Assembly (NCBI RefSeq): GCF_029233945.1
Contig: NZ_JARGOQ010000016.1
Coordinates: 1-61,262, forward strand
DNA: 61,262 nucleotides
Source of the DNA: Sneathiella sp.
GTDB lineage: Bacteria; Pseudomonadota; Alphaproteobacteria; Sneathiellales; Sneathiellaceae
Direction of reading: 5' to 3'
The position numbers and the translations under genes are program-made. Below the pieces are notes generated by a model. It saw only the letters and a program-made list of their open reading frames with translations, was not told the origin of the DNA and ran no database searches. Numbering within the stretch: position 1 is the first letter of the stretch; the number at the start of each line of letters is the position of its first letter. Below are positions 1 to 61,262 of this stretch, piece by piece.

Positions 1-14
1 CGGCGGCTTTTTTT
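1..14 (+). terminator. Possible tail of a terminator from an upstream gene
   Basis: The window opens with a GC-rich stretch followed by seven T residues, which looks like the distal arm and T-tract of an intrinsic terminator. The proximal arm would lie outside the window, so this cannot be confirmed. Bases 15-285 carry no gene and are AT-rich leader of the OmpA-type lipoprotein gene. Confidence 0.3.
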
Positions 15-285
15 GTTCGAGGAATTGGCAGTCAAGAAACAGTAACGAATGTTTCATAAGTATGAATGATAAATCCATAATTATGGCGGTTATTTGCCGT
101 ATTTAGGCCATGGTTATTGCCTAGCTTAGATTAAGTATTTGCAAATTAAGTGTTGAAACGGTCCATAAATAGCCTATTTCAGTTTAACGATGGCAATTCT
201 TATTGTTTGCTGCTTTGCAACGTACTAGTATTAACCATACTTGGTGCTATACCAGTGCACCTCGGAAAGGGTTGAGGGGAAAATT

Positions 286-1167
286 ATGAAAAATACGATT
301 AGATTTGCGATAGTTGGTGCAGCCTCGCTCGTGCTGGCGGCCTGTGGCGGCAAGTTGGAGCAAGCCGAGCGGCTTAGCCCCAGCGGAAGTGAGTTCCAGC
401 AGGCGCTTTACACAGGTTATATTGAACTGGCAAAAGCTGAATATAACGAAGGTGACTACATTGATTCTGATCGCTTTGCGGAAAAGGCAATGGCGGCAAC
501 GCGCGGGGAACAGGTTGATCCCTACCATCCGGAAGAATGGCATCTTCCTTCCGACAGAGAGCCGGTCTTGATCGGTGCGCGGGAGCGTTTGATGCAAGTT
601 CTGAATGCAGGTGCCCGTGAAAAACTTCCGATGCAGGCAGCAAAGGCACAGACAAGCTTTGATTGCTGGGTGCAGGAGCAGGAAGAAAACTGGCAGCCAA
701 AAGATATCGCCGCTTGCCGGGATTCCTTCGTGATAGCGATGGAAGAGATTGAGGCTGCAATGGCGCCGGTCGCCGTTGTTGTTGAAGAAAAAGTCGTTGT
801 CATGGAGAAGAAAGAACCCATGATGATGAAGCCGCAATCCTTCGAAGTGAACTTTAATTTCGATTCCGACACACCTCTGCCCGGCTCTATGGAAGAAGTG
901 AAGGCAGCTGCGGAATATATGAAGAAATTCGAGGATCCGAAAATTACGATTGCTGGCTATACGGATACGGTCGGTAGCGTAGTCTACAACGACAAGCTTG
1001 GTGAACGCCGTGCTGAAAACGTTGCCTTCATGGGCATCGAGGAAGGCATGGAGCCGAAGCGGATTATCATGCGCTCCTATGGTAAGAAGGACCTTAAAGT
1101 CCAGACTGCTGATGGAGTTAAAAACGCGGCAAACCGTCGTGTGGTAATCACCGTCGAAAGCAAGTAA
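286..1167 (+). CDS. OmpA-family lipoprotein (peptidoglycan-binding C-terminal domain)
   Basis: A 293-residue envelope protein expected to tether the outer membrane to peptidoglycan. The N-terminus is a short lipoprotein signal ending in a lipobox (LVLAAC), so the mature protein should be lipidated on Cys. The C-terminal third is an OmpA-like domain with the motif GYTDTVGSVVYNDKLGERRA and a terminal NRRV. A Met/Lys/Glu/Val-rich linker lies between the two halves. I chose ATG 286 because GAGGGGA lies just upstream and the lipoprotein signal begins there; a TTG at 241 would add 15 residues that spoil the signal. The central domain is unrecognised. The gene is monocistronic and is followed by a strong terminator. 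Confidence 0.88.
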   Translation: MKNTIRFAIVGAASLVLAACGGKLEQAERLSPSGSEFQQALYTGYIELAKAEYNEGDYIDSDRFAEKAMAATRGEQVDPYHPEEWHLPSDREPVLIGARERLMQVLNAGAREKLPMQAAKAQTSFDCWVQEQEENWQPKDIAACRDSFVIAMEEIEAAMAPVAVVVEEKVVVMEKKEPMMMKPQSFEVNFNFDSDTPLPGSMEEVKAAAEYMKKFEDPKITIAGYTDTVGSVVYNDKLGERRAENVAFMGIEEGMEPKRIIMRSYGKKDLKVQTADGVKNAANRRVVITVESK

Positions 1168-1184
1168 TCTTGACACTCAAGAAG

Positions 1185-1218
1185 GGACGGGACGCGGAAA
1201 CGCGCCCCGTCCTTTTTT
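1185..1218 (+). terminator. Intrinsic terminator of the OmpA-type lipoprotein gene
   Basis: A 12-bp stem (arms 1185-1196 and 1201-1212, one A/C mismatch) closes a GAAA tetraloop and is followed by six T. It begins 17 nt after the stop codon. Confidence 0.9.
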
Positions 1219-1237
1219 GTATCTGAAGGGGAAAAGT

Positions 1238-1417
1238 ATGATTAAGAAATTTGTCGGCCTTACTCTTTTGTCCGTTTTTGCACTGGGGCTTACGGCTTGC
1301 GATCCGGAGGTGGGGAGCAAGGAATGGTGCGAAACGATGAAAGAAAAGCCCAAAGGGGACTGGTCCGCGAATGAAGCGGCTGATTTTGCAAAGAATTGCG
1401 TATTGATTTCCGATTGA
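1238..1417 (+). CDS. Small DUF3012-family lipoprotein
   Basis: A 59-residue protein with a lipoprotein signal ending LGLTAC, followed by a compact domain with the DUF3012 pattern: PEVGSKEWC, then KPKGDWSANEAADFAKNC. Two Cys in the mature part besides the lipidated one could form a disulfide. The function of DUF3012 is unknown. ATG 1238 is preceded by AAGGGGAAAAG, a good ribosome-binding site; the upstream ATA at 1217 has no such support. The gene starts just past the previous terminator and has its own terminator, so it may depend on read-through or on an unseen promoter. Confidence 0.82.
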   Translation: MIKKFVGLTLLSVFALGLTACDPEVGSKEWCETMKEKPKGDWSANEAADFAKNCVLISD

Positions 1418-1431
1418 GGGTTTGAAATGGC

Positions 1432-1466
1432 GAAGGAATCACATTCGTGATTCCTTCTAGTTTTTT
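1432..1466 (+). terminator. Intrinsic terminator after the DUF3012 gene
   Basis: A perfect 11-bp stem (1432-1442 with 1447-1457) with loop ATTC is followed a few bases later by six T (1461-1466). Confidence 0.85.
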
Positions 1467-1504
1467 CTGGCGCGAAAAAAAGCTCTCTGCTAAACCCGGG
1501 ATAC

Positions 1505-1581
1505 GGTCCCGTAGCTCATCAGGATAGAGCGCAAGATTCCTAATCTTGAGGTAACAGGTTCGAGTCCTGTCGGGATCACCA
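1505..1581 (+). tRNA. tRNA-Arg (anticodon CCT)
   Basis: A 77-nt cloverleaf with encoded CCA. The acceptor stem GGTCCCG pairs with CGGGATC (one G-T). The D-arm is GCTC/GAGC. The anticodon stem CAAGA/TCTTG encloses a 7-nt loop with CCT at 1539-1541. The T-arm is ACAGG/CCTGT around TTCGAGT. It reads the arginine codon AGG. It stands alone, directly upstream of the catabolic island. Confidence 0.95.
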
Positions 1582-1621
1582 CTTTAATATTTTGCGGTTA
1601 GTACGTCCTATCGCTGGCCAA

Positions 1622-2500
1622 TTAGCCAATATTCTTGCGAATGGGCGGCAGCTCGACAAACTCGGCGGGTCGCTTTTCAGCATTGGCCTTCATTGCCTCG
1701 AATATCTCGTCCCGCTGTAACATACTGGCATTCCAGATGGCAATATAGTCGAGGCTGTCTTCTATGGAATGATCGCGTGAATAGTTCATCATGCGCTTGC
1801 AGCCCATGATCGCGAGCGGCGCCTTGCTGGCAATTTCCTGTGCCATCTCCATGACAGCATTCAGCAAAGCCTCCTGATCCTTATAAACGGCATTAAAGAG
1901 TCCCGCAGATTTCCCTTCATCCGCGGGCATTCGGCGGCCCGTGTAGGCCAGCTCGCGCGCGAGGCCGTCGCCGATCACTTTGGTAATGCGCGGAAATGTC
2001 CCGACATCGGCCGTCATGCCGATGTTCGTCTCGAATATTGTAATGAACGCATCTTCGGTGGCGTAGCGCATATCGCAGGCAGTAATAAGATCGACACCGC
2101 CGCCAATACAGCCTCCCTGGATTGCGGCCAACACCGGCAAGCGGCAATCCTGCAATGCCGTGAAGGTCTTCTGCATATTTTTTACAGCCCCATAAAATTC
2201 GGCGCCTGCACGAATTTCGGCGGCCCTCTTTTCCGCCGGGTCGGTTATTTCCGCCTGCATGAAGGATGCGACATCCAGCCCGGAGGAGAAATGCGGTCCG
2301 GTCGAGGAAATGACAATCACCCGTGCCTTTGCATTTTCATCGATATCGTGAACAATCTCGGGAAGTTCATTCCAGAACGCGGGGATCATGCTATTGCGCT
2401 TTTCCGGCCGATTAAGAATGATATGGGCCACATGATTTTCTATTTGAACGTCGAAGCAGCTATAGGTCACGGCGGGTTTCCCTCTCAGGTTTGGTGTCAT
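1622..2500 (-). CDS. Crotonase-family protein, dienoyl-CoA isomerase/enoyl-CoA hydratase type
   Basis: A 292-residue crotonase-fold enzyme acting on acyl-CoA. It has the oxyanion-hole segments (HFSSGLDVASF and GGCIGGGVDL). It also has the segment FETNIGMTADVG, which matches the catalytic Glu and Asp region of delta3,5-delta2,4-dienoyl-CoA isomerases (ECH1 family), so isomerisation of a dienoyl-CoA is at least as likely as simple hydration. It is the first minus-strand gene of the island, divergent from an acyl-CoA dehydrogenase. A dienoyl-CoA reductase is encoded at 12914, which fits handling of unsaturated chains. The start at 2500 has only a weak ribosome-binding site. Substrate unknown. 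Confidence 0.85.
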   Translation of the reverse strand: MTPNLRGKPAVTYSCFDVQIENHVAHIILNRPEKRNSMIPAFWNELPEIVHDIDENAKARVIVISSTGPHFSSGLDVASFMQAEITDPAEKRAAEIRAGAEFYGAVKNMQKTFTALQDCRLPVLAAIQGGCIGGGVDLITACDMRYATEDAFITIFETNIGMTADVGTFPRITKVIGDGLARELAYTGRRMPADEGKSAGLFNAVYKDQEALLNAVMEMAQEIASKAPLAIMGCKRMMNYSRDHSIEDSLDYIAIWNASMLQRDEIFEAMKANAEKRPAEFVELPPIRKNIG

Positions 2501-2660
2501 TGTTATTTTTGCTTATCTTACGGCGATATCGGGCAGGTATCAAATATCTTCGTCCCTGAAAGATCGCTGAGGGGTATCGTAATTTTGAGAAAGAAGGCAT
2601 GATATAGGCGGGAGATTTACTCGCAAAACGGATTGGCTGTTTAAAATAAGGAACAACATC

Positions 2661-3848
2661 ATGGCCCCTGCGTTTACTAACGGAGAGCATCCATTTGATT
2701 TTGAACACCGTTATCAATGCCCGTATTACACTGAGGATCATCGGGCATGGCGCGCCACGCTGCGTGAATTTATCGAACGGGAAATCATGCCGCATGTGAA
2801 CGACTGGGAAGAGGCTGGGGAATTTCCACGAGAGCTATATAAGAAGGCGGGGGAGGTGGGGCTGCTGGGTCTCGGATATCCGGAGGAGTTTGGGGGCACC
2901 CCGGTAGATAATTTTTTCAATATTGTCACGTCTGAGGAAATGGCCCGAATTGGGGCTGGCGGGATCAATGCGAGTCTGATGGTGCACAGCATTGGCCTGC
3001 CACCTGTTCTCGCCACAGGCTCTGCGGCGTTAAAACAAAGGATTGCACCCTCCGTGCTTTCGGGCGAGAAAATTCATGCCCTTGCCATCACAGAGCCTTC
3101 GGGTGGCTCGGATGTTGCCAATATCAAGACACGTGCTGAGGCCGACGGCGATGACTATCTGGTCAATGGGTCGAAGATGTTTATCACGGGTGGTATGCGC
3201 GCAGATTACTATACCGTGGCGGTGCGCACAGGCGGAGAGGGGCGTAGTGGTATCTCTCTTCTGTTAATTGAACGGGAGCGGCCCGGCTTCACCCGCACTT
3301 CGCTTAAGAAACAGGGATGGTGGGCCTCTGACACGGCGGCACTCTATTTCGACGATGTCCGGGTACCCAAGAGCAATCTCATTGGCGAAGAAAATAAGGG
3401 TTTTGTTGGCATCATGAGCAATTTCAACAGCGAGCGGCTGGGAATGGCGGCAGGTGCCAATGCATTCGCGCGTGTTTGCCTCGAAGATGCGCTCGCATGG
3501 GCCAGAGAGAGAAAAACCTTTGGGCAAAGACTCGCAGATCATCAGGTAATTCGCCATAAGTTCTCCGAGATGGCGCGGAAGATTAATGCGACTCAGGCCT
3601 ATCTGGAACAATGTGCTTTCCGCGTTCAGTCCGGCGAAAGACCGGTCGCAGACCTGTCCTTGTTAAAGGTGCAGGCGACGCAAACTATGGAATTCTGCGC
3701 GCGGGAGGCGATGCAGGTCCTTGGTGGAGCCGGATATATGCGCGGCTGTCGGGTGGAGCGAATTTACCGCGAAGTCCGCGTCATGGCCATTGGCGGTGGG
3801 TCGGAAGAAATTATGCGTGATCTTGTCGCACGGCAGATGGAGATTTAG
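2661..3848 (+). CDS. Acyl-CoA dehydrogenase (isovaleryl/long-chain-type active site)
   Basis: A 395-residue FAD-dependent dehydrogenase introducing a 2,3-double bond in an acyl-CoA and passing electrons to electron-transferring flavoprotein. Typical segments are ITEPSGGSD, VNGSKMFITGG and ERKTFGQ. The Glu usual in medium-chain enzymes is replaced (MAIGGGSEEIM). A Glu near residue 258 (FNSERLGMA) sits at the position used by isovaleryl- and long-chain acyl-CoA dehydrogenases, so I infer that arrangement. AAGGA precedes the ATG. It is followed after 40 nt by an acyl-CoA synthetase and is probably co-transcribed with it. The substrate may be a branched or isoprenoid acyl-CoA. Confidence 0.88.
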   Translation: MAPAFTNGEHPFDFEHRYQCPYYTEDHRAWRATLREFIEREIMPHVNDWEEAGEFPRELYKKAGEVGLLGLGYPEEFGGTPVDNFFNIVTSEEMARIGAGGINASLMVHSIGLPPVLATGSAALKQRIAPSVLSGEKIHALAITEPSGGSDVANIKTRAEADGDDYLVNGSKMFITGGMRADYYTVAVRTGGEGRSGISLLLIERERPGFTRTSLKKQGWWASDTAALYFDDVRVPKSNLIGEENKGFVGIMSNFNSERLGMAAGANAFARVCLEDALAWARERKTFGQRLADHQVIRHKFSEMARKINATQAYLEQCAFRVQSGERPVADLSLLKVQATQTMEFCAREAMQVLGGAGYMRGCRVERIYREVRVMAIGGGSEEIMRDLVARQMEI

Positions 3849-3888
3849 AGTCAGGAAACCTCATAAAAATATAACAGGGAGGAAATAG

Positions 3889-5430
3889 ATGAGTGTGATG
3901 CATTATGACTGGCTGGCCCATCATACGGAAAGGGTGCCGGAGAAGGAGGTGTGGGTGGACCTTCATTCCAACCGTCATTTCACATATGCCGAGGCGAATG
4001 ACAGGGCGCTGCGCCTTGCTTTCCATTTTCAGAAAGTTTGCGGCGTTGAAAAAGGCGACCGGGTTGGCGTTCTGGCGATGAACTCCACCGATATGCTCGA
4101 AATACAGGCGGCATGTGCCAAGATAGGCGCGATATTCCTGCCGCTTAACTGGCGGCTCACTGTCAATGAACTTGATTTTATCATCCGTGATGCGGCACCG
4201 AAAATCCTGATCCATGATGCACAGTTCTCTGCTGAGATCGCGGAGCTAAAAGAAAAAACCGGCGTTTCATATCTGTTGGAGACAACCGGCGGCGGCGGGG
4301 ATACGCCTTATGAAGCAGCGATTAAGGCCGCAAGTCCGACACCGATGCTTGCGAAGGTCATGCATGATGATGTCTGGACGATTATGTACACTTCGGGTAC
4401 GACCGGCCTGCCGAAGGGGGCGATGAACACTTATGGGATGGCGTTTTACAACGCAGTAAACCTTGGTGTTCCTACCTATTTTACGCCGGACGCCAAAACA
4501 CTGACTATTCTGCCATTGTTTCATACTGGTGGGCTTAACTGCTACAGCTCCGTTGCGCTCTATTTTGGGGGGACGACTCTGGTCATGCGGACCTTTGATC
4601 CGGCTGAGTGCCTGCGTATCATCGATGATGAGGAGATTGGTCTCACTCACTTCTTTGGCGTGCCGGCTAACTACCTCTTTATGAGCCAGCATCCGGATTT
4701 CGACACAACGGATTTGTCACGTCTTGCCTGTTCCGGTGTTGGCGGTGCCCCCACGCCTGTTCCGCTCCTTGAAACCTATAAGGCGCGGGGCCTCGCCCTG
4801 CAGCAGGGATATGGCATGACGGAAACCAGCCCAACGGTAACAGTGCAGGATGCGGAAATGGCATTCAGCAAGCCGGGGTCCGCCGGCAAGCTTGCGTTAA
4901 ATGCCGAAGCGCGGGTTGTTGATGAAAATGGCGAAGATGTCCCGCAAGGAGAAACCGGGGAGCTTTGGGTGAAGGGGCCGAACATCACACCCGGATACTG
5001 GAACCGACCTGAGGCCAATGCAGAAACGATAACGGATGGCTGGCTGCATACCGGTGACGCCTGCCGGGTCGATGAGGATGGGCATTACTTCATCGTTGAT
5101 CGCTGGAAGGATATGTATATCTCGGGCGGAGAAAATGTGTATCCGGCGGAGGTCGAGAGTACCTTGTTCAAAATGCCGGAAATAGCCGATCTCGCAATTA
5201 TCGGTGTTCCGGATGACCGCTGGGATGAAGTGGGATGCGCGGTTATTGTTGTCGCGCAGGACAAGCAGCTAACCGCAGATGACGTGATCCTCTATTGTCA
5301 GGACAAACTCGCCCGTTACAAAATCCCGAAGCATGTTGTCTTTATGGAGGAATTGCCGCGTAACGCGACGGGGAAGGTCCTGAAAAGAGTCCTGAAAGAC
5401 GAAATTGGGGATCTGCGTATTCCCGCGTAA
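3889..5430 (+). CDS. AMP-forming acyl-CoA synthetase (FadD-like)
   Basis: A 513-residue ligase of the ANL superfamily that makes acyl-CoA from a free acid, ATP and CoA through an acyl-adenylate. Visible motifs are the phosphate loop YTSGTTGLPKG, the adenylate-binding QGYGMTETSP, the GWLHTGD segment, the hinge region RWKDMYISGGENVYP, and the C-terminal catalytic Lys in PRNATGKVLKR. GGGAGGAAAT precedes the ATG. It would supply the CoA ester entering the island pathway, a role like AtuH in acyclic terpene degradation. The exact acid cannot be told from sequence. Confidence 0.9.
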   Translation: MSVMHYDWLAHHTERVPEKEVWVDLHSNRHFTYAEANDRALRLAFHFQKVCGVEKGDRVGVLAMNSTDMLEIQAACAKIGAIFLPLNWRLTVNELDFIIRDAAPKILIHDAQFSAEIAELKEKTGVSYLLETTGGGGDTPYEAAIKAASPTPMLAKVMHDDVWTIMYTSGTTGLPKGAMNTYGMAFYNAVNLGVPTYFTPDAKTLTILPLFHTGGLNCYSSVALYFGGTTLVMRTFDPAECLRIIDDEEIGLTHFFGVPANYLFMSQHPDFDTTDLSRLACSGVGGAPTPVPLLETYKARGLALQQGYGMTETSPTVTVQDAEMAFSKPGSAGKLALNAEARVVDENGEDVPQGETGELWVKGPNITPGYWNRPEANAETITDGWLHTGDACRVDEDGHYFIVDRWKDMYISGGENVYPAEVESTLFKMPEIADLAIIGVPDDRWDEVGCAVIVVAQDKQLTADDVILYCQDKLARYKIPKHVVFMEELPRNATGKVLKRVLKDEIGDLRIPA

Positions 5431-5447
5431 ATCTTTCTCTGGTATCT

Positions 5448-5479
5448 CTTCAGGCCGCCGGGGCAGTGGCGGCCTGAAG
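5448..5479. terminator. Bidirectional hairpin between convergent genes
   Basis: A perfect 12-bp inverted repeat (5448-5459 and 5468-5479) with an 8-nt loop lies between the acyl-CoA synthetase and the convergent thiolase gene. No T-tract follows on either strand, so it is a weak or Rho-assisted terminator at best. Confidence 0.5.
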
Positions 5480-5496
5480 GGTTCCGGATAAAGTGC

Positions 5497-6702
5497 TTAA
5501 GCGCCCTCTTTTCCGACAATGGTGATGGAGCAGACATTCTGATGCGGGAAACCACCCAGATTATGCGTCATACCGACGACCGGCTCTTCTTTACGCTGGC
5601 GTTCGCCAGCGCGGCCCTGCATCTGAAGATACATCTCATAGATCATCCGAAGGCCTGATGCGCCGATCGGGTGGCCAAAGCATTTCAGCCCGCCGTCGAT
5701 CTGGCAAGGGACTTTGCCATCTGCATCATAGAAGCCGTTCATTACGTCATTGACGGCATCTCCCTCTTCGGAAATGAACAGATCTTCCATGGTGACCAGT
5801 TCGGTAATGGAGAAGCAGTCATGAACCTCGAACATACTGACCTGGTCGCGTGGCTTGGTGATACCGGCTTCCTTATAGGCCCGGTTCGCGGCCGCCCGGG
5901 TGGTAACGAAATAGCTGCCATCCCAGGAGTTGTGCTGTGCTTCCGTTCCGTTGGAGGCGGAGAGTTGCAGCGCCTTGACCGTAATAAGGTCTTTCTTGCC
6001 GAGAGATTTCGCAATTTCCGGCGTCGTGACGATGGCGCAGGCTGATCCGTCACTCACGCCGCAGCAATCGAAGAGACCAAGTGGTTCCGCGATCATGGGG
6101 GCGTTCATCACTTTCTCTTCATTGATCTTATTGCGAAGATGTGCTTTTGGGTTTTTGGATCCGTTGTCATGGCTCTTGACGGAGATATGGGCCATGGCCC
6201 GTTTCATATCTTCCTTGCTGACACCATGTTTTGCCGAATAGGCGGACGCCAGCTGAGCGAAGGAGCCGGGCGCCGAGGCATTGGCCCAGAAAAGGTCATT
6301 CACTGAGCCCCGATTGCGCTGAGGCAGGCCACCATACCCCGTGTCCTTGAGTTTTTCGACACCGAGTGCGAGAGCAATATCGCAGGCGCCGGATGCAACC
6401 GCATAGACAGCACCACGGAAAGCTTCAGATCCGCTGGCGCAGTAGTTTTCAACGCGCGTTACCGGAATATTTGGCAAACGAAGCGCCATGGAAAGAGGCA
6501 CTGCGGATTTGCCGACATGTTCTTCCTCGATGGCAGTTCCAAGCCATGCTGCTTCAATCTGGCTTTTCTCAATTCCGGCGTCTTCCAAAGCTTCGACATA
6601 GGCTTCGATCATCAGATCTTCCGCATTATTATTCCAGCGCTCGCCGAATTTGGAGCAGCCCATGCCGATAATAGCAACTTTATCTTTAATTCCTGAGGCC
6701 AT
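5497..6702 (-). CDS. Thiolase of the archaeal/SCP-x type
   Basis: A 401-residue thiolase-superfamily protein. The nucleophilic Cys is at residue 88 (ENYCASGSEAF). Other active-site segments are EVHDCFSITE and KCFGHPIGASG. The classical C-terminal second Cys motif is replaced by MTHNLGGFP, as in archaeal acetoacetyl-CoA thiolases and sterol-carrier-type thiolases. Members of this class either cleave 3-oxoacyl-CoA or act as retro-aldolases (Ltp2-like), often with a DUF35 partner. Here the partner is the gene immediately upstream: its stop lies 2 nt before this start, so translation is probably coupled. AAGGAG precedes the start. Confidence 0.88.
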   Translation of the reverse strand: MASGIKDKVAIIGMGCSKFGERWNNNAEDLMIEAYVEALEDAGIEKSQIEAAWLGTAIEEEHVGKSAVPLSMALRLPNIPVTRVENYCASGSEAFRGAVYAVASGACDIALALGVEKLKDTGYGGLPQRNRGSVNDLFWANASAPGSFAQLASAYSAKHGVSKEDMKRAMAHISVKSHDNGSKNPKAHLRNKINEEKVMNAPMIAEPLGLFDCCGVSDGSACAIVTTPEIAKSLGKKDLITVKALQLSASNGTEAQHNSWDGSYFVTTRAAANRAYKEAGITKPRDQVSMFEVHDCFSITELVTMEDLFISEEGDAVNDVMNGFYDADGKVPCQIDGGLKCFGHPIGASGLRMIYEMYLQMQGRAGERQRKEEPVVGMTHNLGGFPHQNVCSITIVGKEGA

Positions 6703-6704
6703 TG

Positions 6705-8174
6705 TTATTCTCCTTTATTTGAAGCGTCCGCGGGGGCCGCTTTCCAGAAATAGCGCCTGAACCCGCGCTTGTCGTCATAGTCCTTGATCCGGAACATCAT
6801 CCGCATCGGCATTCCCACCTGGATATCCGTCTCCGGTGAGATATCCGTGAAGTCACTCATCAAGCGACCACCTTCTTCGAACTGGATCATGCCGTAATAG
6901 GCGGGCGGGTCCGGCGAATAGGTGAGCCGGTCAGCGGTAAAGGAATTCACCTTGGAAAGCCGCTCTGCGAAGGGGTAATCTTCCTGTGTACCGATGGCGC
7001 CACAATTTTCATTCACGCACATATTGGACTTCGGGAACTGCGCCGTGCCGCATTGAGAGCATTGCCCGCCAATCATCGCCTGGGTCATTCCCTTGTTTCG
7101 GTAAAGGGTCGTGAGACCCGTTTTCTTGTCGGTTTCCGCGCGAATGCCACGCTCCAGATTGATGAGATTGTGGAACGCGAGAAACTTGCCGTAATTCGTT
7201 TCCGCGTAACGCCGGGCAAGATGTCCTGAGACACCTTTACGGGGTGAGAGCGAATTGATTTCCTCCGTCACTTCGAACAGCAGGGCGTCGCTGCCCTGAC
7301 CGAAGCTTGCGACAAGAATTTTATCGCCAGGTTTGCTGTTCTCAATGGCGTGGGCGAGCATGACCATGGAATGGGCCGTGCCAGTTTCCCCGCAGGTTGC
7401 CTGCAGGTTATCTGCGACGGCACTTTCGGGTAGGCCGAGTTTCTTCGCAAGCATTGCAGCGACGCCACGTGCGGCGACGGGGAAGCAGAAGGTGGTAATA
7501 TCCTCTGCCTTGACACCGGTTTCAGACAAAAGTGCAGAAATCGCGCTTGGGACAATCTTCAAATATCCTTCATCCCGGATCCAGCGTTCTTCCCAGTTAT
7601 AGTCGTAGGCTTCGCCTTCGCCGCGAAAGTGATCGACGAAATCGACGGCTTCCGTATGGCTGCCAATAAGGCGGGCGATTACTTTTCCCTGCCCAACCAG
7701 AAAAGCGGCGGCTCCGTCACCGGAGGTGAATTCCAGCGGGCTTGCTGCTTTGGTCTGACGTTTTTCCGCCGTAGTGAAAAGAATTGGACCGCTGCCTCCT
7801 TTGGCAACCTGCAGAGCAGTAGACAATCCAGCACTGCCAGCTCTCTGGGAGGACGCGAAATCAAGGGTTTGCAAGCTGCTGCTTAAGTTGAGCGCATCGG
7901 CGACAATGCCAGCATTCTGCCGATCCATGAACGGAAAGCTCGTCGAGGCCATATAGACGGCAGATACGTCGCCGCGGTCAGAGTCTGCGAGGCAATCCCG
8001 CGCGGCTTCGACGGCCATGGTGACGCTATCCTCGTCCCAATTTGCCATGGCTCTTTCGCCCTTGGCGAGGCCATTCAGGCCCGGGTTAAACCAGCTGTGA
8101 GCTTTGGCGATTTCACTACGTTGCAATCGGCTTTGCGGGATATATCCCCCGTAGGCCAATATTCCTACTTCCAT
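6705..8174 (-). CDS. HMG-CoA-synthase-fold protein fused to a zinc-ribbon/OB (DUF35) domain, probably catalytically inactive
   Basis: A 489-residue fusion. Residues 1-300 follow the fold of archaeal HMG-CoA synthase. A zinc ribbon follows (C372, C375, C386, C391) and then an OB-fold (about 395-480), as in DUF35 acyl-CoA-binding proteins. The usual catalytic triad seems lost: the nucleophile region reads FASSQRAGSAG with Gln110/Arg111 where Cys is expected, the Glu region reads MASTSFP (Thr78), and the His region reads TFCFPVA (Cys230). Alignment is by eye. Its only close partner is the thiolase starting 2 nt downstream, so it may bind and position substrate for that enzyme. It could still catalyse another reaction, such as decarboxylation. 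Confidence 0.85.
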   Translation of the reverse strand: MEVGILAYGGYIPQSRLQRSEIAKAHSWFNPGLNGLAKGERAMANWDEDSVTMAVEAARDCLADSDRGDVSAVYMASTSFPFMDRQNAGIVADALNLSSSLQTLDFASSQRAGSAGLSTALQVAKGGSGPILFTTAEKRQTKAASPLEFTSGDGAAAFLVGQGKVIARLIGSHTEAVDFVDHFRGEGEAYDYNWEERWIRDEGYLKIVPSAISALLSETGVKAEDITTFCFPVAARGVAAMLAKKLGLPESAVADNLQATCGETGTAHSMVMLAHAIENSKPGDKILVASFGQGSDALLFEVTEEINSLSPRKGVSGHLARRYAETNYGKFLAFHNLINLERGIRAETDKKTGLTTLYRNKGMTQAMIGGQCSQCGTAQFPKSNMCVNENCGAIGTQEDYPFAERLSKVNSFTADRLTYSPDPPAYYGMIQFEEGGRLMSDFTDISPETDIQVGMPMRMMFRIKDYDDKRGFRRYFWKAAPADASNKGE

Positions 8175-8222
8175 TTGGAAAGGCTCCTTTTTTATTATTT
8201 CTTAGTGCCACATATATATTGC

Positions 8223-8260
8223 AGGAAATAAGCGTTAAAATTCCCGCAAAAATATTTCCT
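8223..8260. promoter_or_regulatory. Inverted repeat in the divergent promoter region
   Basis: Perfect 8-bp arms (AGGAAATA at 8223-8230, its complement at 8253-8260) are separated by 22 nt in the 225-nt region between the divergent pseudo-synthase and carboxylase genes. It could be an operator with two half-sites or chance in AT-rich DNA. It does not match the TetR palindrome at 18504. Confidence 0.3.
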
Positions 8261-8399
8261 ACAGGGCGACAGTTTAAAGCGACTATGGGCGTAACGCCAG
8301 AAAATTAAATCATGCCTCGGTCGGTCGCGTCTTTTTTTCTTAACGGTGCAAACTTTCCTATGCTATCAATAAAGAAAAAATAAAAATCGGGAGTTCCGA

Positions 8400-10022
8400 A
8401 TGGCCGTTTTCTCATCCAAAATTGTTACCTCTTCTGACAGTTTTGCTGCCAATCGACAGGAGATGCTATCGCTTGTCGATGAATTGCATGCGTTAAAAGA
8501 CCGCGCAAAGCAATTGTCCGAGCGGCGGCGCGCCAGGTTTGAGGAGCGCGGACAGCTTACCCCGCGTGAGCGGCTGGTACGCCTTCTCGATCCAGGAATG
8601 CCGTTTCTGGAGTTGTTTGGCCTCGCCAACTATTGTGTAGATACGACTGACCGGGACAAAAGCATTCCCGGCGCAAGTTCACTGGCCGGTATCGGGTTCA
8701 TTAATGGCGTGCGATGCATGATCTTAGCAAGCGACAGTGGAATCAATGCAGGCGCAATGACCCAAAAATCAGGGGAAAAAGTTCGTCGGTGCCAGGATAT
8801 AGCAATTGATAAAAAGCTTCCCTTTGTGCATCTCGTTGAGAGTGCAGGGGCCAATCTCCTGAAATATCAGGTTGAATCCTGGGCGCATGGCGGGGGTGGC
8901 TTCCAACGACTCGCAAAGCTGAGTGCCGCTGGCATCCCGACCTTCGTTGTGCTGCACGGACCGTCAACAGCAGGCGGGGCGTATTTCCCAGGCATGAGTG
9001 ATTATGTGATTGGCATCAAGGGTCGGGGGCGGGCTTCGCTTGGCGGCGCAGCTCTGGTGCGGGCGGCAACCGGTGAAATTTCGGATGATGAAGAGCTTGC
9101 AGGATCGGAAATGCATGCGACCACCACGGGGCTTGTCGAATATCTCGCTGAAGATGACGCCCATGGCCTTCTGATCGCGCGGGATATTATCGGTCGACTC
9201 GGCTGGAACGACAAATGCCCAAGGCCGGAAGTGAAAAGCTTCAAGGAGCCACTCTATGACCCCGAGGAAATTGCCGGGGTCGTGCCCGTGGATTATCGAA
9301 AGCCCTACGATGTACGTGAAGTTGTTGCCCGGCTCGTTGATGGCTCCGATTTTGAAGAATTCAAGCCGCGTTATGGATCAACACTTGTCTGTCTGCAGGC
9401 TAATATCTTTGGGCAAGCCTGTGGCATTGTTGGTAATAATGGCCCGATCGATCCCGATGGGGCGGCCAAGGGCGGACAGTTCTTCCAGCTCTGCGATCAG
9501 GCAAACATTCCGCTCATCTTCCTCAACAATATTACCGGCTATATGGTCGGCAAGGAATATGAACAAAAAGGTATGATCAAGCATGGATCGAAAATGATTC
9601 AGGCCGTCTCCAATGTTCGTGTGCCGAAGATCACATTCTATATCGGCGCAAGTTTCGGGGCGGGAAACTACGGCATGGCCGGTCTTGCGTATGACCCGGA
9701 TTTCCTGTTTGCCTGGCCTAATGCCAAGACTGGTGTTATGGGCGGAGAACAGGCGGCAGTCACCATGGATCAGGTGGCGAGAAGCGGCGCCGAACGCAAG
9801 GGCGTGCCCGTCGATGAAGAAGCACTGGCAGCGCAAAAGGCGCGGTTGATTGAGCATTTCGATAGTCAGGCGGATGCTTTCTATACCTCCGGACGACTTC
9901 TCGACCAAGGGGTTGTCGATCCGCGCGATAGCCGAAAGATCATCGGCTTTGCGCTGCAAACCTGCTGGGAGGCGCGTAACCGTACCTTGCAACCGAACAG
10001 CTTCGGCGTTGGCCGTCTCTAA
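8400..10022 (+). CDS. atuC: Biotin-dependent acyl-CoA carboxylase, carboxyltransferase beta subunit (AtuC-like)
   Basis: A 540-residue carboxyltransferase subunit of the methylcrotonyl/geranyl-CoA carboxylase class. It would move CO2 from carboxybiotin to the gamma-methyl group of a 3-methyl-2-enoyl-CoA. The N-half has the CoA-site segment HGPSTAGGAYFPGMSDY; the C-half has GASFGAGNYGMAGLAYDP and GVMGGEQAA. Geranyl- and methylcrotonyl-CoA carboxylases differ in acyl-pocket size. A glycine-rich stretch (HGGGGFQRLAKLS) stands where methylcrotonyl enzymes carry bulky aromatics, which I take as mild support for a long isoprenoid substrate. The biotin subunit follows after 52 nt, and the neighbouring AtuD and AtuA homologues favour the Atu assignment. 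Confidence 0.85.
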   Translation: MAVFSSKIVTSSDSFAANRQEMLSLVDELHALKDRAKQLSERRRARFEERGQLTPRERLVRLLDPGMPFLELFGLANYCVDTTDRDKSIPGASSLAGIGFINGVRCMILASDSGINAGAMTQKSGEKVRRCQDIAIDKKLPFVHLVESAGANLLKYQVESWAHGGGGFQRLAKLSAAGIPTFVVLHGPSTAGGAYFPGMSDYVIGIKGRGRASLGGAALVRAATGEISDDEELAGSEMHATTTGLVEYLAEDDAHGLLIARDIIGRLGWNDKCPRPEVKSFKEPLYDPEEIAGVVPVDYRKPYDVREVVARLVDGSDFEEFKPRYGSTLVCLQANIFGQACGIVGNNGPIDPDGAAKGGQFFQLCDQANIPLIFLNNITGYMVGKEYEQKGMIKHGSKMIQAVSNVRVPKITFYIGASFGAGNYGMAGLAYDPDFLFAWPNAKTGVMGGEQAAVTMDQVARSGAERKGVPVDEEALAAQKARLIEHFDSQADAFYTSGRLLDQGVVDPRDSRKIIGFALQTCWEARNRTLQPNSFGVGRL

Positions 10023-10074
10023 TCTCCGGTAATCAATGAAAAAAATAAAGATAAAGAACAGGTAGGTCCGGAAA

Positions 10075-12066
10075 ATGAGAAATTTTAACTCAATACTGAT
10101 CGCCAATCGGGGCGAAATCGCCGTCAGGGTGATAAAAACGGCGAAAAGCCTCGGCTATCGTACCATAGCCGTTTACTCAGAGGCAGATGCAGCTGCCCTT
10201 CATGTCCGCATGGCGGACGAGGCTGTGCTGATCGGGCCTGCGCCGGTGCAGCAATCCTATCTGGACATGACGAAAATACTGGCGGCTGCCAAGGAAACAG
10301 GGGCGGAGGCTATCCATCCGGGCTACGGGTTCCTGTCAGAAAATGCAGACTTTGCACGCGCCTGTGAAGAGGCGGGCATCGTCTTTATCGGCCCCTCCGC
10401 CGAGGCGATTGATTTGATGGGGAACAAGGCGGCGGCCAAGCGACGAATGATCGCGGCCGATGTACCTTGCGTTCCCGGCTATGAAGATCAGGATCAGTCT
10501 GACGATACGCTTATCGCCGCCGCGAAAGATATCGGATTTCCGATCATGGTAAAGGCAGCAGCGGGCGGCGGCGGTCGAGGCATGCGTCTTGTGCATGAAG
10601 AGAAAAATCTTACTGATGCCCTTGCGTCTGCCCGCTCAGAGGCGCTTAACGCATTCGGTTCGGATGAACTTATTCTTGAAAAAGCGATTATTGAACCGCG
10701 ACATGTAGAGGTTCAAGTTTTCGCGGATACCCAGGGAAATGCCATCCATCTGGGGGAGCGGGATTGCTCTGTCCAGCGCCGCCATCAGAAAGTGGTGGAG
10801 GAAGCGCCCTGCCCCGTTATGACGCCAGATTTGCGCGAAAAGATGGGCGCTGCGGCGGTCGAGGCTGCCCAGAGTATCAATTATCGTGGTGCCGGCACGG
10901 TGGAGTTTTTGCTCGATGCCGGGAATAACTTCTATTTCCTTGAAATGAATACCCGGCTGCAGGTGGAACATCCGGTGACCGAACTGGTGACGGGGATGGA
11001 TCTCGTCGCGCTGCAAATTCAGGTGGCGCAAGGTGAACCGCTTGGGATTGAGCAGCAGGATGTGAAACTGCAAGGCCATGCCATTGAAGTGCGCCTCTAT
11101 GCCGAGGATACCGCGCAGGATTTCCTTCCTTGTACCGGCCGGATTACGTCATGGAAGGCGGCGGCTGGGGAGGGAGTTCGTTTCGATGTCGGCATCGATT
11201 CCGGTCAGGAAATATCCCCCTTTTATGACCCGATGATCGCGAAAGTGATTGCCTATGGCGATAGCCGCGAAGTAGCTCGCCATCGCCTGATTGAGGCGCT
11301 TAAAAATACGGTCATTTTTGGCCTCACGACAAATCGCGGTTTTCTTATTGATATCCTGAATGAGGAAGCCTTCGCAAAAGGAGAGGCGACAACGGCCTTC
11401 ATCGGAGACTTGTTCGGTGGCGAGCGTCTCGCCGCACGGGCGCCGGATCAAAGTGAAATGGCGATGGCAGCCGTGCTCCTCTATCAGGTTGAGCGGGATC
11501 GGGCCAAATCATCGGCATTGTTCGTGAGCGACCAGTTAGTAGACTGGTCAAGCGGAGGAGAATTACTGACCCGCTACGTCTTCGCGAGCGAAGATGAGAA
11601 GGTCGACGTAACCGTCGCACCGATGCGCGAAGGTGGCTACAATGTGGTGGTTGGCGAAACCTCGTTATCCCTGGAGGTGATGGGGCGCGGCGAGAATAAA
11701 GCGCAACTGACCGTCGATGGCAAGCGCAAACATGTGCATTATGAGGCATTAACTGACGGAGTGCTTGAACTCACCGACGACGGGAAAACATTGCGCTTCA
11801 CCAATGAGATTGCCTTCCCGCTTTCGGCCGCGGCGGCGGCGGGCAGTGGTCAGGTGACGGCGCCCATGCATGGCACCTTGCTGGATGTTTTTGTGAAAAC
11901 TGGAGATACCGTTGAGGTTGGAACCCGACTTGCGGTGCTGGAGGCCATGAAGATGCAGCATGATATCCTGGCGGAAGTTTCCGGTGTTGTGCAGAATGTC
12001 ATCGCAACGGCGGCCAGCCAGGTCTCGGTGGATGATCTGTTGTTTGAGATCGAAGCGCCGGAATAA
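10075..12066 (+). CDS. atuF: Acyl-CoA carboxylase alpha subunit: biotin carboxylase plus biotin carrier (AtuF-like)
   Basis: A 663-residue subunit that carboxylates its own biotin using ATP and bicarbonate. The N-terminal biotin-carboxylase part has SILIANRGEIAVRVI, the glycine-rich ATP loop KAAAGGGGRGMR and the EMNTRLQVEHPVTE segment. A middle BT region docks the beta subunit. The C-terminal carrier has the biotinylated Lys in VLEAMKMQHD. Length fits methylcrotonyl/geranyl-CoA carboxylase alpha subunits. It is the second gene of a four-gene plus-strand operon (8400-14947). Distinguishing AtuF from the leucine-pathway enzyme rests on context. Confidence 0.88.
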   Translation: MRNFNSILIANRGEIAVRVIKTAKSLGYRTIAVYSEADAAALHVRMADEAVLIGPAPVQQSYLDMTKILAAAKETGAEAIHPGYGFLSENADFARACEEAGIVFIGPSAEAIDLMGNKAAAKRRMIAADVPCVPGYEDQDQSDDTLIAAAKDIGFPIMVKAAAGGGGRGMRLVHEEKNLTDALASARSEALNAFGSDELILEKAIIEPRHVEVQVFADTQGNAIHLGERDCSVQRRHQKVVEEAPCPVMTPDLREKMGAAAVEAAQSINYRGAGTVEFLLDAGNNFYFLEMNTRLQVEHPVTELVTGMDLVALQIQVAQGEPLGIEQQDVKLQGHAIEVRLYAEDTAQDFLPCTGRITSWKAAAGEGVRFDVGIDSGQEISPFYDPMIAKVIAYGDSREVARHRLIEALKNTVIFGLTTNRGFLIDILNEEAFAKGEATTAFIGDLFGGERLAARAPDQSEMAMAAVLLYQVERDRAKSSALFVSDQLVDWSSGGELLTRYVFASEDEKVDVTVAPMREGGYNVVVGETSLSLEVMGRGENKAQLTVDGKRKHVHYEALTDGVLELTDDGKTLRFTNEIAFPLSAAAAAGSGQVTAPMHGTLLDVFVKTGDTVEVGTRLAVLEAMKMQHDILAEVSGVVQNVIATAASQVSVDDLLFEIEAPE

Positions 12067-12093
12067 TGCGAAAATAGAAGGGAGTTCCAAGCA

Positions 12094-12888
12094 ATGCTGA
12101 AAGAAGCCTATGACTTCAGGGATGAAAGCGAAGCGCTCTACAGCCTCATAGAGCCACTTGGTGATGCGGATTACGACCGGGTAACCTTGTTTCGCGACTG
12201 GACGGTCAATGATGTTATGCAGCATCTGCATTTCTTCAACTATGTCGCCGACTTGACCCTCACCGACGAGGAAGAGTTCAAACGGGTTTATGGTGAACTC
12301 AAGGTTATTCAGGAAAAGACGGGTTCCCTTGTGGCGGCGACAGATGAGATGTTGAATGGTCTGAAGGGAATTGCGCTTCGGGATGCCTGGCGGAAGTATT
12401 ATCTGGAGATGTCTGACCGGTTCTACGCCGCCGACCCGAAGCAACGGCTGCTCTGGGTAGGGCCGAGCATGAGTGCGCGATCCAGCATCTCGGCCAGGCT
12501 GATGGAGACCTGGTCCCATGCGCAGGAAATATACGATCTGCTGGGGGTTGAACGGGAAAACAGAGACCTGATCAAGAGTATAGCCGTTATGGGGATGAAT
12601 ACTTTCGGCTGGACCTTTATCAATCGCAAGGAAGAAGTGCCGAAGCCGGTTCCGCATGTCCGGTTGACGGCGCCATCGGGTGAGATCTGGGAATGGAACC
12701 CGGAGACGGACACGGACTTGGTTGAAGGAAACGCCGCAGAGTTTTGTCAGGTTGTTACGCAGACCCGCAATATCGTCGATACGGATATTCAGGTTTCCGG
12801 GGACGTCGCGACGCGCTGGATGTCTGTTGCTCAATGCTTCGCGGGTCCGCCGCGCAATCCGCCCGCCCCAGGAACGCGCCACGCCTGA
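12094..12888 (+). CDS. TIGR03084-family protein (maleylpyruvate isomerase/DinB-like fold)
   Basis: A 264-residue protein resembling the TIGR03084 family, related to the mycothiol-dependent maleylpyruvate isomerase/DinB fold. The N-terminal half has the pattern FRDWTVNDVMQHLHFFN, whose His, with the later METWSHAQEIYDLLG, probably gives a metal site. The C-terminal region ends with the family-like AQCFAGPP. The family is common beside acyl-CoA catabolic genes, but its reaction is not established to my knowledge. It lies 27 nt after the carboxylase alpha subunit and 25 nt before the dienoyl-CoA reductase, so a role in the same pathway is likely. GGGAG precedes the start. Confidence 0.75.
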   Translation: MLKEAYDFRDESEALYSLIEPLGDADYDRVTLFRDWTVNDVMQHLHFFNYVADLTLTDEEEFKRVYGELKVIQEKTGSLVAATDEMLNGLKGIALRDAWRKYYLEMSDRFYAADPKQRLLWVGPSMSARSSISARLMETWSHAQEIYDLLGVERENRDLIKSIAVMGMNTFGWTFINRKEEVPKPVPHVRLTAPSGEIWEWNPETDTDLVEGNAAEFCQVVTQTRNIVDTDIQVSGDVATRWMSVAQCFAGPPRNPPAPGTRHA

Positions 12889-12907
12889 ATTTGGAATAAA
12901 GGATTAG

Positions 12908-16050
<3,143 letters not shown>

Positions 16051-16054
16051 GGGG

Positions 16055-17266
16055 TTATCCTTGTGCCGGACGCGGTTCGCGTGGCATGTCGAGCCCGCGC
16101 TCCGCGATAATGTTTTTCTGAATCTGGGCGGTGCCGCCACCAATAATAAGCCCGAGATCGTACATATGGAGCTGTTGCCAGATGCCATCTAACTCTATCG
16201 ACGGGATGCCGTCATATAGAACGCCGGCTTCCTCAAGAATATCAATAGCAAGCCCATCCAGTTGGTGGTTCAACTCACAGCCAATGAGCTTGCAGACCAT
16301 ATCGCCGAGACCTCTCGGTTTGCCTGCGGCGGCATCCGATATCAGGCGCATTTCATGGAACCGCATGCCTTGTACGCGGGCCTGCAGACGGATATACCGG
16401 TCCATCAACGGAGCGTTTTCGCCAATTGGGCGGCCATCGGATCCTTCCCTCTTGAGCAGTTTTTCGATTTTCTGGAGACGTTCATGGGATAAGTTCGCGT
16501 TGGATAGCATGCCTCGTTCATGCGAGAGAGTGCTATTCGCGACTTTCCAGCCCTTACCCCGCCCGCCGACAACCGCGCTTTTGGGAACGCGTACATCAGT
16601 AAAGAAAACTTCGTTAAAAGATGGGTGCCCCGTCATTGTCTGAAGCGGGCGTATCTCAATGCCTGGGGTGTCCATTGGAAAGATCAAATAACTTATGCCG
16701 TCATACTTCCCGGCCTCGGGTTCTGTCCGGACAAGGCAGAAGATCATCTGCGCGACATGGGCGGAGGAGGTCCATATTTTCGAGCCGTTGATGATGAAGT
16801 CGTCACCATCTTCTGTCGCGCTGGTCTGCAAGCTGGCGAGGTCGGAGCCGGAATTAGGCTCTGAATAACCCTGGCACCAGAATACCTCAGTGCGAATTGT
16901 CCGGCTGATCCATTCCTTTTTCTGCTCCTCTGTTCCATGCTCCAGCAGGGTCGGTACCAGCATGGAGATACCCTGGCTGTATAGGCCTTGTGGCACATTT
17001 GCCTTGAAAAATTCATCGGCAATGACTTTCGACTTCAGAATGTCAGGTTCCGCACCGAACCCGCCATATTCGGACGGCACCGTTCGGTTTGCATATCCTT
17101 TTTCCACCAGTAGCTGTTGCCAGTTCTGGACTTCCTCAGAATAGGGGCGCGGCATCAGCCGGTAGGAATGGGCCGTGTCCTCAGGTGCGAGATGCCGATG
17201 CTCGGAAATAAATGTCCGCACTTCTTCGCGAAACTGCCTGTGTTCCGCGTGATCCGTTAAATCCAT
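16055..17266 (-). CDS. Acyl-CoA dehydrogenase, candidate catalytic subunit of a heteromeric pair (FadE26/28-like)
   Basis: A 403-residue dehydrogenase with GYSEPNSGSDLASL, INGSKIWTSSAH and a C-terminal GGGTAQIQKNIIAERGL. The medium-chain catalytic Glu is Gly here, but Glu250 (STLSHERGM) lies where the ChsE4-type steroid side-chain dehydrogenases place theirs. It is the upstream member of a tightly packed pair (gap 4 nt), which supports an alpha2beta2 enzyme. Such enzymes oxidise branched side chains with bulky ends, suggesting a substrate larger than a simple fatty acyl-CoA. It starts 10 nt after the atuD-like gene in the same minus-strand operon. Confidence 0.85.
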   Translation of the reverse strand: MDLTDHAEHRQFREEVRTFISEHRHLAPEDTAHSYRLMPRPYSEEVQNWQQLLVEKGYANRTVPSEYGGFGAEPDILKSKVIADEFFKANVPQGLYSQGISMLVPTLLEHGTEEQKKEWISRTIRTEVFWCQGYSEPNSGSDLASLQTSATEDGDDFIINGSKIWTSSAHVAQMIFCLVRTEPEAGKYDGISYLIFPMDTPGIEIRPLQTMTGHPSFNEVFFTDVRVPKSAVVGGRGKGWKVANSTLSHERGMLSNANLSHERLQKIEKLLKREGSDGRPIGENAPLMDRYIRLQARVQGMRFHEMRLISDAAAGKPRGLGDMVCKLIGCELNHQLDGLAIDILEEAGVLYDGIPSIELDGIWQQLHMYDLGLIIGGGTAQIQKNIIAERGLDMPREPRPAQG

Positions 17267-17276
17267 GTTTTCTTCC

Positions 17277-18422
17277 TTAGTCCGGAGAAATACCCATCAG
17301 TTTCGTGATGACTTTCAACATGACTTCATCGGCACCGCCACCAATGGATGTCAGCCGGAAATCGCGAAACTTACGAGAGATAGAGGATTCCCACATATAT
17401 CCCTGACCGCCCCAATATTGCAGGCAACTGTCCATGACCTCGCGCTGTAGCCGCCCCACCTTCAGCTTCGCCATGGAGGCAAGCTTGGTGACGTCTTCGC
17501 CCGCCACATAACGTTCCACGGCGTGATAGGTGAGGGCGCGCAACGCCTCCACTTCTGTCTGGAGCTCTGCAAGACGATAGTTCACGACCTGATTATCCAG
17601 AATGGCTTTGCCGAAGGCCTTGCGCTCACGTGTATATTCAATCGTCTCGTTGATCGCCTCTTCCATGACGCGAGGGCCGCGCGCGGCGGCGAACAGTCGC
17701 TCTTCCTGAAACTGCTGCATCTGATAAATGAAGCCGCGCCCTTCTTCGCCAATACGGTTCCGCTGGGGTACGCGCACATCATCGAAGAAAAGCTGCGCCG
17801 TGTCGGAGGACATCATGCCGATCTTGCGGAGTTTATGTTTGGTGATGCCCGGGCTATCCATGGGAACAATTATCAGCGTCTTGTTCTTATGCACGGGGCC
17901 ATCGCCCGTGTTGGCCAAAAGGCAGACCCAGTCCGCCTGCAAGGCGTTTGTGATATACATTTTGGAGCCGTTAATCACATAGTCGTCACCGTCTTTTCGG
18001 GCGGTTGTCTTAAGACTTGCAACATCCGACCCGGCGGCGGCTTCGGTGACACCAACGCAGCCGACCATATCGCCGGCAATAGCGGGAGCCAGGAAATTAC
18101 GCCGCAATTCGTCCGAACCATACCGGGCGAGGGCAGGGGTCGACATGTTGGTTTGCACGCCGATTGCCATCGCCACACCGCCACAGGCAATATAGCCGAG
18201 CGTCTCGGAAGCAACGGCCTCATAGGAATAGTCGAGGCCACTGCCGCCAAACTCAGCTGGCTTGCCGATGCCGAGGAAGCCCATATTCCCCATCTTCTTA
18301 AACAATTCATGAGCAGGGAACTGTTCCGCTTCTTCCCATTCATCAACATGAGGATTTATCTCTGCTTCAATGAATTTTTTCAAACTTTCGGAAAGTTCAC
18401 GATGTTCCTGAGTAAATTGCAT
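17277..18422 (-). CDS. atuD: Acyl-CoA dehydrogenase, citronellyl-CoA dehydrogenase (AtuD) homologue
   Basis: A 381-residue FAD enzyme very like AtuD of Pseudomonas from memory: MQFTQEHREL at the start, INPHVDEWEEA, DVASLKTTARKDGDDYV, QFQEERL, LQYWGGQGYMWE and TSIGGGADEVML at the end. The Glu in QFQEERL matches the isovaleryl-type catalytic position. In the Atu pathway this step makes cis-geranyl-CoA from citronellyl-CoA. I chose the start at 18422 (GGGGA upstream); a longer frame to 18509 would run into the promoter. It is the first gene of the minus-strand operon and diverges from the tetR gene across a palindromic operator. Confidence 0.85.
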   Translation of the reverse strand: MQFTQEHRELSESLKKFIEAEINPHVDEWEEAEQFPAHELFKKMGNMGFLGIGKPAEFGGSGLDYSYEAVASETLGYIACGGVAMAIGVQTNMSTPALARYGSDELRRNFLAPAIAGDMVGCVGVTEAAAGSDVASLKTTARKDGDDYVINGSKMYITNALQADWVCLLANTGDGPVHKNKTLIIVPMDSPGITKHKLRKIGMMSSDTAQLFFDDVRVPQRNRIGEEGRGFIYQMQQFQEERLFAAARGPRVMEEAINETIEYTRERKAFGKAILDNQVVNYRLAELQTEVEALRALTYHAVERYVAGEDVTKLASMAKLKVGRLQREVMDSCLQYWGGQGYMWESSISRKFRDFRLTSIGGGADEVMLKVITKLMGISPD

Positions 18423-18499
18423 GGTTTTCCCCGCTTTATATTTTCCGGAATGAGCAATGCCTCCGGTCCCCTTAAAGGGATTGTTTTTTCTGTACGCCC

Positions 18500-18528
18500 A
18501 CATTAACATTCACGCATGAATGTTACAA
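18500..18528 (-). promoter_or_regulatory. Candidate sigma-70 promoter of the atuD operon
   Basis: On the minus strand, TTGTAA (18523-18528) and TAATGT (18500-18505) are separated by exactly 17 nt. The palindrome at 18504-18525 almost fills this spacer, so a bound repressor would block the promoter. Start lies about 78 nt upstream of the atuD ATG. Confidence 0.5.
18504..18525. promoter_or_regulatory. Perfect palindromic operator, probable TetR-family site
   Basis: Two perfect 9-bp arms (TAACATTCA and its reverse complement) flank a 4-nt spacer CGCA. The site lies between the divergent atuD and tetR genes, the standard place for an autoregulated TetR operator. No second copy was seen in the window. 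Confidence 0.75.
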
Positions 18529-18570
18529 ATAAATATTATGCGATAGCTGCATGGGACGATCTTGCGGAAT

Positions 18571-19233
18571 ATGCAGGTTGTTCATCCACGCTTTCGGGAG
18601 GCTGACTTGGGAACGGCGTCGTTACGAGGAGGCGGAAAACGTCGACGGCAGGAGGACAGGCGGGCGGAAACCCGAGGACGGCTTGTGGATGCAACGATTA
18701 TGCTGCTTCATGAGAAGGGGGCCGGGCAGCTTACCATGGCAGATGTCGCGCAGGAGGCAGGGCTGACGCGCGGAGCCATCCAGTATCATTTTGAGAATCC
18801 GAAATCCTTATTGGTTGCGAGTATCGAGGAAATTGCAAACCGTCTCAGCCGCCATCTGGATGCGGATGAGCTGACGGGGTTACCGCTGGAGGAGCGCATC
18901 AATCGTATTGTTGATGATTACTGGCAGGGGTTTCGCGGTTTTAATTACACGGCTTTTATCGAGATAGCCGTCCGGGGGCGGCAGGACCCGGCATTTGAAG
19001 AAGCGATTACGACAACCCTGGAAGAGCTTGAGAAACAAAGAGCCGTTGTCTGGCAGGCGGTCTTTGCCGATACGGGACGAAGCCGGGAGGAAATCCGGTC
19101 ATGGCGGGATATGTTGCTCATTACACTCCGCGGTCTGGCGCTGACAAATATGATTGCCGGGAAAAATGAAAAAGTTTCGCTGCAAATTGATCAATTTAAG
19201 GCTATGTTTACAAGATACCTGACCGAGGCATAA
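18571..19233 (+). CDS. TetR/AcrR-family transcriptional regulator of the island
   Basis: About 220 residues. The N-terminal DNA-binding domain carries the TetR helix-turn-helix pattern MADVAQEAGLTRGAIQYHF, preceded by a basic segment (GKRRRQEDRRAETRGR). The C-terminal ligand domain is unassigned; by analogy with AtuR and other acyl-CoA regulators it could sense an isoprenoid acyl-CoA. The start is uncertain: ATG 18571 is given, while TTG 18562 or TTG 18607 are possible. It is the first gene of a plus-strand operon (hydratase, AtuA, two CoA-activation enzymes) and diverges from atuD, so it probably controls both directions and itself. Confidence 0.85.
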   Translation: MQVVHPRFREADLGTASLRGGGKRRRQEDRRAETRGRLVDATIMLLHEKGAGQLTMADVAQEAGLTRGAIQYHFENPKSLLVASIEEIANRLSRHLDADELTGLPLEERINRIVDDYWQGFRGFNYTAFIEIAVRGRQDPAFEEAITTTLEELEKQRAVVWQAVFADTGRSREEIRSWRDMLLITLRGLALTNMIAGKNEKVSLQIDQFKAMFTRYLTEA

Positions 19234-19269
19234 TCGGCGGGTGATGCGATAAGAAGAAAGAAAAAGAAA

Positions 19270-20097
19270 ATGCATGAATTACCGGAGTGTGAATTTCTAA
19301 AGCTTGATGTGGTCGCGGGGAGATTGAATCTGTGGTTCAACCGGCCGGATCAGCGAAATGCCATTAACAGCCAGATGGGGGCAGAATTCGCCGCAGTTGT
19401 CGATTGGCTGGAAGCGACGCCTGATGTCAGGGTGGTGGTGCTGCGCGGCGCCGGGGGGCATTTTTGCGCGGGCGGTGATATTAAAGAGCGACGCAACATG
19501 GCCGAGGATGTTGTCACTGAAGACAGCGATCCGATTATGGAGCGAAACCAGTCCGCCGGGTTGGCGTTCCTAAAGTTTGAGCATTTGCCGCAAACGACGA
19601 TCGCGGTCGTTGAGGGGTCTGCGTTTGGGGGCGGCATGGGCTATGCCTGTCTCGCTGATATCACCATCGTTGCAGAAGGCGCGCGGATGGGCATGCCGGA
19701 GACGACGCTTGGTGTCGCGCCGGCCCAGATCGCGCCTTATGTGGTCAAAAGAATTGGCTTGACCCGCGCGCGGCAACTTGCACTCACCGCTGAGCGGTTC
19801 GATGGCGCAAAGGCGTTTGAATATGGTATTGCGCAGTATCTCTCTGCCGATGCGGATATCGATGCGACGTTGGAAGAGGTTGTCGAACGGGTGATGCGCT
19901 GTGGCCCCATGGCCAACGCAGCGACCAAAGCGATCATGCTGAAAGTCGGATCATTGCCCGAAGAGGAAATGGTGCGGTTTTCGGCGGAAAAATTTTCTGC
20001 CCTTAATCGGGGGGATGAAGGTAAGGAAGGACAATCCGCCTTTGCCGAAAAACGAAAACCTGCCTGGCAGGAAACCGGCGATAAAGCGAAAGGATGA
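19270..20097 (+). CDS. Enoyl-CoA hydratase family protein (AtuE-like)
   Basis: A 275-residue crotonase with oxyanion-hole segments GGHFCAGGDIKER and EGSAFGGGMGYACLADI, and the Glu-containing MGMPETTLGVAPAQ. The C-terminus FAEKRKPAW resembles hydratases that end in EKRxPxW. Next to AtuA and downstream of the TetR gene, it is the best candidate for the isohexenylglutaconyl-CoA hydratase step (AtuE), adding water to the carboxylated enoyl-CoA. Its TGA lies within the ribosome-binding region of the next gene. A leucine-pathway methylglutaconyl-CoA hydratase is the main alternative. Confidence 0.8.
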   Translation: MHELPECEFLKLDVVAGRLNLWFNRPDQRNAINSQMGAEFAAVVDWLEATPDVRVVVLRGAGGHFCAGGDIKERRNMAEDVVTEDSDPIMERNQSAGLAFLKFEHLPQTTIAVVEGSAFGGGMGYACLADITIVAEGARMGMPETTLGVAPAQIAPYVVKRIGLTRARQLALTAERFDGAKAFEYGIAQYLSADADIDATLEEVVERVMRCGPMANAATKAIMLKVGSLPEEEMVRFSAEKFSALNRGDEGKEGQSAFAEKRKPAWQETGDKAKG

Positions 20098-20102
20098 GGG
20101 AT

Positions 20103-21914
20103 ATGACAAGTTCAAAAACCATCCGGATTGGCGGTGCATCAGGATATTGGGGCGACTCACAGGAGGCGCCGCGCCAACTCGTTCTGAAGGGCGATCTTGA
20201 CTATCTTGTCTTCGACTATCTCGCGGAAGTTACCATGTCGATTCTGGTGCGGGCGAAAGAAAAGTCGCCGGACCTCGGCTATGCGCGGGACTTTGTCGAT
20301 CTCGCCATGAAGCCGCTTCTTCATGAAATCAAGGCACGCGGGATCAAGGTTGTTGCCAATGCGGGCGGCGTCAATGTGGCGGCCTGTGCCGCAGCCCTCG
20401 CCAAGGTCGCGGAAGAGGCCGGGCTGGATATCAAAATCGGCACGGTCGAGGGCGACAATCTGACGGGGGAAATAGAGAGCCTGCGGTCGGAAGGAATGAC
20501 CGAGATGTTCTCTGGCGTTCCGATGCCAGACGGGATGATCAGCGCCAATGCCTATCTCGGGGCGTTCCCGATTGCCGCTGCGCTCGATGAAGGAGCGGAT
20601 GTGGTGATCACGGGTCGATGCGTCGATAGCGCCGTAACCTTGGGCCCACTGATTCATGAGTTTGGATGGACCGTCGATGACTATGGCAAGCTCGCCTCAG
20701 GCAGTCTCGCCGGTCATATTCTTGAATGCGGGGCGCAGGCAACTGGCGGAAACTTTACCGACTGGCGCGATACTGTCGGTGGCTGGGATGATATGGGCTA
20801 CCCCATCGCCGTCTGTCGGGAAGATGGGGATTTTGCGATTACCAAACCAGTGGGCACCGGCGGTCTTGTTTCCCGTCTTACGGTCGGGGAGCAGATCCTC
20901 TATGAGATTGGAGACCCGGAAGCCTATATCATGCCCGATGTCATTTGCGATTTTTCCGGTGTCACTCTTACGGAAACGAAACAAGATTGGCTGGAAGTGG
21001 CAAATGTCAAAGGCCGGGCGCCGACATCAACCTATAAAGTCTCCGGTACCTACAAGGATGGATATCGCGCAACGGCAATGACCGTTATCACCGGTTTTGA
21101 CGCGGTGGAAAAAGGGCAGGCATTTGCTGATGCTTTGCTGAAGCGGACCCGTCGTCTTTTTGTTGATCGTAACCTTGGTGATTACCGCGATACGGCTGTG
21201 CACATTATCGGAGCGCAAACCCTCTGGGGGGAGAACGCAGATGAGCATGCTGCCGTTGCACGCGAGATCATTACCCAGATAGATGTCCGCCATGATGAAC
21301 GGGCGGCGCTGGAGCTCTTCTCCAAGGAGACAACGGGCGTCGGTCTTTCCATGACGACGGGGCGCACCTCGGCAGGGGCGGCGGGCCGCCCAAAGATCAC
21401 GCCGGTTGTTGCACAGTTCGCATTTCAGATCGACAAGGCGCGTATTCAGCCGAAGGTGTTTATAAATAATAAACCGGTTAAATATGATATAAAGGTTTCG
21501 AGCGAATATTCAAAATTCCCGGAAATGCGTCATGCTGCGCCGGAATCTCCCCTGAACTCGACGTCTGATGTTTTGGTCGAAGTGCCATTGATAACTCTGG
21601 CGGCCGCACGCAGCGGTGATAAGGGGAACAATGCCAATGTTGGCGTCATCGCCCGCAAGCCTAATTATCTTCCCTGGATCAAGCAAAGCGCAACAGAAGA
21701 GGCCGTAAAAAAATATTTCGGGCATGTCGTGGAGGGGGAGGTGATGCGGTTTGATTTGCCGGGTATGAATGCGGTGAATTTTCTGCTAACGAACTGTCTG
21801 GGAGGCGGGGGAACCTCCACTCTTCATCTCGATAATCTGGCGAAGACATACGCTCAACAGCTTCTGGCATTGCCGATAAAAGTGCCGGGCGATCTGTTGG
21901 AACACCAAGTATAA
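20103..21914 (+). CDS. atuA: Acyclic terpene utilisation protein AtuA (DUF1446)
   Basis: A 603-residue protein of the DUF1446/AtuA family. The N-terminal domain begins IRIGGASGYWGDS and holds NAGGVNVAACA and GRCVDSAVTLGPLIHEFGW. A smaller C-terminal domain (about residues 490-600; LAAARSGDKGNNANVGV) fits the AtuA-like ferredoxin-fold domain. AtuA is genetically needed for growth on citronellol in Pseudomonas, but its reaction is unknown to me. ATG 20103 has GGATGAGGG just upstream; an ATG at 20094 overlapping the previous stop is the alternative. It lies between the hydratase and the NDP-forming ligase in one operon. Confidence 0.88.
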   Translation: MTSSKTIRIGGASGYWGDSQEAPRQLVLKGDLDYLVFDYLAEVTMSILVRAKEKSPDLGYARDFVDLAMKPLLHEIKARGIKVVANAGGVNVAACAAALAKVAEEAGLDIKIGTVEGDNLTGEIESLRSEGMTEMFSGVPMPDGMISANAYLGAFPIAAALDEGADVVITGRCVDSAVTLGPLIHEFGWTVDDYGKLASGSLAGHILECGAQATGGNFTDWRDTVGGWDDMGYPIAVCREDGDFAITKPVGTGGLVSRLTVGEQILYEIGDPEAYIMPDVICDFSGVTLTETKQDWLEVANVKGRAPTSTYKVSGTYKDGYRATAMTVITGFDAVEKGQAFADALLKRTRRLFVDRNLGDYRDTAVHIIGAQTLWGENADEHAAVAREIITQIDVRHDERAALELFSKETTGVGLSMTTGRTSAGAAGRPKITPVVAQFAFQIDKARIQPKVFINNKPVKYDIKVSSEYSKFPEMRHAAPESPLNSTSDVLVEVPLITLAAARSGDKGNNANVGVIARKPNYLPWIKQSATEEAVKKYFGHVVEGEVMRFDLPGMNAVNFLLTNCLGGGGTSTLHLDNLAKTYAQQLLALPIKVPGDLLEHQV

Positions 21915-21947
21915 AAATTAGTCGCAGGGATAAAAAAGGAAATAAGA

Positions 21948-24047
21948 ATGACCCATCCACTTGAGCCCATGTTGCGGCCACAGTCCGTGGCGATTATCGG
22001 GGCCTCGAATACGCCATCCAGGATTGGCGGCCGACCGATACATGCCATGAAGACTGCGGGCTTTAAAGGCGATATTTATCCGGTAAATCCAAATTACGAC
22101 ACCATCCAGGACCTGCCGGCATATGCCAGCATAAAGGATGTCCCGAAAGGAACAGATTGTGCCGTCATCGCAGTCGCCGCAAAAGTTGCGGTTCAAACTT
22201 TGCGCGATTGCGCAGACCAGGGGGTCAAAAGCGCGGTCATGTTTACCTCTGGCTTTGCCGAGCAAAGCGATGATGGCGCCCGCGCGCAGCGCGAGATCAC
22301 GGGCATTGCCAAAGAAAGTGGAATGAAGATCATCGGCCCCAATTGTCTTGGTGTTTTTAATATCAGCGCGGGCTGGTACGGCACTTTCAGTAATGCACCC
22401 GGGGCTTTATTAAACCCACCCGGGTCGATCGGTATTGTCAGCCAGAGCGGCGCCTATGGGGCGCATGTCTTTTCCGTTTCGCAACTCCGGGGAGTTCGGT
22501 CGAATTACTGGGTGACGACAGGCAATGAATCGGATGTCGATGTGGCCGAGGTGATTGAGTATTATGCCCAGAATCCGGAAGTTAAGGTGGTGCTTGCCTA
22601 TGCAGAGGGCATGAAGGATGCGGACCGGGTCTGCCGGGCGCTTGAAATGGCACGGGATGCGGAAAAGCCGGTTATTTTCATGAAGGTTGGTAAAACCGAC
22701 GCCGGTGCGGCGGCGGCGGCCTCTCATACGGCGTCGCTTGCTGGTGCGGATGCGGTATATGACGCGCTGTTCAAGCAATATGGTGTCTATCGCGCGGAAA
22801 CCACCGAAGAATTTGTGGACATCGCCTATGCCTGCCAGTTCGGCAACTACCCGAAGGGGCGCAAGATCGATTTGCAGACAATCTCCGGCGGCGTCGGTGT
22901 TCAGATGGCGGATGCCTCTGTAAAGTACGGCTTGGATGTTGCCCCGCTTCCGGCGGCAACACAAAAGAAATTAAAGGAGCTGATCCCCTTTGCTGGGGTC
23001 AATAATCCGGTCGATTTCACGGCGCAGGCCCTGAACGATCCGAAGTTGATGGAGGCCAATATCGAGATGACGATCGAAGAGGCCGATTTCGACAGCCACA
23101 TCGTTTATCTGGCCGGTGTTCCGGCGTCTCCCTTTACGCGCGATGCCTGTCGGGAGATATTCTCCAACATTCGCTCGAAATATCCGAATGAGGTGATGAT
23201 GATGAGCCTGATCGGACCGCCGGAGATTGTGGAGCCTTTTGAGAAGCTGAACATGCCCTGTTTTCAGGATCCGTCCCTCACGGTTCGGGCCATGGCGGCG
23301 CTCACCTATTTCGGGGAGGTTTACGCGCGCGGCCGGCCGGATAGCCCGCCGGCGCTGCCCGAGGGAGCATTGCCGGCGCCAACGGAGCCAATTGCGGAAC
23401 ATGAGGCAAAGAAGGTGCTGAACAGCATCGGTGTGCCCGTGACCCGCGAAGAGCTGGCTCAATCCGCTAAGGAAGCCGTCAAGGTCTGGCAGAATATCGG
23501 CGGTGCCGTTGTTATGAAAATTGCCTCGCCTGACATTCTTCATAAGACGGAAATTGGCGGCGTGCTTCTCAAGCTCAACTCCGAACAAGAGGTGGTAGAA
23601 GGATACGCGACGCTGATCGAGCGCGCGAAGAAGGCGAAGCCGGATGCAAAAATTGACGGCGTTATTGTTGCCGAAATGGTGACTGGCGGCGTCGAGACAG
23701 TGATGGGCGTTGTCTGCGATCCGGTCTTCGGTCCTGCCGTTATGTTCGGTCTTGGGGGTGTTTTTGTTGAAGTCCTGAAAGACGTGACCTTCCGTCTCGC
23801 TCCCTTTGGCGTGGATGAGGCCTACCGGATGATCGATGAAATTCAAGGACGGGCGATGCTTGATGGCGTGCGGGGCGCGCTGCCCTCTGATCTGAAAGCG
23901 CTGGCGGAAGCCCTTTCCAAACTCTCCGTCTATGCGGCGGATAACGCCGACAAGATTGAAACGATCGATGTTAATCCGTTTATCGTTCTCCCGGATGGTG
24001 CCGTTGCGGTTGACGCCTTGATCGTTCCGAAGGGTAACGCATCATGA
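21948..24047 (+). CDS. NDP-forming acyl-CoA synthetase (acetate-CoA ligase family)
   Basis: A 699-residue single-chain ligase related to succinyl-CoA synthetase. Residues 1-140 form the CoA-binding domain (SVAIIGASNTPSRIGG). The succinyl-CoA-ligase-like middle contains SQSGAYGAH and the phospho-His candidate ASHTASLAGAD. The C-terminal ATP-grasp domain starts near 475 (HEAKKVLNSIGVPV) and includes LHKTEIGGVLLKL. It joins a free acid to CoA with ATP to ADP plus phosphate, or runs in reverse. Its stop overlaps the start of the CaiB-type transferase (ATGA), so the two are translationally coupled. Confidence 0.87.
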   Translation: MTHPLEPMLRPQSVAIIGASNTPSRIGGRPIHAMKTAGFKGDIYPVNPNYDTIQDLPAYASIKDVPKGTDCAVIAVAAKVAVQTLRDCADQGVKSAVMFTSGFAEQSDDGARAQREITGIAKESGMKIIGPNCLGVFNISAGWYGTFSNAPGALLNPPGSIGIVSQSGAYGAHVFSVSQLRGVRSNYWVTTGNESDVDVAEVIEYYAQNPEVKVVLAYAEGMKDADRVCRALEMARDAEKPVIFMKVGKTDAGAAAAASHTASLAGADAVYDALFKQYGVYRAETTEEFVDIAYACQFGNYPKGRKIDLQTISGGVGVQMADASVKYGLDVAPLPAATQKKLKELIPFAGVNNPVDFTAQALNDPKLMEANIEMTIEEADFDSHIVYLAGVPASPFTRDACREIFSNIRSKYPNEVMMMSLIGPPEIVEPFEKLNMPCFQDPSLTVRAMAALTYFGEVYARGRPDSPPALPEGALPAPTEPIAEHEAKKVLNSIGVPVTREELAQSAKEAVKVWQNIGGAVVMKIASPDILHKTEIGGVLLKLNSEQEVVEGYATLIERAKKAKPDAKIDGVIVAEMVTGGVETVMGVVCDPVFGPAVMFGLGGVFVEVLKDVTFRLAPFGVDEAYRMIDEIQGRAMLDGVRGALPSDLKALAEALSKLSVYAADNADKIETIDVNPFIVLPDGAVAVDALIVPKGNAS

Positions 24048-25249
24048 AGGCGTATGAAGGGTTGAAAGTCGTAGATTTTACGCAAGTATTGGCGGGCCCG
24101 ATCAGTACCCAGATGTTTTCGCTTCTGGGAGCCGACGTGATCAAGATCGAGGCGCCGGTAAAAGGCGATCAGCTTCGGACGACGCTCTCGGATGCGGAGA
24201 TGGTTGCCAAACGCCTGTCACCTGCATTTCTGACGGTTAATCTTGGCAAGCGCAGTCTTGCCATTGACTTGAAGTCGGAAGAGGGGCGGAAAATTGTCTA
24301 TCGCCTGATTGATGACGCCGATGTCGTCGTTGAGAACTTTCGGCCCGGAGTCGCAAAGAAACTGGGGATCGATTATGAAAGCGTGAAACAACGCAAGCCG
24401 GAGATTGTCTATTGCTCGATCAGTGGTTATGGGCAAAAAGGCCCACGCAGCGGTGACAAAGCCTATGATTCCGCCATTCAGGCAGCGTCTGGTCTCTTTA
24501 CCCTAAACGGCAGCGAAGAGTCAGGCCCGATGCGCATAGGCATCATGGTGATCGATATGTTCACCGGAATGAATGCTGCGTTCGCGATTTCATCCGCGCT
24601 CTATCGGCGTGAAAAGACGGGTAAAGGGCAATATGTCGATGTTGCGATGTATGACAGTGCCCTTATGCTGGCCGCGGCACAAATGGCCGACTTTATGGTG
24701 CGCGGCAATGTCCCTCCGCTGATTGGTAATGAATCCCCGACACGCCAACCCACCGCCGGGGTGTTCGAGACGCAGGACGGAATAGTTCTGATTGCCACAA
24801 TTACTCCAGCCCATAACATCGCTATGCTGAAGGCGGCGGAATTGGAACATCTGCTGGACGATCCGCGCTTTGCCACATTCGAGGCGAGGCAGGCTAATCT
24901 GCGGGAGGGGCTGGAGATTGTCGGCGAAGCTATGAAGACCAAGACGACGGCGGATTGGATCAAGATTATGAGTGAGGCGGGCGTTGTTGTGCAAGCGGTT
25001 CGGACTCTGGCGGAGGCTACAACCGATCCGCAGCTGCAGCATCGCGGTATTGTCGTCGAGGCAGAAAATGTTAGGGGATTCGATAAAGCATTACGTCTTG
25101 TCGGCGCTCCATTTATTGCAAATGAAGACAGCCCGCAGAATGCCGTTTCGCCCCCTGGAGAAGTGGGCCAACATACAGAAGAGATCTTACGTGAACTTGG
25201 GTATGATGATGATGATATCGCCAAGATCACTTCACCAAAAGAAACCTGA
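24044..25249 (+). CDS. Class III (CaiB/BaiF) CoA-transferase
   Basis: A 401-residue family III CoA-transferase: VVDFTQVLAGPISTQMFSLLGADVIKIE at the start is the family hallmark region, and MVIDMFTGMNAAF carries the likely catalytic Asp. It moves CoA between acyl groups without ATP, saving energy when a product CoA ester can donate to the incoming acid. Its ATG overlaps the stop of the NDP-forming ligase by 4 nt. Related enzymes act on carnitine, bile acids, oxalate or 2-methylacyl-CoA racemisation; a racemase role is possible for methyl-branched chains. Confidence 0.88.
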   Translation: MKAYEGLKVVDFTQVLAGPISTQMFSLLGADVIKIEAPVKGDQLRTTLSDAEMVAKRLSPAFLTVNLGKRSLAIDLKSEEGRKIVYRLIDDADVVVENFRPGVAKKLGIDYESVKQRKPEIVYCSISGYGQKGPRSGDKAYDSAIQAASGLFTLNGSEESGPMRIGIMVIDMFTGMNAAFAISSALYRREKTGKGQYVDVAMYDSALMLAAAQMADFMVRGNVPPLIGNESPTRQPTAGVFETQDGIVLIATITPAHNIAMLKAAELEHLLDDPRFATFEARQANLREGLEIVGEAMKTKTTADWIKIMSEAGVVVQAVRTLAEATTDPQLQHRGIVVEAENVRGFDKALRLVGAPFIANEDSPQNAVSPPGEVGQHTEEILRELGYDDDDIAKITSPKET

Positions 25250-25296
25250 TTCTTCGCAGTCGCGGGTTTGTTTGCTGACTTAAAGGATAGCTGATC

Positions 25297-25932
25297 ATGA
25301 TTACGGTTCACCATCTCAATGATTCCCGCTCCCAGCGGATATTATGGCTTTTGGAAGAGCTTGACGTTGAGTATGAGGTGATACGTTATGAACGTGACGC
25401 AGCAACCCGTCTTGCGCCGGACGCATTAAAGGAAATCCATCCCCTCGGTAAATCGCCAGTGCTGGCGGATGGAGAACTCCAACTTCATGAATCCGGGGCT
25501 ATCACTGATTATCTGATCCGGACGTACGGTGCGGGAACGCTCGCACCGGAGCCGGGCAGTGCGGAATATGAAGCATATGCAGAGTGGCTGCATTATGCGG
25601 AAGGCTCCGCCATGCTGCCACTTCTCCTTCGGCTCTATACAGGTCGGCTAGGGGATGCCGCCGCGCCGTTGATGCCGCGAATTGACAGCGAAACGGAAAA
25701 TCATTTTTCCTTCATGAATGGGGAAATGACGGGGCGGGAATTTTTCGCGGGCTCCGATCTTACCGGCGCGGACATCATGATGTCCTTTCCGCTGGAGGCC
25801 GCTCGCGCCCGCGGTATCTTGAGTGCCTATCCCGCGCTTTCTGGCTTCGTTGAACGTATTCAGGCGCGACCGGCATATCTGCGGGCGCTTGAAAAAGGCG
25901 GTCATTACTCCTATGGTCCGGCAACCGCTTGA
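25297..25932 (+). CDS. Glutathione S-transferase family protein
   Basis: A 211-residue cytosolic GST. The thioredoxin-like N-terminal domain begins ITVHHLNDSRSQRILWLLEELD, with the cis-Pro/glutathione-binding HPLGKSPVL and LHESGAITDYL. The helical C-terminal domain contains FFAGSDLTGADIMMSFPLEAA. The Ser in NDSRSQR is the candidate for thiolate activation. It follows the CoA-transferase by 47 nt and may be the last gene of the tetR operon, possibly detoxifying reactive enone intermediates; that role is a guess. Confidence 0.85.
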   Translation: MITVHHLNDSRSQRILWLLEELDVEYEVIRYERDAATRLAPDALKEIHPLGKSPVLADGELQLHESGAITDYLIRTYGAGTLAPEPGSAEYEAYAEWLHYAEGSAMLPLLLRLYTGRLGDAAAPLMPRIDSETENHFSFMNGEMTGREFFAGSDLTGADIMMSFPLEAARARGILSAYPALSGFVERIQARPAYLRALEKGGHYSYGPATA

Positions 25933-25952
25933 TTTAACCGGATTGGACCTGC

Positions 25953-26615
25953 GTGACAAATGAATCCCAAGACCGGGAGCCGGTCTTCAATGTGCCTCCC
26001 GCGACCATGTATCTGGTTGTCGCCATTATTGGTGTTCATCTGCTGCTGACGGTCACGGCGCCTGAGACGTTGGACTGGGTCTATAATAATTTTTCCTTCC
26101 GGCCGGCTATTGTCTCCGCCATTCTTGATCATCCTTCCTTCGGCGGGCTGTTCCATATCTTCATCACGCTCAACAGCCATATGTTCCTCCATAATGATTG
26201 GAGCCATATGGTCCTGAACGCAGGTATGCTGCTCGCCTTTGGGACAATGACGGAGCGTCGGTTCGGCACCATACGCTTTCTGATCCTGTATTTTCTTTGT
26301 GGTTGGTTCGGGGCAGTTGCCGAGTATCTGATTGCCGATCCGGGCGTGGATATAACCCTTTACGGTGCTTCCGGGGCTGTATTCGGGGCGATGGGGGCAA
26401 CGATGATTGTTCTTCTGCCGCGCTATGGACGTCGTGGCGTCGTCACCCTGATTGCCGTATTGCTCGGCGTCAATCTGGTCATTGGCGCGACACCGCTTGG
26501 CACGCTTCTGGTTGGTCCGGGCGCAGGAATAGCTTGGGTTGCCCATGTCGCTGGATTTGCCCTTGGGCTTATCATTGCCCTTATTTATTCAAGCCGCCGG
26601 ATGCCTTCTTTGTAG
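25953..26615 (+). CDS. Rhomboid-family intramembrane serine protease
   Basis: A 220-residue inner-membrane protein with about six hydrophobic segments. The catalytic Ser lies in YGASGAVFGAMG and the His in AHVAGFALGL, giving the rhomboid dyad. The conserved loop HNDWSHMVLNAGMLLAFG precedes them. It would cleave transmembrane substrates within the bilayer. The GTG at 25953 is the best visible start, since the first hydrophobic segment begins about 20 residues in; the ribosome-binding site is weak. It starts 20 nt after the GST gene but is unlikely to be part of the catabolic pathway. Confidence 0.87.
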   Translation: MTNESQDREPVFNVPPATMYLVVAIIGVHLLLTVTAPETLDWVYNNFSFRPAIVSAILDHPSFGGLFHIFITLNSHMFLHNDWSHMVLNAGMLLAFGTMTERRFGTIRFLILYFLCGWFGAVAEYLIADPGVDITLYGASGAVFGAMGATMIVLLPRYGRRGVVTLIAVLLGVNLVIGATPLGTLLVGPGAGIAWVAHVAGFALGLIIALIYSSRRMPSL

Positions 26616-26716
26616 CTGTTCACGCCATTGTTATTGAAAGTGGCTGGCCGAAAAGCGAGATATAATTATTTTGTTGAGGCGAAGGTGGTCCTTTTATACA
26701 AGGGAGGAATATCAAG

Positions 26717-27193
26717 ATGATGACCCGGTTGATCAATCTTCGAAGCGTGGCGATTGCTTTGTTTGTTGCGGTGCTCTCTCTCACAACAATACAGGCCGCT
26801 TCCGCAGAGAAACTCTACTACAGCACGCTTTTTGGCACTGCGGTGGAAGGGTATGACGTTGTTGCCTATTTCACGGATGGGAAGCCTGTTGAGGGCAGCA
26901 AAGACCATAGCGCCGAGTGGAAAGGCGTTGATTGGTATTTTGCAAGTGATGAACACAAGAAAATGTTCGAAGCGAACCCTGAAAAATACGCCCCCCAATA
27001 TGGCGGTTATTGCGCCTGGGCCGTCAGTCAAGGCTATACGGCGTCAACGGTGCCGGAGGCATGGAAAATTGTCGACGACAAGCTTTACCTCAACTATTCC
27101 AAGGGGGTGCAGAGCACTTGGGAAGAGGATATTCCCGGCAATATCGGTCTTGCGAACAACAACTGGCCTGGCATTGAGAAGGAGCTGAAATAA
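26717..27193 (+). CDS. Secreted YHS-domain protein
   Basis: A 158-residue protein with a Sec signal peptide (hydrophobic core ALFVAVLSLTTI, likely cleavage after ASA) and a YHS domain: VEGYDVVAYFTDGKPVEG, then YFASDEHKKMFEANPEKYAP, then YGGYCAWAVSQG, ending DIPGNIGLANNNWPGIEKEL. YHS domains are often linked to metals, but this periplasmic type has no established function. ATG ATG occurs at the start; the first is given. AGGGAGG lies upstream. It is monocistronic and ends with a hairpin. Confidence 0.85.
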   Translation: MMTRLINLRSVAIALFVAVLSLTTIQAASAEKLYYSTLFGTAVEGYDVVAYFTDGKPVEGSKDHSAEWKGVDWYFASDEHKKMFEANPEKYAPQYGGYCAWAVSQGYTASTVPEAWKIVDDKLYLNYSKGVQSTWEEDIPGNIGLANNNWPGIEKELK

Positions 27194-27194
27194 A

Positions 27195-27233
27195 AAAGCA
27201 CCTGGCTGCGGGGGAGCGAGAACCAGGTGCTTT
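27195..27233. terminator. Hairpin terminator shared by convergent genes
   Basis: Perfect 11-bp arms (27195-27205 and 27223-27233) with a 17-nt loop start right after the YHS gene stop. The T-tract is short on the plus strand and six T on the minus strand, so it may serve the sulfur operon as well. Confidence 0.7.
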
Positions 27234-27236
27234 CAA

Positions 27237-27262
27237 AAGAAGCCGTATTGCACGGCCTTCTT
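27237..27262 (-). terminator. Terminator of the cysteine operon
   Basis: A 10-bp stem with one bulged base (27237-27246 with 27252-27262) and a 5-nt loop, followed on the minus strand by TTTT, lies 12 nt past the DUF934 stop codon. It stands in tandem with the hairpin at 27195. Confidence 0.6.
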
Positions 27263-27274
27263 ATTCTTAACTGT

Positions 27275-27769
27275 TTATTTCTGGCGGCGCCAGAGGGGAA
27301 GTTCCTCATCAGAAGCCGGTTGATAGGTGACGGTCATCTCATCAAATGCCTTCAATGAATGGGAGGCATTCTGGTCATCGCGTAGTTCAAACCCGTTAAC
27401 GCCACAACGCTGCATATAGAAGAGCTGATCATAGAGAACGTCGCCGGTTGCCCGGATCTCGCCCTTGAAGCCATAGCGTTCACGAAGAAGGCGGGCCTGT
27501 GTAAAGGCACGTCCGTCCGCCATCTTCGGAAATTCCAGGACAACCAAATCCAGCCTGTCGAGATCATCCTTGATAATCGCGGGATCATCCGTGTTGCGAA
27601 GCGCGACGCCCAGACGGCCATTGCGTGTGAGCAATGCCTCACGGGCATTCAGCCACTCCTCTACCGGGACGTAAATATCGCCTGTCGGAAGCGAGCTACC
27701 ATCCTCAAGCCCGGTGAAGGGCATCCATCCATCGCTGTCTACCTTGCGGTCCTTGATATAGTTATCCAT
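27275..27769 (-). CDS. DUF934-family protein of the sulfate assimilation operon
   Basis: A 164-residue soluble protein of the DUF934 family. The conserved core is VVLEFPKMADGRAFTQARLLRERYGFKGEIRA, then GDVLYDQLFYMQRCGVNGFEL. DUF934 is almost always encoded beside cysI/cysH in Proteobacteria, but its biochemical role is unknown. Its start overlaps the end of cysI by 8 nt, so translation is coupled and the two products are probably needed together. It is the last gene of the operon and is followed by two hairpins. Confidence 0.87.
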   Translation of the reverse strand: MDNYIKDRKVDSDGWMPFTGLEDGSSLPTGDIYVPVEEWLNAREALLTRNGRLGVALRNTDDPAIIKDDLDRLDLVVLEFPKMADGRAFTQARLLRERYGFKGEIRATGDVLYDQLFYMQRCGVNGFELRDDQNASHSLKAFDEMTVTYQPASDEELPLWRRQK

Positions 27770-29417
27770 ACAGCCGCTCCTTGAAGGGGGCCTGTCCGAG
27801 CCGCCGATAGGTCATAAGGAAGGTTTCCTCCGGCTCTTCCCGGCTTTCAAGATAAACGGCAAGAACCTTGCCAACGGCGTCCACAATCTCGTCCGCTTCA
27901 AACGCCGGACCAATGATTTTACCGATGGCCGCATCCTCGCGGGCACTCCCGCCGAGGGTCAGCTGGTAGACTTCCGTCCCCTTCTTGTTGACGCCCAGAA
28001 TACCGATATTGGCAACATGGTGATGACCGCAAGCATTGATGCAGCCGGAAATGTTGATGCTGACATCGCCAAGATCATTGATGAAGTCATAATCATCAAA
28101 ACGAGCTGTAATCGCCTGAGAAATCGGAATTGAGCGGGCTGTTGCAAGCGCGCAGTAATCCAGTCCGGGGCAGGAAATGATATCTGTGACATGATTATAG
28201 TTGGGTGTCGCAAGATCAAGCGCCTTCAGCTCTTCCCAAAGAGCCGGCAAGTCCTTTAGCTGCACATCTGAAAGAACCAGGTTCTGCCGATGCGTCGTGC
28301 GAATATGCCCGAGGCTGTATTTGTCGGCTAGGTCGGCAATCGCATCCATCTGATCGGCCGTTACATCGCCCGGCGGTTGGTGCGCTGTTTTGAGGGACAA
28401 ATAAACAATACGGTAGCCTGATTGTTTGTGCAGTTCGATATTCTTGTCGACCCAGCGGGCGAATTCCGCGTTGTTGAGCATAAGATTTTCAAAGTCTACA
28501 TCATTATCCGGAATGGCTTCATATGCCGGATCGTTAAAGAATCCTTTGACCCAGTTAAAATCCTCATCCCTCAGGAAAAGGCCACCAGCCTTGATCTTCT
28601 CCCATTCAGCTTCGACAAGCTCACGGAATTTCTCTTCACCGGTTTCATGGACGAGAATCTTGATACGCGCCTTGTAGATATTGTCGCGCCGACCGAGCAT
28701 GTTATAGACCCGCAGGATTGCCTCAAGATAGGTCAGCATGTCCTGCTTTGGAAGGAACGCGCGGATGACCTTGCCAAGCATCGGTGTCCGGCCAAGGCCA
28801 CCGCCGACATAGACTTCAAATCCGGTCTCTTCTGAGCTGTCGCTTTTTACCAGGCGCAGTCCGATATCATGCACGGCAACCGCCGCCCGATCATGAGTGG
28901 CGCCGCTCACAGCGATTTTGAACTTGCGCGGCAGAAAATTAAATTCTGGATGGAAGGTCGACCATTGCCGTATCAGTTCGCAATAGGGACGGGGATCTTC
29001 AATCTCATCGCGGGCGACACCGGCAAGTGGATCGGATGTCGTGTTGCGAATGCAGTTGCCGCTGGTCTGGATGGCATGCATCTCGACCTTGGCAAGATCA
29101 TCGAGAATATCCGGCACATCCTCCAGCTTAGGCCAGTTATACTGGATATTCTGCCGCGTGCTGAAATGGCCGTAGCCCTTATCATATTTCCGGGCGATAT
29201 GGGCGAGAGTGCGCATCTGCTCCGATGACAGCAGCCCATAGGGAATGGCAACCCGCAGCATATAGGCATGAAGCTGCAAATAAAGGCCGTTGCGCAGCCT
29301 TTGGTGCTTGAATTCTTCTTCCGACAATTCGCCTTTAAGGCGGCGGTCGACTTGACCACGGAATTGAGATACCCGCTCCAGAAGGAGCTGATGATCCTGC
29401 TCTGAATATTGATACAT
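27762..29417 (-). CDS. cysI: Sulfite reductase hemoprotein (CysI-type)
   Basis: A 551-residue siroheme/[4Fe-4S] enzyme reducing sulfite to sulfide in cysteine synthesis. The duplicated nitrite/sulfite-reductase fold is visible. Cofactor cysteines lie in ISCPGLDYCALA and ISGCINACGHHH, and substrate-site basic residues in GHFSTRQNIQYNW and IRTTHRQNLVL. No flavoprotein subunit (CysJ) is encoded in the window, so electrons probably come from another donor such as ferredoxin. It follows the DUF2849 gene after 16 nt and overlaps the DUF934 gene by 8 nt. Confidence 0.92.
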   Translation of the reverse strand: MYQYSEQDHQLLLERVSQFRGQVDRRLKGELSEEEFKHQRLRNGLYLQLHAYMLRVAIPYGLLSSEQMRTLAHIARKYDKGYGHFSTRQNIQYNWPKLEDVPDILDDLAKVEMHAIQTSGNCIRNTTSDPLAGVARDEIEDPRPYCELIRQWSTFHPEFNFLPRKFKIAVSGATHDRAAVAVHDIGLRLVKSDSSEETGFEVYVGGGLGRTPMLGKVIRAFLPKQDMLTYLEAILRVYNMLGRRDNIYKARIKILVHETGEEKFRELVEAEWEKIKAGGLFLRDEDFNWVKGFFNDPAYEAIPDNDVDFENLMLNNAEFARWVDKNIELHKQSGYRIVYLSLKTAHQPPGDVTADQMDAIADLADKYSLGHIRTTHRQNLVLSDVQLKDLPALWEELKALDLATPNYNHVTDIISCPGLDYCALATARSIPISQAITARFDDYDFINDLGDVSINISGCINACGHHHVANIGILGVNKKGTEVYQLTLGGSAREDAAIGKIIGPAFEADEIVDAVGKVLAVYLESREEPEETFLMTYRRLGQAPFKERLYG

Positions 29418-29433
29418 GGTAGGACCTTAAAGT

Positions 29434-29748
29434 TTAAGCGGCCTGACGGCTCTCGCGTAAATTATCCTGCGGCAATTCTATCGTTGGCCCTTCGGCGCGA
29501 ATCTGTTCGCGCTTCGTTGCAGCGACAATGCCATCTTCGGTCTTAAGGACGTCAATCGCATAGGGCGCGACGATAATATTTTCCTGCTCCGACTGTTCCG
29601 CTGCTTGTTTAAGAGCGTCCAGAGTGTCCTCTTCGCTCACCGTTGCCTGATGAATATCGGATGTCCAGGACGGTTGGCCATTTTCGAGAGCCAGATATGC
29701 AACAAGTCCCTCTTTTAACAGGGAAGCTGTGTAAACCTGCAGTGCCAT
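29434..29748 (-). CDS. DUF2849-family protein of the sulfate assimilation operon
   Basis: A 104-residue soluble protein of the DUF2849 family, usually found directly before cysI in Alphaproteobacteria. The N-terminal half starts MALQVYTASLLKEGLVAYL and the C-terminal half is acidic and variable. No catalytic motif is visible, and the function is unknown; a partner or regulator of sulfite reductase is the simplest inference. AAAGGAGAA precedes the start. A 134-nt AT-rich gap separates it from cysH. Confidence 0.8.
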   Translation of the reverse strand: MALQVYTASLLKEGLVAYLALENGQPSWTSDIHQATVSEEDTLDALKQAAEQSEQENIIVAPYAIDVLKTEDGIVAATKREQIRAEGPTIELPQDNLRESRQAA

Positions 29749-29812
29749 TGCTGTTCTCCTTTAAAAAGACCCACTGACCAGCCGGGCATGGATCAATCTC
29801 TATCTACTTTGT

Positions 29813-29841
29813 ATATTTAAGTATTTATTTTAAATTGGCAA
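29813..29841 (-). promoter_or_regulatory. Candidate promoter before DUF2849-cysI
   Basis: On the minus strand, TTGCCA (29836-29841) and AAATAT (29813-29818) are 17 nt apart in the AT-rich gap between cysH and the DUF2849 gene. It would give cysI expression separate from cysH. Confidence 0.4.
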
Positions 29842-29882
29842 TAAAATTGTGATTTAATAAAATATTACAGTAAAAATATGTG

Positions 29883-30632
29883 TTATATGATTGTGGTCAC
29901 ATCCGGCCGCTTTGGCAGGTGAATGCCACATTCTGTTTTATCTCTTCCGGCCCAGCGGCCAGACCGGGGGTCGGCACCTTCGGCGACACGGCTTGTGCAG
30001 GGCATGCAGCCGATAGACTTAAAGCCATCGGCGACGAGCGGATGAGGCGGCAAATTCTTCGCAAGATAAGCCTGCTTGATATCGTCATTCGACCAGTCGG
30101 CGAGAGGGTTGATCTTGATGAAATCCGCTTCCGCCTCAATCATGGGAAGTGCCGTGCGCGTTGCGGTCTGGAACTGCTTTCGTCCGGTGATCCAGGCTTT
30201 ATATCCCAGATTTCCCATTTTATTCATAATGTTATCAAGCGGCGCCACTTTCCGGATATGGCAGCATTTATCCGGATCTTCATTGAACAGCATATCATCA
30301 GGATCGAGCCTTAACAGAACGCCGTCATCGGGCCGTATAATTCGGACATCTTCCAGGCCGAGGTAATTTGTCAAGGTTTTCTGATAACGAAGCGTTTCGC
30401 CAAAAAGCCGCCGCGTATCAAGAAAGATAACGGGAATTGCCGGATCAACCTGCGCGACGAGATCCAGAAGAACAGCAGATTCGGCGCCGAATGACGACGA
30501 GAGCATGATTTGACCCTTGAGTTCGTTCTGGACAAGTGCGTCGAGCAATTCGAGGCCGGAGAGATGACCATAGAGGCCACGGAGCCGGGCGGCTTCCGAT
30601 TCGGGGCAAAATTGAACTGATGAATTAGTCAT
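29883..30632 (-). CDS. cysH: Adenylyl-sulfate reductase, iron-sulfur type CysH
   Basis: A 249-residue enzyme reducing activated sulfate to sulfite. The phosphosulfate-binding fold is seen in LSSSFGAESAVLLDL and FLDTRRLFGETLRYQ. The paired cysteines KCCHIRK and the CMPCTSR motif bind a [4Fe-4S] cluster, which marks the adenylyl-sulfate (APS)-using bacterial/plant type, and the catalytic Cys lies in KTECGIHL. It stands first in the minus-strand sulfur cluster, 134 nt before the DUF2849 gene. The enzymes making APS are not in the window. Confidence 0.92.
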   Translation of the reverse strand: MTNSSVQFCPESEAARLRGLYGHLSGLELLDALVQNELKGQIMLSSSFGAESAVLLDLVAQVDPAIPVIFLDTRRLFGETLRYQKTLTNYLGLEDVRIIRPDDGVLLRLDPDDMLFNEDPDKCCHIRKVAPLDNIMNKMGNLGYKAWITGRKQFQTATRTALPMIEAEADFIKINPLADWSNDDIKQAYLAKNLPPHPLVADGFKSIGCMPCTSRVAEGADPRSGRWAGRDKTECGIHLPKRPDVTTII

Positions 30633-30679
30633 CTTCTATCCCATTAAATTTGTTCTACAATGATATCTATGAGGTATAA

Positions 30680-30691
30680 TGATAAATATCA
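30680..30691. promoter_or_regulatory. 12-bp palindrome upstream of cysH
   Basis: TGATAAATATCA is a perfect palindrome (arms TGATA/TATCA) about 48 nt before the cysH start, within the 179-nt divergent intergenic region. It may be a regulator site, but the AT-rich context makes chance plausible. Confidence 0.25.
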
Positions 30692-30811
30692 ATGTAAAAT
30701 GTAAAAAAATAAAAATACATTTATATTTTGTGAAATATGCAGGATTGACGTAACGCTTTATTATGATTGATCGTTGGTGCGAATTTCCCCAAACTGCCGG
30801 CAGGAGGGATA

Positions 30812-31591
30812 ATGCGGTTTCAAGCTTTCTTGACTGCGGTGATTTGCATCGGTTCCATGTCTGCGGCGCTTGCCGGGGCGGGGATACAAACGCATGTGGC
30901 GGAAAGAGTGGAAGCGGATCTGATCGTTACAAAGAATAACGATCGGATTGCACTATACGGCGTGCGCCTTGTGGAAGAGGCGCAGGACCCCACACTCTAC
31001 CGAAAAGCACAACGTTTTCTTCGACAATCATTTGAACCGCCGTCCTTCAGGCTTGATGTTCAGGCGTTTCGGGAATCAGGCAGCGCGCAAAATCGCTACG
31101 GAGATCTTCATGGTAAGATATTGCTGGCCGACGGTACATGGCTGCAGGAACGGCTGATCGCGCAAGGTTACGGCGTCTGGAGCGGGGCGCCCGACTATCC
31201 GCCCGCCCTTCGGCAGCGTCTTGTTCAGGCGGAGACGGGCGCGGCAATCGAAAAGCTGGGAATTTGGCGTCATATCAGGATTGTTAACGCGAACCAGCCG
31301 GCGCGGCAGTTCTGGAATGGCCAGTTCATTGTCGCTAAGGGCTTGGTTCGGGAGGTTTTTCGCGGGGCCAGCGCCACATATCTTAACTTCGGGGAGGACT
31401 GGCGCAATGACTTCACCGTCGCCATTCCATCGCGGTCCCGGAAAAAATTTGAGCGTGAGGACTGGAAGATTGCCGACCTGAAGAATAGATCAGTTACTGT
31501 AAGGGGGGCGGTGCGCTTTTATAACGGACCCTATTTGGAACTTGATTTCCCCGAGCAGCTTGAAATTAATGACATGGCGAGTGAGGGATAA
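30812..31591 (+). CDS. Secreted staphylococcal-nuclease-fold protein, probably degenerate
   Basis: A 259-residue protein with a signal peptide (AVICIGSMSAALAGA) and an SNase-like OB domain (about residues 30-145) recognisable from RIALYGVRL and RYGDLHGKILLADGTWLQERLIAQG. The active DGDT and DAPE motifs and the first catalytic Arg are not seen. The C-terminal part has ATYLNFGEDWRNDF and VRGAVRFYNGPYLEL, common to a proteobacterial subgroup. It may bind rather than cut nucleic acid. ATG 30812 follows CAGGAGGGATA, a strong ribosome-binding site. The M48 protease gene follows after 7 nt. Confidence 0.72.
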   Translation: MRFQAFLTAVICIGSMSAALAGAGIQTHVAERVEADLIVTKNNDRIALYGVRLVEEAQDPTLYRKAQRFLRQSFEPPSFRLDVQAFRESGSAQNRYGDLHGKILLADGTWLQERLIAQGYGVWSGAPDYPPALRQRLVQAETGAAIEKLGIWRHIRIVNANQPARQFWNGQFIVAKGLVREVFRGASATYLNFGEDWRNDFTVAIPSRSRKKFEREDWKIADLKNRSVTVRGAVRFYNGPYLELDFPEQLEINDMASEG

Positions 31592-31598
31592 GTAAAGC

Positions 31599-33092
31599 AT
31601 GAATATCAACTTCGCGGGCAGGAAATGGAGACGTATGAGACTTGCTCTCATACCATTGTTCGTCATGGGGTCTTTACCGTTCAGCGCGCCAGCCAAAGCC
31701 GACCTGTTTGATAACCTCTTTTCTATTTTCGAGCCGAATGACGACAGGGAGATCGGCGCCAAGCAGCATTCGCAGGTCGTTGCCCAATATGGTGGCGAAT
31801 ACACAAAGGAAGGCTTGAATGACTATGTACTTGATATTGGTCTGCGCCTTGCCTTTGTTTCTGAAATGCGGGATTTGCCATGGCGGTTCACTATCCTGAA
31901 TTCGCCGGTGGTCAACGCCTTTGCCCTGCCGGGGGGCTATGTCTATATCACGCGCGGCCTGCTCGCCCTCGCCAATAACGAGGCGGAGGTCGCAGGTGTT
32001 CTGGCCCATGAAATCGGACATGTGACCGCCCGCCATGGCGCCGCCCGTCAGTCTCGCGCAACGGGCATTGGCCTGATCGGGGCGCTTGCAACTGTCCTGA
32101 CGGGGAGTTCCATCGTGCAGGAGCTTGGGCAGCAGCTTGGCGGACTCTACGTTGCGGGCTATTCACGCGATCAGGAATATGAGGCGGACCAGCTCGGCGT
32201 GAAATATCTGGGCCTTGCCGGATATCCGCGCGAAGCTATGGCCGACTTCCTGAAAAGGATGGAGGCGCAGACCGAATATATGGCGGCGCTCACGGGTAAC
32301 TCGGCTGGCGGCAGCTTCGATTTCTTCGCATCCCACCCGCAAACGGAAGACCGGATAGGGCGGGCGTCGGCGTCGGCGGCTGCAAATTCCGATGACCTTG
32401 ACCGGGAGTATGGGCGCAGCCGGTATCTCGGAGTCATTGACGGCATGCTCTATGGGGATGATCCAAAAGAAGGGGTTATCCGGGGGCGTGAATTTTTGCA
32501 TCCGGAGTTACGGTTTAAATTTTCCGCGCCGGAAGGTTTCCAGCTTATCAACTCCTCTCGCGCTGTTTACGCTGTTGATGGCAAGGGTAGCCAGATGGCC
32601 TTCGATCTTGAGAAGCTGGGCAGCCCCGGACAGTCAATGGCGGACTATCTGAGGAATGTGTGGTTGGCAAAACTGAAGGTCCCGTCCATTTCCACGACCG
32701 AGGTTGGAGGGGCGCCGGCAGCGGTCACTCGGCTTGCTATCGAGCAGAATGGGCAGAAGATTTACCTGACTGCCGCTGTGATTGACTTTGGCGGTGACCG
32801 AGTGGCGCGATTTATCTATCAGACGACAAGCTCGGATAATGCATTGCAGGCCCGTTTTACCGAAAGCTATAACAGTTTTCGCACTCTCGATGCCGCAGTG
32901 GCGGCGGCGATTAAACCAATCCGGATGAAGATTGAAACAGTTTCTGAAAAGAAAGATATGAGCGCAATCCTTGCCGGGATGGCGGATGTTACAAAAGACA
33001 AAAAAGCGCTACTAATACTTCTTAACCCGTCATTTGAAAACGGCGTGCCGCCTGCGGGGCAGCCTTATAAAAATTTGAGTGACGGGAATTAA
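31599..33092 (+). CDS. M48-family metalloprotease, BepA/LoiP-like
   Basis: A 497-residue periplasmic zinc protease. After a basic N-terminus a signal peptide core (LALIPLFVMGSLPFSAPAKA) is visible. The zinc motif is LAHEIGHVTARH, and the third ligand lies in EYEADQLGVKYL. The C-terminal 200 residues form a separate domain without clear TPR repeats. Related proteases control outer-membrane protein quality. GAGGGATAAG overlaps the end of the upstream nuclease-like gene, so the two are one operon. ATG 31635 is an alternative start. Confidence 0.88.
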   Translation: MNINFAGRKWRRMRLALIPLFVMGSLPFSAPAKADLFDNLFSIFEPNDDREIGAKQHSQVVAQYGGEYTKEGLNDYVLDIGLRLAFVSEMRDLPWRFTILNSPVVNAFALPGGYVYITRGLLALANNEAEVAGVLAHEIGHVTARHGAARQSRATGIGLIGALATVLTGSSIVQELGQQLGGLYVAGYSRDQEYEADQLGVKYLGLAGYPREAMADFLKRMEAQTEYMAALTGNSAGGSFDFFASHPQTEDRIGRASASAAANSDDLDREYGRSRYLGVIDGMLYGDDPKEGVIRGREFLHPELRFKFSAPEGFQLINSSRAVYAVDGKGSQMAFDLEKLGSPGQSMADYLRNVWLAKLKVPSISTTEVGGAPAAVTRLAIEQNGQKIYLTAAVIDFGGDRVARFIYQTTSSDNALQARFTESYNSFRTLDAAVAAAIKPIRMKIETVSEKKDMSAILAGMADVTKDKKALLILLNPSFENGVPPAGQPYKNLSDGN

Positions 33093-33103
33093 TAAGATAG
33101 TGC

Positions 33104-33919
33104 TCAGGCGGGTATGCTGACCTGATCGGCGATTGTTCCATCAAGGGAAAAGCACGCAGCCTCCAGCGTGCCACCGAAGCCGCAGCCCCCGTCCAGCGTG
33201 ACCGTATGGGGTTTTATGGTGACGCCGCCATGGCCTTTCTCATACCCTCTGACAACGCGCTTAAACCCAAAATAAGGCGTGTTAATTTCATTAAACTGGC
33301 GGTTACCCCACCAGAAGCTGTCATTCTGTTCGATGACGGGGAGGGCCGGATCTAGCCCCGCATGGACGAAGAGTAATTCGCCATCCTCTGTATAGGCGGC
33401 CCGGCGCAACGCAATAAAAATATCGTTATGGCCGGGATAGGCCCGGACTTTCTCACGCAGGCGGTTCGTCCATTTGGTTGTCGCGAGAATGCCTTCTCGA
33501 ACATATTTGCGCACCTCGTCCGGGGTTTCATCATATGCCGCGAGCGAGTGACCGACATCATTTGCGACCATCCAGTCGAGGACTTCGGTGGGTTGCGGAG
33601 CGAGCTGCAGCTGCAGCAGGCTGCGCCAGATTTCTTCCTGCGCTCCGCGAAGATAAACGATGTCTTCCGGGATCATGCCCGGAAGACAGAGCCGGTTTAT
33701 ACGAAAGGACAAAAGTTCATCAAATACTTCGCGGATTTTTGCCCCGCGGCCGAGATAATTCCCAAGATAAACAATCCGATCGCCATGCCGCCAGCGCCGG
33801 GAAATTTCATTATGCATGGCCATGAGGGCATTCGCTTCCCCATGGATTGAGGCAATGGCCCATACTCTTTTAGAAGCGGTTAAGCATCCGAATTTTTCTT
33901 TATATTTTCTGGACTTCAT
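33104..33919 (-). CDS. Metallophosphatase-fold protein with degraded metal-binding motifs
   Basis: A 271-residue protein of the serine/threonine (PPP) phosphatase fold in which most metal ligands are changed. The GDIHG motif reads ASIHGE, GDYVDRG reads GNYLGRG, GNHE reads GAQEE, and the later GHT motif reads RGYEKG. FVHAGLDP and TLDGGCGFGG keep the fold recognisable. It is therefore probably not an active two-metal phosphatase and may be a binding or regulatory protein. It is monocistronic and convergent with the M48 protease gene, only 11 nt apart. The first ATG is used; later in-frame starts are possible. Confidence 0.75.
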   Translation of the reverse strand: MKSRKYKEKFGCLTASKRVWAIASIHGEANALMAMHNEISRRWRHGDRIVYLGNYLGRGAKIREVFDELLSFRINRLCLPGMIPEDIVYLRGAQEEIWRSLLQLQLAPQPTEVLDWMVANDVGHSLAAYDETPDEVRKYVREGILATTKWTNRLREKVRAYPGHNDIFIALRRAAYTEDGELLFVHAGLDPALPVIEQNDSFWWGNRQFNEINTPYFGFKRVVRGYEKGHGGVTIKPHTVTLDGGCGFGGTLEAACFSLDGTIADQVSIPA

Positions 33920-33994
33920 AGTTGTTTACAATGAAACTTATGACGCAGATTGGCAAGTCCAACAAAGAAATTTACGTCAAATTTATATAAAAAA

Positions 33995-34022
33995 AGCCCG
34001 GATTTTCTTCCGGGCTCTTTTT
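33995..34022. terminator. Terminator of carD (bidirectional)
   Basis: A perfect 8-bp stem AGCCCGGA (33995-34002 with 34009-34016) with a 6-nt loop has seven T on the minus strand and five on the plus strand. It lies 20 nt after the carD stop codon. Confidence 0.88.
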
Positions 34023-34042
34023 GGATATTATGTTACCGTAAG

Positions 34043-34540
34043 TCAGGCGGCTTTCAGTACCTTCTGAACTTTCTCCGTGGCGGCATCCGCCTCGATCTGC
34101 TCAACGACGGCGAGTTCACGTGAGAGCCGTACAAGAGCGGCTTCATAAATCTGGCGCTCGCTGTATGATTGATCAGGCTGATCCTCATTGCGATGCAGGT
34201 CCCGCACAACTTCGGCAATCTGTACCGGATCGCCGGAATTGATTTTCGCTTCATACTCCTGGGCGCGTCGGCTCCACATTGTACGTTTAATGCGGGCACG
34301 GCCTTTGAGTGTATCCAACGCACTCTTCATCTTCTTCGGCGTCGACAAGGCGCGCATCCCGACATTCTTGGCCTGTTTGATCGGAACGCGGAGTGTCATC
34401 TTCTCATGGGCAAAATCGACGACATAAAGCGTCAACGCCATTCCAGAAATTTCCTGCTCTTCGATACTGATGACCTGTCCAACGCCGTGGGTCGGATAAA
34501 CCACATGATCGAGCGGTGCAAAATCCATTTCTTTTGTCAT
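34043..34540 (-). CDS. carD: CarD-family transcriptional regulator
   Basis: A 165-residue RNA-polymerase-binding regulator. The N-terminal RNAP-interaction domain starts DHVVYPTHGVGQV and contains VVDFAHEKMTLRVPI. The helical C-terminal domain, which contacts the upstream edge of the promoter bubble, includes WSRRAQEYEAKINSGDP and SYSERQIYEAALVRLSRELA. In Alphaproteobacteria CarD stabilises open complexes at rRNA and other promoters. AAGGACTTAA precedes the start. The gene is near fdxA, a common arrangement in the class, and has its own terminator. Confidence 0.93.
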   Translation of the reverse strand: MTKEMDFAPLDHVVYPTHGVGQVISIEEQEISGMALTLYVVDFAHEKMTLRVPIKQAKNVGMRALSTPKKMKSALDTLKGRARIKRTMWSRRAQEYEAKINSGDPVQIAEVVRDLHRNEDQPDQSYSERQIYEAALVRLSRELAVVEQIEADAATEKVQKVLKAA

Positions 34541-34813
34541 TTAAGTCCTTCTCATCAACCGTGGGAATTCATATCTCTTGCATTAATGCAAAAAAAAACA
34601 GCTGCATTTACAGCGCTGCAGATACTCACACTAACCGTCAAAAATAGGCCACGCTATATTTTGCGCAAATAGCCATGAAAACTATTCACACGCCACCCTC
34701 ACTATAACAAACCCGATGTATAGCGAGGAATGTAGCACAATTTTGCGCGAAAAGCTAATATTGTTATATAAATTGTGCCGGTTTTACGAATTTCAAGGGC
34801 GGCTAACCGCTGG

Positions 34814-35152
34814 CTATCCTTCGCCACCGGGCTTCGAGCTGAATTCTTCGGGGTATTTATTGGGCTTTCCGTCCCATTCCTCAGAATCTGCTGGCGGTTC
34901 GCCTTTTTGCGTAATATTCGGCCAGATTTCCGAATATTCACGGTTGAGATCGAGGAATTTTTCGGCATCTTCTTCCGTATCGGGAAGAATGGCTTCGGCC
35001 GGGCATTCGGGCTCACATACACCGCAATCGATGCATTCATCGGGGTGTATCACCAGCATATTGTCGCCTTCATAGAAACAATCCACCGGACAGACCTCCA
35101 CGCAGTCCATGAATTTGCAGCGGATGCAATTTTCGGTAACAACGTAGGTCAT
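34814..35152 (-). CDS. fdxA: Seven-iron ferredoxin FdxA
   Basis: A 112-residue [3Fe-4S][4Fe-4S] ferredoxin. The first cluster region is [18 protein letters not shown] and the second is [12 protein letters not shown]; the C-terminal tail is long and acidic, typical of the alphaproteobacterial FdxA. It transfers electrons at low potential in the cytoplasm. The sulfur operon at 27275-30632 lacks a flavoprotein, so this ferredoxin is one possible donor, though that link is only inferred. GAGAATCTAA precedes the start. The 273-nt gap before carD holds no gene. Confidence 0.93.
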
Positions 35153-35269
35153 TTAGATTCTCCAGCCAGTTCATCAAAGCAATATGCATACAACATCATC
35201 AATGTCACTTTACGGATTATCGCTAATAACGGGGAAAAACAACCCCAAAATCAAAGGGCAGCCGAAAAA

Positions 35270-35728
35270 TCAATCCTCATTGATCCCGAGACGGGCCATC
35301 ACCCTTTTGCGGGCATCGCCGCGTTCGCGGTCGCTGACGTATATGAGGCCAGCGATCCGGCGGACAAGATTAGCCTCGAATTTACTCACGACCCCGTCCG
35401 CATAGGCAATCTCCCAAAGCATCTCAATCATTTGTACGCGGGTTTCAACCGGAAAACTGTCTTTGACAGTCCGGGTAAAATAAAAGAGTTGTTCTGAGGC
35501 AGCTTGTGCTTTCTCCGCCTCCTGCACCAGCTCCCGCGCATCCTCATCCGATATGTTGTAGTGCCGGACGAGCACGTTGACGATCGCATCGCGCTCCACA
35601 TCCTGGTAATCGTCATCCGACAAGGCCGCCTCTATCAAAAGCGCGGCCGTCGCGATATGAGCCTCATCCTGTGTCGCGGGTTCGGCCGCATTATTCTCAG
35701 AGAGAAGTGATTTTAAAAACGAAATCAT
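35270..35728 (-). CDS. TerB-like helical protein
   Basis: A 152-residue soluble all-helical protein of the tellurite-resistance TerB/DjlA-N-like group. Acidic helices occur at HIATAALLIEAALSDDDYQDVERDAI and again at MLWEIAYADGVVSKFEANLVRRIAGLI, the two-fold pattern of TerB domains with possible metal-binding acids. The start at 35728 has AAGG upstream; a longer frame to 35851 would intrude on the secA 3' end. It lies 34 nt after secA and may be co-transcribed. Function unknown; no other tellurite genes are nearby. Confidence 0.75.
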   Translation of the reverse strand: MISFLKSLLSENNAAEPATQDEAHIATAALLIEAALSDDDYQDVERDAIVNVLVRHYNISDEDARELVQEAEKAQAASEQLFYFTRTVKDSFPVETRVQMIEMLWEIAYADGVVSKFEANLVRRIAGLIYVSDRERGDARKRVMARLGINED

Positions 35729-35762
35729 AGTAAACCTTGAAACGAAGCTCCCTGTTGCTCCT

Positions 35763-38444
35763 TTAAACGCGTCCGTGGCATTGCTTGAATTTTTTACCGG
35801 AACCACAGGGGCAAGGGGCATTGCGCCGGACTTTGCCCCAGTTTTCCGCATTGGTGCCCTCCGGGTTCAGCTCCGCCGTCTCAAACTCGTTTTCACCGGT
35901 TGCGGGATCGATATGAGTGGCCGTTATTTCGCTTTCGTCCGGCTCCTCCCGTTGCAGCTGTTCCGCCGGATTTTGAAGCTGAACATGTGACAGATAGGTT
36001 GTGACCGTCTCTCGCAGTTGGTTCAGCATCATCTCGAACATATTGAACGCTTCGCTCTTATACTCATTGAGCGGATCTTTCTGGGCGTAGGCGCGAAGGG
36101 AAACGCCTTGGCGAAGCTGATCAAGCTGCAAAAGGTGATCCTTCCAGGCTTGGTCGAGGATTTGCAACAGGATGCTTTTCTCAACCATGCGCATGATTTC
36201 AGAGCCGTAACGGACGGCCTTTTCGGCCATTTTGCGTTTTGCTGCATCCTTCAGGCGGTCGCGGATTTCCTCGTCGGCGATCCCTTCTTCTGCGGCCCAT
36301 TCGTCAATCGGTAAATCAAGTGCGGTTATCCGCTCCACAGACAGTTTCAGGCCGTCAACATCCCACTGCTCCGGATAGGCTTTGGGAGGAATATGCGTAT
36401 CGACGAGGTCGTCAATTACTTCTTCGCGCATAGTGGTGACCGTCTCGGAAACGTCCTGGGTGTCCATCAATTCAATGCGCTGTTCGTAGATGACTTTTCT
36501 CTGGTCATTCATCACGTCATCGAACTTCAGCAGGTTCTTGCGGATTTCGTAGTTACGAGCCTCGACCTTTTGCTGTGCTTTCTCGAGTGCCTTGTTTATC
36601 CAGGGATGAACAATTGCCTCGCCGTCTTCAAGGCCGAGTTTGCGCAGCATGCCATCCATGCGTTCCGAGCCAAAAATACGCATCAGATCATCCTGCAGGG
36701 ACAGGAAGAAACGTGACGTGCCCGGATCGCCCTGCCGCCCGGAACGGCCGCGAAGCTGGTTATCAATGCGCCGGGATTCATGTCGTTCCGTCCCGATGAC
36801 GAAAAGCCCGCCCGCCGCGAGAACTTGCTTGCGTTGTTCCTGGATTTCCAGCTTCAGCTCGGCTGCAACTTTGGCAATTTCTGCCTCATCCGTGAGATCG
36901 GCGGTTCGGGCCGCGATCATCATTTCTTCATTGCCGCCAAGTTTGATGTCAGTCCCACGTCCAGCCATATTGGTCGCGATCGTTACGGCGCCGACGCGCC
37001 CTGCCTGACTGATGATTTCGGCTTCCTGCTCATGATAGCGGGCGTTGAGCACCTTGTGTGGGATTTCCTTTTTCTTGAGTAACTCTGAGAGCATCTCGGA
37101 TTTCTCGATTGAGACAGTTCCTACTAGGACCGGCTGTCCCTGATTAAGACAATCCTCAATGGTGATGACGATGGCATTATATTTTTCCTCGGCTGTCCGG
37201 TAGACTTCATCATCGGCATCGTTACGGGCAACAGGCACATTTGTCGGAATTTCAACAACCTCAAGGCCGTAAATTTCCTGAAATTCGTCTGCCTCAGTTG
37301 CTGCCGTACCTGTCATTCCGGCGAGCTTGTTATAGAGGCGGAAATAATTCTGGAAGGTAATCGATGCCAGGGTCTGGTTTTCCGGCTGGATGGTTACTTT
37401 CTCTCTCGCCTCCAGAGCCTGATGAAGCCCTTCGGAAAAACGGCGGCCTTCCATCATGCGCCCGGTGAATTCGTCGATGATGATGACCTTGTCATTCTTG
37501 ACGATATAGTCCTTGTCCTTCTCGAACAATTTATGTGCACGAAGGGCCTGGTTCAGATGATGAACAATCGTGATATTCTCGACGTCATAAAGATTGCTGC
37601 CTTTCAGCAGTCCGGCGGCCTCCAACACTTGCTCGATATTTTCCGTCCCATCTTCCGAGAAGCCGACTGTCTTTGCCTTTTCGTCGATCTCGTAGTCATC
37701 TTCCTGTAAGTTCGGGATGAGCGCGTCGATGGCGAGATAGAGATCAGATGAATCTTCTGCCGGGCCTGAAATAATAAGCGGCGTTCGGGCCTCGTCGATC
37801 AGGATACTGTCCACTTCGTCGACGATGGCAAAATTAAATTCACGCTGAACCATCGCGGGTTTTTCGAACTTCATGTTATCGCGAAGATAATCAAACCCGA
37901 ATTCGTTATTGGTACCATAAGTGATATCTGCGGCATAGGCGGCACGGCGTTCTTCGTCATTGACCCCGTGAACAATACAGCCAACCGAAAGCCCCAATTT
38001 GGCAAAGACCTGTCCCATCCACTGAGAGTCGCGACTGGCGAGGTAGTCGTTCACCGTCACCACATGGACACCCTTGCCGGTCAGGGCATTGAGATAGGCG
38101 GGCAGGGTGGAGACAAGTGTCTTACCTTCACCGGTTTTCATTTCCGTAATCATGCCCTGATGCAATACGATGCCGCCAAGAAGCTGGACGTCGTAATGTC
38201 GCTCACCCAGGGCGCGCCAGGCAGCTTCCCTTACACAGGCGAACGCCTCCGGCAGGAGGTCGTCCAGTTTTGCTCCGGCATCAAGGCGTTCCCTGAATTC
38301 CGGGGTTTTCGCCATCAATTCGGCGTCGCTCAATGGTTTGATCTTTTCCTCAAACGCATTGATTTCGTCGACTTTGGTTCGAACGAGTTTAAGAGCCCTG
38401 TCATTCGGTGATCCGAACAACTTCTTGGCAATAGAACCGAACAT
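35763..38444 (-). CDS. secA: Preprotein translocase ATPase SecA
   Basis: An 893-residue motor ATPase driving protein export through SecYEG. Walker A is in [14 protein letters not shown] near residue 105, Walker B in [18 protein letters not shown], and helicase-like motifs in [10 protein letters not shown] and [13 protein letters not shown]. The C-terminus ends with the zinc-binding SEC-C motif [16 protein letters not shown]. Length is normal (901 in E. coli). A GGAG lies upstream of the start. It is divergent from a parvulin isomerase gene, as in many Alphaproteobacteria. Confidence 0.97.
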
Positions 38445-38772
38445 ATCTGACTAAACTCCAGTCATGGGTTTGCTTTTTCTGGATACGCGATTTTGCGCAG
38501 GCACAATGTACAGATAGTCTCTTCTTTTGGGGAAAAAACTATTTCTAAGGATATGCTGACAGATAAGGGGCTAGCGCAGCCATGTCAATCTATCCGGCGT
38601 GGTGGAGGCAAAAAGCGGCATATTTGATGGCAAAAATATGGAAAAAAATCCATGCAGCGCATGAAAGGTTGTTCTGAAGTGAAATATTACTATATTCGCT
38701 TGAACTCTTGGAGCGCAGGAAGGGCACTTTGGCTTTTTCGGGTGCGCAGATACAGATTGGGACTTTAATATT
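38445..38772. other. 328-nt divergent intergenic region, secA/parvulin
   Basis: No gene or RNA was recognised here. It must carry both the secA promoter (minus strand) and the parvulin promoter (plus strand). It contains several A and T runs but no clear riboswitch or long inverted repeat. Confidence 0.5.
38669..38696 (+). promoter_or_regulatory. Candidate sigma-70 promoter of the parvulin gene
   Basis: TTGTTC (38669-38674) and TATATT (38691-38696) are 16 nt apart, ending 77 nt before the ATG. The match is moderate. Confidence 0.4.
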
Positions 38773-39741
38773 ATGAAATCATTGCATTATTTTTCACTGG
38801 CTATCGTTGCAGTGCTCTGTCTGGCCATTGGCTATTACGTCGGCACGCAGGGTGGTGTTGTCCCCGGCGCTGATATGATTGCCTCCGAAATGGCAGAGAT
38901 GAAATCTGATGAGAAACCGGCGAAATCCGATGGTGAAGTGCTGGCGACGGTGAATGGCAAGGATATTACGTCGTCTGACATTGAAACGCTCTATGCATCG
39001 CTACCGGCGCAGTATCGCCAGGCGCCGATTGAATTTATTAAAGAGCAACTGTTGCAGCAGATGATCAGCATGGAAGTGATTTCCCAGGCCGCCGAAGCGG
39101 AAAAGATGGGTGATAAGAAAGAGTTCCAGGATCGTATGGACACGGTTCGTAATCAGTTGATGCAAGAGTTTTACATCACAAACAAGATTGAAGAACTGGT
39201 GACAGATGAGCTTCTAAAGGAAGAATATAACAAATCCGTTGCTGACTTTACACCCGAAGAGCAGCTTCACGCCCGACACATCCTGCTCAAGACGGAAGAA
39301 GAAGCCAATGACATGATTAAATTGCTCGATGATGGCGGCAATTTCGAGGAGCTTGCGAAGGAATACTCAACCGGCCCGTCCGGTCCCAATGGCGGTGATC
39401 TTGGCTATTTCACAAAACAAAGCATGGTGCCGGAATTCGCCGATGCCGCCTTTAGCCTGAACACCGGGGAATATACAAAGACGCCGGTGAAAACGCAGTT
39501 TGGATATCATGTCATCAAGTCTGAAGACAAACGGAACACCGAAGCGCCAACATTTGAAGAAAAAGAACAGGAACTTCGCTCAAAAGTAAGCAGTTCCGTT
39601 ATCGACAAGTTGCTTGAAGAATTGAAGGCGGATGCTTCTATTATTCTGATGACGCCAACCGAGGAAGAAAAAGCGGAAGAGGCTGCCAAAGAAGATGGAG
39701 CCAAAGAAGAAACCAAAACTGAAGAAACCAAAACGGAATAG
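38773..39741 (+). CDS. Parvulin-type peptidyl-prolyl cis-trans isomerase, membrane-anchored
   Basis: A 322-residue periplasmic chaperone/isomerase. The N-terminus is a signal anchor or uncleaved signal (AIVAVLCLAIGYYVGTQGG). A SurA-like chaperone region (about 55-160) follows, then a parvulin domain (about 165-260) with LHARHILLKTEEEA, GPSGPNGGDLGYF and QFGYHVIKSED. The tail is Glu/Lys/Thr-rich and ends in a tandem repeat EETKT. It would help fold exported proteins, in line with its place divergent from secA. It ends at a long hairpin. Confidence 0.9.
   Translation: MKSLHYFSLAIVAVLCLAIGYYVGTQGGVVPGADMIASEMAEMKSDEKPAKSDGEVLATVNGKDITSSDIETLYASLPAQYRQAPIEFIKEQLLQQMISMEVISQAAEAEKMGDKKEFQDRMDTVRNQLMQEFYITNKIEELVTDELLKEEYNKSVADFTPEEQLHARHILLKTEEEANDMIKLLDDGGNFEELAKEYSTGPSGPNGGDLGYFTKQSMVPEFADAAFSLNTGEYTKTPVKTQFGYHVIKSEDKRNTEAPTFEEKEQELRSKVSSSVIDKLLEELKADASIILMTPTEEEKAEEAAKEDGAKEETKTEETKTE
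39706..39735 (+). repeat. Tandem 15-bp repeat, two copies
   Basis: Two copies of GAAGAAACCAAAAC plus one variable base encode EETKT twice at the acidic C-terminal tail of the parvulin protein. Copy number may vary between strains by slippage. Confidence 0.8.
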
Positions 39742-39760
39742 CCGGTTCTCAAACTTCCAG

Positions 39761-39803
39761 CCCAAATGAAAAGGCCCGGGACTTCCGGGCCTTTTCATTT
39801 GGG
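39761..39803. terminator. Perfect 19-bp bidirectional terminator
   Basis: Arms 39761-39779 and 39785-39803 are exact reverse complements with a 5-nt loop. The GC-rich core is flanked by A4/T4, so it gives a T-tract on both strands and serves the parvulin gene and the convergent DUF1178 gene. Confidence 0.9.
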
Positions 39804-39817
39804 CGCGCTGTGCGAGA

Positions 39818-40258
39818 TCAGGCGTCTGTTATCGGTAGCCAGGGGATTTCGGCAACTTCGACGCCTTCTTCCCGGAGTTCATTGCTTTCCTCGGGTGTTG
39901 CCTCTCCATAGATGCCGTGCTGCTCAACTTCGCCGTAATGCATCTTGCGGGCTTCTTCGGCGAAACGAGGGCCAACATAATCGCAATTTGCTTCTACAGT
40001 TTTGCGAAATTCACGAAGCGCCGTCATGGCGGCGGCAGCCTTTTCAGTTTCCGCTTTTGCCGTTTCCTCATACCGGGAAGTGGCCGGTCCACCTTTGCGC
40101 GGAACTGCGGGAGCCATGGGGGCCTTGGCAATATTTGTCGATCCGCAAACGGCGCACAGAACATCTCCCGCCGCCGCCTGCTCATCATAGGTGGCGCTGT
40201 TTTTAAACCATGCTTCAAACACATGGGCGTTATCACATTTAAGACCGTACTTAATCAT
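39818..40258 (-). CDS. DUF1178-family protein
   Basis: A 146-residue protein of the DUF1178 family. The N-terminus MIKYGLKCDNAHVFEAWF and the Cys pair LCAVCGS suggest a small zinc-ribbon with the earlier Cys. The C-terminal segment ends EEARKMHYGEVEQHGIYGEATPEE. The family is typical of Alpha- and Betaproteobacteria and is usually near comF/grxC/nitrilase genes as here, but its function is unknown. It ends next to the 19-bp terminator. An inserted methyltransferase gene on the plus strand separates it from the nitrilase gene. Confidence 0.87.
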   Translation of the reverse strand: MIKYGLKCDNAHVFEAWFKNSATYDEQAAAGDVLCAVCGSTNIAKAPMAPAVPRKGGPATSRYEETAKAETEKAAAAMTALREFRKTVEANCDYVGPRFAEEARKMHYGEVEQHGIYGEATPEESNELREEGVEVAEIPWLPITDA

Positions 40259-40354
40259 CTGCAGAAAATGTTATGTTGACGAAAATCCATATGTATAAGA
40301 AATAATCCATTTCCAGCTAAACACAAGCTTTCGATGACCCATGAGAGGAGTTTC

Positions 40355-40864
40355 ATGCAGCCGGTATCACCCTGGATCGAGAAACATGCGCATCTCATAC
40401 CACAAGAAAAGCCGGTTCTGGATCTCGCCTGTGGTAAGGGGCGGCATAGCCTTTACTTGCTTGATACCGGTTATGAGGTAATTGCAGTTGATATAGACAT
40501 CACCGCCATCTCAGCCCATCGGGGGCGGGAGGGGCTTACCATCCAGCAAGCGGATCTGGAGAATGAGAGTTGGCCTTTTGCCGCGAACTCTTTTTCCGGG
40601 ATTGTTGTTGTCAACTATCTCTGGCGTTCTTTGTTTGCCGATATTACCGCAGCACTTTCGCCGGGTGGGGTCTTGATTTATGAGACCTTCATGCAAGGAA
40701 ATGAAAAATTCGGTCGCCCGAGTAATCCGGATTTTCTTCTCGCGCCGGGGGAGCTTATGGAATTTTTCGGCGGCCACCTTGAGGTCGTCTATTTTTCCGA
40801 AGGAGAGGTTGCTGCGCCAACGCCCGCCTGCCGTCAATCCATCGTTGCCAGAAAGCCGCGTTAG
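40355..40864 (+). CDS. Class I SAM-dependent methyltransferase
   Basis: A 169-residue methyltransferase with motif I VLDLACGKGRHSLYLL, an acidic residue after the second strand (VIAVDID) and a later SPGGVLIYETF. The substrate is unknown; it resembles tellurite-resistance TehB-like and other small-molecule methyltransferases. ATG 40355 follows GAGAGGAG closely; ATG 40334 would add seven residues and has no good ribosome-binding site. It sits on the plus strand between two minus-strand genes, its 3' end 5 nt from the convergent nitrilase gene. Confidence 0.82.
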   Translation: MQPVSPWIEKHAHLIPQEKPVLDLACGKGRHSLYLLDTGYEVIAVDIDITAISAHRGREGLTIQQADLENESWPFAANSFSGIVVVNYLWRSLFADITAALSPGGVLIYETFMQGNEKFGRPSNPDFLLAPGELMEFFGGHLEVVYFSEGEVAAPTPACRQSIVARKPR

Positions 40865-40869
40865 CGGGA

Positions 40870-41724
40870 TTACTCCGCTGCGTCTGCGACAGAGTCTGGT
40901 GTGTGCAAGGTAAAGTTCCGGATATTTCGCAAGTTCGGAATTTGCTGACGCCGTTTTGCGATATGCGCCAGGTTGATCTCCGCCGTGATAAACCCAGGTT
41001 CCTCTCCGGCTTCGGCCAGAATTTTACCCCAAGGATCAATAATCAGAGAATGTCCATAGGTGCGCCTTTTCTCGGAATGCTGGCCGCATTGCGCGGGCGC
41101 GATGACAAAGGCGCCATTTTCAATTGCCCTGGCGCGAAGAAGGACATGCCAATGGGCTTCTCCCGTCGTCGCGGTAAAGGCCGCTGGCACCGTCAAAACG
41201 CCTGCGCCAGCAAGCGCCAGCTTTTGATATAGATGGGCAAACCGCACGTCATAGCAGACTGACATTCCAACCATGCCCCACGTCGACTCAGCCAGATGGG
41301 CCGCATCGCCCGGCGCATAGGCGCGGCTTTCCTTGTGGGATTCACCTGTGTCCAGTTCGACATCGAACATATGGATTTTGTCATATTGAGCTGCAATTTG
41401 GCCGTCGGGTCGAATCAGAAAGGACCGGTTGGCGAGGCGTTCGTCATCCGGCTTCTTGATCACAAGGGAGCCCGCCAGGATCCATTTTCCGGTGTCCTCT
41501 GCGAGGGACCGAAAGGCTTTGAGGGTGATGTCATCTTCCTGTAGCTGCGCTTTTGCCCGGGCTTCCGCCTTGTTCGGCTCCAACATGTTGGTGACCTCGG
41601 GCGTTGCAATGAAGTCTGCACCGGCACTGGCGGCCTCTTTAATCAAGCCTGTCGCGACTTCACGATTCTCTTGAACGTTACCTTTGCTCGTCATTTGTAC
41701 GCAGGCTGCGGTAAAAGATGACAT
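40870..41724 (-). CDS. Carbon-nitrogen hydrolase, Nit1-like (deaminated glutathione amidase type)
   Basis: A 284-residue nitrilase-superfamily amidase. The catalytic triad is visible as Glu in IATPEVTN, Lys in YDKIHMFDV and Cys in SVCYDVRF. The KIHMFDVE sequence and overall length resemble Nit1/NitB enzymes that repair deaminated glutathione. It lies 18 nt upstream of nothing on its own strand but follows grxC (gap 18 nt), a glutathione-linked partner, which supports that role. AAAAGGAGAG precedes the start. Other omega-amidase activities cannot be excluded. Confidence 0.88.
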   Translation of the reverse strand: MSSFTAACVQMTSKGNVQENREVATGLIKEAASAGADFIATPEVTNMLEPNKAEARAKAQLQEDDITLKAFRSLAEDTGKWILAGSLVIKKPDDERLANRSFLIRPDGQIAAQYDKIHMFDVELDTGESHKESRAYAPGDAAHLAESTWGMVGMSVCYDVRFAHLYQKLALAGAGVLTVPAAFTATTGEAHWHVLLRARAIENGAFVIAPAQCGQHSEKRRTYGHSLIIDPWGKILAEAGEEPGFITAEINLAHIAKRRQQIPNLRNIRNFTLHTPDSVADAAE

Positions 41725-41742
41725 TATGCTCTCCTTTTGGGA

Positions 41743-42003
41743 TCAACTGACCCCCAAAATCTTATCAAGTTTTCCATTTGCATCAAGCGAATGGAGATAG
41801 TCGCTATCGCCGACATGCTCGCCGTCCACAAAAACCTGCGGGACCGTGTAGGCGCCACCTGCCCGGCGGGTCATTTCCTCGCGAAGATCGCCTGCCACAG
41901 TAACATCGATCTCTTTATAATCTACACCCTTGCTATTGAGTAGTTTCTTCGCGCGTGAGCAGAAGGGGCAAAACATCGTTGTATATATTTCAACATTTTT
42001 CAT
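41743..42003 (-). CDS. grxC: Glutaredoxin 3
   Basis: An 86-residue dithiol glutaredoxin with active site TTMFCPFCSRAKKLL, the cis-Pro segment TVPQVFVDGEHVGDSDYL and normal GrxC length. It reduces protein disulfides and glutathione adducts. The start at 42003 matches the family N-terminus (MKNVEIYTT); the longer frame to 42078 overlaps comF. It stands 46 nt after comF and 18 nt before the nitrilase gene in a minus-strand operon that is conserved in Alphaproteobacteria. Confidence 0.93.
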   Translation of the reverse strand: MKNVEIYTTMFCPFCSRAKKLLNSKGVDYKEIDVTVAGDLREEMTRRAGGAYTVPQVFVDGEHVGDSDYLHSLDANGKLDKILGVS

Positions 42004-42049
42004 GAGTAATTTCTTTACTTCAGAGAGTGATCCGCGCCGTTGTCTTGTA

Positions 42050-42814
42050 CTATATAGCCGTGTTTGAAGCACGGACAACCCGGCTGAAGGTCAGGACGTC
42101 AACTTTTACGGCTCCACCGTCCAAAAGGGCTCTGCTACAGGCATTGACAGTTGCCCCCGTGGTCAGCACATCGTCAATCAACAGCACTGCTGCTCCGTCG
42201 AGGAGGGTTTTGCGCGTAGGGGTAATGTCGAACACCCCTCTTACATTTCGAAGACGTGCTTTCGCGCTCAATCCTCCCTGAGATCGTGTCGGACGCTTCC
42301 TTGTAATGAGGTCATGAATGACCGGTTTGCCCGCAAGAGCACCAATCTCTCCTGCCAGCAAGGCCGATTGATTAAAGCGGCGCCTGATCAGCCTTTTGTG
42401 ATGCAGCGGAACCGGGCAAATAACGTCGCAGTCGTTGATCAGGTCAGCTCCGGCGCGACGCATCCATTTCGCAAAGGCCGGCGCCCGATTTGTCTGGTCC
42501 GAATGTTTGTACCCGAGGATCATATCCCGACTCGCGTCATCATATTTAAGGACGGCGCGGGCCCTTGAAAAAACGGGTGGTTGTCTCAGGCAGGTCGCGC
42601 AAACGAAACCATCACCGGCGTCATACTCAAACGGGAAGCCGCATATATCGCAAAAGGGAGCCGAGAGATAGGTCATCTCCGGCCAGCACTGGGCGCACAG
42701 GTTGCCCGGTGTATCAATTGGTTCCGCGCAGCTAACGCAGCCCGGCGGGAAAATCGCGTCCAGGGCCGTTTTCTGTAAATGCATCAGTAGGCGCGTGGTA
42801 GTGGAGAGGCTCAT
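42050..42814 (-). CDS. comF: ComF-family phosphoribosyltransferase-like protein
   Basis: A 254-residue protein with an N-terminal zinc-finger region (four Cys pairs: GCVSCAEP, LCAQCWPE, FCDICGFPF, VCATCLRQ) and a C-terminal phosphoribosyltransferase fold with VLLIDDVLTTGATVNACS. ComF homologues support uptake or processing of transforming DNA; the exact reaction is unknown. It starts the minus-strand comF-grxC-nitrilase operon and is divergent from the NDUFAF5-like methyltransferase gene, with 112 nt between them. Confidence 0.9.
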   Translation of the reverse strand: MSLSTTTRLLMHLQKTALDAIFPPGCVSCAEPIDTPGNLCAQCWPEMTYLSAPFCDICGFPFEYDAGDGFVCATCLRQPPVFSRARAVLKYDDASRDMILGYKHSDQTNRAPAFAKWMRRAGADLINDCDVICPVPLHHKRLIRRRFNQSALLAGEIGALAGKPVIHDLITRKRPTRSQGGLSAKARLRNVRGVFDITPTRKTLLDGAAVLLIDDVLTTGATVNACSRALLDGGAVKVDVLTFSRVVRASNTAI

Positions 42815-42926
42815 TTAATGAAGTATACGGTAATGGCTCCCAAATCCATATGTTTAGTTGGCCCGGATAGGGGCAAAATTTATCGCGGCGTTTGTCTCTG
42901 CACAAAGAAGCTGTCATAAACGCGGA

Positions 42927-43823
42927 ATGAAAAGAACCACATCGCTCCTTCCGCCAGAGCAAATCCTGTTTGACCGAGCGCTGGTCGCTGAGCATCGCAG
43001 ACGCGCGGCCGGTCTCGACTGGCCACGTCATCGGTTTTTATTCAATGAAGTGGCGGAACGGATGGCGGAACGTCTGCTGGATATCAATCAATCCTTCAGC
43101 CTTGCCCTGGACCTTGGGGGACGGGACGGCACCTTTGGTGACAAGCTGATTGCGATGAAGAAAGCCGACAGGGTTCTTCGCACAGACCTCACTGCGGTCG
43201 TTCTGAATAATGCAATATCTGCTGCCGTTGTGGCGGATGAGGAATTTTTGCCATTCAAGGAAAATTCGTTTGACCTTGTGGGCAGCGTTCTTGGCCTTCA
43301 CTGGACGAACGACCTTCCCGGCGCGCTTTCTCAGATTACACGGTGCTTAAAGCCAAACGGGCTCTTTCTGGGGGCGCTCTTCGGCATAGAAAGTCTACAG
43401 GAGTTAAAGACCTGCCTGATTGAGGCCGAATCGGAAATAACCGGCGGCGTCAGCCCGCGCGTTTCTCCTTTCACAGAGATTCGGGATGCCGGCTCCCTGC
43501 TGCAGCGTGCCGGCCTCGCTCTACCGGTTACGGACACCGATTTGATTACATTGAAGTATGAGCATCCATTCGCCCTGATGCATGAATTGCGCGGTATGGG
43601 GGAGACAAACGCGCTTCTTTCGCGGCAGAAACATTTTACGCCGCGCCGGATAATGCTCCGCGCCGCGGAGCTGTATATTGAAAATTACGCTGATGAAGAG
43701 GGGCGTATTCCCGCCACATTTCAGATCATCTATATGTCTGGCTGGGCACCCCATGAAAGCCAGCAAAAGCCAAGCAAACGTGGCAGCGGCAAAGTTGATC
43801 TTCGGAATTATCTGGAAAAGTAG
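42927..43823 (+). CDS. NDUFAF5-like SAM-fold protein (complex I assembly factor homologue)
   Basis: A 298-residue methyltransferase-fold protein close to mitochondrial NDUFAF5, from memory of that family. Shared blocks are ALDLGGRDGTFGDKL, ADEEFLPFKENSFDLV, LHWTNDLPGAL, PNGLFLGALFG, GMGETNALLSR and PATFQIIYMSGW. NDUFAF5 hydroxylates an Arg of the NDUFS7 subunit of complex I, so a role with bacterial NuoB is a reasonable inference. The usual motif I GCGRG reads GGRDG here. ATG 42927 fits the family start; its ribosome-binding site is weak. Confidence 0.85.
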   Translation: MKRTTSLLPPEQILFDRALVAEHRRRAAGLDWPRHRFLFNEVAERMAERLLDINQSFSLALDLGGRDGTFGDKLIAMKKADRVLRTDLTAVVLNNAISAAVVADEEFLPFKENSFDLVGSVLGLHWTNDLPGALSQITRCLKPNGLFLGALFGIESLQELKTCLIEAESEITGGVSPRVSPFTEIRDAGSLLQRAGLALPVTDTDLITLKYEHPFALMHELRGMGETNALLSRQKHFTPRRIMLRAAELYIENYADEEGRIPATFQIIYMSGWAPHESQQKPSKRGSGKVDLRNYLEK

Positions 43824-43942
43824 CAATATCTTAAATAACCACAACTGTAAAAATTTCGTCGTTAATGGTTGCGGTCCGTCTTCATTTTAGTCGATAGTAT
43901 TGATAATCATTAATTCAATGCTTGATCGAGTAATATTTCATT

Positions 43943-44353
43943 ATGCGTACAATTGAGGAAATCCTGGACGGACGGAGCTTAAGCGCCGAAGAGTATAGGA
44001 TTATAAATCACTTCTTGGCTGAAATACAGATTATCCGAGGGCGACGGGACCCCGGTCAGGCCAAAAATCTTTATCTTGTGGGCTTGGCGCTTAGTTATCG
44101 CCGCATGAATCAGCGCGAGATTGATTTGGAGGCACTGGCGTCTGTCACGGGCCTTGGACGCTCTAGCCTGCAAAAAATCCTTCAATCCATGGTGGCGGAT
44201 GAACTGATCCTGCTTGAAAGAGATGAAAGCGATCTGCGCCGTACTTTAGTGAAGCCGACACAAAATTACATCGACCTATCCATTGTTATGTATGAAGAAA
44301 TCCGTGATCTCATTCTACAAACAGAGCGGCAGCTTAAGACGGTTCAGAGTTAA
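43943..44353 (+). CDS. Small winged-helix (MarR-like) protein
   Basis: A 136-residue basic protein with a predicted winged-helix DNA-binding domain: LEALASVTGLGRSSLQKILQSMV looks like a helix-turn-helix, and LILLERDESDLRRTLVKPT like the beta-wing. Flanking helices could form a dimer interface as in MarR proteins. I cannot name a family member or a target. It is monocistronic with a 119-nt AT-rich leader, and is followed by a structured intergenic region. Confidence 0.65.
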   Translation: MRTIEEILDGRSLSAEEYRIINHFLAEIQIIRGRRDPGQAKNLYLVGLALSYRRMNQREIDLEALASVTGLGRSSLQKILQSMVADELILLERDESDLRRTLVKPTQNYIDLSIVMYEEIRDLILQTERQLKTVQS

Positions 44354-44429
44354 TATGACTAATAGTGGAAATAAAAACAGTTGCCATAGCAATCATTTTT
44401 GTTTGTAATTCGTAATGTACACCTAGAAA

Positions 44430-44538
44430 GAACGATGGGCGTTTTGGTGCCTGCCCAGAGTTCTGGCTCTTTTTAGTGAGAGTTAGGTTGCCTGGGTCGG
44501 CTTTTGGATGAGGAGAAAGTCCAAATGCCGACCTTTTT
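44430..44538 (+). ncRNA. Candidate small RNA ending in a strong terminator
   Basis: Within the 214-nt gap between the winged-helix gene and mutT, three hairpins occur in series: GGGC/GCCC near 44434-44453, CCAGA/TCTGG near 44453-44466 followed by TTTTT, and the long terminator at 44495. The start point is a guess, and no known RNA family was recognised. It could instead be only a long 3' end of the upstream gene. Confidence 0.3.
44495..44538 (+). terminator. Intrinsic terminator, plus strand
   Basis: A 14-bp stem with one mismatch (44495-44508 with 44520-44533), an 11-nt loop and five T on the plus strand. It lies 142 nt past the nearest plus-strand stop codon, so it may end a separate transcript. 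Confidence 0.75.
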
Positions 44539-44567
44539 GGTTTCTGGGCGGAGTTTCGCCATTTTCC

Positions 44568-44978
44568 TTACAGCAAATCCCGCAGCATCGCGATCAGTGG
44601 CACATCTGCAGGCGGCATTTCATACTCCGTAAGCCGGTTGGCGCGCACCCATTTGAGGGTTTGGCCCTCCGCCGGGCGCGGGATGCCGTGCCAGCGGCGG
44701 CAGACATATAGCGGCATCAGGAGATGGAATTTTTCATAGAGATGGCTCGCGAAGGTAAAGGGGGCGAGGCAGGCTTCTGTCACGTCAATAGTGAGTTCTT
44801 CCCGTAATTCTCGGATCAGCGCGATCTCCGGCGTTTCTCCGGGTTCGACCTTGCCGCCCGGAAATTCCCAAAGACCGGCCATGCTCTTGCCTTCTGGGCG
44901 CTGGGCGATCAGAACACGATTGTCATCATCCACAAGGGCGACGGCCGCCACGAGGATTGTTGGTCGGGCCGTTGTCAT
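44568..44978 (-). CDS. mutT: NUDIX hydrolase, MutT (8-oxo-dGTP diphosphatase) type
   Basis: A 136-residue NUDIX enzyme with a complete box: GGKVEPGETPEIALIRELRE then EL. Typical MutT features are ILVAAVALVDDDNRVLIAQRP and MAGLWEFPGG. It removes oxidised guanine nucleotides from the pool. I chose the start at 44978 from family length, 4 nt after the argJ stop; an ATG at 45002 would overlap argJ by 20 nt and is possible. The argJ-mutT order is common in Alphaproteobacteria. Confidence 0.9.
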   Translation of the reverse strand: MTTARPTILVAAVALVDDDNRVLIAQRPEGKSMAGLWEFPGGKVEPGETPEIALIRELREELTIDVTEACLAPFTFASHLYEKFHLLMPLYVCRRWHGIPRPAEGQTLKWVRANRLTEYEMPPADVPLIAMLRDLL

Positions 44979-44982
44979 TGGT

Positions 44983-46215
44983 TTAGCTTCGGTAGTCTGC
45001 ATTTATCTCGATATATCCGTGAGTGAGGTCGCAGGTCCAGGCGAAAGAGCTTCCGCCGCCGACCGCGACATTTACCTCTATGTCGATCTCCTGGCCTTTC
45101 ATATGGGGCATGACATCTTCTTCCCGATAGGACATGGCGCGGCTGCCATCTTCGGCAATAAGAATACCGCCGATTTTAAGGCTCATTCTATCACGATCCG
45201 CTTTTTCACCGGATTTCCCGACGGCCATGATGATCCGGCCCCAGTTTGCGTCTTCACCCGCGATAGCCGTTTTCACAAGTGGCGAGTTGGCAATGGCGAG
45301 CGCGATGGTCTTGGCGGCAGAATCACTTTCGGCGCCGGTGACCTTGACCGCAATAAATTTGCTGGCCCCTTCACCATCTTTTGCGACCTGCTTGGCGAGA
45401 TCGGTCATAACGCCGAGCAAGGCATGCTTAAAATCGGCAAGGCTATCATCCGTATTGGCTACCGGAGGTTCATTCTCCGCACGTCCGGTGGCAAAAAGCA
45501 AAACGGTATCGCTGGTCGATGTATCGGAATCGACCGTCACGCAATTGAAGCTTTTCTCGTTTGCTTCGCTTAATAGCTGCTGGAGAATCAGTGCCGGGAT
45601 CGCCGCATCCGTAAAGATGAAGGATAGCATCGTCGCCATATCGGGTGCGATCATGCCTGATCCTTTGGCAAATCCGGCTATCGTCACCATTTTATCGCCA
45701 ACCTTCGCAGTGGCGACGGCGCCCTTGGCAAATGTATCCGTTGTTAAAATACAGTTTGCTGCCGCTTCGCCAGCATCCACGGAGAGATCCTCCGCGAGGC
45801 GCGGCAAGATGTTTGTGATTTTCTCGGTCGGGACCCGTTCGCCAATTACTCCCGTTGAGGCGATGTAGATTTGCTCTGGAGAAGCATTCAGTAATTGCGC
45901 CGCCGCCGCCGCTGTATCTTCCACTGTTTTACGGCCCGCAGCGCCGGTAAAGACATTCGCGATTCCAGCATTGACAACAAGTCCACGTGCCTGGCCCGAG
46001 GGTAGTATTTCCCGGCCCCAATCGACGGGGGCACCGGGCATGGCATTTTTCGTGAAGACGCCCGCAACTGTCGTGCCGGGATCAAATTCCGCGAGTAAGA
46101 CATCATCGCGTCCTTTATAACGCATGCCGGAATTACCGCTTGCAAATCTCACGCCGCGAATTTCGGGAAAGTCGGGAAAGGCTTCCGGCGCCAAGGGAGA
46201 TTTTTTTAAGGCCAT
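44983..46215 (-). CDS. argJ: Bifunctional glutamate N-acetyltransferase/ornithine acetyltransferase
   Basis: A 410-residue enzyme of the cyclic arginine pathway that moves the acetyl group from N-acetylornithine to glutamate. The self-cleavage site, whose Thr becomes the catalytic N-terminus of the beta chain, lies in KGSGMIAPDMATMLSF. VVNAGIANVFTGAAG and the C-terminal VAVGGGSFAWTCDLTHGYIEINADYRS are typical. ATG 46215 follows AAAGAGATC. The gene is upstream of mutT with a 4-nt gap, and 74 nt downstream of ubiG on the same strand. Confidence 0.95.
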   Translation of the reverse strand: MALKKSPLAPEAFPDFPEIRGVRFASGNSGMRYKGRDDVLLAEFDPGTTVAGVFTKNAMPGAPVDWGREILPSGQARGLVVNAGIANVFTGAAGRKTVEDTAAAAAQLLNASPEQIYIASTGVIGERVPTEKITNILPRLAEDLSVDAGEAAANCILTTDTFAKGAVATAKVGDKMVTIAGFAKGSGMIAPDMATMLSFIFTDAAIPALILQQLLSEANEKSFNCVTVDSDTSTSDTVLLFATGRAENEPPVANTDDSLADFKHALLGVMTDLAKQVAKDGEGASKFIAVKVTGAESDSAAKTIALAIANSPLVKTAIAGEDANWGRIIMAVGKSGEKADRDRMSLKIGGILIAEDGSRAMSYREEDVMPHMKGQEIDIEVNVAVGGGSSFAWTCDLTHGYIEINADYRS

Positions 46216-46289
46216 AACAGATCTCTTTGAATACAAACATATCCACTTAAGGTAAAGCCCGGGGGCGGGTCAATTCGGATTTACGAAAG

Positions 46290-47051
46290 CTATTCCGGTT
46301 TCACGGCGGCAATCATATAGTTGACACTGAGATCCTTACTCAAATGCCAGCGATCCTCAAACGGATTATAGGTCGCGCCGGAGATGTCATGAACGGAGAG
46401 ACTATTGCCACGAACCAGGCGGGCAACTTCGGAGGGTTTTAGAAACTTTTTCCAGCTGTGAGTGCCTTTGGGTAGCCAGCGCAGAACATATTCCGCACCG
46501 ACGATGGCGAAGGCGAAGCTCTTGGCCGTGCGGTTCAATGTCGCAATAAACATGATCCCGCCGGGCTTGAGCATGGAGGAGCAGGCCCCAATAAATCCTT
46601 CGATGTCGGCGACATGCTCGATCACTTCCATATTCAGGATGACATCAAATTGCTCACCGGCAGCGGCGAGGTCCTCTGCCGTTGTGTGGCGGTAATCGAT
46701 TTGCAGGCCGGACTTTTCCGCATGCAGTTTCGCAATCTGGATATTTTTCTCGGCTGCGTCCGCCGCCACAACATTTGCGCCTAAGCGCGCCATCGGTTCG
46801 GACAGCAATCCACCGCCACAGCCGATATCAAGGATCCGTAATCCCTTAAAGGGCTTCAGCTTGACAATGGCGTCATCCATCTGCAGGCCGAAATGATCGA
46901 TAACCGTGTCACGGATATAGCCAATACGAATCGGATTGAACTTGTGCAGCGGCTTGAACTTTCCGTTTTCGTCCCACCATTCATTCGCCATCGCCGCGAA
47001 ATTGGCAATTTCCCCAGGATCGACTGATTTCGCCTTGGCTGTGTTGTCCAT
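46290..47051 (-). CDS. ubiG: Ubiquinone biosynthesis O-methyltransferase
   Basis: A 253-residue SAM-dependent methyltransferase acting twice in ubiquinone synthesis. The start [25 protein letters not shown] and motif [18 protein letters not shown] are diagnostic; [12 protein letters not shown] and [13 protein letters not shown] follow. In Alphaproteobacteria ubiG is usually divergent from lysC, as here with 179 nt between. The downstream gene on the same strand is argJ (gap 74 nt). Confidence 0.96.
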
Positions 47052-47230
47052 AATACCTCGTCGCTACATGCCTTAATAAAAGTTGTTCTTTTGCAATAAA
47101 AACCAACGCGGTGCTTGCCCCGCACCCCTTGTTAAGTATAAGTATACGCTCCTTTAAGACCAAAGGGTATTTGTGATTTTTAGATAATGTTTGGGCCCTC
47201 GCGACAGGCGGGGGGAGAGGTAATGCGGCC

Positions 47231-48451
47231 ATGGCGCGGCTGGTGATGAAATTTGGCGGCACTTCTGTTGGTACGGTGGAACGGATCAAGAATGTTGCGC
47301 ATAAAGTAAAGCGAGAAGTCGATGCCGGCCATGAGGTGGCGGTTGTCGTCTCTGCCATGTCAGGTGATACCAACAGGCTCGTCGATCTCGTGTCTGGTAT
47401 TTCCAGCCTGCATGATGCACGGGAATATGACGTGGTTGTTTCAAGCGGGGAACAGGTAACCATCGGGCTTTTATCGCTTGCGCTGCAGGATCTTGGGGTT
47501 TCTGCCCGGTCCTGGCTTGGCTGGCAGATCCCGGTGAAAACGAACGCGGTCCATAGTGCGGCGCGGATCGAGGAAATCGACTGCAGCGAGATCATCAAAC
47601 GTTTCTCAGAAAAGCAGGTGGCCGTCTGTGCGGGATTTCAAGGCGTTGGTACTGACAATCGCATAACCACGCTTGGCCGGGGTGGTTCTGATACGTCGGC
47701 GGTGGCATTGGCTGCCGCACTGGGTGCCGATCGATGTGATATCTACACAGATGTTGATGGCATCTATACCGCCGATCCGCGGATCGCGACAAAGGCGGCG
47801 AAACTTGATAAAATTACCTATGAGGAAATGCTAGAGTTGGCGTCCCTCGGCGCAAAGGTCCTGCAAACGCGATCTGTCGAGATGGCGATGAAACATCGGG
47901 TGAAGCTGCAGGTGCTGTCCAGCTTCGAAGATAAACCCGGAACATTGGTTGTAGATGAGGAAGATATTGTGGAACATCAGGTTGTAAGCGGTGTTACCTA
48001 CACCCGTGATGAGGCCAAGGTAACGCTGCAACAGGTTGCAGACAGGCCGGGTGTGGCGGCGCTTGTCTTCGGCGCGCTGGCGGATGCAAATGTCAATGTC
48101 GATATGATCGTTCAGAACGTATCGGAGGATGGCCGGGCGACGGATTTGACCTTTACGGTCGGGCAAAAAGAAATTGATCAGGCGATGGCGGTTCTGGATA
48201 AACTGAAAGGGGAAGTCTCCTGCAAGGCGATTGTCCCGGATTCAAATGTCGTCAAGGTATCGATCGTCGGCATGGGAATGCGCAGTCACGCGGGTGTTGC
48301 CAAGACAATGTTTGCCGCGTTGGCGGAAAAGGGGATCAATATCCAGGTTATCTCGACATCTGAAATCAAGGTGAGTGTGCTGCTGGCCGAGGAATATACG
48401 GAGCTCGCCGTAAGAACATTGCATACGGCGTTCGGATTGGACGCGGCGTAA
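47231..48451 (+). CDS. lysC: Aspartate kinase
   Basis: A 406-residue kinase starting the aspartate-family amino-acid pathway. The start LVMKFGGTSVG and the segments TLGRGGSDTSAVALAAAL and DVDGIYTADPR define the kinase domain (1-245). Two C-terminal ACT domains (KVTLQQVADRPGVAALVF and VKVSIVGMGMRSHAGVA) give feedback control by lysine or threonine. GGAGAGG lies upstream. No lysine riboswitch was seen in the leader. The next gene starts 1 nt after the stop. Confidence 0.96.
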   Translation: MARLVMKFGGTSVGTVERIKNVAHKVKREVDAGHEVAVVVSAMSGDTNRLVDLVSGISSLHDAREYDVVVSSGEQVTIGLLSLALQDLGVSARSWLGWQIPVKTNAVHSAARIEEIDCSEIIKRFSEKQVAVCAGFQGVGTDNRITTLGRGGSDTSAVALAAALGADRCDIYTDVDGIYTADPRIATKAAKLDKITYEEMLELASLGAKVLQTRSVEMAMKHRVKLQVLSSFEDKPGTLVVDEEDIVEHQVVSGVTYTRDEAKVTLQQVADRPGVAALVFGALADANVNVDMIVQNVSEDGRATDLTFTVGQKEIDQAMAVLDKLKGEVSCKAIVPDSNVVKVSIVGMGMRSHAGVAKTMFAALAEKGINIQVISTSEIKVSVLLAEEYTELAVRTLHTAFGLDAA

Positions 48452-48452
48452 T

Positions 48453-49496
48453 ATGGGTGATCTCGTAATAAACGGCGCAGTGAACCTGGAAACAGCCTGG
48501 GTACGCGGATGCGAGTTCCTTGGCGCGAAATACGCCATCCTTGGCGGGGCAATGTCCTGGGTATCAGAGCGTAATCTGGTGGCGGCAATCTCCAATGCCG
48601 GTGGTTTTGGGGTGATCGCCTGCGGCGCGATGACGCCCGATCTGCTGGAAACGGAAATCAAAGCGACACAGGCACTGACCGACAAGCCCTTCGGCGTCAA
48701 TCTGATTACCATGCATCCGGATCTTGATAAGTTGGTCGATGTTTGCCTGTCTCTTCACGTTGGACATGTCGTCCTCGCAGGCGGGGTGCCATCGAAGGAA
48801 ACAATCCTCAAAATCAAGGAAGGTGGCGCGAAAACCGTCTGTTTTACGCCGACCCTGGCGCTTGGGAAAAAACTTATCCGCACGGGCGCCGACGCGCTGG
48901 TCATCGAGGGGATGGAGGCGGGCGGGCATATCGGACCAGTTTCGACAAGTGTTCTGGCGCAGGAGATTCTACCGAATATTACGGATGTTCCGGTTTTTAT
49001 CGCGGGGGGTATCGGCCGAGGCGAGGCGATTGCTACGTATCTTAGGATGGGCGCGGCAGGCTGCCAGCTTGGTACCCGGTTTGTTTGCTCACATGAATCG
49101 ATTGCGCATCCGGCATTCAAAAAGGCTTTCATGCGCGCCAATGCTCGCGATGCGGTAACAACAGTGCAGGTCGATCCATTATTTCCCGTTATCCCTGTTC
49201 GCGCCCTCAATAACGAGGGGGGCAAGAAATTCATAGAAACGCAACATGAGATGATCGCAAAATATAAGTCAGGCGAAATGGACCTGGAAACTGCCCAGCT
49301 CGCCATTGAGCATTTCTGGGCCGGGGCGTTGCGCCGGGCAGTTATCGACGGCGATGTAGAGTTTGGTTCTGTCATGGCGGGCCAGAGCGTTGGCATGGTC
49401 AAGAAGGAACAATCGATAGAGGAGATTATGGAAGAACTCGTAAGCCAGGCACGGGGCTCTTTCGAAAATCATGGAGATCAAAGGGACAGTTCATAA
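48453..49496 (+). CDS. Nitronate monooxygenase-family flavoprotein
   Basis: A 347-residue FMN TIM-barrel protein of the 2-nitropropane dioxygenase/nitronate monooxygenase family. Typical blocks are AAISNAGGFGVIACGAM, KPFGVNLITMHP, VIEGMEAGGHIGPVST and VFIAGGIGRGEAIATYLRMGAAGCQLGTRF. It may detoxify nitronates such as propionate-3-nitronate, or act as a related enoyl reductase. It starts 1 nt after lysC and ends directly before ptsP, so it is in the lysC operon. Confidence 0.88.
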   Translation: MGDLVINGAVNLETAWVRGCEFLGAKYAILGGAMSWVSERNLVAAISNAGGFGVIACGAMTPDLLETEIKATQALTDKPFGVNLITMHPDLDKLVDVCLSLHVGHVVLAGGVPSKETILKIKEGGAKTVCFTPTLALGKKLIRTGADALVIEGMEAGGHIGPVSTSVLAQEILPNITDVPVFIAGGIGRGEAIATYLRMGAAGCQLGTRFVCSHESIAHPAFKKAFMRANARDAVTTVQVDPLFPVIPVRALNNEGGKKFIETQHEMIAKYKSGEMDLETAQLAIEHFWAGALRRAVIDGDVEFGSVMAGQSVGMVKKEQSIEEIMEELVSQARGSFENHGDQRDSS

Positions 49497-51761
49497 ATGA
49501 GCGGTCTGGGGATCAGTGCACCAAGATTGCTGCTACGCAAGCTCCACCAGGTTATGGCGGGGCATGGCGATGCGGAACAGCGTCTAAATGAGATTGTTAG
49601 ACTGATCGCCGGTAATATGATCGCCGAAGTTTGCTCCTGTTATCTGCGTCGTGCAGGGGACGTGCTTGAGCTTTACGCAACCGAAGGCCTCAAGAAGAAT
49701 TCTGTCCATCAGACCCGCCTGCGTTTTGGCGAAGGCCTCGTCGGTGATATCGCGGCGCGCGCGCGCCCTCTTAATCTGTCGGATGCGCAGTCACACCCGC
49801 AATTTGCCTATCGTCCGGAAACAGGTGAGGAGGAATATCATTCCCTGCTTGGCACGCCAATCTTGCGCGGCGGGCGGGTTATCGGCGTGCTGGCTGTTCA
49901 GAACAGAACGCGGCGATCCTACACTGACGAGGAAGTAGAAGCGCTGCAGACGGTTGCCATGGTCGTGGCGGAGCTTGTTAGCTCTGAACAGATGGTGGCC
50001 TCGACGGAATTTTCGGATGCCGCTGGAAACGCCACATTACCGCATCATATTAACGGACGTGTGCTGGCGGAAGGGTTGGGTGCAGGTGTTGCGCTGCTTC
50101 ACGAACCCCGGATCGAGGTCGTTCATGCAATCTCGAGCAATCGCGCGATGGAGATGGCCAGACTAAATTCCGCCGTCAATGCCCTGCAAAGCTCTGTCGA
50201 CAAGCTGCTGATTGCCACAAACACACTCTTCAAGGATGAATCGAAGGAAATTTTTGAAGCCTATAAAATGTTCGCCCATGACAAGGGCTGGCTGAAAAAA
50301 TTGCAGGAGGCTGTTAATAGCGGCTTGACCGCCGAAGCCGCGATCAAACGTGTTCAGGACGACACACGTGCCCGGATGAAGGAAATTACCGATCCATACC
50401 TTCGTGAGCGTTTGTCGGAACTCGATGATCTTGCAAATCGGCTCTATCTGCATCTTGATGGGCGATCGCAAATTGATCGGCGCAATCTTGAAAAGGATAC
50501 GGTCGTGGTTGCGCGCAATATGGGAGCGGCCGAATTGCTCGACTATGATCGCCGCCGCCTGAAGGCTGTCGTGCTGGCGGAAGGGACGCGATCCAGTCAT
50601 GTTGCGATTGTGGCGCGGGCCCTAGGCGTACCGGTAGTTGGCCAGTGCGCGGATGTGCGTGATAACGTGGAGCAAGGGGATTTGATGCTCGTCGACGGGG
50701 AGCATGGCCAGGTATTCCTGCGCCCCGGGGATGATGTCCGGCAGGCGTTTTCCCGCAGCCAGCGTCAGCGCGCGCAGCAGCAGGCAAAATACGCGGCACT
50801 CCGTGATAAGCCTAATATTTCAAAGGATGGTGTGCCGCTCAAGCTGAATGTGAATGCCGGACTGCTCATTGATATCGATCATTTTCCGGAATTAGGGGCC
50901 GATGGAATTGGTCTATTTCGAACCGAGCTGCAATTTATGGTTCGTTCCCAGATGCCGAAGGTTGACGAACAGACGGAGCTTTATTCGCGTGTTCTGGACA
51001 AAATGGACAAAAAACCGGTCGTCTTTCGTACGCTTGATATCGGTGGGGACAAACTTCTGCCGTATCTCAAGACCAAACCAGAAGAAAACCCGGCGCTTGG
51101 TTGGCGCGCTATTCGGATCGGGCTTGACCGACCGGCTCTCTTGCGTAGCCAGCTTCGGGCTCTGGTACAGGCTGCGGCTGGCCGTGAACTGTCATTGATG
51201 TTTCCGATGATTGCGGAAGTGGCGGAGTTTCAGGAAGCGAAACTCCTCCTCAATAAGGAGCTGACGCGAGCCGCGCAACGCAAAGACGGGCCGCCGACGA
51301 AGGTAAATGTTGGCACTATGATTGAGGTTCCCTCAATTGTCTGGCAGTTGCCGCATTTGTTGAAGGAAGTTGATTTTATCTCTGTTGGATCAAATGACTT
51401 AATGCAATTTTTCTTTGCGGTTGATCGCGGCAATCCCAAGGTAAGCGACCGCTATGATACGTTAAGCCCAAGTCTTTTGCTGCTTCTACGTAATATCGCG
51501 GAACATTGCGAGCAGGCAGGTAAGCCATTTGCTATCTGTGGTGATATCGCCGGCCGTCCTCTTGAAGCGATGGCGTTGCTCGGTTTGGGATATCGGAATT
51601 TTTCCATGTCGTCTGAAACCCTCGGGCGGGTGAAGGAGATGGCCTTGAGCGCAGATATCAGTAAACTGCAGAATTTTGTCCGGGGGCTGTGTCAATCCCG
51701 GGATCATTCGGTGCGCGATCAGCTGCGCGCCTTTGCCCGGGATCATTCAATAATAATATAG
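49497..51761 (+). CDS. ptsP: PTS enzyme I-Ntr, phosphoenolpyruvate-protein phosphotransferase
   Basis: A 754-residue regulatory phosphotransferase. A GAF domain (about 20-165; LRFGEGLVGDIAARARPLNL) is followed by the enzyme I N-terminal domain, the swivelling phospho-His domain with His368 (EGTRSSHVAIVARALGVP) and the PEP-binding barrel (GLFRTELQFM, FRTLDIGGDK, VGSNDLMQFFFAVDRGN). It phosphorylates NPr and EIIA-Ntr, linking nitrogen state to cell regulation. Its start directly follows the stop of the upstream gene. Confidence 0.95.
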   Translation: MSGLGISAPRLLLRKLHQVMAGHGDAEQRLNEIVRLIAGNMIAEVCSCYLRRAGDVLELYATEGLKKNSVHQTRLRFGEGLVGDIAARARPLNLSDAQSHPQFAYRPETGEEEYHSLLGTPILRGGRVIGVLAVQNRTRRSYTDEEVEALQTVAMVVAELVSSEQMVASTEFSDAAGNATLPHHINGRVLAEGLGAGVALLHEPRIEVVHAISSNRAMEMARLNSAVNALQSSVDKLLIATNTLFKDESKEIFEAYKMFAHDKGWLKKLQEAVNSGLTAEAAIKRVQDDTRARMKEITDPYLRERLSELDDLANRLYLHLDGRSQIDRRNLEKDTVVVARNMGAAELLDYDRRRLKAVVLAEGTRSSHVAIVARALGVPVVGQCADVRDNVEQGDLMLVDGEHGQVFLRPGDDVRQAFSRSQRQRAQQQAKYAALRDKPNISKDGVPLKLNVNAGLLIDIDHFPELGADGIGLFRTELQFMVRSQMPKVDEQTELYSRVLDKMDKKPVVFRTLDIGGDKLLPYLKTKPEENPALGWRAIRIGLDRPALLRSQLRALVQAAAGRELSLMFPMIAEVAEFQEAKLLLNKELTRAAQRKDGPPTKVNVGTMIEVPSIVWQLPHLLKEVDFISVGSNDLMQFFFAVDRGNPKVSDRYDTLSPSLLLLLRNIAEHCEQAGKPFAICGDIAGRPLEAMALLGLGYRNFSMSSETLGRVKEMALSADISKLQNFVRGLCQSRDHSVRDQLRAFARDHSIII

Positions 51762-51843
51762 AGATTGAACTTTCCTTATTTTCGCCGATAATGGCGGATA
51801 AGCTGTTGAGACGAGTTAATTAACGGTAATTTGGCATTCCATT

Positions 51844-53262
51844 ATGGCGAAAGACAGCAACCGACGAGATGTCGTAACACAGCCTAACCTGTTCGGCAGA
51901 AATGCGTCCAAGGGAAACAGGCTGTCGTTAAAGACCCCCGAAGAGAATAACGATCAACCGGAAGCGGAGGATGGCCCGCTTTCTGTCGGCACTCAGCTGC
52001 GTGATGCACGAGAAGCAAAAGGGCTTTCCCTGCATCAGGTTGCAGATATTCTACGGCTTCGTGCAAGTCAGGTTCATGCGCTGGAAGAAGGTAACTTCAA
52101 CAGCCTGCCAGGCCAGACATTTGTGACCGGCTTTTTGCGATCCTATGCGAATTTACTCGATCTCGACGCGGTGGCGATTGTCGAACTCTACAAGAATGAG
52201 GAAGGTGGCGGATTGCATGTGCAATCCCTCGCATTTCCGGAACCCTCTTCCGGCGGACGTATCCCGGGCGCAGGTATCATGCTTGGGACATTTGTCGTCG
52301 CACTGATCCTGCTGGCTGGCTGGTTCTTGTATCAGGAAAGCGAAAGTCTTGATTTCGAGCGCGTTGCGGAATTGCCGGAGCATCTGGTGAGCAAAATTCG
52401 CGATCTTGGCGAGACCTCACCTGAAAATGCGGCAGGAGACCCCAGCGTCGACAGTGTCACCATGAACCAGAAGAATTCATCCGAAAGCCCTGTTATAGCT
52501 GTGATAGAGGCCCCTGAAGCCAAGTCCGAAGAAAATACTGCTCCCGAAAGTGAGAATGTCGCGGCGTTAAGCGAAAATGAAACATCCTCAGAAGAGAGCG
52601 CCGCGACAGACAATCTTGAAGAAACGAACAAGACTGCAAACCCGGAGACGGAACTTGTAGAAAGTTCTTCGACTGCCATGGCGTCGGAGAGTAACAGTGC
52701 GGCTTCATCACCTGAAGAGATGGCGGCGGTTGACACGTCGACGGCAGAGGATGAAACGACGTCAGCATCCGCAGTGGAAGCACCGCAAAATCCCGTGACC
52801 CGTGAAACACAAGCCGCCACAGTGGCAGAGGCAACGGAGCAGCAAACGACTACGCCGGAAACGCCTCAACCAGCACCGGAGACTTCCACCAGCTATCCGC
52901 AAGACAAGTTGGACACAGCCACCGCCGCGCAACTCCAGACAGCAGATACGCCCGAAAATCCGTTGCCGCGGACATTTGGTGTTGAAAATACGGACGCTCG
53001 CGTCGTTGTTCGCGCAACGGAGGAAAGCTGGATTGAGGTCAAGGCGACAGATGAAAATCCTGTCCTCTCCAGAGTGCTCAAACCGGGGGACGTCTATATG
53101 GCGCCGAATGAGCCGGATCTTATCCTCACTACGGGAAATGCCGGCGGACTTGAAATCCGGGTGGATGGTAAAGAGATTAAGGCTCTCGGCGGGGCTGGGA
53201 CGATTTTGCGTGAAGTCCCGTTGGTTGCGGAGAGCCTGCTTGAAAATACCGGTTTACAATAG
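51844..53262 (+). CDS. RodZ-like helix-turn-helix membrane protein
   Basis: A 472-residue protein with a RodZ-type order: cytoplasmic HTH (about 50-115; LRDAREAKGLSLHQVADILRL, then FVTGFLRSYANLLDLD), one membrane segment (GIMLGTFVVALILLAGWFLY, about 140-160), a long Ser/Glu/Thr/Ala-rich periplasmic linker (about 195-365) and a C-terminal DUF4115 domain (VVRATEESWIEVKATDENPVL). RodZ links MreB to the cell-wall elongation machine. The linker is unusually long and of low complexity. It is encoded before ispG, a frequent arrangement. Confidence 0.88.
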   Translation: MAKDSNRRDVVTQPNLFGRNASKGNRLSLKTPEENNDQPEAEDGPLSVGTQLRDAREAKGLSLHQVADILRLRASQVHALEEGNFNSLPGQTFVTGFLRSYANLLDLDAVAIVELYKNEEGGGLHVQSLAFPEPSSGGRIPGAGIMLGTFVVALILLAGWFLYQESESLDFERVAELPEHLVSKIRDLGETSPENAAGDPSVDSVTMNQKNSSESPVIAVIEAPEAKSEENTAPESENVAALSENETSSEESAATDNLEETNKTANPETELVESSSTAMASESNSAASSPEEMAAVDTSTAEDETTSASAVEAPQNPVTRETQAATVAEATEQQTTTPETPQPAPETSTSYPQDKLDTATAAQLQTADTPENPLPRTFGVENTDARVVVRATEESWIEVKATDENPVLSRVLKPGDVYMAPNEPDLILTTGNAGGLEIRVDGKEIKALGGAGTILREVPLVAESLLENTGLQ

Positions 53263-53387
53263 CTGAGATTTTCAGGTTGAAAAACCGACAACAATTGTAT
53301 CACTTGTAATTTCTGCGATTTGCAGCCATTTTAGGCGAAATTCGCGACAGCGGCTTTTTTTGACGCTAATTTAAAAAGTATGATCCC

Positions 53388-54533
53388 ATGAGCATCAGAC
53401 CTTACCGAGAGATTATCCGCCGGAAATCGCGTCAGATTTTTGTCGGCGATGTGCCTGTTGGCGGCGACGCACCTATAACGGTGCAGTCGATGACCAATAC
53501 CCTGACGTCCGACGCCAAGGCAACCATAGGGCAGATTCATGCGCTGGAGGAAGCGGGTGCGGACATGGTCCGGGTTTCCTGCCCGGATGAGGCGAGCACA
53601 GCCGCGCTTAAGGAAATTATCCGGGAAACAAGCGTTCCCATTATCGCCGATATCCATTTCCATCATAAACGTGGCATTGAGGCGGCGGAGGCGGGCGCGG
53701 CCTGTCTCAGGATCAATCCTGGTAATATTGGCTCGGCTGATCGTGTACGGGATGTGGTCAAGGCTGCGGTCGATCATAACTGTTCCATGCGGATCGGGGT
53801 AAATGCCGGTAGCCTTGAGCGCGAACTGCTGGAGAAATATGGCGAACCCTGCCCGGAAGCGATGGTAGAATCCGCCATGAACCACGCCCGTATTCTTGAA
53901 GATAATGATTTCTTCAATTTCAAGATCAGCGTGAAGGCGTCCGATGTTTTCCTGTCTGTCGCAGCTTATCAGGGGCTGGCGGAGGTATGCGATTATCCGC
54001 TCCACCTCGGTATTACAGAGGCTGGCGGATTGTCCTCCGGTACGGTGAAATCCTCTATCGGCCTTGGCATGCTGCTCTGGTCGGGGATTGGCGATACAAT
54101 CCGTGTGTCCCTTTCGGCCGATCCAGTTGAGGAAATAAAGGCTGGCTATGAAATCCTGAAAAGCCTCGGGCTGCGCCGTCGGGGTGTGACGATTATTTCC
54201 TGTCCCTCCTGCGCGCGGCAGGCCTTTCCCGTGATCAAAACGGTTGAGTTGCTGGAAGAGCGGCTGGCGCATATTCAGACACCGCTCACCCTCTCGATTA
54301 TTGGTTGTGTCGTCAATGGCCCGGGGGAAGCGCGGGAGACCGATATCGGTCTGACGGGGGGCGGCAAGGATAATCATATGGTTTACTTGAGCGGCGTTAC
54401 GGACCATAAAGTGGCGACCGGGGATATGGTGGATCATATTGTCGGACTGGTCGAAGCAAAAGCCGCTGAGCTGGAGGCCCTAGACGAAAGCGGCGATATG
54501 ACTGAAACCCACGCTGCCAAGCGCATCGCCTGA
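53388..54533 (+). CDS. ispG: 4-hydroxy-3-methylbut-2-enyl-diphosphate synthase
   Basis: A 381-residue [4Fe-4S] enzyme of the methylerythritol phosphate pathway to isoprenoids. The start [28 protein letters not shown] is characteristic. Cluster ligands are Cys272 and Cys275 ([12 protein letters not shown]) and Cys307 ([10 protein letters not shown]), with Glu314 in the same block. It makes HMBPP using two electrons from flavodoxin or ferredoxin. It follows the RodZ-like gene after 125 nt and precedes hisS by 37 nt. Confidence 0.96.
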
Positions 54534-54570
54534 TCCCACCTGAGAAGAAATTACAAGACGGAGAAAAGAC

Positions 54571-55815
54571 GTGTCCTTACCACAGCCAGTCCGCGGCACC
54601 CATGACCTGTTGCCCGAGGATTTTGCGCGCCATGCCCATGTGCAGGCGACTGCGCGGGAAATGGCGGCACGCTTTGGCTATGCGGAAATGGCAACGCCGA
54701 TTTTCGAGTTTACAGAGGTTTTTGCGCGCACAATGGGCGAAAGTTCCGATGTGGTGTCGAAGGAAATGTATTCCTTTGAAAGCCGGAGCGGGGAAAGCAT
54801 GACGCTGCGGCCTGAATATACCGCCGGGATATGCCGCGCTTTTATCAGCAACGGGCTGCAGCAGAATGTGCCGTTCAAGGTATTCGCGGCGGGTCCGATG
54901 TTCCGCTATGAACGCCCGCAGAAAGGCCGACAACGGCAGTTTCACCAGATCGATGTGGAATGTATCGGTGCGGCAGAGGCCAAGGCGGACATAGAGGTGA
55001 TTGCCATTGGGGCGTCAATACTTGGTGCGCTCGGTGTGATGCAGGATTGCTCTCTTGAGATTAATACCCTCGGAGATCAGGAAAGCCGACAGGCTTATCG
55101 CACGGCGCTCGTCGAGTATTTCAGCGCTCATAAATCGAGCCTCTCCAAGGACAGCCTGGAACGGCTGGAGCGCAATCCGCTTCGCATTCTTGATAGTAAG
55201 GACAAGGACGATCGGGTTCTCGTCGAAAAGGCGCCCCTGTTCAATGACTATCTCAACAGTTATTCGAGTGACTTCTTTGCCGAGGTGCTGGAAGGGTTAT
55301 CGCTACTCGGGATTGACTATTCGCTCAATCGACGACTGGTGCGCGGGCTGGATTATTATACCCATACCGCCTTTGAATTCGTGACCACGGCGCTGGGTGC
55401 GCAAGGGGCGGTGATCGCCGGTGGACGCTATGACGGACTGATCGAAACATTGGGCGGCAAACCAACCCCGGGGATCGGATGGGCCGGCGGCATTGAGCGT
55501 CTTGCCATGCTGATCGGAGATGTACCTGCATCGATACGCCCTATCGCTATCATTCCGGTCGGTGACGCGGCGGAATCCGTTGCCGCAAAGCTAGCCCATC
55601 GACTACGGCAAGACGGGCATAGCATTGAAATGGCCTTCAAGGGCAATGTCGGCAAGCGCATGAAACGGGCAAACAAATTAAATGCTCGTGCGGCCGTTCT
55701 TATCGGTGAAGATGAGCTTGCCCGAAACGTCTGCACCCTTCGTGATCTAGATCAGGGCGAGCAGAGCGAAGTCGCTTTGTCGGATATTTCCGCAGCGCTT
55801 GGCGCGCTCAGTTAA
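54571..55815 (+). CDS. hisS: Histidyl-tRNA synthetase
   Basis: A 414-residue class II aminoacyl-tRNA synthetase. Motif 2 is visible as MFRYERPQKGRQRQFHQIDVE, the His-specific block as LVRGLDYYTHTAFEF, motif 3 as GIGWAGGIERLAML, and the C-terminal anticodon-binding domain follows from about residue 325. GTG at 54571 is the start, with GGAGA upstream. It lies between ispG and prfA, a common alphaproteobacterial order. Confidence 0.95.
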   Translation: MSLPQPVRGTHDLLPEDFARHAHVQATAREMAARFGYAEMATPIFEFTEVFARTMGESSDVVSKEMYSFESRSGESMTLRPEYTAGICRAFISNGLQQNVPFKVFAAGPMFRYERPQKGRQRQFHQIDVECIGAAEAKADIEVIAIGASILGALGVMQDCSLEINTLGDQESRQAYRTALVEYFSAHKSSLSKDSLERLERNPLRILDSKDKDDRVLVEKAPLFNDYLNSYSSDFFAEVLEGLSLLGIDYSLNRRLVRGLDYYTHTAFEFVTTALGAQGAVIAGGRYDGLIETLGGKPTPGIGWAGGIERLAMLIGDVPASIRPIAIIPVGDAAESVAAKLAHRLRQDGHSIEMAFKGNVGKRMKRANKLNARAAVLIGEDELARNVCTLRDLDQGEQSEVALSDISAALGALS

Positions 55816-55824
55816 GGTCAGAAT

Positions 55825-56913
55825 ATGCTTCCCGAAGATAAGCTCAAAATGATTCAGGCCCGCTCCGAGGAGCTGGAGGCCGCTATGTCCGGCGAAATGG
55901 GCGAGGTGGCGCCGGATGATTTTGTGCGGATGAGCCGGGAATATTCAGAGATAAAACCGCTGGTCGAGGCGATCCAGAACTATCAATCCACCCGTAGCGA
56001 ACTCGGCGATCTTGAAGAAATGCTCGAAAGTGATGACACGGACGCGGAAATGAAGGAGATGGCGGAGCTGGAGATTGAGGAGCTTAAAACACGAATTCCC
56101 GACCTTGAGCATTCCATCAAGCTGCAACTACTCCCAAAAGATGACGCGGACGAGAAAAACGCCATTCTGGAAATTCGCGCTGGCACAGGCGGGGAGGAGG
56201 CGGCGCTTTTCGCGGGCGATCTTTACCGGATGTATCAGCGCTATGCCGAAGGTCAGGGCTGGAAATGTGAAACCATGTCATTTTCAGAATCCGATCTTGG
56301 CGGGGTTAAGGAAGTGGTCGTCAAGGTGACAGGGCGGAATGTCTTCGCCAATCTCAAATTTGAATCCGGCGTGCATCGGGTGCAGCGCGTGCCCGAGACG
56401 GAAACCGGTGGGCGGATCCATACATCCGCCGCGACGGTGGCGGTTCTGCCTGAGGCAGAAGAGGTCGACGTGCAAATTGCCGATAGCGATATCCGGGTTG
56501 ATATTTTCCGCGCGTCCGGTCCGGGTGGCCAGTCCGTTAATACGACAGACTCAGCGGTGCGTATTACCCATATTCCAACAGGCATCGTCGTGCAGCAGCA
56601 GGACGAGAAGTCTCAGCACAAGAACAAGGCAAAGGCGATGAGTGTACTGCGGTCGCGCATTTATGAGGCGCAGCGGGCAGCACTGGCAGCAGAGAGATCT
56701 GCGGATAGAAAAGGGCAAGTCGGTTCGGGCGACCGATCAGAGCGCATCCGAACCTATAATTTCCCGCAAGGACGCGTGACGGATCACCGAATTAACCTCA
56801 CCCTCTATAAGCTTGATAAGGTGCTGACGGGCGAAGCTCTTGGTGAAGTGATCGAGGCACTGATCTCGGAGGATCAGGCGGCGCTGCTCGCTGAAATCGA
56901 GGGTGGCGATTAA
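55825..56913 (+). CDS. prfA: Peptide chain release factor 1
   Basis: A 362-residue class I release factor for UAA and UAG. The GGQ motif is at residues 234-236 (SGPGGQSVN), and the codon-recognition loop reads [14 protein letters not shown]. The downstream segment [16 protein letters not shown] is conserved. It starts 9 nt after hisS. The modifying enzyme PrmC is encoded directly downstream, so the factor and its methylase are co-expressed. Confidence 0.96.
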
Positions 56914-56917
56914 CCCG

Positions 56918-57772
56918 ATGGCGGCGTCCCTTCGATCATTGGTGCATGAGGCCAGTGGCATATTGCGGCAGGCTGATGTAAGCGATGTGAAGCGGGATGC
57001 CTCCCTCCTCTTGGCGTATGTCCTAAATGAGGATGTAGGATATCTTTACCGGGAGCCGGATCGCCGACTGACCGAGGAGGAGACGCGGACGTTCAAGCAG
57101 CTAGTTGAGCGCCGCGCGGCGCGGGAGCCGCTTTCCCATTTGACAGGGCATCGGGAGTTCTGGAGCCTTGATTTCCTGGTAAGCGGAGATGTTCTGGACC
57201 CGAGACCCGATAGCGAAACCCTGATTGAAGCTGTGCTGTTATCGCGAAGCCAAGGATTTAAGCCGCAGCGTGTGCTGGATCTCGGGACGGGAAGCGGCTG
57301 CTTGCTGCTGACGATTTTGAGCGAGATACCATCGGCGACAGGCATTGGAGTTGATCTTAGCGACGCTGCCCTTGCCATTGCGCAGGAGAATGCGCGTCGG
57401 TTGGGCATAAAGGCCCGCGCTGAATTCCATCGCGGCAGTTGGGATATCGATCTTGGGGAAAAATTCGACCTTGTGATCAGCAATCCCCCCTATATCCTGA
57501 CGGGAGCTCTGGCGGATCTTCAGCCGGAAGTGCGTGATTTTGAGCCGCATCTTGCACTGGACGGAGGAGTGGATGGCCTCGATTGTTATCGGAACATTCT
57601 TTCCAATATCCGGAATATTTTGCGCTCTGGTGGCCAATTGGTGTTCGAAGTCGGTATCGGTCAGGCCCCGGATGTGGGGAAAATGATGGAAAAGGCCGGG
57701 TTCTCATCGCCGCAATTTCATAAGGATATCGGGGCTATTGAACGATGTGTATCGGCTATTCTGCGAGATTAG
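56918..57772 (+). CDS. prmC: Release factor glutamine methyltransferase
   Basis: A 284-residue SAM-dependent enzyme that methylates the GGQ Gln of release factors. Motif I is VLDLGTGSGCLLLTIL, and the substrate-binding NPPY motif starts at residue 189 (ISNPPYILTG). ATG 56918 gives a 4-nt gap from prfA; a GTG at 56903 would overlap prfA by 11 nt. The following 243 nt to the DUF4167 gene contain no gene; they hold a 10-bp palindrome TCAGGCCTGA near 57890 and AT-rich likely promoter sequence. Confidence 0.95.
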   Translation: MAASLRSLVHEASGILRQADVSDVKRDASLLLAYVLNEDVGYLYREPDRRLTEEETRTFKQLVERRAAREPLSHLTGHREFWSLDFLVSGDVLDPRPDSETLIEAVLLSRSQGFKPQRVLDLGTGSGCLLLTILSEIPSATGIGVDLSDAALAIAQENARRLGIKARAEFHRGSWDIDLGEKFDLVISNPPYILTGALADLQPEVRDFEPHLALDGGVDGLDCYRNILSNIRNILRSGGQLVFEVGIGQAPDVGKMMEKAGFSSPQFHKDIGAIERCVSAILRD

Positions 57773-58015
57773 AGCGCTTTTTTAAAAAAAAGGTTGGATT
57801 ATTGCGTGAACAGATTGTAGGATTTCTTCAGATCATATGTGAACAACAAGACCTGATCTTAAGGTCCATGATCGCTATTTAATTCAAATTCAGGCCTGAG
57901 CTTCCGGATTAAGGACATCATGGTGGCGCGAGCGGGGTTTTGCAGGTGCCCGAATTGAATGAATTTTACACTAAAGTGAAATTTTGAACTCTAGATTGGC
58001 GGAATCATTGCAATT

Positions 58016-58648
58016 ATGAGAGTAAGTAGTAATAGACGTCCCCGTGGCGGACGAACGAATTCTGGCGGGAATCGACCCGGAGCAGGAAACAATCGTCGGC
58101 AGAATGGCGGTAACCGTAACTATGACAGCAATGGTCCCGATGGAAAAATCCGGGGGACGGCAAATCAGGTTTACGATAAGTACACGGCCCTTGGAAGCGA
58201 TGCCCAGACAGCGGGCGACCGTGTTGCCGCTGAAAGCTATTTCCAGCATGCGGAGCATTATTTTCGGATAATTGCTGCGAATACGGTTCCGCCAAAGGAA
58301 AAGCAATCTTCTGAAAGTTCCGAAAATGCGTCGGCGGCGACAGAGGGTGAGACCGCGGCGCCGCGCAAATCAAGAAACCACAGTAATGAAGAACAAGCGT
58401 CCGGGAGTAGCGGGCAAGACGAAACTCAAAGTAGTCCTGTTGTTGTCGATCTGGGCACGGCGGAACAGCCCGTCATTGAGCTTGCGAGCGAGAGTGACGC
58501 GTCCAAATCCACCGAAATTTCGGATGATGAGGGTGACGAAGCGGCAAAACCAAAACGCAAGGTGAGCCGGACGCGAACCCTTCGGCGCCGGACCTCCAGC
58601 CGGAATGTCAGTGAAGAAGACCCGGAAGAAATCAATACGACTGACTGA
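58016..58648 (+). CDS. DUF4167-domain protein
   Basis: A 210-residue protein with a basic, Asn/Arg/Gly-rich N-terminus, a DUF4167 core (about 40-100; NQVYDKYTALGSDAQTAGDRVAAESYFQHAEHYFRI) and a disordered acidic tail ending in Arg-rich and Asp/Glu-rich stretches. The basic, flexible ends suggest RNA binding, but no function is proven. Its position between prmC and clpB is conserved in Alphaproteobacteria. It is followed by a terminator. Confidence 0.88.
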   Translation: MRVSSNRRPRGGRTNSGGNRPGAGNNRRQNGGNRNYDSNGPDGKIRGTANQVYDKYTALGSDAQTAGDRVAAESYFQHAEHYFRIIAANTVPPKEKQSSESSENASAATEGETAAPRKSRNHSNEEQASGSSGQDETQSSPVVVDLGTAEQPVIELASESDASKSTEISDDEGDEAAKPKRKVSRTRTLRRRTSSRNVSEEDPEEINTTD

Positions 58649-58695
58649 GTTGTATTTCGGTTTCCGGGAATAACTTGCGGAACAAAAAATAATGG

Positions 58696-58722
58696 GGGAG
58701 GTCTGGATCAGGCCTCCCTTTT
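58696..58722 (+). terminator. Intrinsic terminator of the DUF4167 gene
   Basis: GGGAGG (58696-58701) pairs with CCTCCC (58713-58718), with further partial pairing inside, followed by TTTT. Confidence 0.75.
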
Positions 58723-58765
58723 GCGTTTCCGATGCCATATTCCGGAGCGAATGGCTTCGAATATC

Positions 58766-58799
58766 CGCTTGAAATCACCTTCCCGCCGCCCACATATAA
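58766..58799 (+). promoter_or_regulatory. Candidate heat-shock (RpoH/sigma-32) promoter of clpB
   Basis: CGCTTGAAA (58766-58774) matches the -35 consensus of sigma-32, and CACATATAA about 17 nt later resembles its -10 region. It lies after the upstream terminator and about 100 nt before the clpB start. Confidence 0.6.
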
Positions 58800-58898
58800 A
58801 CTAGTAGTGAAGCCGTTGGCGGGCTTGCAAAATGATTGCCTCTCAGGGATCATAAGAAGCTGCGCGAAGAAACAACGGTCTATGTGTCGAGGACGAGC

Positions 58899-61262
58899 AT
58901 GGATATTGAAAAATACACAGATCGGTCGAAAGGATTTATCCAATCGGCTCAAACATTGGCGTTACGTGAAAATCACCAAAGACTAACGCCGGAACATCTT
59001 CTGAAAGTGCTTCTGGATGACAAGGAAGGGCTCGCAAGCGGACTGATCGCCAAAGCGGGCGGTGATGCGAGTGTTGCGCGTCAGGGAATTGAGGCCGTGA
59101 TGGCCAAGCTCCCGCAAGTGACGGGCAGCGGTGCAGGCCAGGTAAGTCTGACGCCGGAGCTTGCACGCGTTTTTGCCTCTGCGGAAAAGCTGGCCGATAA
59201 GGCTGGAGACAGCTTTGTAACGGCGGAGCGACTTCTTCTTGCGCTCGCGCTGGAGAAGGGAACGGAATCCGCAAAAATCCTGGACAATGCGAAGATCACG
59301 GCCAATAGCCTGAACGAAGCGATTAATGATCTGCGCAAAGGCAGGACTGCCGATAGCAGCGGGGCGGAAGCGAGCTATGATGCGCTCAATAAATACGCGC
59401 GGGACCTGACCGAGGCTGCCAAAAAAGGTAAACTTGATCCGGTCATCGGGCGCGATGAAGAAATTCGCCGAACGATCCAGGTGCTCTCGCGCCGGACCAA
59501 GAACAACCCGGTCCTGATCGGGGAGCCCGGCGTTGGTAAGACGGCCATCATCGAAGGGTTGGCCCTTCGGATCGTCAATGGCGACGTGCCGGAGAGTTTG
59601 AAAGACAAGAAACTGATGAGCCTCGATTTGGGGCAGTTGATCGCTGGTGCCAAATATCGCGGTGAGTTTGAGGAACGGCTGAAAGCGGTTCTGTCCGAAA
59701 TTTCCGCGACGGGCGGTGAAATCATTCTCTTTATTGACGAGTTGCACACACTTGTCGGGGCAGGGGCCGCAGAAGGGTCGATGGATGCGTCCAACCTGTT
59801 GAAGCCGGCACTGGCACGCGGTGAGCTTCACTGCGTTGGTGCAACGACCCTTGATGAGTATCGCAAATATATCGAAAAAGACGCGGCGTTGGCGCGCCGG
59901 TTCCAGTCGGTCTTCGTCTCTGAACCAACCGTTGAGGATACGATTTCCATTCTCCGGGGCCTCAAGGAGAAATACGAGGTTCACCACGGTGTGCAGATTT
60001 CCGATAGCGCTCTTGTTGCGTCGGCAACGCTGTCGAACCGATATATCACGGATCGCTTCCTTCCGGACAAAGCCATCGATCTGATGGATGAGGCGGCCAG
60101 TCGTCGGCGTATGGAAGTGGACAGCAAGCCCGAGGAAGTTGATGAACTGGACCGCAAAATTTTGCAAATGAAGATTGAGGCCTCGGCGCTTGAAAAAGAA
60201 ACGGACAAGGCCTCGAAAGAGCGGCTTGAAAAACTGAAGACAGAGTTGGTCGAGCTTGAGAAGCAGTCTGCTGACCTCACGGAAAGCTGGCAGATGGAGA
60301 AAGAAAAGCTCAATCGTGCCCAGAGCGTTAAAGAGCAGCTTGACGCGGCGCGCAATGAGCTTGCGAATGTTCAGCGGCAAGGCAACCTGCAACGTGCCGG
60401 TGAACTCGCCTATGGCGCCATTCCAGAACTTGAAAAGCAGCTTGAAGAAGCCGAAGAAGCGGAAGGTTCTTCCATTGTACGCGACAGCGTCAAAGAGGAG
60501 GATATTGCCGGTGTTGTCTCCCGCTGGACCGGTATTCCGGTCGACAAGATGCTCTCCGGGGAGCGCGAAAAGCTACTGAATATGGAAACGGAGCTTCGCA
60601 AACGCGTGATCGGCCAGGAAGAGGCACTTGTCGCCGTTTCCAACGCGGTTCGGCGCTCCCGTGCGGGTCTTCAGGATCCGAACCAGCCGATTGGCTCCTT
60701 CCTGTTCCTCGGGCCGACCGGAGTGGGCAAGACGGAACTGACCAAGGCGTTGGCAGGATTTATGTTTGATGACGAACACGCCTTGCTCCGTGTGGATATG
60801 TCAGAATATATGGAGAAGCACAGTGTTGCGCGTCTCATTGGTGCGCCTCCAGGATATGTTGGCTATGATCAGGGCGGTGTGATTACGGAGGCCGTACGAA
60901 GGCGCCCGTATCAGGTCATCCTGTTTGACGAGGTTGAAAAAGCGCATCCGGATGTTTTCAACATTCTGCTACAGGTTCTTGATGATGGTCGCCTGACCGA
61001 CGGTCAGGGCCGGACAGTGGATTTCAAGAATACTCTCATTATACTGACGTCCAATCTTGGCAGCGAGCATATGTCCAGTGGTGACGATGTGGATGACGAA
61101 CTTGTTCGCCACAAAGTAATGGAAACCGTGAGGGCTTCCTTCCGGCCAGAGTTTCTGAACCGGCTGGATGAACAGATCATCTTCCATCGCCTGAGTCGCG
61201 AGAATATGAACGACATCGTTGATATTCAGCTTGGCCACTTACAAAACCTGCTGGCAGATCGG
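58899..61262 (+). CDS. clpB: ATP-dependent disaggregase ClpB (3' end outside the window)
   Basis: The first 788 residues of a Hsp100 chaperone that rescues aggregated protein with DnaK. Domains in order: N-terminal repeat domain (1-145), NBD1 with Walker A Lys214 (GEPGVGKT) and [11 protein letters not shown], the coiled-coil middle domain (about 405-525), and NBD2 with Lys611 (GPTGVGKT) and [14 protein letters not shown]. Only the C-terminal 70-80 residues are missing because the window ends. GAGGACG precedes ATG 58899. A sigma-32-like promoter lies upstream. Confidence 0.97.

Follow-up and report, generated by a model that had tools for sequence, protein, structure and literature searches.

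DUF35 domains are described as docking other domains, catalytic as well as inert, on enzymes with a thiolase fold; in ChsH2 the inert MaoC domain is reported to take the bulky steroid (PMC11321319). Fusions of DUF35 to proteins of the thiolase superfamily were reported in 2010, where PhlA was named as an inactive member (PMC2954200). According to the published account of PhlABC, the complex assembles as (A2C2)2B4 and encloses a continuous cavity to whose lining PhlA, PhlB and PhlC each contribute one copy; only residues of PhlC catalyse, PhlA is devoid of the catalytic Cys and Glu, and the three subunits are all required, so that their genes have to be co-expressed (PMC6392133). For CsATase the exchange C88S in PhlC is stated to abolish activity (PMC12955522), and a report on S. 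mutans holds that the muc genes A to C acetylate tetramates (PMC10161427). Thus a dead subunit resembling HMG-CoA synthase (HMGCS) in a thiolase complex is already known. Because PhlA was known to be without Cys and Glu, the idea of a scaffold, which a preliminary description of the present locus had put forward, is largely precedented, and with PhlA published and solved its novelty is less than was thought there. On the other hand, the open-licence literature yielded no description of a fused, triad-less family with a conserved pocket and a true thiolase as the partner.

The window, i.e. the whole stretch of 61,262 nt that was analysed, carries a gene for an HMGCS-like domain fused to DUF35 (Table 1). 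The protein of 489 amino acids gave Pfam matches to ACP_syn_III_C, zf-ChsH2 and OB_ChsH2_C. Both members of the DUF35 domain pair, PF12172 and PF01796, scored above their gathering thresholds, in line with the preliminary description, which had regarded the zinc ribbon and the OB domain as intact. A Shine-Dalgarno sequence, AAGGAG, is located 9 nt ahead of the ATG. The four zinc cysteines were present in 81 of 81 alignment rows, two of which are the window gene and its copy from its own genome. Among the plasmid homologues, L123 and L127 from Sphingomonas paeninsulae and Sphingopyxis have lost zinc-ribbon cysteines, which counts against the complex proposed below; both retain the adjacent thiolase. 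The own genome contained one match to the fusion protein at E 1e-5. Five more DUF35 zinc-ribbon matches in this genome (C4, three on C6, and C62) are in frames of 136-180 amino acids that are apparently stand-alone.

Table 1. Features of the fusion gene and the adjoining thiolase gene (positions in the window)
Feature	Position	Strand	Basis or remark
Triad-less HMG-CoA-synthase fold fused to DUF35 (CDS, 489 aa)	6705..8174	minus	
N-terminal HMGCS/ketosynthase-III-like domain, residues 1-340	7155..8174	minus	Fold match to 6esq_I and phmmer
Thr78, column of catalytic Glu82 of 6ESQ	7941..7943	minus	Sequence alignments
Gln110, column of nucleophile Cys114 of 6ESQ	7845..7847	minus	Sequence alignments
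Residues 191-200 (DYNWEERWIR), densest invariant run among 80 close relatives (best 80 of 253)	7575..7604	minus	7/10 invariant
Pro232, column of catalytic His of 6ESQ	7479..7481	minus	Sequence alignments
C-terminal DUF35 region, residues 341-489, linker included	6708..7154	minus	Pfam and fold matches
Rubredoxin-like zinc ribbon (PF12172), Cys372/375/386/391	6999..7073	minus	24.1 bits, cut-off 23.2
OB-fold domain (PF01796)	6789..6923	minus	32.9 bits, cut-off 27.1
Thiolase Shine-Dalgarno sequence AAAGGAG, within last codons of fusion gene	6710..6716	minus	
SCP2-type thiolase, 401 aa, Cys88, His294-Asp-Cys296-Phe, Cys341-Phe-Gly-His344-Pro	5497..6702	minus	NF004810 and alignment

Relatives were collected from two sources. 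A GTDB scan matched 314 stretches, of which 253 encode relatives, and the best 80 with identities of 53-96% were kept. After the incomplete L080 was dropped, the window gene and 79 loci provided 80 distinct full-length fused proteins. The closest named relative among the best 80 of 253 was that of Sneathiella sp. HT1-7 (L002) with 96% identity. A plasmid search returned 57 records; in 45 of these a single place covers at least 80% of the query. Of the 57 records, 19 were read. These 19 homologues come from Alpha- and Betaproteobacteria, Rhodococcus, Mycobacterium avium, Streptomyces and three haloarchaea, and mostly they are more distant than the best 80 scan relatives. Both sets add up to 99 fused proteins from Proteobacteria, Actinomycetota and Haloarchaea. 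When 299 genomes of the phylum were sampled, the own genome included, a match was present in 11 and was full-length in 8, one of them with an internal TGA.

The catalytic residues of HMGCS were located by alignment with the archaeal enzyme from the Methanothermococcus complex (6ESQ; phmmer, E 1.7e-31). The column of Cys114 (FACKAG) is occupied by Gln110 and that of Glu82 (SESHP) by Thr78; at the catalytic His (FHQPN) phmmer and MAFFT agree on Pro232. No conserved Cys/Glu/His triad was thus found in the window protein. The preliminary description had recognized this loss, yet it had placed the His at Cys230, two residues away. In the same alignment PhlA has Gly at the Cys column and Cys at the Glu column; the register is supported because this agrees with Gly115 and Cys83 as published for PhlA at these positions (PMC6392133).

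Cys at position 110 or Glu at position 78 was found in none of the 99 fused proteins, the window gene included. Position 78 was Thr in all of the 80 close relatives (best 80 of 253) and in 17 of the 19 plasmid homologues, the others having Ala and Ser, i.e. in 97 of 99. Position 110 was Gln in 71 of the close relatives (best 80 of 253), Leu in 5, Met in 3 and Arg in 1, and in the plasmid homologues Ala, Pro, Thr and others replace Gln. Position 232 was Pro in every one of the 80 close relatives (best 80 of 253), and in the plasmid set Pro in 5, His in 3 (L127, L131 and L132 from Sphingopyxis, Haladaptatus and Halostella) and another residue in 11. Hence 96 of the 99 fused proteins are without the His. 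Unlike in the close relatives, both Pro232 and Gln110 vary in the plasmid set. Three HMGCS-like proteins of bacteria, whether fused or not (L099, L101 and L102), served as a positive control and have Cys in a matching QACY context. The loss of Cys and Glu is thus family-wide and Thr78 nearly so, Pro232 marks the closer relatives, and the loss of the triad exceeds chance.

The fusion gene is under purifying selection. Compared with six Sneathiella loci its dN/dS was 0.027-0.069 and that of the thiolase 0.019-0.029, both rough values as dS was high; no value was obtained against L009 and L012, where dS was saturated. Decay into a pseudogene was ruled out by the low dN/dS together with the conservation. 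In the first 340 positions 38 were invariant in the 80 close relatives (best 80 of 253). Ten invariant positions are absent from 6ESQ, PhlA and the 9VBO chain, namely Arg19, Ala76, Thr78, Asp191, Tyr192, Trp194, Glu195, Trp198, Arg200 and Pro232. A mere scaffold need not show such group-specific positions nor a pocket that is conserved in the close relatives, which argues against this role. Trp28 is common to 6ESQ, PhlA and the 9VBO chain, and by analogy with FabH we presume that it may stack on CoA.

The fusion protein was modelled with AlphaFold2 from 60 sequences (mean pLDDT 88, pTM 0.91). Four complexes supplied the closest chains to the predicted model: the HMGCS chain 6esq_I of 6ESQ (Z 45.2, rmsd 1.9, 334 residues aligned), CsATase 9SKH (Z 44.1, rmsd 2.1, 337 aligned), PhlABC 5MG5 (Z 43.0, rmsd 2.8, 344 aligned) and 9VBO, which is titled MucABC in its entry (Z 41.0, rmsd 3.0, 341 aligned). 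Free-standing HMG-CoA synthases ranked below these with Z of 37.7 and lower. By phmmer the nearest solved proteins were the Methanothermococcus HMGCS, followed by the PhlA chains of CsATase (3.1e-29) and PhlABC (4e-25) and the 9VBO chain (9.1e-20). The blocks of residues 181-190 and 191-200 had pLDDT values of 68 and 60, and lower values were seen only in the linker 341-350 and the C-terminal tail. Because the densest invariant run is yet among the least confident stretches of the model, residues 191-200 are a candidate contact that may become ordered on a partner or ligand. The bacterial plasmid homologues for the most part retain the WEER core of this run, and the haloarchaeal ones do not.

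In a tree 37 fused proteins formed one clade (98/92), separate from PhlA, CsATase and 9VBO and from HMGCS. The fused proteins may have lost the triad together with PhlA and the 9VBO chain or separately from them: AU tests gave p values of 0.13 and 0.19 for the alternatives, in the presence of long branches of the 9VBO chain, L142 and L130.

The thiolase gene starts 2 nt after the stop of the fusion gene, and the overlap of its Shine-Dalgarno sequence with the last codons suggests translational coupling of the two genes. The thiolase is an equivalog of NF004810 (703 bits with a cut-off of 403). Cys88 and the HDCF and GHP motifs were invariant in 72 of 72 rows; in the thiolases of the plasmid loci the Cys was present in 19 of 19 and both His motifs in all 18 that were readable. 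In 76 of the 80 fetched scan loci (best 80 of 253) the same strand encodes a thiolase, which in 68 loci is within 250 bp by computed distances that include one artefact of -1203. In 8 loci the thiolase is 0.9-6.6 kb off on the same strand (L042, L045, L053, L068, L069, L070, L076 and L079), and 3 of the 80 scan loci end within 220 nt of the fusion gene. A SAR324 record (L066, fusion gene at 113-1567, upstream region cut off) had no recognizable thiolase in the 5.3 kb downstream. Thus 1 of 77 informative loci is without a nearby thiolase, and together with the 8 distant thiolases this speaks against the complex proposed below. In the plasmid loci the thiolase adjoins the fusion gene in 19 of 19 cases, being upstream in haloarchaea. 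The thiolase at 7448-8634 of a Paraburkholderia plasmid (L143) consists of two overlapping pieces in different frames, is absent from the gene table and looks broken or mis-sequenced.

The thiolase was the only conserved neighbour in the loci read. When the frames of 80 loci were clustered, the fusion gene came out in 61 and the thiolase in 56, with the frame caller losing some that tblastn finds; all other families were present in at most 13 loci, and the family at this ceiling is probably an overlapping spurious frame. A shared catabolic operon was thus ruled out as a clue to the substrate, no other family going beyond 13 of 80 loci. A count by eye within 6 kb of the pair gave, for the 18 annotated plasmid loci, 15 with a hydratase, 10 with an acyl-CoA dehydrogenase and 10 with an SDR dehydrogenase. 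In plasmids of Rhodococcus and Mycobacterium avium (L128, L146 and L147) the pair follows a set of aromatic-ring dioxygenase and CoA ligase, which recalls the side-chain removal of the ibuprofen type. A thiolase encoded by ipfDE is mentioned for the ibuprofen system (PMC9195938), and we take this as a lead only.

In the window the pair is part of an island at 1622-25249 that comprises a CoA ligase, four acyl-CoA dehydrogenases, two enoyl-CoA hydratases, an acyl-CoA carboxylase pair, an OYE-type reductase, a TIGR03084 protein, AtuA (PF07287), a CoA transferase and an ATP-grasp acyl-CoA synthetase. It looks like an island for the degradation of branched or terpenoid acids. Two of the acyl-CoA dehydrogenase frames, 14926-16188 and 16055-17266, overlap by 134 nt as listed, and for the first an internal start is probable. 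Seven Sneathiella-named loci (L002-L006, L008 and L039) have highly identical carboxylase and OYE genes as neighbours. L019, which is 86% identical, has OYE and AtuA, and among the fetched flanks AtuA is in that of L019 only. The setting of the window thus fits a branched or terpenoid acid, but it is seen only in Sneathiella-named loci and L019. The catabolic genes around the pair lack conservation across the scan loci and so do not pin down a pathway, which counts against the reading given below.

Taken together, the fusion protein is probably a non-catalytic subunit, corresponding to PhlA plus PhlB, of a two-gene complex in which the thiolase cleaves unusual 3-oxoacyl-CoAs. Homology to the solved complexes points to a physical complex. 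The fused chain would take the place of PhlA and PhlB, associate 1:1 with the thiolase and line its active site. The DUF35 half would clamp the HMGCS-like half to the thiolase. Whereas the predicted fold, the general loss of the triad, the complete active site of the thiolase and the pairing of the genes are observed, we infer what the dead pocket does, in which direction the reaction runs and which class of substrate it uses. The HMGCS-like half would be a dead wall that lines the substrate or CoA, the acyl group would be taken up by Cys88 of the thiolase, and acid/base catalysis would come from its HDCF and GHP motifs. The most likely reaction would be the cleavage of a bulky, branched or cyclic 3-oxoacyl-CoA in a pathway similar to beta-oxidation. 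The notion of a non-catalytic holder that serves a partner is thereby supported, with the thiolase as this partner; that it holds acyl-CoA is possible, and the term 'repurposed synthase' used in the preliminary description is plausible.

The pair could instead be a biosynthetic C-acyltransferase like PhlABC and MucABC, with a carbon nucleophile as the acceptor of the acyl group, and indeed those solved relatives whose HMGCS-like chain is without the triad are complexes of acyltransferases. The thiolase speaks against this. Its PDB matches were 7YVY (6.3e-62), the archaeal acetoacetyl-CoA thiolase 6esq_A (1.5e-58) and the benzoylsuccinyl-CoA thiolase BbsB (6.1e-44), while those to Sal (3.8e-21), PhlC (3.6e-18), Ltp2 (5.6e-16) and the MucABC chain (1.5e-14) were far weaker. 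In addition, most of the annotated plasmid loci look like beta-oxidation. Because the thiolase has a full active site and is accompanied on plasmids by hydratases and dehydrogenases, catabolic thiolysis is likelier than biosynthetic acylation, and we regard an acyltransferase as rather unlikely.

Decidedly unlikely is a chemistry of the altered pocket itself, e.g. a decarboxylation as in KSQ domains or a hydrolysis via Thr78, Gln110-Arg111 and Glu263. The high conservation of these residues would fit: besides the figures for Thr78 and Gln110 given above, Arg111 was present in 78 of 81 alignment rows, and position 263, Asn in 6ESQ, was Glu or Asp in 79 of 81. Yet Gln110 is exchanged in 9 of the 80 close relatives (best 80 of 253) and more freely in the plasmid homologues, and the His is nearly always lost. 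KSQ domains typically retain the catalytic His. The KSQ decarboxylase parallel of the preliminary description was therefore given up: the Cys-to-Gln change is there, but Pro232 stands at the His column, Gln110 is not strictly kept and the Asn column has become acidic.

A retro-aldolase as the partner, in analogy to Ltp2-ChsH2 and Sal-Shy, shares the logic of DUF35 docking according to two reports (PMC12329534, PMC11321319). When the DUF35 half was folded alone (pLDDT 76), the model matched the chains of MucABC, 6ESQ, PhlABC and CsATase with Z of 12.1-12.7, and Sal-Shy (Z 11.9) and Ltp2-ChsH2 (Z 11.7) were tied with these HMGCS-containing complexes. The DUF35 half alone thus does not single out the latter, a point against the main reading. 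However, the partner keeps Cys88 and HDCF, where CtSal is reported to use YDCY (PMC12329534), and the Sal and Ltp2 chains match the thiolase far less well than the true thiolases, which makes a retro-aldolase most improbable.

Finally, a functional HMG-CoA synthase whose catalytic residues have moved to other positions, although the archaeal HMGCS is the best match in sequence and structure, is hardly credible at all and was ruled out: the scores remain below the curated cut-offs (NF003274, 210.5 of 244 bits; TIGR00748, 161.2 of 353.35), the triad is missing with no Cys at positions 108-112, the genome, which is 99.68% complete, has no match to PF01154 or to HMG-CoA reductase (PF00368; matched in 5 of 14 controls), and IspG of the alternative MEP pathway is encoded inside the window.

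If the proposed two-gene complex is correct, the fused proteins are pointers to thiolases that act on special substrates, on catabolic plasmids as well as in genomic islands. They would also be an example of an active site that was emptied and then kept for another purpose. The plasmid homologues are annotated as OB-fold domain-containing protein, 3-oxoacyl-ACP synthase III C-terminal domain protein, HMG-CoA synthase or hypothetical, and with 253 relatives in one GTDB scan many genomes carry a misleading or an empty name. More tentatively, and with doubts prevailing, the family might be a large class of pseudoenzyme-assisted thiolases in bacteria and haloarchaea, where the emptied pocket binds the bulky tail or the CoA of the substrate; Thr78 would then mark the site family-wide, and residues 191-200 and Pro232 its form in close relatives. 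As a binding site the emptied HMGCS pocket would parallel the dead MaoC domain of ChsH2.

How does the pair compare with the known systems? ChsH2 likewise combines an inert domain with a DUF35 that docks on a thiolase-fold enzyme (with ChsH1 and Ltp2), but the inert domain has the MaoC hydratase fold and the partner is an aldolase. BbsAB (7PXP) has an SCP2-type thiolase with a DUF35 partner and an unusual substrate, and it is not known to have an HMGCS-like part. The archaeal thiolase-HMGCS complex 6ESQ provides the closest HMGCS-like fold, is among the closest for DUF35 and contains a close relative of the thiolase, yet it retains the Cys114/Glu82/His triad and consists of three separate chains. 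MucABC of Streptococcus macacae (9VBO/9VBT) is a three-component complex with an HMGCS-like chain without Cys and Glu; its chains are separate and the identity to the fusion protein is 22-24%. PhlABC (PpATase, 5M3K/5MG5) and CsATase (9SKH) share with the present locus an HMGCS-like subunit without Cys and Glu, a DUF35 with a Cys4 zinc ribbon, an SCP2-type thiolase with Cys88 and the arrangement in an operon. In contrast to these, the parts that resemble PhlA and PhlB are joined in a single chain in all 99 proteins aligned over both halves, the window gene among them, the residues of the former triad are Thr/Gln/Pro instead of the Cys/Gly/Gln of PhlABC, and the fusion-linked thiolase is much nearer to acetoacetyl-CoA thiolase than to PhlC and is found in mostly catabolic contexts.
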